Positions 1-22,376 of a stretch of 22,376 bases of DNA are shown here, in pieces; position 1 is the first letter of the stretch; each line of letters begins with the position of its first letter. This DNA comes from a virus. The stretch lies in the IMG/VR virus record IMGVR_UViG_3300017776_000220, positions 1 to 22,376 of that record; one strand, 5' to 3'. Below the pieces are notes generated by a model. It made no database searches, had not been told where the DNA came from, and saw only the letters and a list, made by a program, of their open reading frames with translations. The position numbers and the translations under genes are program-made.

Positions 1-1732
1 GCGGATTAATGTCTGTGACTTTTAAACACCAAAACCTTCTGTTACCACTACCATCCATAAGGAATTCGGGTTCGTTGACTGACGCAAAGAATGCTGTGCG
101 TCTTTGATAATTGGTAAAGGTTCGATCATATGGCAATCGCATCTCATCAGACTTAGAAGTAATAAAAGCTTTGAGTTGGTTGATGTCTGCTTTCTTAAAG
201 GTAGACTCCAACTCTCCTAACTCTACAATCCAGTGACTAACAGCTTTCTTCACGCTGTCTTTATCTTTTGGATCAAGGGTAGCACCTTCTAGCAACCAAC
301 CTTTGTTGAACTCAGCCAAGCGTTTGAACCAAAGGGTTTTACCTAGTCCCTGCTTGCCTTGGAAGACCAACAATCCTTCTAGCGATACACCGTCAACTTC
401 AAATGCCGCCGCTACACAAGATAGCAACCACTTTCTCATCAGCATGTGTTTGAGTCTCTCATCCTCTGCTGTGACGGTATCGCAGAAATCCGTGACACGA
501 GACACACCATCCCAAGGCTTACTATCAATCCAACGGGCAACAGGATTGTGTTCTTGGGCGATGATTTTCATCGCATCACGGACTCTTTGATGGGGTACAA
601 AATTCTTAATGCACAAGTTTTCTAATTCAACTAAGTGTGCTTCATCTTTTAAATCTGCTATGGGTTTGAAGTTAGGTATCTCTATCTCAATGCGTTTTTT
701 AATAACATCGTAATAACATTCAATGTCATAGGTCTTCATGAGTGCATGATAGTTATCTGTGGTAGCCATGATACGACCTTGCGTGGTTTTCTCAAACTCT
801 ACTAGGTCAGGAACATCCACCTTCTTGGTAATGATCTCACCAGTGACTGCTTTTTGATCGTTGAAGTCCATGCCTTCTTCTGTTGGCATGACCACCTCAG
901 CATTGGATTGTTGAGCGGCTTCTATTGCTTTCTTTTCACCAATACCATTGGCATCATTGTCTGCATAAATAATAAACTCTTTGTTTGGAATGGATTCCAT
1001 GAACTTGGTATTAATAGACAACAAGTTACCTGCGTTAAAACAAACCACCATGGGAATGTTTTGATCTTCAAAAATTGTTGCACAAGTTGCGTAACCCTCA
1101 CCAAATCCTATCTTCTTGGATTCCTTTATTAAATGTGTACCTATTAAAAAGAAACAACCACCTGTTCGACCACCCGAAAGAAAGCGTTTCGATCCATCGG
1201 GCATGATCGTCTGCAACGACCACATCTTGCCTTTCTCATCGATGATGGGTATCAAGAGTTTGCCATTGTGTTCTCTCAAGTTGTGTGAGCGTACATTTTT
1301 AGAATCCAAGTATGGATGTGAGTCACAGGGTTTGCCTGCATCCCAAATCATTTTGGCTTTCTTTGCGACCTTTAAATGTTTCTGCTCTTGGTCTTGTCTT
1401 GCTTGTTCTCTAAATTTCTCCAGTGCTTCATAGTTAACCTCGGAAGATTTCCGTGAAGATAATTTAAAGTTATGAGTTTGTCCTGTTCGATAATCAGAGG
1501 CAAAACCAATAGGTGTGCCAAAGTTATCATAGTAAGCATAGTAACCTGACATGGCTCTTTTGCCATTGACACTGGTATAAGCTCTTTGTGGTTTTTCGGG
1601 ATTAGGTTCCAGTGTTTCATTCTTAGGTTCAAATCCATGTTGTTTTAAGAACTCTGTGAACTTACCCATTGACTCCATGGTCAAGGGTTTGTCGTATTCC
1701 TTGCCTCCGCCTTTAATATTTTTGATCCCCAT
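1..1732 (-). CDS. Primase-helicase, Toprim + VapE/VirE-type ATPase (3' part missing)
   Basis: Open through 577 codons from the ATG at 1732 and still open at the left edge, so the C-terminus is missing. A Toprim-like segment shows GEGYAT (residues 211-216) and YADND (256-260), the acidic metal-binding motifs of primases and topoisomerases. A second module matches the virulence-associated E (VapE/VirE) P-loop family: Walker A GKQGLGKT (459-466), a Walker B-like strand WIVELGELE (501-509), SVNE (551-554) and GNRRFW (563-568), the likely sensor and arginine-finger region. No N-terminal zinc finger is seen. Such fusions prime and unwind DNA during phage replication. GAGGG lies just upstream of the ATG on the minus strand. 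It is divergent from the SSB-like gene. The domain assignment is firm; calling it the replicative primase-helicase is inference. Confidence 0.88.
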   Translation of the reverse strand, partial: MGIKNIKGGGKEYDKPLTMESMGKFTEFLKQHGFEPKNETLEPNPEKPQRAYTSVNGKRAMSGYYAYYDNFGTPIGFASDYRTGQTHNFKLSSRKSSEVNYEALEKFREQARQDQEQKHLKVAKKAKMIWDAGKPCDSHPYLDSKNVRSHNLREHNGKLLIPIIDEKGKMWSLQTIMPDGSKRFLSGGRTGGCFFLIGTHLIKESKKIGFGEGYATCATIFEDQNIPMVVCFNAGNLLSINTKFMESIPNKEFIIYADNDANGIGEKKAIEAAQQSNAEVVMPTEEGMDFNDQKAVTGEIITKKVDVPDLVEFEKTTQGRIMATTDNYHALMKTYDIECYYDVIKKRIEIEIPNFKPIADLKDEAHLVELENLCIKNFVPHQRVRDAMKIIAQEHNPVARWIDSKPWDGVSRVTDFCDTVTAEDERLKHMLMRKWLLSCVAAAFEVDGVSLEGLLVFQGKQGLGKTLWFKRLAEFNKGWLLEGATLDPKDKDSVKKAVSHWIVELGELESTFKKADINQLKAFITSKSDEMRLPYDRTFTNYQRRTAFFASVNEPEFLMDGSGNRRFWCLKVTDINP

Positions 1733-1838
1733 ACTTGCCCTCTCTGTGAAACTTCTATATTATGTTGTGTTGAATACCTTACAATATACTTTGTTTGGAA
1801 TAAATAAACAATAATTATTTTTATTGAGGAGAAAAAAT
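1733..1838. promoter_or_regulatory. Divergent promoter region between primase-helicase and recombination operon
   Basis: This AT-rich spacer separates two divergent genes and must hold promoters for both. On the minus strand, TTGTAA (1779-1784) and TAATAT (1757-1762) are 16 bp apart and each match four of six consensus positions. On the plus strand TATACT (1785-1790) is a fair -10, but no good -35 sits at the right distance. GTTGTGTTG (1764-1772) resembles, imperfectly, the AAGTGTT motif of the other early promoters. GAGGAG (1826-1831) is the ribosome binding site of the plus-strand gene. Confidence 0.35.
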
Positions 1839-2492
1839 ATGGCTTTAACAATAAGCGATAGCGGTAGCGGTAACTTTGAGACCATTGCCAAGGGTAGATA
1901 TAAAGCAACCTGTTATAGAATTGTTGATGTGGGAACACACAACGAAACCTATGAAGGTGAAACCAAGAAGCGTCACAGTGTCTTCTTATACTGGGAACTA
2001 GATGAGAAGATGTCAGACGGCAAACCTTTCTCAATCATGAAACAATACACATTGTCTCTCAATGAGAAGTCTGCTTTGTTTTTACATTTATGTTCATGGC
2101 GTAACAAAAAGTTTACCGATGATGAGCTTAAAGGTTTTGATTTAACCAACATCTTAGGATGCACTTGTGAGCTTGAGGTTGAATATACTTCGGGTGGCAA
2201 TCCTAAAGTAACGGCTGTCTATCACCCTGAAGGTGGTGTTAAGAAAGTTGCAACAACCAATGAGCAAATAGCTTTTGATGTTGATGAGTATGCAAAAGAC
2301 AACAAAGATATGTGCGATGTGTTTGTAAATTTACCTGAATGGGTACAAAATAAGATTGATGAATCTTTTGAGGTGGTAGCATCTAATAAAGCTGAAAGTG
2401 CTAAATACCAAAAAGAAGAGTCAACAGAGTTTTCTTCTCTTGATAACTTGGCTGATGACAAGAAATCAATCGAGGAACAAATCCCGTTTTAA
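1839..2492 (+). CDS. Phage single-stranded DNA-binding protein-like (DUF669-like)
   Basis: 217 residues. The ATG at 1839 follows GAGGAG at 1826-1831 with a 7-nt gap; an in-frame TTG at 1824 overlaps that site and is rejected. The N-terminal two thirds are rich in beta strand and resemble phage DUF669/SSB-like proteins that sit beside recombination exonucleases. The last ~50 residues are acidic and low in complexity and end in EEQIPF, very like the DDDIPF tip by which bacterial SSB recruits partner enzymes. It is the first gene of a plus-strand DNA-processing operon, followed by a RecE-like exonuclease. The likely role is to coat single strands during replication and recombination. The family call rests on residue patterns; the acidic IPF tail is seen directly. 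Confidence 0.75.
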   Translation: MALTISDSGSGNFETIAKGRYKATCYRIVDVGTHNETYEGETKKRHSVFLYWELDEKMSDGKPFSIMKQYTLSLNEKSALFLHLCSWRNKKFTDDELKGFDLTNILGCTCELEVEYTSGGNPKVTAVYHPEGGVKKVATTNEQIAFDVDEYAKDNKDMCDVFVNLPEWVQNKIDESFEVVASNKAESAKYQKEESTEFSSLDNLADDKKSIEEQIPF

Positions 2493-2498
2493 CGGTTT

Positions 2499-2562
2499 GG
2501 GCTACTAGGTCATGATATATATTTCATATTTGATTCTCCATAACAAATAGATTTAGTAGCCC
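2499..2562 (+). repeat. 9-bp perfect inverted repeat in the leader of the exonuclease gene
   Basis: GGGCTACTA (2499-2507) and TAGTAGCCC (2554-2562) are exact reverse complements enclosing 46 nt of AT-rich sequence. The right arm is followed by CCCTTTTA, too short a T run for a strong terminator, and lies 12 nt before the exonuclease ATG. The loop holds TGATATATAT (2513-2522), a possible extended -10. The structure could control translation or give partial termination between the SSB and exonuclease genes. Confidence 0.55.
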
Positions 2563-2574
2563 CCCTTTTATACC

Positions 2575-3393
2575 ATGGGTGATGTAATAGATTTTGAACC
2601 ACGCTTCGATGTCGTGGTCTACGAAGAGGGAGTGTATGACGACATGCCTTTCCCTGAATACAATGATCTTGGTGCTTTTAGATCACACGATCTCTCAGCC
2701 ATCATGAAAGACCCTTATAAATATAAATACGAAGAGAAGCCTGACAGCGAGGCTTCATTCTTTGTTGAGGGTAGATTGCAACATTGTTTATTTTTAGAAC
2801 CTCATGTGTTTGACGATGAGTTCGTCATAGCACCTAAGGTCGACAAAAGAACCAAGGCAGGCAAAGAAGAGTATGCAGACTTTCTTTCTTCTGTTGGTAA
2901 TCGTAGCGTTGTCTCACAAGACTTGTATGACACTTGTGTAGCTCGTTGTGAGGTTCTTGATGCATTTAAACCAAGGGGCGAGGACAAGACTGAGCTATCA
3001 GTGGTCTTCGATTACTTTGGGCATCTGTGTAAAGCTCGTTTTGATATGTTGCAAGACAATGTGATTGTTGATCTTAAAACCTGTCGTGACGCTTCACCAA
3101 GAGGCTTTAAACATTCAGTCAAAACATTTGGCTATCATCAACAGGCAGCTTTCTATCTTGATGCCGCTAAAAATGTAGGTCTGACTGAGGTTGATAGGTT
3201 TCAGTTTCTTGCAATAGAAAAGACTCATCCATATCCATATGTGGTTTATGAGTTGGAACCTGAAGCTGTAGAGTATGGTCGATCTCTGAATGAACAAGCA
3301 CTGGACTTATTGTTGAAGTGTGAGCAAACAGGTATCTACACCCCATACAATTTACACAATCAAATTGTGCCAATCAAACTTACAGATTTGTAA
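2575..3393 (+). CDS. RecE-like exodeoxyribonuclease VIII, PD-(D/E)XK family
   Basis: 272 residues. The core matches phage exonuclease VIII-type PDDEXK domains: AFRSHDLSAIMKDPYKY near residues 34-50, the metal-binding aspartate in KARFDM (D157), the catalytic DLK of VIVDLKT (D166, K168) and the downstream YHQQAAFY (Q189, Q190), which fits motif QxxxY. The family degrades one strand of duplex DNA 5' to 3', leaving 3' overhangs for annealing. An in-frame TAG at 2557 leaves the ATG at 2575 as the first ATG. No Shine-Dalgarno precedes it; the upstream bases are C/T-rich and belong to a long inverted repeat. The gene sits between the SSB-like and second nuclease genes. No RecT or Erf-type annealing protein is visible here. 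Confidence 0.85.
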   Translation: MGDVIDFEPRFDVVVYEEGVYDDMPFPEYNDLGAFRSHDLSAIMKDPYKYKYEEKPDSEASFFVEGRLQHCLFLEPHVFDDEFVIAPKVDKRTKAGKEEYADFLSSVGNRSVVSQDLYDTCVARCEVLDAFKPRGEDKTELSVVFDYFGHLCKARFDMLQDNVIVDLKTCRDASPRGFKHSVKTFGYHQQAAFYLDAAKNVGLTEVDRFQFLAIEKTHPYPYVVYELEPEAVEYGRSLNEQALDLLLKCEQTGIYTPYNLHNQIVPIKLTDL

Positions 3394-3681
3394 TTGGCTA
3401 AAAGTTTACCTAGACCGATTCATGATCACATGTACTGGGCAGGTAAAGCTTCAGAGTTTAACACTCAAAAAGAAAGAGAGGACTTTTTACGAGAGTATGG
3501 CTTTGAGGAAAAGCGTATTGAGACAATCACCCACCTTGCAGTGGCGTGGTTGCCTCAGCGTATGTACATGCTTTCAAACAGGTTATTGAACTTGGCATAT
3601 CACGACTTACCGAATGACACAGCTAGAACCATGTTTAGGGTTGGCATTCACAGTTACAAAAAGAAAAAAGGATTATTATGA
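3394..3681 (+). CDS. Hypothetical protein, small, in the recombination operon
   Basis: 95 residues if it begins at the TTG directly after the exonuclease TAA; 83 if it begins at the ATG at 3430. Neither start has a clear Shine-Dalgarno, so translation probably depends on coupling to the exonuclease gene. It overlaps the next gene by ATGA. The sequence LPRPIHDHMYWAGKASEF is followed by a mostly helical body and a basic tail ending KKKKGLL. I do not recognise a domain. Keeping LPRPIHDH in the product favours the TTG start, but this is a weak choice. Confidence 0.65.
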   Translation: MAKSLPRPIHDHMYWAGKASEFNTQKEREDFLREYGFEEKRIETITHLAVAWLPQRMYMLSNRLLNLAYHDLPNDTARTMFRVGIHSYKKKKGLL

Positions 3682-4202
3682 TAGTTAGATTTTCAAGACA
3701 GGATTTATCAGAATGCGAACAAGCGGCATCTTTGCGTTGGCAGTTGGCAAGAGCCAGTGGCGTTGCGAATCAAAGAAGAGATAAGTCTCGCACCGATCAC
3801 GACATTGATCTCTTGGGTGTGAAAGGTGAGTTAGCTGTGGCTAGAATCTTTCAAATAGACCATGACATTCACAAGGGTGGCATTGATATGAACATCGACA
3901 TGTGGGACAACGATGTGTCCTTTGATGTGAAGGCTACCTTTACCCAAGCAGGGCATTTATTATTTAAACAAAAGAAATACTTCAAGGCTGATGTAGCCAT
4001 TCTTGTAACACCACACGATATACCCGATTCAGTTATGGTTGCAGGGTGGATAGGTAGAAAAGAGTTTTTAGAGAAAGCCCAAGATGTAGATTTTGGTAGC
4101 GGTCCTAGTGTTGCTATGGGTTATAACGATCTAAGACCTATACCTGAACTGTGGAAGTTTATGACCATGAAAAGGGTTGCCAAAATACCCAACCGCCTTT
4201 AG
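3678..4202 (+). CDS. Putative PDDEXK-fold endonuclease (resolvase-like)
   Basis: 174 residues. The ATG at 3678 overlaps the previous stop (ATGA) and follows AAGGA at a good distance. The middle has the spacing of a PDDEXK nuclease core: GVKGELAVARIF with E51, GGIDMNID with D70, then SFDVKAT with D83 and K85, followed by a helix and KADVAILV. This resembles Holliday junction resolvase or restriction-type folds rather than exonucleases. In this operon it may resolve branched DNA or degrade host DNA. Its 3' end overlaps by 4 nt the end of a convergent minus-strand gene. The fold is a motif-based inference and the substrate is unknown. Confidence 0.6.
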   Translation: MIVRFSRQDLSECEQAASLRWQLARASGVANQRRDKSRTDHDIDLLGVKGELAVARIFQIDHDIHKGGIDMNIDMWDNDVSFDVKATFTQAGHLLFKQKKYFKADVAILVTPHDIPDSVMVAGWIGRKEFLEKAQDVDFGSGPSVAMGYNDLRPIPELWKFMTMKRVAKIPNRL

Positions 4203-4423
4203 TCTTCTGATTTAGCTGTAATAATAGCTCCGTCTACTTCAATGCTATTGAACTCCAGTCCACTGATCTGCTCATCATTGTGTTCAAAGATCACATCTCT
4301 AACCAATAGCCTAAGCAGTCCTGCCTTTTGAAACAGGTTAAGCCTAGCGTAAGTTTCTATCACTTCATTGGCTGTCATCTTGCTAGTGTTCAACAAGATA
4401 TCGTCTTTCTTTTTAAATAACAT
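4199..4423 (-). CDS. Hypothetical small early protein
   Basis: 74 residues, last gene of the minus-strand early operon starting near 5305. GAGAGGA lies upstream of the ATG at 4423. It is predicted largely helical (ANEVIETYARLNLFQKAG) with a short beta-rich end (GLEFNSIEVDGAIITA). I do not recognise a family. Its stop overlaps the stop of the converging nuclease gene, and no terminator separates them. Confidence 0.7.
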   Translation of the reverse strand: MLFKKKDDILLNTSKMTANEVIETYARLNLFQKAGLLRLLVRDVIFEHNDEQISGLEFNSIEVDGAIITAKSED

Positions 4424-4436
4424 TTAGGGTCCTCTC

Positions 4437-4646
4437 TTAATAATTTAGTTTAACATAACCCGACTTTAATACATGAGCTAATTTCTCATCGTTGTGGGTT
4501 CTTAAAAACCAACCGCCTTTTGCATCCACATATGAAGATACAATGTCGGGCATCTCTACATTACTCATGTTGTACATGTCTTGGTAATGACATTTGTAAG
4601 CATACAAAGCTTGCTCAAAGCTTATAGGTTTATTTGTTGGCACCAT
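4437..4646 (-). CDS. Hypothetical small early protein
   Basis: 69 residues, preceded by a purine-rich GAGGGGGAG ribosome binding site inside the upstream 47-codon gene, which it overlaps by 17 nt. The sequence has several Tyr and His residues (YAYKCHYQDMYNM) and the segment GGWFLRTHNDEKLAHVLKSGYV. No family recognised. Overlap and strong site make it a credible gene. Confidence 0.7.
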   Translation of the reverse strand: MVPTNKPISFEQALYAYKCHYQDMYNMSNVEMPDIVSSYVDAKGGWFLRTHNDEKLAHVLKSGYVKLNY

Positions 4647-4773
4647 CCTTTTTCTCCCCCTCGTTTCTTTCTTTTAATAGTTTTCTAAACTCTGACCACT
4701 TGTATAATTTTCCAGTAACATCGTCATAGAAGTTACCCTTGTAGTCGTATAAATCTTTTGTTGGATCACTCAT
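4630..4773 (-). CDS. Hypothetical 47-residue early protein
   Basis: A short frame running from the ATG at 4773 to TAA at 4630-4632. It reads MSDPTKDLYDYKGNFYDD at the N-terminus and ends in a charged EGEKKDGANK tail. AAGGA lies about 5 nt before the ATG at 4773; an ATG directly upstream (4776) is too close to the site, and one at 4800 lacks one. The pattern YDYKGNFYDDVTGKLYKW resembles small proteins encoded by many marine phages. It overlaps the genes on both sides. Its function is unknown. Confidence 0.6.
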   Translation of the reverse strand: MSDPTKDLYDYKGNFYDDVTGKLYKWSEFRKLLKERNEGEKKDGANK

Positions 4774-4831
4774 CATCTTCCTTTGGTAGTTGCTCTGCAT
4801 CAAACCAACCGCATGGATAATTTATCTCCAT
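4766..4831 (-). CDS. Possible 21-residue micro-ORF
   Basis: MEINYPCGWFDAEQLPKEDD plus a final E, from the ATG at 4831 to TGA at 4766-4768. It fills the gap between two small early genes, overlapping the end of the upstream one and the start of the downstream one, as its neighbours do. No clear Shine-Dalgarno is seen. The non-random composition (CGWFD, acidic end) and position argue for a gene; the length and lack of a site argue against. Confidence 0.3.
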   Translation of the reverse strand: MEINYPCGWFDAEQLPKEDDE

Positions 4832-5019
4832 TCTGTGTGTGGCTTTTTGCGTTTATCAGAATATTCATATTCTACTCTATCTCGATATCTTTTGTGTCTG
4901 ACAACATTGGCTTTACCTATTTCTTCTCTTTGCCAACCAAGCTCTATAATTGTGTTTGCGTCTTTCTCTTCTTTGAGCTTTTGATTTTGCTTTTCTACAA
5001 CATCTTTATACTGTGTCAC
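4822..5019 (-). CDS. Hypothetical small basic early protein (GTG start)
   Basis: 65 residues starting at GTG (5017-5019), which is placed 6 nt after a strong AGAGGAGG site within the end of the upstream gene, so the GTG start is well supported. The N-terminal half is a charged helix (VVEKQNQKLKEEKDANTI), likely coiled coil. The C-terminal half is basic and aromatic (RHKRYRDRVEYEYSDKRKK). Function unknown; the basic part could bind nucleic acid. The overlap of 14 nt with the zinc-ribbon gene implies coupled translation. Confidence 0.65.
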   Translation of the reverse strand: MTQYKDVVEKQNQKLKEEKDANTIIELGWQREEIGKANVVRHKRYRDRVEYEYSDKRKKPHTEWR

Positions 5020-5305
5020 TTTCTGCCTCCTCTACTTTAGGTTTATTTTTATCTGCAATAACTTTCTTTATTGCCTCCCAAACTAATGCTTGATTGAAGT
5101 CTCTGTCCCAAGTGATCATGCCTTCTCTTTGACAAGAGTTGCAACCAATTGGGTTATTAAGGAATCCTTCAAAGGTAGATGTAAACTCACCATGATCACC
5201 AAGGACACAACGCCCTGTGTATGTCTCATGAATATCCTCTCCAAGGTCTTTTCTATATCTTGCAATCATTTGATCGTAAGTCTCTTCTTTTCTTGTTCTT
5301 GCCAT
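5006..5305 (-). CDS. Small zinc-ribbon-like early protein
   Basis: 99 residues. AAGGAG precedes the ATG at 5305, and this is the first gene of the operon driven by the promoter near 5340-5366. The segment from GRCVLGDHGEF (C33, H38) to GCNSC (C55, C58) has the C-x4-H...C-x2-C layout with the HGEF motif known from the short zinc-ribbon units of phage DUF723-like and HNH-associated proteins. Here only one unit is present, followed by a helical region and an acidic end (KVEEAESDTV). A nucleic-acid-binding or regulatory role is plausible. The metal site is inferred from residue spacing. Confidence 0.72.
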   Translation of the reverse strand: MARTRKEETYDQMIARYRKDLGEDIHETYTGRCVLGDHGEFTSTFEGFLNNPIGCNSCQREGMITWDRDFNQALVWEAIKKVIADKNKPKVEEAESDTV

Positions 5306-5337
5306 TTTGATTCTCCTTGTTTAAATGAACAAACTTA

Positions 5338-5382
5338 AATTTACTCTCACAAGCATTGAATGTCAACACTTGTGAACACTTT
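5338..5382 (-). promoter_or_regulatory. Early promoter with doubled AAGTGTT motif (P1)
   Basis: On the minus strand a perfect -35 TTGACA (5361-5366) and TAAATT (5338-5343) are 17 bp apart, about 25 nt before the zinc-ribbon gene. Two AAGTGTT copies (5365-5371 and 5375-5381) are 10 bp apart; the proximal one shares its TT with the -35. This is the same arrangement as at 6558-6602. The distal copy reaches the stop codon of the upstream gene. Probably bound by a small regulator. Confidence 0.65.
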
Positions 5383-5641
5383 ATCCCGATACATTAGGAT
5401 AAGACGGATAATGCACATTTGCTATTCTTGTAAATTTTACACTCCATCCCCAAGGACCGTAGGTTGTATGTGAGTCACCGACCTTAAGGTTTTCAAGATG
5501 CTCAAGAGTAAACTCGCCATCCTCATCTTCTTCTATACCCCAGTCGCCCTCGATACCATCATCGACAAACTCTTGCATGTTTACAGTTCTTGGCTCAACA
5601 TCGCCATAAGCCTCTTCGTTCCATACTACTAAAAATTCCAT
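5381..5641 (-). CDS. Hypothetical acidic early protein
   Basis: 86 residues, second gene of the operon starting at 6522. It is coupled to the upstream gene through a TAATG stop-start overlap and has AGGAGGT upstream. It is strongly acidic in the middle (GDWGIEEDEDGEF), with beta-like segments and several Trp residues (GPWGWSVKF). No family recognised. Small acidic early proteins of phages often bind host enzymes or mimic DNA, but nothing here proves that. Its stop codon overlaps the distal operator-like repeat of the next promoter. Confidence 0.7.
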   Translation of the reverse strand: MEFLVVWNEEAYGDVEPRTVNMQEFVDDGIEGDWGIEEDEDGEFTLEHLENLKVGDSHTTYGPWGWSVKFTRIANVHYPSYPNVSG

Positions 5642-6522
5642 TACGCTACCTCCTGTTCTTGACCAAACACTTTGATAAGCTTTGGTCTAATAAGTGAAGT
5701 GGTATTCCAAGTCTTGTCACCGTCTTTTTCTTTGTCAATAAGTTGACCAGTTTTTTCACAAACTTCTGTATAGTCTATCTTTGGTGTAAATTTATTATGA
5801 GATTTTACTGTAGCTTCTAACTCAACCCAAGTATTGACAGAATCCCAAATAGCCTCATTAAACTTAGTTTCATCACCACCATTGGTTACCAACCTTTCAC
5901 CATCTTCTGTGATGTATTTTATTTTTACAGAATAATTGTTGTAACCAAAACTATTTTCGTAATGATCTTGGCTTAGAACAAAGGCTTTAACAGTAACCTT
6001 GTCACCAACAGAACCAAAATGTTTGTTGGCATTCTTAGGAATGTAAATAGCTCTTGGCTTACATATGTTGCTTATGGCTTCATGAATTTCACTTTTGTAC
6101 TCAGTAATATTTGCCCAATAGTTAATGGTTTCTTGAGACATGTCATCAATAAAATAATGACCTACCACATGACCATTTGCCCAAATTTTATCAAAAGGAT
6201 TTTTGCCTTGAGAAATTAACTCTTTAGAAGCTACAACCCAATTAGCAATATTTTCTTCCTTTCTTTTTAGGTTGTCAGCCTCAATTTGCTCTTGCTTTCT
6301 TCTAACAATTTCATTAAGACTTACATCAGCATATGATGTCTCAAGAGGATAAATGTCATTAGCCTTTTCGACATACTCCATAGCCTTGCTTACTGCTTTT
6401 TCAGAGTCAGTAGAAAGGTTTACAATATAATCACCTTTTGAGTCATGCCCATAACCGAAACAAAGAGTATACATAGCAGTAAGATCACCACTAGATATGT
6501 AATATTTTTTTTCTGTTTTCAT
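5641..6522 (-). CDS. Hypothetical early protein, 293 residues
   Basis: AGGAGA lies before the ATG at 6522. It is first in its operon, about 30 nt behind the promoter at 6558-6585. The N-terminal 80 residues have mixed structure; residues ~75-110 form a charged helix (RRKQEQIEADNLKRKEENI). The part from about residue 165 is beta-rich (GDKVTVKAFVLSQDHYENS, TWVELEATVKSHNKF) and could be an OB-like fold. No catalytic motif recognised. Its size and lead position suggest an early function, perhaps with nucleic acids; this is only inference. Confidence 0.75.
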   Translation of the reverse strand: MKTEKKYYISSGDLTAMYTLCFGYGHDSKGDYIVNLSTDSEKAVSKAMEYVEKANDIYPLETSYADVSLNEIVRRKQEQIEADNLKRKEENIANWVVASKELISQGKNPFDKIWANGHVVGHYFIDDMSQETINYWANITEYKSEIHEAISNICKPRAIYIPKNANKHFGSVGDKVTVKAFVLSQDHYENSFGYNNYSVKIKYITEDGERLVTNGGDETKFNEAIWDSVNTWVELEATVKSHNKFTPKIDYTEVCEKTGQLIDKEKDGDKTWNTTSLIRPKLIKVFGQEQEVA

Positions 6523-6557
6523 TAGATTCTCCTGTTAATTAATGAATTTATACTTTA

Positions 6558-6602
6558 ATAATAACAAACTGTCAGATAATTACAACACTTTTCAACACTT
6601 TT
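6558..6602 (-). promoter_or_regulatory. Early promoter with doubled AAGTGTT motif (P2)
   Basis: Minus strand -35 TTGTAA (6580-6585) and -10 TATTAT (6558-6563), 16 bp apart, about 30 nt from the ATG at 6522. AAGTGTT occurs at 6584-6590 and 6594-6600, exactly 10 bp apart and with extra A bases before each, the proximal copy overlapping the -35. It is divergent from P3, with 24 bp between the motif blocks. Confidence 0.65.
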
Positions 6603-6626
6603 ATTGATGTTTTTTTATATGCTAAT

Positions 6627-6660
6627 AAAGTGTTAATATTGTGTTCAAATGTATTATAAT
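6627..6660 (+). promoter_or_regulatory. Promoter of the ribbon-helix-helix genes with AAGTGTT motif (P3)
   Basis: Plus strand: AAAGTGTT (6627-6634) runs into TTAATA (6633-6638) as -35, then 16 bp and a perfect TATAAT (6655-6660). The motif is fused to the -35 by the same TT as in P1 and P2. A second weak copy, TTGTGTT (6639-6645), lies 11 bp on. The ATG at 6700 is ~33 nt after the expected transcript start. Confidence 0.65.
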
Positions 6661-6699
6661 CAGTTACAATTCAGTTTTAAGTACATAAAGGAGATTGAT

Positions 6700-6870
6700 A
6701 TGGGTGACTACAACAAGGGCTACAGAACCTTGACAGTCGATCTAGCAACCTACGAGTTATTGCAAGAGATTTGTTCTTTAGAAAGAAGAAAGAAGATTGA
6801 TCAAATCCGTTTAATGGTGGAGACCAATCACAAAAAAGTAATGCAACAGCAAGAGGGGGAAGCTGTATAA
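6700..6870 (+). CDS. Ribbon-helix-helix-like small regulator 1
   Basis: 56 residues from the ATG at 6700, which has AAAGGAG 6 nt upstream; an ATG at 6649 lies inside the promoter and lacks a site. Residues 9-15 (RTLTVDL) fit the DNA-contacting beta strand of Arc/MetJ/CopG proteins, followed by two helices (ATYELLQEICSLER and KKIDQIRLMVETN) joined by a short basic turn. Such proteins act as dimers that insert a two-stranded sheet into the major groove and often bind phased repeats cooperatively. It is transcribed from P3, whose -35 overlaps an operator-like motif, so autoregulation is likely. The fold call is from pattern only. Confidence 0.65.
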   Translation: MGDYNKGYRTLTVDLATYELLQEICSLERRKKIDQIRLMVETNHKKVMQQQEGEAV

Positions 6871-6883
6871 CTAGGAGACAATT

Positions 6884-7123
6884 ATGTTAGCAGGACATTT
6901 TCCTAAAGATATTGTCAAAGAAATAAAAGGCTCACAAAGAGTTGAACAGGACATTACTCCTATAGCCATTGATAAGCATTTGTCTGATCAGTTGTTTGCA
7001 CTTGCCAGTGCGAAGAATAAATGCCCAAGAAAGATGGCTGAGTATTTTATAAATCTAGGAGTGCAAACTTCTAAGTTTTATGGGAATACAATGAATGTTC
7101 AGTTTGATGTAGATCAGCTTTAA
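6884..7123 (+). CDS. Ribbon-helix-helix-like small regulator 2
   Basis: 79 residues. TAGGAGA precedes the ATG at 6884; the gap after the first regulator is 13 nt. Residues 24-30 (DITPIAI) look like a ribbon-helix-helix beta strand, then helix A (DKHLSDQLFALASAK) and helix B (PRKMAEYFINLGVQ), with N- and C-terminal extensions. It is clearly different in sequence from its neighbour, so it may bind another site or form a mixed partner. Its stop is 1 nt from the stop of the converging late operon, with no terminator between. Confidence 0.6.
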   Translation: MLAGHFPKDIVKEIKGSQRVEQDITPIAIDKHLSDQLFALASAKNKCPRKMAEYFINLGVQTSKFYGNTMNVQFDVDQL

Positions 7124-7124
7124 T

Positions 7125-9374
7125 CTAAGTTAGAGAGCCAATCCCTGAAGAACCCATAGCTAGGCGTTCAGCCAACTCTCGGTCTTTTGGATTGGGTAAG
7201 ATCGTTTCAGATAACATATCCTGTGGTCTAACAGCAGTAGCAGGTGGAACCAGTGGGATGTTTGATGGTTGGAAACTCTGTAGTGCTGAGTCTAGTTGTG
7301 AGCTAAGGTTGTCTCTTCTCTCCACCTCTCTTTCAAAAGCTTGACCTTCGTATGGCTGTTCTTGTGGCTCAGTCACACCTTCCACAGCTTCTGCACCACC
7401 TCTTGTCACTGTTTGCTTAATACCAAACTCAAGCGGAGCAAAGTAATCATAAGCTTTGTTTATAGTATTTACAGCATCAGGATCAAATAAAGCATCAGTC
7501 AATGCACGGTAGTATGTATCAGCCTGTGTCATTGCTATTCTTTTCATAACATCATCACCAAAAGTACCTGTAACCAATCTGCCCGGTAACCTTATGGCAG
7601 AAAGCAATAGACCTAAAGACTTAGAACCAATCCCCTGTGCCTCATCAACTAGTTCTTTTTCCATTATCATTAACGGTTTGGTTGGGGAGCCTGATTTGGC
7701 GACTGAAAATGATTTGTTCATAATATCCACAAGCTTGTAAAAGTTATCAAACTCTTCAGGCTCCAATATTTCCTCCATCATTTTCTTAGTGTTGCCTTGC
7801 AAGAAATAGTTTTTAAATTGTGGCAACCCTTTTTCTAATAAAGCCTCTTTAGTAACTTTATCCAACTGTTGTAATAAAAATTCTTTTTTTACATCTTGAA
7901 AAACCACAGGGTCGACTGCTTGTAATATTCTTTTAGAGTTTCTTAAAGATTGAGCAGAAACATTTGGATTAAAGAATGTTTGCAAGGCTTTTGCAGATTG
8001 CTCATCTCTTATAAGTTTCGACATTCTGCCAATTGCACTCTTTTCTACCAATTGCAATGGTCCTCTTGATGGGTCATATACTCTTCTTGCAAGATTGTAT
8101 AATGGAGTTGCTTCATCCATCAAAGCAGTCATATCATCTTTAAGATTAATAATAACTTTTTGTGCGTATCCACCTGTATTGGTAATCAGATCATTAATTG
8201 ATCCTGCTCGTCTACCATGTATAGCCATAAGGTCAGTTATAACCTCACCGTTTGCATCAAATAATAAATCTTTAAACTTAGTAATAGCCTCTACTTCATT
8301 AGGGTCTAGCTTTGGATCAGCAAGTTTTGCGTTTATTTTTTCTATAATTTCATTTGTGTTTATTTGAAATGGCTCGTCAGAATTTTTAATTGTGTCGTAA
8401 ATTTTACCTGCACGCACCTTTCTTCTTTTGGCTAGCTCGTCTATAGCTTTTTTAGACGCTTCTTGAACCCTTCTTCCTATATCACCGCCTTTACCTGATC
8501 CGATTTCAGATGCAAAAACTTCAATAGCTTCTCTTACTTGACTGGCTCTTGAGTTGTAAAAATTATATATTTTGTCAGACTCAGGCTGTCTTGTAAGAAA
8601 GTATTGTATGTTTTGAGCTTTAGTTGCCAACACATCTGCCTCAGCAGGAGTTAAATCAATGCCCAGTTTTTTTGCTTCGGCTATGGTGTCAGCTTGATTT
8701 AATCGCAAATTCATAATTTTTTGCAAAGCATCTTTTCTACCAACAAATTTATTAAATACTTGCCTTGTCTTGCCAACACCAAAAGGTATGGCTGAAAAGC
8801 CACTTGAAATTAAAAGGTCTTTGCCTGCGGCTACTAATTCTTCAGGAGGCATGTTGTAAAATTGATCTATCATCAACTCTCTGCCACCTCTAGCCACACC
8901 ACCGACAACCACATTACCTGCAAAACCACCCATTGCGGTATTGCCCAAAACTATACCAAGTTGTGCCAATGGATGTTTAGCAGGAGATGTAACTGCTTGG
9001 GTTAAGCCTCTTTGAAATCCTCTTTTTGCCCCCTCTATACCACCAACAACATCAGCCATAAATGTGGTGGCAGGAACTAAATTAGGTTGCACATACTCTC
9101 CAAAAACACCGACATCAGTTGGTGAAACAAATTCTTTTTCCAAAGTACCATCATCGTTTCTATAAACCAATTCACCGTCTTTGAACTGATATCGATACGA
9201 TGCTAATGGGTCATCAGGAAATCTTAAAGATGCTAAGTAATCAATCTTTGCATCATCGTCAAAGAACATGTTGGCTCTTGTTTTTTTTGTTACATACTCA
9301 GTTTCTAGGTCTTGTTGTTTGTTGGCTAAATTTCTTAAGCTCTCTATTTGTGCATCATATTTACTTTCAGACAT
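7125..9374 (-). CDS. Large internal virion / DNA-ejection-type protein
   Basis: 749 residues, last gene of the late operon. It starts with an acidic, helical region, then two Gly/hydrophobic segments near residues 135-165 (LAQLGIVLGNTAMGGFAGN) and 180-202 that could insert into a membrane. A long helical charged body follows, and an end rich in Pro, Gln and Ser. Size, position after the tail genes and a membrane-active stretch fit the internal core or injection proteins of podoviruses. I see no lytic transglycosylase motif. It starts 2 nt after the upstream stop, with only a weak site, so it is probably coupled. Role inferred from context. Confidence 0.6.
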   Translation of the reverse strand: MSESKYDAQIESLRNLANKQQDLETEYVTKKTRANMFFDDDAKIDYLASLRFPDDPLASYRYQFKDGELVYRNDDGTLEKEFVSPTDVGVFGEYVQPNLVPATTFMADVVGGIEGAKRGFQRGLTQAVTSPAKHPLAQLGIVLGNTAMGGFAGNVVVGGVARGGRELMIDQFYNMPPEELVAAGKDLLISSGFSAIPFGVGKTRQVFNKFVGRKDALQKIMNLRLNQADTIAEAKKLGIDLTPAEADVLATKAQNIQYFLTRQPESDKIYNFYNSRASQVREAIEVFASEIGSGKGGDIGRRVQEASKKAIDELAKRRKVRAGKIYDTIKNSDEPFQINTNEIIEKINAKLADPKLDPNEVEAITKFKDLLFDANGEVITDLMAIHGRRAGSINDLITNTGGYAQKVIINLKDDMTALMDEATPLYNLARRVYDPSRGPLQLVEKSAIGRMSKLIRDEQSAKALQTFFNPNVSAQSLRNSKRILQAVDPVVFQDVKKEFLLQQLDKVTKEALLEKGLPQFKNYFLQGNTKKMMEEILEPEEFDNFYKLVDIMNKSFSVAKSGSPTKPLMIMEKELVDEAQGIGSKSLGLLLSAIRLPGRLVTGTFGDDVMKRIAMTQADTYYRALTDALFDPDAVNTINKAYDYFAPLEFGIKQTVTRGGAEAVEGVTEPQEQPYEGQAFEREVERRDNLSSQLDSALQSFQPSNIPLVPPATAVRPQDMLSETILPNPKDRELAERLAMGSSGIGSLT

Positions 9375-9376
9375 AA

Positions 9377-10741
9377 TTATGAACTCAAAATATTTTGTAT
9401 TTTTTGGATTTCTTCTGCTTTTTGCGTTGGACTTAAACTGTCATCATTCTCAATGTCTTCAATTAATTTTGTAGCTCTGTCATTAAGTTGGTTATTGACA
9501 GCCCGTTGTGCAGTTACACTTGTATAGCCTTTGTTTACTTCGCTGTAGTTTTTGTCATCTTTGATGGACTCTAATTCTGCAAACTCTTGTTCGTCAAAAA
9601 GAGGGTTTGCACCCCTAAACTCTGATTTGAATGAAGCTAAAGCTCCTTGTATCTCAGCAATTGATGCATTTGCTTTTGCTAACTCTATAGATTTTTGATT
9701 CCACTGTTCGTTAAATTTTTCTGATCTTTCTGCAATCCTATCTAGGTAAGTTAACATTTTCATAAAACCTTCGTAGGTTGCACCCAATGTAGGTGATGCT
9801 CTTAAGAACATGTCCATTTCTCTGTTTGAAATAGCACCCTTGGTTTTACCAACCAAAGCCATAGCAAAACTTGTACCAAGCTGTCCTAGCAATTGTTGAT
9901 CAGATAGCTTGCTTATATCAATAATATTACCAAAACCCAAATCAACCAAAGCAGTTCTTATGGGTGCGGTGAATTGTTCTACAGGTCCAAAACCATCAGG
10001 ACCTAACTCCTCTGCCACTGATCTAGCGTACAGAATTTGATCTCTCACTCCAGTTGCTCCATCGGCTTCAACTTGCCAAGTTTGTTCTGTTTTGGCTATA
10101 TTTTTTGCTCTTTCTTTATCGAGATCACTGGCGTTACCCATGTCAATGTTGGTCACGCTTTGTGGTGATTTGATTTCTACACCACCATTTGCAAGTATTG
10201 TGCTTACCTGCGGATCATTGTGATAAAAGGTTTGTTCTATTTTTTCACCTGATTCGTCTTGATATTGCAATGTTACTCTTGGTATTTCTTTGTTAGCCAA
10301 ATCAATTAATTTTAACGAGTAGTCATTTAAAAACTTTTTCGCTGATTGCTCGTCTTCTGATGCCATTTCGATAGCTTTCATTGCTACAGCTTGTTTTTCT
10401 TTTCTTTTAGATTCTCTGCGTTTTTTTATTTCGGCACTTAACGCTTGAAAGCCCATTCCAACGCCTCGACCCAAAGATGGAAATTTTTCTGCCTGTTGTG
10501 CAAGTATGTTTGAGCCAACAAGAGAAGCAGCTTCATATCCTGTTACTGGAGGCTGTTGGTTTATAAATGGCGAAAGCCTATCTTCATACTTTTCAACGCT
10601 AGCATCAAAATCAAAAGTTTTTGGGGTCATAAGACTAGCTAGTGCGTCTAAACCAGTCGGTGTTCCTGTGGTTGGAGAAGATGGATCGCCACCCTCTTGG
10701 TAACCCATTAACGATGACAAACCTGTTCTGCTCATTGGCAT
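9377..10741 (-). CDS. Internal virion-type structural protein
   Basis: 454 residues, joined to the upstream gene by a TAATG overlap. The N-terminus has SLMGYQEGGDPSS, a short GG motif also seen in other late proteins here. A basic helical stretch around residues 103-117 (AEIKKRRESKRKEKQ) begins a likely coiled coil, and the C-terminal 130 residues are helical and charged. No enzyme motif. The position, between the Gln-rich and 749-residue proteins, suggests part of the internal core or ejection complex. Confidence 0.6.
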   Translation of the reverse strand: MPMSRTGLSSLMGYQEGGDPSSPTTGTPTGLDALASLMTPKTFDFDASVEKYEDRLSPFINQQPPVTGYEAASLVGSNILAQQAEKFPSLGRGVGMGFQALSAEIKKRRESKRKEKQAVAMKAIEMASEDEQSAKKFLNDYSLKLIDLANKEIPRVTLQYQDESGEKIEQTFYHNDPQVSTILANGGVEIKSPQSVTNIDMGNASDLDKERAKNIAKTEQTWQVEADGATGVRDQILYARSVAEELGPDGFGPVEQFTAPIRTALVDLGFGNIIDISKLSDQQLLGQLGTSFAMALVGKTKGAISNREMDMFLRASPTLGATYEGFMKMLTYLDRIAERSEKFNEQWNQKSIELAKANASIAEIQGALASFKSEFRGANPLFDEQEFAELESIKDDKNYSEVNKGYTSVTAQRAVNNQLNDRATKLIEDIENDDSLSPTQKAEEIQKIQNILSS

Positions 10742-11895
10742 TATCCGTATGTTCTATATTGTGGTGGATTCATAAAGCTACCTAAACCACCAAGTGCTGA
10801 TAATCCAACTCCTAAGCCTGTTTGCAAGGCTGATGGTTGAACTCCATAAGTTGTACCAATCTGACTAAATCCCGCAGGGACACTTTGTACAAACGGTAAC
10901 AATGATTGCATTTGTTGCATTGGGGCTTGTTGTTGCATTAATGCATTTTGTCTTGATGCGTCTAATTGTCTTTGTTGTTGTGTCTGTGTCATTTGACCCA
11001 AACCTAACTGTCTTTGTATGTCAGCTTGAGCGGCTTGTTGTGCTTGTGTGCCAAGACCCATTAATTGTCCGCCAAGACCTATTTGTCCTGCTGACCTAGC
11101 CTGTGCAAGGCTTCCAATGCCTGATGATAAATTTGCAAGATTTTGTTGTTGCCTTTGAGTTTCGCCCAAAGCCACTTGTTGAGCCTGTTGATAGCCTCGG
11201 CTTCTAAGCCCACCCAAAGCCTCTCCCAAGCCTCTACCGAGAGCCTCAGTGCGTTCTTTTGCACCCAATCTAGCTCTTGAGCCAAAGGCTGATTCACCGC
11301 CTCTAGCGATGTCAGAAGCTCTAGCTGATATGTCAGCCATGGCTCCCCTTTCAAGTATATCTTTTCTTGTTTGGTCAATAACCTCTTCTTGATAGGGGTC
11401 ATAAAATTTTGAAATGTAAGTTCTTTCTTCGCCTTCAGGTCCAATCATTTTTGTTGGATCATAGCCAATGTCTGCATATTCCCTTAACAATTGTTCTGAT
11501 TCGTCTAAACCTCCGAGCCTTCGACCTGTTGCAACTCCCTCTGCATCAACTTCTTGTCTTCCAAACAAACTTTCAAGACCTTGACCAAAATATTGTTCTG
11601 CACCTTTTTGTGTGTCTGTTCCAAACAAGTAAGGGTCTTGAACGCCAATCTTTTCTCTTGATAAGCCAATGGCTTTTAATTGTTCAGGAGAAAGTCCTGC
11701 AATCTTTTGTGGCACGACAACTGGGTTGCCTTGCTCGTCATAAAATGTTCTCTCCGAAGCTCTAAATGCTTGTTGCATAAAGCCCGGTGAGTAGCTAGAA
11801 GTACCCGGTATACCTGATCCAAAGAATAATTCTCTTGTAGTAGGGTCTAGGGTTCTAAACTGTTGTTGAATATCTGTTGCGATTGGTTCTGCCAT
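10741..11895 (-). CDS. Gln/Gly-rich virion protein, possible ejection protein
   Basis: 384 residues, TAATG overlaps at both ends. The first half is mixed and charged (YDPYQEEVIDQTRKDILERG). From about residue 185 it becomes low in complexity with many Ala, Gly and Arg, then a Gln-rich stretch (QMTQTQQQRQLDASRQNALM). The end is Gly/hydrophobic (GLGVGLSALGGLGSFM) and could contact membrane. The make-up suggests a flexible helical rod. No family named; late structural by context. Confidence 0.6.
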   Translation of the reverse strand: MAEPIATDIQQQFRTLDPTTRELFFGSGIPGTSSYSPGFMQQAFRASERTFYDEQGNPVVVPQKIAGLSPEQLKAIGLSREKIGVQDPYLFGTDTQKGAEQYFGQGLESLFGRQEVDAEGVATGRRLGGLDESEQLLREYADIGYDPTKMIGPEGEERTYISKFYDPYQEEVIDQTRKDILERGAMADISARASDIARGGESAFGSRARLGAKERTEALGRGLGEALGGLRSRGYQQAQQVALGETQRQQQNLANLSSGIGSLAQARSAGQIGLGGQLMGLGTQAQQAAQADIQRQLGLGQMTQTQQQRQLDASRQNALMQQQAPMQQMQSLLPFVQSVPAGFSQIGTTYGVQPSALQTGLGVGLSALGGLGSFMNPPQYRTYG

Positions 11896-13913
11896 TATGC
11901 CATGTTCCCAAAATGTTCCATTAGTTTATACATAACTCTAGTGCCTGACTCTCTTGTTGGCTCTCCGTTTGGAGTTAGCGTTAGTATGCCATTGTTATTG
12001 TTGACATCAAAAGAACCTGCTCCTCTTACAGCCTTGGCAGTCATTACAAACTCACCGTCTGAAAGCATTGCAGGAATGTCGTCTGATGTCTCAGTGCCTG
12101 CTCCATTGATTTGTCCATCTCTGACAGGAAACTCTTCTACATTGATAGCAACATCCATGTCACCGCCCTCTGCCATAGCTACGACACCACCATCAGCAAA
12201 AGCCATAATGCCACCGTATCTTGCGTTTCTTGGCTTACCACCGCTTAGTGCAGGCATGCCTTCAGGGTTTAGACCAAACTCTACACGAGATGGCATTTCT
12301 GCTCCTGTTCTACGAGCTATTTCTGCTTCTATGTTATATCTACCCAGTGGGTCCATTTGTGTAAGTGGAGTTAAGGGGACACCTTTTTGATCTTTGGCTT
12401 CTTCATAAGCCAACTTACCAATTAAGCCAGCAAGTCCTGCAATACCTAATTTACCCATCATGCCAAGACCGCCTTGATCGTCTTTAGCAAAAAGACTGCT
12501 ACTAGAAGGGTCTGTTTGTCCTTTTAAAGTGTCTTCTATGCCCTTTATGAAAGAAGGGGTTTTAGTTCCTCCAATAAAACTACCGCCTTGTTGCAATGCT
12601 TTTACTTCTTCGGCTGACAATGTTTTTCCAGTTTTAGTGTTTACATATTCAACCTCGCCAGTTTCATAGTTGTCAAATGCTTGTATATCTTCAGGTAGGG
12701 TTTGTTCACCGCCCATACCAAACAAACCTGTAATGCCTGAGCCGAATCTACCGCCCTCTAAACCTTCTTGTGGTTTAAACAAACCACTTACTGTATCTAT
12801 TGGGCTTGTAACTAAATTTTTAATTCCACTGCCAATAGCACCCGGTATAGCTTTAAAAGATTCGCCTAAGCCACTCAAAAAGCTACCTTTGCCTGCTTCT
12901 TTAATAGCACCAAAACTATCTCCAATTGAGGGACCTGTTCTTAAAGGTCCTGCAACAGACAATAAAGCCAAGGGATTGGCTCTGCCTTTAGCTACATCAT
13001 ATACAGTGCTTGCAGTATCTATTAAAGCTGCTGGTGCTTGCCAAGGACCCGGTACAAACTTAGCTACCTTAGCCACTGGCTTGATAACTTTGTCTTTTAC
13101 CTTTTTCCAAGTTTTAGACAGCCAACCAAACTCTTGTAATCCAGTTTGAGGATTAATTGATGCAATGCCACCTAGCTGACCTGTTGAATCTACTACTCTG
13201 CTTTTTGGGTCTATGCCCATTTGCATCATGGTTTCTTCTAACATATCAGATGCTTGTGGATTTGCCTCTAACACAGGGGCAGGTATTACAACCTCACCTT
13301 CTGCAAGATGACCCAAGGTAGTGTCATCCATTCTTCCTGATTCGGCACCAAGTTTTAATAATGGATTGCCTGATTCTTCTGCTTGTTGTTGTGCGTTAAA
13401 TTTTAATAACTGGGTAATACCTTCATCAACTTCACCGCTAACTGGCATCATTCTGTCTTGTAAAATTTCTTCTTGAATTTCTTTGGGTGCGACTTCTTTT
13501 ACAGTTTGCACAAATGCGTCTACATCCATGCCTGTACCCATTTCGTTAAGTATTTCTTGTTGAGCTTGCATCGACTCAGGTGAGTTCTGCGGATATGTCA
13601 TTATGGCTCTAACTTGTTGTTCAAAACCAAGATCAACCAATGGTTGCATCACACTTGTGTCTACATTTGCCATCATTGGGTCTTGTACACCACTTAAAAG
13701 AGCTTTGTTAATTCTTACCATGTCGTTGTCAGACATAACGCCTGAACCTATAGTGTCTCTGCTTGGCATCATATCCATCAAAGGACTGCTAGCATTAAAG
13801 GATGGTCTTCCCTGATTGAAGTTCATACTTGCCTGAAACAAGGGAAGAGAGTCAGGTCTTTCCATGTCTGTTAAAAGGTTTTGAACTCTGTCTGTTAAAT
13901 TTAATTCTGCCAT
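11895..13913 (-). CDS. Large virion protein with duplicated DGEFV-type motif
   Basis: 672 residues. The N-terminal 150 residues are helical, Met- and Gln-rich. Residues ~201-214 (GHLAEGEVVIPAPVL) and ~613-629 (DDIPAMLSDGEFVMTAKAV) are two versions of the motif found near the end of many tail and tape-measure proteins. Between them lie a basic helix (WLSKTWKKVKDKVIKP, ~264-279) and a Gly/Ala/Pro-rich hydrophobic middle. AMAEGGDMDVAINVEEF near 579-595 is typical of large marine podovirus structural proteins. It sits directly after the stabilisation-protein block (1-nt gap). A tail or internal structural role is likely. Confidence 0.6.
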   Translation of the reverse strand: MAELNLTDRVQNLLTDMERPDSLPLFQASMNFNQGRPSFNASSPLMDMMPSRDTIGSGVMSDNDMVRINKALLSGVQDPMMANVDTSVMQPLVDLGFEQQVRAIMTYPQNSPESMQAQQEILNEMGTGMDVDAFVQTVKEVAPKEIQEEILQDRMMPVSGEVDEGITQLLKFNAQQQAEESGNPLLKLGAESGRMDDTTLGHLAEGEVVIPAPVLEANPQASDMLEETMMQMGIDPKSRVVDSTGQLGGIASINPQTGLQEFGWLSKTWKKVKDKVIKPVAKVAKFVPGPWQAPAALIDTASTVYDVAKGRANPLALLSVAGPLRTGPSIGDSFGAIKEAGKGSFLSGLGESFKAIPGAIGSGIKNLVTSPIDTVSGLFKPQEGLEGGRFGSGITGLFGMGGEQTLPEDIQAFDNYETGEVEYVNTKTGKTLSAEEVKALQQGGSFIGGTKTPSFIKGIEDTLKGQTDPSSSSLFAKDDQGGLGMMGKLGIAGLAGLIGKLAYEEAKDQKGVPLTPLTQMDPLGRYNIEAEIARRTGAEMPSRVEFGLNPEGMPALSGGKPRNARYGGIMAFADGGVVAMAEGGDMDVAINVEEFPVRDGQINGAGTETSDDIPAMLSDGEFVMTAKAVRGAGSFDVNNNNGILTLTPNGEPTRESGTRVMYKLMEHFGNMA

Positions 13914-13914
13914 A

Positions 13915-14223
13915 TTAACTCGTTGTAACTGTTACGGAGCCTACTGCCCCTGTTCCACTCACGCCACTCAAATATGTTTGGTGACTATATAAATCACGAA
14001 AAGCATTCCCGTCATACGCTTGGTGAATCTCTAGTGTCGTATTAAACACTATATCACCTGCTATAAAGTTCAGTTCACCTAATTCGGATTGGTTGAACTG
14101 CGGGGTTCGATTAGGGTCGAACTGTCCTAAGTTTAACTCAAGTATCCTGACTAATCTATTAAAAACATCAGGTGTTACTTCGTCTAAAGCCTGCGGTAAC
14201 CTTGTCGGTAATAGCTTTGCCAT
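13915..14223 (-). CDS. Small virion-associated hypothetical protein
   Basis: 102 residues, coupled to the stabilisation protein by TAATG. The first 40 residues are helical (LPQALDEVTPDVFNRLVRIL), and the rest beta-like, ending GAVGSVTVTTS. A similar VTVT end occurs in the zinc-ribbon protein at 18248-18565. Small proteins of this kind follow the stabilisation protein in many marine podoviruses. Function unknown. Confidence 0.65.
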   Translation of the reverse strand: MAKLLPTRLPQALDEVTPDVFNRLVRILELNLGQFDPNRTPQFNQSELGELNFIAGDIVFNTTLEIHQAYDGNAFRDLYSHQTYLSGVSGTGAVGSVTVTTS

Positions 14224-16112
14224 TATCTTCTACCATCAGGCTGTATATACATTCTAGTATATCCTAGTCTCCATTGCACTCCTAGTCTGTTTCCTGCGTC
14301 TGCATCATCATCGCTTTGCAGTCTTAACACAGCCTGTCTTGCTCTAGTTCGTACATTTAACTCGTTGGTATTATTAGAAACATCTTTAGTTACTTTGGTT
14401 GATAGACTTTCAGCAGGGAAGTTTCTTGTTTTTATTTGCATATTAATTAAAGGTCCGCCACTGGATGTATTGGTCCCATAAAACTTAAGATCAGGAATAA
14501 TTTTGCTAATAAAAGCAAAGTCGTTGCCTTCTTGTAAATCAAAGTCAGAGCTTTCAATAAAGACATTATCCATTGGAGAGCCGTCTGCATCTTCTCCTGT
14601 TTCTTGGTTATATAAATAACCATTTTCAGTAGCCAGTGGTGCAACAAATACATCTTCATCAAGCCAAGCAGTTCTAACTAACTCACCTATGCTCCATGTA
14701 TTTTCTAAATAGTTATATATAACGTAGCGTGATATCTCGCCTGTATTATCTTGAGTTGATGGATAAAACCACCAAACTTCGTTGTATTGTTTATTAACCA
14801 ATGCAAAACATTTAAACAGTTGTGATAAGTTTAAATTTTCTTGCACATAATTCAGCACAGTACATTCCAAACTTTGCACGCTACCGTTGTAACGATAAAA
14901 ACCATCTTCAGTCATCCAGTAAACACCATTGGGTGCATTAATGCATGCGTTAGGTCCAACCATTCCCACGCCTTGATTTATTAAATTAACAGCAAATGTT
15001 AATGGTGGTCCTACGAACTGTATTGAATATAAAGCTGAGTCAGTCCATACAAGGGTTTCTTGCCTTGATCTTATGCCACCAATGATCTCACTACCAACTG
15101 AAAGTCTAACCGATCCTGCTGTGTTTGTTGTTTGTGGCTCCCACTCAGTAATGCTTTCTTGATCTGAAAAAGCCACAAGCATAGGATCAATAGTTCCCGT
15201 TCTAGCTGTTCCTGCGTCATTAATTGGATCGGCACCCAAAACAAAAACATGTCTGTCTGTTTCAGAAACAATGCTTTGTAAGCCTACGGTGGGAGCTAAG
15301 TTTGCTCCTGATAAAGATGTTATATTGACGGCTCTTGTGGATGTGCCACCTGATTGATCCCAGTAAAAAATGCCTCCGCCTCTTGGATGCAATATTAGGT
15401 CTTCACCAAAATTATCTGAAGCCCATAGTCGCAACTGGTTTGTAAAACCCAAAGAGGTTGCAGAACCAAATGCAGACGAACCCCAACCATCAATACCCCA
15501 ACCAGTTGATGCTACAAAATTATCAAGCCCAGTATTAAGTTGGTAAGCACCTACTACGCTACTGCCTCCATTGCCCGTGTCACTAGCATTTGCTAATACA
15601 GCATCGCCATTTGTATCTTTGGCTTCTATCAAATATGAATTAGCATTAACAATGGTTGCAATCTGATATTCTTGATTGAGTACAGTAGCAGTAATGTTGC
15701 CACCAAGACTGGCTGATCCTGAAAAAGTTACAAAGTCGTTTTGTGCCGCACCGTGTGCTGTATCACTTACAGTGATAGTAGCATCACCATTGGTAGCAGA
15801 AAATGTTACATCCCCTGCACTTGTTGTAAGTCGTATAGGGGTTATATCATAAAAGCCCGAACCTTCCTGTACATAAGCCTTTAAATTAGTTCCTAGAAAT
15901 AAGTATTTAGTGCCTGCCAAAGAAATCCACGCAAATAAATTTCTACATGTGCCTAAAAAAGATGTGGTAGTATTTTTTGCCCAACCGCCTATTTTTTCAG
16001 CAAAACCTTTTCTGAAACGAACAAGAGAAGAATCGAACCAACCACCTGCATTTGTGTAGTCGGTTCCTTCTCTATCTATTCCTGCTTTAAACTGAAACTT
16101 TGCGTATGGCAT
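14223..16112 (-). CDS. P22 gp10-like packaged DNA stabilisation protein (tail hub)
   Basis: 629 residues. The N-terminus (FKAGIDREGTDYTNAGGWFD, then SLVRFRKGFAEKIGGW) is typical of the phage stabilisation protein family in podoviruses. The body is made of repeated beta segments with Trp/Tyr pairs (ETLVWTDSALYSIQF, NGVYWMTEDGFYRYNG, YNEVWWFYPST), fitting a beta-propeller. In P22 this protein closes the portal channel after packaging and joins the tail needle. The start has only a weak site and lies 12 nt after the previous stop. The family call is confident. Confidence 0.8.
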   Translation of the reverse strand: MPYAKFQFKAGIDREGTDYTNAGGWFDSSLVRFRKGFAEKIGGWAKNTTTSFLGTCRNLFAWISLAGTKYLFLGTNLKAYVQEGSGFYDITPIRLTTSAGDVTFSATNGDATITVSDTAHGAAQNDFVTFSGSASLGGNITATVLNQEYQIATIVNANSYLIEAKDTNGDAVLANASDTGNGGSSVVGAYQLNTGLDNFVASTGWGIDGWGSSAFGSATSLGFTNQLRLWASDNFGEDLILHPRGGGIFYWDQSGGTSTRAVNITSLSGANLAPTVGLQSIVSETDRHVFVLGADPINDAGTARTGTIDPMLVAFSDQESITEWEPQTTNTAGSVRLSVGSEIIGGIRSRQETLVWTDSALYSIQFVGPPLTFAVNLINQGVGMVGPNACINAPNGVYWMTEDGFYRYNGSVQSLECTVLNYVQENLNLSQLFKCFALVNKQYNEVWWFYPSTQDNTGEISRYVIYNYLENTWSIGELVRTAWLDEDVFVAPLATENGYLYNQETGEDADGSPMDNVFIESSDFDLQEGNDFAFISKIIPDLKFYGTNTSSGGPLINMQIKTRNFPAESLSTKVTKDVSNNTNELNVRTRARQAVLRLQSDDDADAGNRLGVQWRLGYTRMYIQPDGRR

Positions 16113-16124
16113 GTTTCATTGCTA

Positions 16125-16556
16125 CTAAGCGATTCTGATAATAGCTGTACCTGAAGCTGCCGCAGGAAATACAATTGTAAAGTCTCCTGCTGTAGAGGTT
16201 TTGTCTCCACCAAAGTCAATGGTTGCTACGGATGGGTCGCCTGAAGCAGTATCATTGTAGATCATGCATCCTCTAGCAGTAACAGTAGCTGTACCAAAAG
16301 TTAAATCAGCAAAGTCAGTAAACGCAGTGGTTCCTGAACTTGTTGGATTAATATTTGTTAGAGCTGCTCCGCCTGAAGTATAGTTTGTTCCACTTGCTTG
16401 ACCTGTTGTAGTAAAAGCAGTTGTGGTAGCACCCAAAGTAGCTGAACTTGTGTACAAAGCTAATTTAAAAGAATTTCCACCCGAAGCCAAGAAATTGTGC
16501 TTGCCTTCAAGTAACTCTTTTTTAAAACTTGTTGTAAGTGTTGATGTAATTGCCAT
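16125..16556 (-). CDS. Small beta-rich phage structural protein
   Basis: 143 residues. AGGAAA precedes the ATG at 16556. The start (TSFKKELLEGKHNF) and FKLALYTSSATLGATTTAF are typical of a widespread phage protein found with tail or head genes. The rest is Thr/Ser/Gly/Ala-rich beta sheet with a C-terminus ending SGTAIIRIA. Probably a virion surface or tail component. It precedes the stabilisation-protein gene. Confidence 0.7.
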   Translation of the reverse strand: MAITSTLTTSFKKELLEGKHNFLASGGNSFKLALYTSSATLGATTTAFTTTGQASGTNYTSGGAALTNINPTSSGTTAFTDFADLTFGTATVTARGCMIYNDTASGDPSVATIDFGGDKTSTAGDFTIVFPAAASGTAIIRIA

Positions 16557-16558
16557 AA

Positions 16559-16849
16559 TTATAGTTTCCTAATTAAATCAGCAGAGTCTTTGAATCCTGC
16601 TTTTTCTAATTTGTTATTAATGGTAATCCTATCACTTTTTATAGCATTTTGCATATACAGTTCTATTACTTTTTCAATATTATCTTTGAACTCCCGAACC
16701 TGTTTTTTTACATCATCAGGTGCTTCATCGCTGACAGCAATAATTCTTTCGATGCATCTTTTAGCCCAAAAATCTACAGGATGCCCACCTTCTGTGGTGG
16801 TGTGTACTTCAATCATTCCTAAATTAGTTAAAGTTGTATCTTCAATCAT
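16559..16849 (-). CDS. Hypothetical protein, helical, conserved phage type
   Basis: 96 residues with AAGGAG upstream inside the end of the previous gene; its ATG directly follows that gene's TAA. It contains HTTTEGGHPVDFWAKRCIERI, a segment I have met in small phage proteins, and a long helix (VKKQVREFKDNIEKVIELYM). No enzymatic motif. It may be a chaperone or assembly factor, without proof. Confidence 0.7.
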   Translation of the reverse strand: MIEDTTLTNLGMIEVHTTTEGGHPVDFWAKRCIERIIAVSDEAPDDVKKQVREFKDNIEKVIELYMQNAIKSDRITINNKLEKAGFKDSADLIRKL

Positions 16850-17581
16850 TTACCACTCCTTTGGCTCTACAGGATTTGTTTTATCATCATGCCTACCAAT
16901 CAATTGTGGCTCAACTGGCATTCTGTTTACTGCTAACTCACTCATTTTTTTTACAATCATCTTCTTGCCATCCAACAAAGGCACCAATGGGTCTTTTAAT
17001 CTGTGATAACCATAAAGCTTTTCACGAGTTTCTACATTTGTATCTAATAATGTTGATGATCCTGCTACACCAACCTGCATGTCTGCGTGCATGCATTTTG
17101 ATAACCAAAATTCTACGCAAGCTCTGCCCGATTCAGCAAAATGTAAGTTGCCTTTATAAGTAAAATCAACGCCATAAATTTTTAAAGTTCCAACCTTGTT
17201 CCATAAGGCGAAAGCTATTGCATAAGCAACAGTGTTGTTAAGGTAACAACAATTAAGATCAGCCACAATTTCATTAATTGGATATAAAACTAAATTTTTA
17301 GCTCTTTCATCTAATTCGCATGTATATATCGGCTTATCACCCGTGGTAAGCATTCTTTTCATGCCAGTGGTTTGACCCCCTGCATCATCTGTGTCTAAAA
17401 ACCTAGATGGTGGGTCCATCATAAAAGTTCTATCGTGATATATAACAGAGCCTACAGCATTAATGCCCCACACCTCGTCAAAGTGATCGCCATGAGATGC
17501 AGCTAAATTATAGTCAAACCAACTTCGACCCAAGCCAACAATGGCTACAGTCTTGCCCTCAAGTTTTTTTATTCTCTTCAT
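16850..17581 (-). CDS. Rossmann-like DUF115-type protein, possible glycosyltransferase
   Basis: 243 residues; GAGAGGAG lies before the ATG at 17581. The N-terminus (KTVAIVGLGRSWFDYN, GLGRS at 16-20) is a nucleotide-binding-type loop, with WGINA (38-42), YGVDFTYKG (136-144) and SGRACVEFWL (151-160). These are features of a phage family resembling DUF115/MptE-like and sugar-transfer proteins. It lies among tail genes, so it could modify virion or host-surface glycans. Substrate and activity are unknown; the Rossmann call is good, the glycosyltransferase idea only possible. Confidence 0.6.
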   Translation of the reverse strand: MKRIKKLEGKTVAIVGLGRSWFDYNLAASHGDHFDEVWGINAVGSVIYHDRTFMMDPPSRFLDTDDAGGQTTGMKRMLTTGDKPIYTCELDERAKNLVLYPINEIVADLNCCYLNNTVAYAIAFALWNKVGTLKIYGVDFTYKGNLHFAESGRACVEFWLSKCMHADMQVGVAGSSTLLDTNVETREKLYGYHRLKDPLVPLLDGKKMIVKKMSELAVNRMPVEPQLIGRHDDKTNPVEPKEW

Positions 17582-17603
17582 TTTTCTCCTCTCAAAAAGA
17601 AAA

Positions 17604-18251
17604 TTAAGTTACATTAATTCTTAGCGAATCATACCTCATTTCATCCCTTGTATCTCTGCCTTCACCTAGGTTCTTAAGTCTAGCCAAGGCTTCTTTGAAT
17701 TTAGATTCTAATATGCCTATTTCTGCTTGGGGCAATTTTAAAAATATAGCACCCTCGACCAAACAACCGTATAGAAGCGTATCAGGAGCTTCTGTTGATA
17801 AATAAGTGGTACCATCAGACGCACCTGCTGTTAATGATGCAGGTCGTGCCAAATAATGCAATTCAACGGTATACCCTTGATCAGGCACAGGAGATACTTC
17901 AAAGCTTGATTGATCAAAAATAGAATAATACTTTGGCTTTCCTGTGGTTGTTGCATTTGAAGAATACTCTTTAATAAAAGAATTATGCTTAAAATCTAAA
18001 TAGGTATATTCATTGCTATCAATAACAGCCAAAGAAAAACTACCTAGCCAGTCAGTTGGTGTTGCTAAGAACCTGTTACTTGCAGAAAGGTTTCCTTGAA
18101 CATTTTTTCTTTGATCGGGTAGTTGAACTACTTTGAATATTCTTTCTTCAGCCTGTGTAATAAATGTATCAAGTTGATTTACGAAAGTTGTTTCGTCAGT
18201 CTCAAGATAATCTTGAACGGCTGTTTTTAATGTTGCTAATGTAAAACTCAT
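17604..18251 (-). CDS. Head-tail adaptor / tail connector protein
   Basis: 215 residues, ATGA overlap with the zinc-ribbon gene. The opening (TLATLKTAVQDYLETDETTF) with ITQAEERIFKVVQLPDQRKN, followed by beta strands (TDWLGSFSLAVIDSNEYTYL) and a helical end, matches a common phage adaptor group (podovirus gp4/gp11-like). Such proteins ring the portal and connect it to the tail. Context with the next two genes agrees. Confidence 0.7.
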   Translation of the reverse strand: MSFTLATLKTAVQDYLETDETTFVNQLDTFITQAEERIFKVVQLPDQRKNVQGNLSASNRFLATPTDWLGSFSLAVIDSNEYTYLDFKHNSFIKEYSSNATTTGKPKYYSIFDQSSFEVSPVPDQGYTVELHYLARPASLTAGASDGTTYLSTEAPDTLLYGCLVEGAIFLKLPQAEIGILESKFKEALARLKNLGEGRDTRDEMRYDSLRINVT

Positions 18252-18565
18252 GTGTTTGTTACCGTAACCGTACCCAATGCAGACTCTAGTGCATCAGGAA
18301 CTGTAAGTGCTGTTCCTATTATACCCAAATCCCAATTTGTATAAACCGTAAAATTGCTTGGTACTACGCTAGTATCAACTCTTGGATTGTTTAAGGCTTC
18401 AGGGTCAGCTAAATTTCTTCTTGTTTCTAACTGTGGATGTTTTGGCTCATAACATTCAGGACAGGTTCTATAACCATTCCATTCTTTTCTAAGCTCACGC
18501 AAGCCATACCTAAAACCACATCTATCACAGATACCATACGCATTCTTTTCCGATGCGAATGCCAT
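18248..18565 (-). CDS. Zinc-ribbon virion protein
   Basis: 105 residues, starting in a TAATG overlap with the gene before it. C13-x2-C16 (CDRC) and C35-x2-C38 (CPEC) form a clear zinc ribbon, followed by a basic linker (PKHPQLETRRNLADPE) and a C-terminal beta region ending GTVTVTNT. Similar proteins lie next to connector genes in many podoviruses. A structural or DNA-contact role is likely. Confidence 0.72.
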   Translation of the reverse strand: MAFASEKNAYGICDRCGFRYGLRELRKEWNGYRTCPECYEPKHPQLETRRNLADPEALNNPRVDTSVVPSNFTVYTNWDLGIIGTALTVPDALESALGTVTVTNT

Positions 18566-19257
18566 TATGCGTAATCGTATGCCCTAGTATCAGGGGTTGC
18601 TCTAAATGATGCCCTATCTTCATCTTGGCTTAAAGCTCTTTCAAACTCTTCTTCATAAAGTTGTTTTAACATGCCCGTTCTTTCAGGAGCTTTTTTTAAG
18701 GATAAATAGTAAGCCAATCCTGCACTTAGGCAAGGATAGAACCTAAAAGGCATTTGTACTGTATTTGTTGATGCATCAACATCATCCATACGCATAATCC
18801 TATTTACATACAAAACATCTGTTGAGTTTTCAGGGGCATTGTATAAATAAATTTTTGGCGTTATTTGTTTGTCTACAAAATATTGAGACGGTCTGCCTTG
18901 TGCAGTTTTATCAGGAACAGCGGCATATTCACTTCTTGAGATTTGATTCATTTGCAAATCACTTGGCGTACCATTGGTTGTTCTTCTTATAAAAGCATCC
19001 AACACATCAATAACAGCCGATGGGTTTGTTGCATCTAAATCATAAGATGTTGTTCCCTGTGTTAAAGCAATCGATGTTTGTGAAATAGTCCATTGATTCA
19101 ACCCACGGTTAGCCCATTCAGCCAACAATAAATTTAAACTGCGTTTTGCAGTTTTTAAATCGTATGCTGTGCGTAGCTCAAGACCGCATCTTTCAAATGC
19201 TTCTTCTATGTATTCAGCTACATCTAGCTCAAAGTTTTTACTTCCTGAAGTTGCCAC
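18565..19257 (-). CDS. gp4-like head completion / tail accessory protein
   Basis: 230 residues, GTG start (19255-19257) with GAGG upstream. ELDVAEYIEEAFERCGLEL, KTAKRSLNLLLAEWANRGLN and the Trp-containing segment QWTISQTSIALTQG are characteristic of the P22 gp4-like tail accessory/connector family. The C-terminal half includes PFRFYPCLSAGLAYYLSLKK and a helix. It attaches to the portal and accepts later tail parts. It begins 2 nt after the upstream stop. Confidence 0.75.
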   Translation of the reverse strand: MATSGSKNFELDVAEYIEEAFERCGLELRTAYDLKTAKRSLNLLLAEWANRGLNQWTISQTSIALTQGTTSYDLDATNPSAVIDVLDAFIRRTTNGTPSDLQMNQISRSEYAAVPDKTAQGRPSQYFVDKQITPKIYLYNAPENSTDVLYVNRIMRMDDVDASTNTVQMPFRFYPCLSAGLAYYLSLKKAPERTGMLKQLYEEEFERALSQDEDRASFRATPDTRAYDYA

Positions 19258-19259
19258 GC

Positions 19260-19934
19260 CTAATCCTCGTTGTATAAATTATCGAAAACTCGATTTACAT
19301 CCAATGTATAGTCTAAATCAGATTTAGAGTAATGTATATGTGCAGAAGGTTTAAAATCAGGTGCATCACTGCCTGTTTCAAACCAAGCAGGGTGTGTAAC
19401 CCTTACCCTATTATTGGGCAACGCTACAATATTTCCAGTCCACTCACCTGCGTCTAATAACTCTAATACATGACTGCTTTTGTGTTGTGCAGGATCATCA
19501 GCTATTTCGCTTTCTGCATAATCTACAGTGAAATAATACTTTGCAGGAAACATCTTACCATCTATCTTTGCAAGCCAAGGGCAGGGTGTTGCTCTATCTA
19601 TAACATAAACAGAATTATGATGTGATGAACAATCCCATGGTTGTGCATCATGCACTGCCATAGGTTCTGCCCATTCTTCAAATGGTGTGTCTGCAACCAA
19701 GGCGGTTATTGGCATTCTTGCCCACATAGCTCCACCGTGTGCTGTATCTTCAGGCTCACCGTCTGCTTCTATGCCAGTGAAGATTAAATGAAATCCTAAG
19801 CAACGATTTGGCATAGTAGTAACGCCTATAGCCATAGCGTGCAAAAACTCACCATGATATTGCTCATGGTTATGTGTGTACTCTCTTCTCACCCAACACT
19901 TAAAGTGTGGGATATTACTGTATAAATAAGACAC
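19260..19934 (-). CDS. Conserved marine-phage hypothetical protein
   Basis: 224 residues from GTG (19932-19934), which overlaps the TAG of the upstream gene (TAGTG). It is rich in His, Trp and Pro (HNHEQYHGEFLHAM, DAQPWDCSSHHNSVYVIDR) and beta-like. I recall close relatives in marine phages but no assigned function. Its position between basic proteins and connectors makes a virion assembly role possible. Start choice follows the overlap; no strong site is visible. Confidence 0.65.
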   Translation of the reverse strand: MSYLYSNIPHFKCWVRREYTHNHEQYHGEFLHAMAIGVTTMPNRCLGFHLIFTGIEADGEPEDTAHGGAMWARMPITALVADTPFEEWAEPMAVHDAQPWDCSSHHNSVYVIDRATPCPWLAKIDGKMFPAKYYFTVDYAESEIADDPAQHKSSHVLELLDAGEWTGNIVALPNNRVRVTHPAWFETGSDAPDFKPSAHIHYSKSDLDYTLDVNRVFDNLYNED

Positions 19935-20116
19935 TACTTACTTACTTTTCCGCCCTTCTTGTAACCTTTTGTGCTTATTTTTCCGCCTTTTTTGTAGCCT
20001 TTAGATTTCATCGCACCGCCTTTTTTCATGCCCTTTGATTTCATCATGCCACCTTTTTTCATGCCTTTGGATTTGACCATACCACCGCTAGCATATCCTT
20101 TAGTTTTCTTGTGCAT
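19934..20116 (-). CDS. Lys/Gly-rich repeat protein, no acidic residues
   Basis: 60 residues with AGGAG upstream. After MHKKTKGYASGG come four near-copies of an 11-residue unit: two residues, then KSKG(M/Y)KKGG or STKGYKKGG, and the tail KVSK. It has 21 Lys and neither Asp nor Glu. Such a protein would bind DNA or RNA non-specifically, or coat negatively charged virion surfaces. The family is unknown, and the repeat is also visible in DNA (33-bp units). Confidence 0.65.
   Translation of the reverse strand: MHKKTKGYASGGMVKSKGMKKGGMMKSKGMKKGGAMKSKGYKKGGKISTKGYKKGGKVSK
19949..20080 (-). repeat. Four tandem 33-bp units coding 11-residue KG repeats
   Basis: Units encode residues 13-23, 24-34, 35-45 and 46-56 of the Lys/Gly-rich protein. 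The first two differ at one residue only (MVKSKGMKKGG and MMKSKGMKKGG); the third and fourth have diverged. This suggests growth by tandem duplication. Confidence 0.7.
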
Positions 20117-20145
20117 TATTGCTCCTAATTAAAATACTTATTCTA

Positions 20146-20415
20146 TCACTTTTTTCTTTTGGCAAAAGTTTTTACATTGGTTGGTTTGCCACCAACACCT
20201 TGTTTCTTTGATCTTTTTCTTGTGACTGCTGATTTGATTTGTGATTTGGTCATTGACCGTGCTTTTGATTTAGGTACACATTTAGGATATTTTCTTTTTG
20301 ATCCTTTTGCAGATTTTCTTCCGCACTTCTTAAACCCACCACCTTTTTTTGGTGATCCAATGTCTACCCACTCATCCTTGAACCATTTCTTGAGTCCGCC
20401 TGATCGCTTAGTCAT
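20146..20415 (-). CDS. Small basic protein, DUF5872-like
   Basis: 89 residues, TAATG overlap with the upstream gene. KKWFKDEWVDIGSPKKGGGF, then KCGRKSA, RKYPKCVPKSKA and MTKSQIKSAVTRKR match the pattern I recall for DUF5872 proteins of marine phages. It is very basic with two conserved-looking Cys. Function unknown; basic charge and late position suggest a packaged or DNA-associated protein. Confidence 0.7.
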   Translation of the reverse strand: MTKRSGGLKKWFKDEWVDIGSPKKGGGFKKCGRKSAKGSKRKYPKCVPKSKARSMTKSQIKSAVTRKRSKKQGVGGKPTNVKTFAKRKK

Positions 20416-20768
20416 TAGCCACGCATCTTGGTTTTCTTTCTGCGATCATTCATAACCGCACCACAACCACGAGCTATAAAACTTTTAACGCCTGCACCCT
20501 TTTTAACTGTGCCACCATTTGCCATAAAGCCCATCTCGTTGCGTACTTGTTTAGGTAACTTAGGTAACCCCTTGTTGCCTTTGGGTATTGGTTTTAGACT
20601 TTTTTCCATAATTCCACCTTTAGCTTTATATTGACCGCCCATTCTTTTGTATTCTTTAACCATCCAAGCATTTGCATAAGCTGATGGATAAACATCAAAC
20701 TTAGCCTTTGCTTTAGACTTAGCTTTACTATAAAGACTTGGATTTTTTACATTGTCAGGTACTGCCAT
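20415..20768 (-). CDS. Small basic protein found with DUF5872-type genes
   Basis: 117 residues; the ATG follows the upstream TAA directly, with AGGTGG just before. The N-terminal half (PDNVKNPSLYSKAKSKAKAK, SAYANAWMVKEYKRMGG) is a pattern common to small phage proteins near DUF5872. The second half holds KAKGGIMEKS, MANGGTVKKG and the end KSFIARGCGAVMNDRRKKT. Function unknown. Confidence 0.7.
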   Translation of the reverse strand: MAVPDNVKNPSLYSKAKSKAKAKFDVYPSAYANAWMVKEYKRMGGQYKAKGGIMEKSLKPIPKGNKGLPKLPKQVRNEMGFMANGGTVKKGAGVKSFIARGCGAVMNDRRKKTKMRG

Positions 20769-21077
20769 TTAACATTTCCACCTTCGCCTTGCTTGGCGTA
20801 TTCTTGAGTTAGGATCATTCCTAGTTTTTGCCGAACTGCGTTTAAGTTGTCCAAGCGATCTAGCACAATAAGACTTACGCCTTTTTGCCGCTTTGCTTCC
20901 TTTTTTAACTTTACCAGTTACGGCTGTTTTTAATTTAGAACCGGGGTTAGCTTTTCTGTAAGCCTTAACACCCTTTTTCGTCATGCCTGCACCCTTTTTA
21001 GTAGGGCGATAATTAGCTCCCTTACCTTTTGTGGTTTTGGGTATGCTTTTAGCTTTTTTTTTCTTTTTTTCAGCCAT
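20769..21077 (-). CDS. Small basic protein, DUF6321-like
   Basis: 102 residues from the ATG at 21077; a TTG two codons earlier is less likely. A poly-Lys start (AEKKKKKAKS) is followed by KKGVKAYRKANPGSKLKTAV, KKGSKAAKRRKSYCA and DPNSRIRQARRRWKC, matching the DUF6321 pattern as I remember it. Only weak base pairing for a ribosome binding site is present; a perfect hairpin with a UUCG loop lies 10 nt upstream. Function unknown. Confidence 0.72.
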   Translation of the reverse strand: MAEKKKKKAKSIPKTTKGKGANYRPTKKGAGMTKKGVKAYRKANPGSKLKTAVTGKVKKGSKAAKRRKSYCARSLGQLKRSSAKTRNDPNSRIRQARRRWKC

Positions 21078-21087
21078 ATCCAAAAGC

Positions 21088-21111
21088 GTAGCAATGCCGA
21101 AGCATTGCTAC
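21088..21111 (-). promoter_or_regulatory. Perfect 10-bp hairpin with UUCG tetraloop
   Basis: On the minus strand GTAGCAATGC-TTCG-GCATTGCTAC, a C(UUCG)G loop of high stability. It lies between the second decoration-like gene and the DUF6321-like start. Only GCTTTTG follows, so it is at best a weak terminator; mRNA end protection, processing, or control of the adjacent start are alternatives. Confidence 0.7.
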
Positions 21112-21119
21112 TTTAAATA

Positions 21120-21527
21120 TTAACTACCATAGTTTTTGATCAGCGTAAGCACGATAACGTAGGAGTCACCACTGCTTGCACCTGCGGTAGTCAGGTTTAT
21201 ATCACCTGTTTTACCACTGCCCGATGTATTTGCTAGACCGCCAAACTCAGTAAAATCTTCTGAATCTGCATAGTTTGCATTTAAGTCCCAACAAATAGTG
21301 TCGGTTGTTGCATCCCATAAGAGTTTTACACTCATCCCAAAGGTCGAATAACAAATTTTTGCAAGACGTACGCCTGTACAAACCTGCCCATTGCTACTTG
21401 TATTCAAGCCACTTACATCGATTTTGGTAACTGCTGTTTCGCCTGTACCGTCTGATGTGTTAGTGAGTTGGATTACAGCGAGCCTATCACTATCTACTAT
21501 AGTTGTTGAAGTTACTGCATCTGCCAT
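21120..21527 (-). CDS. Beta-rich structural protein, probable head decoration type
   Basis: 135 residues with AGGAG upstream. It has a Thr/Ser/Asp-rich beta pattern (VDSDRLAVIQLTNTSDGTGE, KIDVSGLN, VKLLWDATTDTICWDLN) typical of small phage capsid-surface or decoration proteins, and ends SYVIVLTLIKNYGS. It is second in the late operon. Decoration is inferred from location and fold. Confidence 0.65.
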   Translation of the reverse strand: MADAVTSTTIVDSDRLAVIQLTNTSDGTGETAVTKIDVSGLNTSSNGQVCTGVRLAKICYSTFGMSVKLLWDATTDTICWDLNANYADSEDFTEFGGLANTSGSGKTGDINLTTAGASSGDSYVIVLTLIKNYGS

Positions 21528-21542
21528 AATTAGCTCCTAAAA

Positions 21543-22052
21543 TTAAGCGTCAGCAAATGGTGTTACTATAGTTCCTGATCCTATTAACAATGAATTGTGA
21601 ACAAGATAAGTAGCTGAATCAATAGCTGTTACTTGTACAACACTTCCAACAATACCACCTTTGGTTGTACCATTTAAAGTCATGACATCATTAGTCGCCG
21701 CTGGAACGAAAGCTTTCTTTGTGCTGTCATCAATAGCTATAATTACTGCACCTTTAAACTTATCTGTGCCATCAGTTTTGATGTCAAGATCAGAAGCCAG
21801 TGTTTCAATATAGAAAAAGAATGAAGCACCAATGTTGTTAGCTTGGTTTGGGTCTGTAGGATCACTTGGAGTTGTTGCTGAGATAGAAGGCAAAGTAAAT
21901 TTACCGTCTGCATCGTTACACAACAAGATTTTTCCTGCATGTGCATCTACTGTTAATGTAGTATCTGCGGTTAAAGAAACAGAGTTATTAACCCCTGCTG
22001 AAATAAATCCTGCCAATGATTTGACTGGACCTGAAAAAGTTGATTTAGCCAT
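21543..22052 (-). CDS. Beta-rich structural protein, probable capsid decoration
   Basis: 169 residues; AGGAG lies 7 nt before the ATG at 22052, first gene after the late promoter. MAKSTFSGPVKSLAGFISAG is a start common to marine phage structural proteins. The rest is Thr/Asp/Gly/Ala-rich beta sheet (TADTTLTVDAHAGKILLCND). It lies right after the presumed capsid terminator, the usual place for a head decoration protein. Confidence 0.68.
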   Translation of the reverse strand: MAKSTFSGPVKSLAGFISAGVNNSVSLTADTTLTVDAHAGKILLCNDADGKFTLPSISATTPSDPTDPNQANNIGASFFFYIETLASDLDIKTDGTDKFKGAVIIAIDDSTKKAFVPAATNDVMTLNGTTKGGIVGSVVQVTAIDSATYLVHNSLLIGSGTIVTPFADA

Positions 22053-22137
22053 TATTTGCTCCTAACTAAATATGTTGCACCATCTTGGAGTAAGTCTGCC
22101 GAATCAGTTGGGGCAACGAGTTACCTCGGTTTAGATA

Positions 22138-22166
22138 ACTATACTCTTTATCAACCAAGGTCTCAA
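22138..22166 (-). promoter_or_regulatory. Late operon promoter, sigma70-like
   Basis: Minus strand -35 TTGAGA (22161-22166), 17-bp spacer, -10 TATAGT (22138-22143), each one base from consensus. It lies between the 55-codon ORF and the first late gene, with a leader of ~80 nt. The leader has CGAG-GTAA-CTCG (a GNRA-type loop) and GTTG-CCC-CAAC stems. It lacks the AAGTGTT motif of the early promoters. Confidence 0.7.
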
Positions 22167-22169
22167 GAT

Positions 22170-22337
22170 TTACTTAGTTAGTTTTTTTATGGCTTCTTCT
22201 AGGTGTTTGAAGGCTTCGTAGATGTGACCGTATATTTCTTTGTTCTGATCGTTTTTGATTGAGTCTTGTAAAAATACATGACCAACAGTTTCTAACATGC
22301 CTTTGGCTTTGATTAATAGTTCTAGGTAATATCTCAT
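22170..22337 (-). CDS. Hypothetical 55-residue protein
   Basis: Frame from the ATG at 22337 to TAA at 22170-22172, reading MRYYLELLIKAKGMLETVGH and ending AFKHLEEAIKKLTK: a plausible small helical protein. It begins 16 nt after the T run of a terminator and shows no clear Shine-Dalgarno. It fills most of the space between terminator and late promoter. Moderate confidence as a gene. Confidence 0.5.
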   Translation of the reverse strand: MRYYLELLIKAKGMLETVGHVFLQDSIKNDQNKEIYGHIYEAFKHLEEAIKKLTK

Positions 22338-22353
22338 AACAAAATTTTAGCAC

Positions 22354-22376
22354 AAAAAAAGGGAGCCGAAGCTCCC
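22354..22376 (-). terminator. Intrinsic terminator at the right edge
   Basis: On the minus strand GGGAGC-TTCG-GCTCCC followed by seven T (22354-22360): a 6-bp GC-rich stem, UUCG loop and clean T run. The stem reaches the window edge, so it may be longer. It probably ends transcription of a gene to the right, likely the major capsid gene. Confidence 0.88.

Follow-up and report, generated by a model that had tools for sequence, protein, structure and literature searches.

Paired AAGTGTT sites fused to the −35 boxes of predicted promoters in uncultured marine phages, with a probable ribbon-helix-helix protein as candidate regulator

Two AAGTGTT heptamers, arranged as direct repeats 10 bp apart and built into the −35 box of the promoter, form the recurring site of a real, conserved phage regulon. 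We describe it in a stretch of 22,376 nucleotides, referred to as the window (IMG/VR virus record IMGVR_UViG_3300017776_000220, positions 1-22,376), whose numbering is used throughout. The sites have a fixed geometry, are restricted to phages that carry the small protein RHH1, and recur in like layout in a second clade with a divergent relative of RHH1. RHH1 is the best candidate for the operator-binding protein, and judging from the sequences we consider it quite probable that it serves as an autoregulated repressor of early genes.

Inspection of the two leftward promoters, P1 and P2, bore out most of what a sequence-only reading of this DNA had proposed for them. The five AAGTGTT copies that it reported are all in place (Table 1), the motif is doubled at exactly 10 bp in both promoters, each time as an exact AAGTGTT-N3-AAGTGTT, and in both the final TT of the heptamer is also the initial TT of the −35 box. 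P1 reads AAGTGTTcacAAGTGTTGACA-17-TAAATT and has a perfect consensus −35; P2 reads AAGTGTTgaaAAGTGTTGTAA-16-TATTAT, with a −35 that matches in part. The gap between the P2 block and that of the rightward promoter P3, given earlier as 24 bp, measures 27 bp (6601-6627). Taken alone, the heptamer shows no enrichment across the window (9 copies observed, 6.5 expected), although five of the nine copies fall within about 250 bp of intergenic DNA, so the signal lies in pairing and position. The exact pair occurs twice, against none in 300 dinucleotide shuffles and an i.i.d. expectation of 0.0004, and no second 7-mer is repeated at N3 spacing in more than one place in the window. The possibility that the motif is simply frequent in coding DNA was also checked, and the pair was not found in the coding DNA of the window.

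Table 1. Predicted regulatory elements and associated genes, in window coordinates.
Feature	Position	Strand	Description
P1 operator	5365-5381	−	AAGTGTT-cac-AAGTGTT, 10-bp direct repeat, exact match; half-sites 5365-5371 and 5375-5381
P1 core promoter	5338-5366	−	TTGACA 5361-5366, 17 nt, TAAATT 5338-5343
P2 operator	6584-6600	−	AAGTGTT-gaa-AAGTGTT, 10-bp direct repeat, exact match; half-sites 6584-6590 and 6594-6600; kept in relatives
P2 core promoter	6558-6585	−	TTGTAA 6580-6585, 16 nt, TATTAT 6558-6563; TG preceding −10
P3 operator	6628-6645	+	AAGTGTT 6628-6634 and degenerate TTGTGTT 6639-6645, 11 bp apart
P3 core promoter, conserved register	6644-6670	+	TTCAAA 6644-6649, 15 nt, TACAAT 6665-6670
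RHH1	6700-6870	+	56 aa, probable ribbon-helix-helix regulator
RHH2	6884-7123	+	79 aa, putative fold; window's subclade only
Presumed P1 genes	4199-5305	−	ORFs of 99, 65, 57, 69 and 74 aa; gene families kept in relatives
Presumed P2 gene	5641-6522	−	293 aa, PHROG 3628
Presumed P2 gene	5381-5641	−	86 aa, ORF

The promoter P3, which precedes RHH1, is less simple than the single site first described, as a second, degenerate half-site lies downstream of its AAGTGTT. The earlier assignment of this AAGTGTT to a TTAATA box holds for the window, where TTAATA (6633-6638) is followed after 16 nt by TATAAT (6655-6660), but the heptamer is retained by only part of the relatives and lost in many. Alignment of the sequences upstream of RHH1 in diverged relatives revealed that the conserved element is the half-site 11 bp downstream (GTGTT, 6641-6645), which overlaps the −35 box with a −10 box 15 nt further on. 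Since both registers fit the window, P3 may consist of two overlapping promoters.

RHH1 is probably a ribbon-helix-helix protein, judging from profile comparison. In an hhalign comparison with an RHH_1 alignment assembled from matches in bacteria, it aligned in register over the strand, helix A and helix B (P 1.7e-4), with a score of 21.5 against 15.7 for the best of 100 column shuffles. No match above cut-off was obtained in Pfam or NCBIfam, a TraY model gave weak matches (E 0.03) for 3 of 18 family members, and comparison with solved structures yielded chance-level matches only. AlphaFold2 monomer models, run twice, consisted of one long helix (15-53 or 15-54) with high mid-helix confidence; a single-helix monomer model would be compatible with an obligate-dimer ribbon-helix-helix fold and equally with its absence. 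RHH2, which had been assigned the same fold, scored 14.9 with an hhalign probability of 4.5, inside the range of 60 shuffles. It was found at 14 loci, all 95-100% identical and confined to the window's subclade, of which it is an accessory, and it cannot act as a general binder. The first ribbon-helix-helix gene originally named thus keeps modest profile support with the fold not shown by AlphaFold2, and the second stays at shuffle level. The proposal that the P3 products bind AAGTGTT fares likewise: co-occurrence and the second clade speak for RHH1, while RHH2 is not needed.

We then followed the paired site in related phages. IMG/VR contains 41 relatives of RHH1 (clade 1), and nearly all of those with enough flanking sequence carry one to three exact pairs, always with N3 spacing and on the strand opposite RHH1. 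The exceptions are contigs that end too early and L068, whose sites lie farther off and are seen in G005. The pair is present in the homologous promoters of related phages for both P1 and P2 with its N3 spacing kept, in agreement with the original proposal, and the P1 operator is kept together with TTGACATTCAATGCTTGTGAGAGTAAATT downstream. One relative (L042) retains P1 and has a P2 pair short by one base. Spacing was N3 in every site found at up to one mismatch. Because the search pattern fixed the motif, the invariance of the half-site is partly by construction; the YRTLTVD strand segment of RHH1 is invariant in clade 1 as well. The −10 box and its distance lay outside the pattern; 43 distinct site windows contain such a box, and in nearly all of them it is separated from the −35 hexamer by exactly 16 nt. 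Both boxes are mostly near-consensus in the relatives, with short spacing. Grouping all sites by flank similarity gave 27 clusters, among which L141 is probably a chance match. A third, upstream half-site was considered as a general feature of clade 1 and rejected, AAATGTA being present in some relatives (L058, for example) and not generally. Gene maps of seven longer records, with at most three sites per record, placed the sites in short gaps ahead of various leftward sets of small variable genes.

A second clade came to light through one contig, gathered by way of a structural protein, that contained a distant RHH1 relative; a search with that relative yielded 15 loci. Its protein is 36% identical to RHH1, its neighbouring genes differ from those of clade 1, its GC content is 51% versus 39%, and its host is probably a different one. 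Where readable, the homologous putative early promoter of this clade contains AA[AG]TGT[GA] merged into a TGTACA- or TATACA-like −35. Upstream of it lie 10-bp-phased repeats of the TTGYA type, for which Tandem Repeats Finder gave a period of 10 bp and 4.8 copies in L375. In the G211-like loci and L372, though not in all loci, the opposite strand of the RHH gene's own promoter bears AATTGTA-N3-GATTGTA or GATTGTA-N3-GATTGTA. Within the 41 kb of G211, a degenerate pair pattern occurs only at the early and RHH-own promoters, the two from which the pattern was drawn. Recurrence of the layout with a protein only 36% identical, among other neighbours and at another GC content, speaks most strongly for the RHH protein as the binder. 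The earlier claim that the P3 products set all three promoters agrees with P1, P2 and the own-promoter pairs of the second clade, and less well with P3, whose site is poorer and differently placed. Neither RHH1 nor its divergent form was found in annotated phage records.

Whether the site is specific to this group was assessed by a blind scan of IMG/VR with the pattern AAGTGTTNNNAAGTGTTG, the listed matches of which are a sample. Among the matches listed, all sites with the 16-nt architecture lie in contigs with this group's genes, except L141, a probable chance match. Promoter-like matches outside the group (L081, L141), as well as prophages with 17-nt spacing (L082, L083, L090 and others), were set aside as chance or as another system. 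The unrelated prophage group of L082, L083, L090 and related contigs has AAGTGTTaaaAAGTGTTG followed by a palindrome, ATTACAT...ATGTAAT, at different spacing. RHH1 and the site occur together in 10 of 10 RHH1-bearing clade-1 records tested, a co-occurrence that partly reflects shared descent; most relatives were gathered through RHH1 itself. Twelve related phage records were picked by a structural protein: none has the AAGTGTT pair at up to one mismatch, and eleven lack an RHH1 match, the other being G211 with its divergent protein and its own variant sites. No similarity to known phages was found for the DNA of the window.

In the mechanism that we propose, RHH1 would bind AAGTGTT-type half-sites through a TGT core, its dimers most likely lining up along a single helix face every 10-11 bp. 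At P1 and P2, whose second half-site merges with the −35 box, bound RHH1 would cover that box and shut off the leftward genes, which are presumably early. The P3 site, with one conserved and one poor half-site 11 bp apart, would be weaker, so that RHH1 could build up before limiting its own synthesis. The placement of the second half-site over the −35 box of near-consensus promoters argues for repression, and a weaker P3 fits delayed autorepression. Against this mechanism it counts that the conserved P3 half-site is weak, that many relatives lack the half-site upstream of it, and that activators too can bind on the −35 box. The main rival is that RHH1, alone or with RHH2, activates P1 and P2 from the same sites as a class II activator in contact with RNA polymerase at −35, which we regard as unlikely. 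Class II activators occupy the same position, with direct repeats of which the second lies on the −35 box; the TTGTAA box of P2 is not a full match; and AmrZ, an RHH protein, is reported to act as both activator and repressor (PMC3325190). However, P1 has a perfect TTGACA box, and most relatives have near-consensus boxes at short spacing that would need no help. RHH proteins are, moreover, mostly repressors.

The binder might instead be a host transcription factor, such as a response regulator of the OmpR/PhoB type, which would make early phage transcription depend on the host's condition. Regulators of this type do recognise direct repeats, of about 10-11 bp, that overlap the −35 box, but the exact pair occurs in 0 of 200 genomes of the SAR86 order, the presumed host order, and at one mismatch the counts in two SAR86 genomes are at or nearly at the level of a reversed-pattern control. 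The second clade, at 51% GC and probably in another host, keeps the architecture together with the RHH protein, and we hold a host factor to be very unlikely. Hardly credible is the reading of the repeats as iterons of a replication or partition site and not operators; some RHH proteins serve plasmid partition, and as many as 4.8 tandem copies of 10 bp occur in the second clade, yet the sites stand singly before several different leftward gene groups per genome, nearly always in one orientation and at one distance from the −10 box.

Set beside known systems, early control by RHH1 as proposed here would be a variation on an established type of regulation, in a little-known phage group. P22 Arc and the plasmid proteins of the omega/CopG type are small RHH repressors that bind repeated half-sites cooperatively and regulate their own synthesis. 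RHH1 would resemble them as a small phage or plasmid repressor with repeated half-sites and self-control; the heptads of omega are contiguous, unlike those described here, the half-sites of Arc are otherwise arranged, sequences and spacings differ, and RHH1 gave no significant sequence match to these families in Pfam. Lambda CII, a helix-turn-helix activator, reads TTGC-N6-TTGC, 4-bp repeats with a 10-bp period around the −35 box. The period at −35 and the use by a phage regulator are shared, but the CII repeats flank the −35 box, whereas the second repeat of AAGTGTT-N3-AAGTGTT at P1 and P2 is part of it, and no flanking TTGC-N6-TTGC was found there. OmpR/PhoB-type boxes are heptamer direct repeats about one turn apart that overlap the −35 box, as here; Pho boxes have 11 bp instead of 10 and another heptamer, and the absence of the exact pair from the SAR86-order genomes gives no sign of a host regulon. 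E. coli RelB recognises [A/T]TGT[A/C]A, with dimers on one helix face, TG protected and unprotected stretches of 9-10 bp, and represses its own operon from these one-face sites (PMC2812701). RHH1 would be comparable as a small RHH autoregulator with a similar TGT core. The relO hexads, however, make up palindromic half-sites, whereas several promoters carry direct repeats here; RelB also acts jointly with the toxin RelE, and no toxin partner was seen for RHH1. We found no literature joining ribbon-helix-helix proteins, phages, early promoters and direct repeats.

The clade-1 phages likely infect SAR86, since cellular relatives of RHH1 were found in GTDB in only two SAR86 genomes and a related phage is represented by a 53-kb contig in one SAR86-order genome; that contig has neither RHH1 nor the site. 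The SAR86 lineage is abundant, and as of 2017 it had yielded no virus isolate (PMC5332604). The regulon offers a concrete regulatory code common to uncultured marine phages that probably infect SAR86, and its sites mark the variable genes that these phages would put under one control. The SAR86 relative has 87 aa, is chromosomal and shares the RTLTVD strand segment (L234:5986-6249, L235:5986-6249). A prophage origin is unsupported, as the flanking genes look chromosomal, and no exact AAGTGTT pair was found in either genome. It is quite unlikely, in our estimate, that this protein is a captured phage repressor directed against the early promoters of incoming phages, that is, immunity by a domesticated repressor; its presence opens the idea of superinfection immunity to direct testing. 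At both loci a small Cro-like gene follows the 87-aa gene, and in L234 a gene with an ARPP-1 domain lies farther along.

Several genes of this phage group deserve separate mention. In two records a one-mismatch site adjoins a FecR-domain gene, upstream of a small gene and a CHASE2-adenylate cyclase gene. Genes of these two kinds are found at L191:7445-9199 (−) and L191:9545-10660 (−), with related ones in G004 and G005, and in G003 a one-mismatch AAGTGTT pair lies between the cyclase and FecR-domain genes. No phage CHASE2 cyclase was reported in the literature that we found. One relative has a serine recombinase gene of 248 aa (L197:17152-17898). In the window itself, a 224-aa protein (19260-19934, − strand) matches PHROG 3704, labelled ferredoxin and auxiliary metabolic gene, and next to its gene, several small proteins of very high lysine and glycine content are encoded in a row (19934-21083, − strand).
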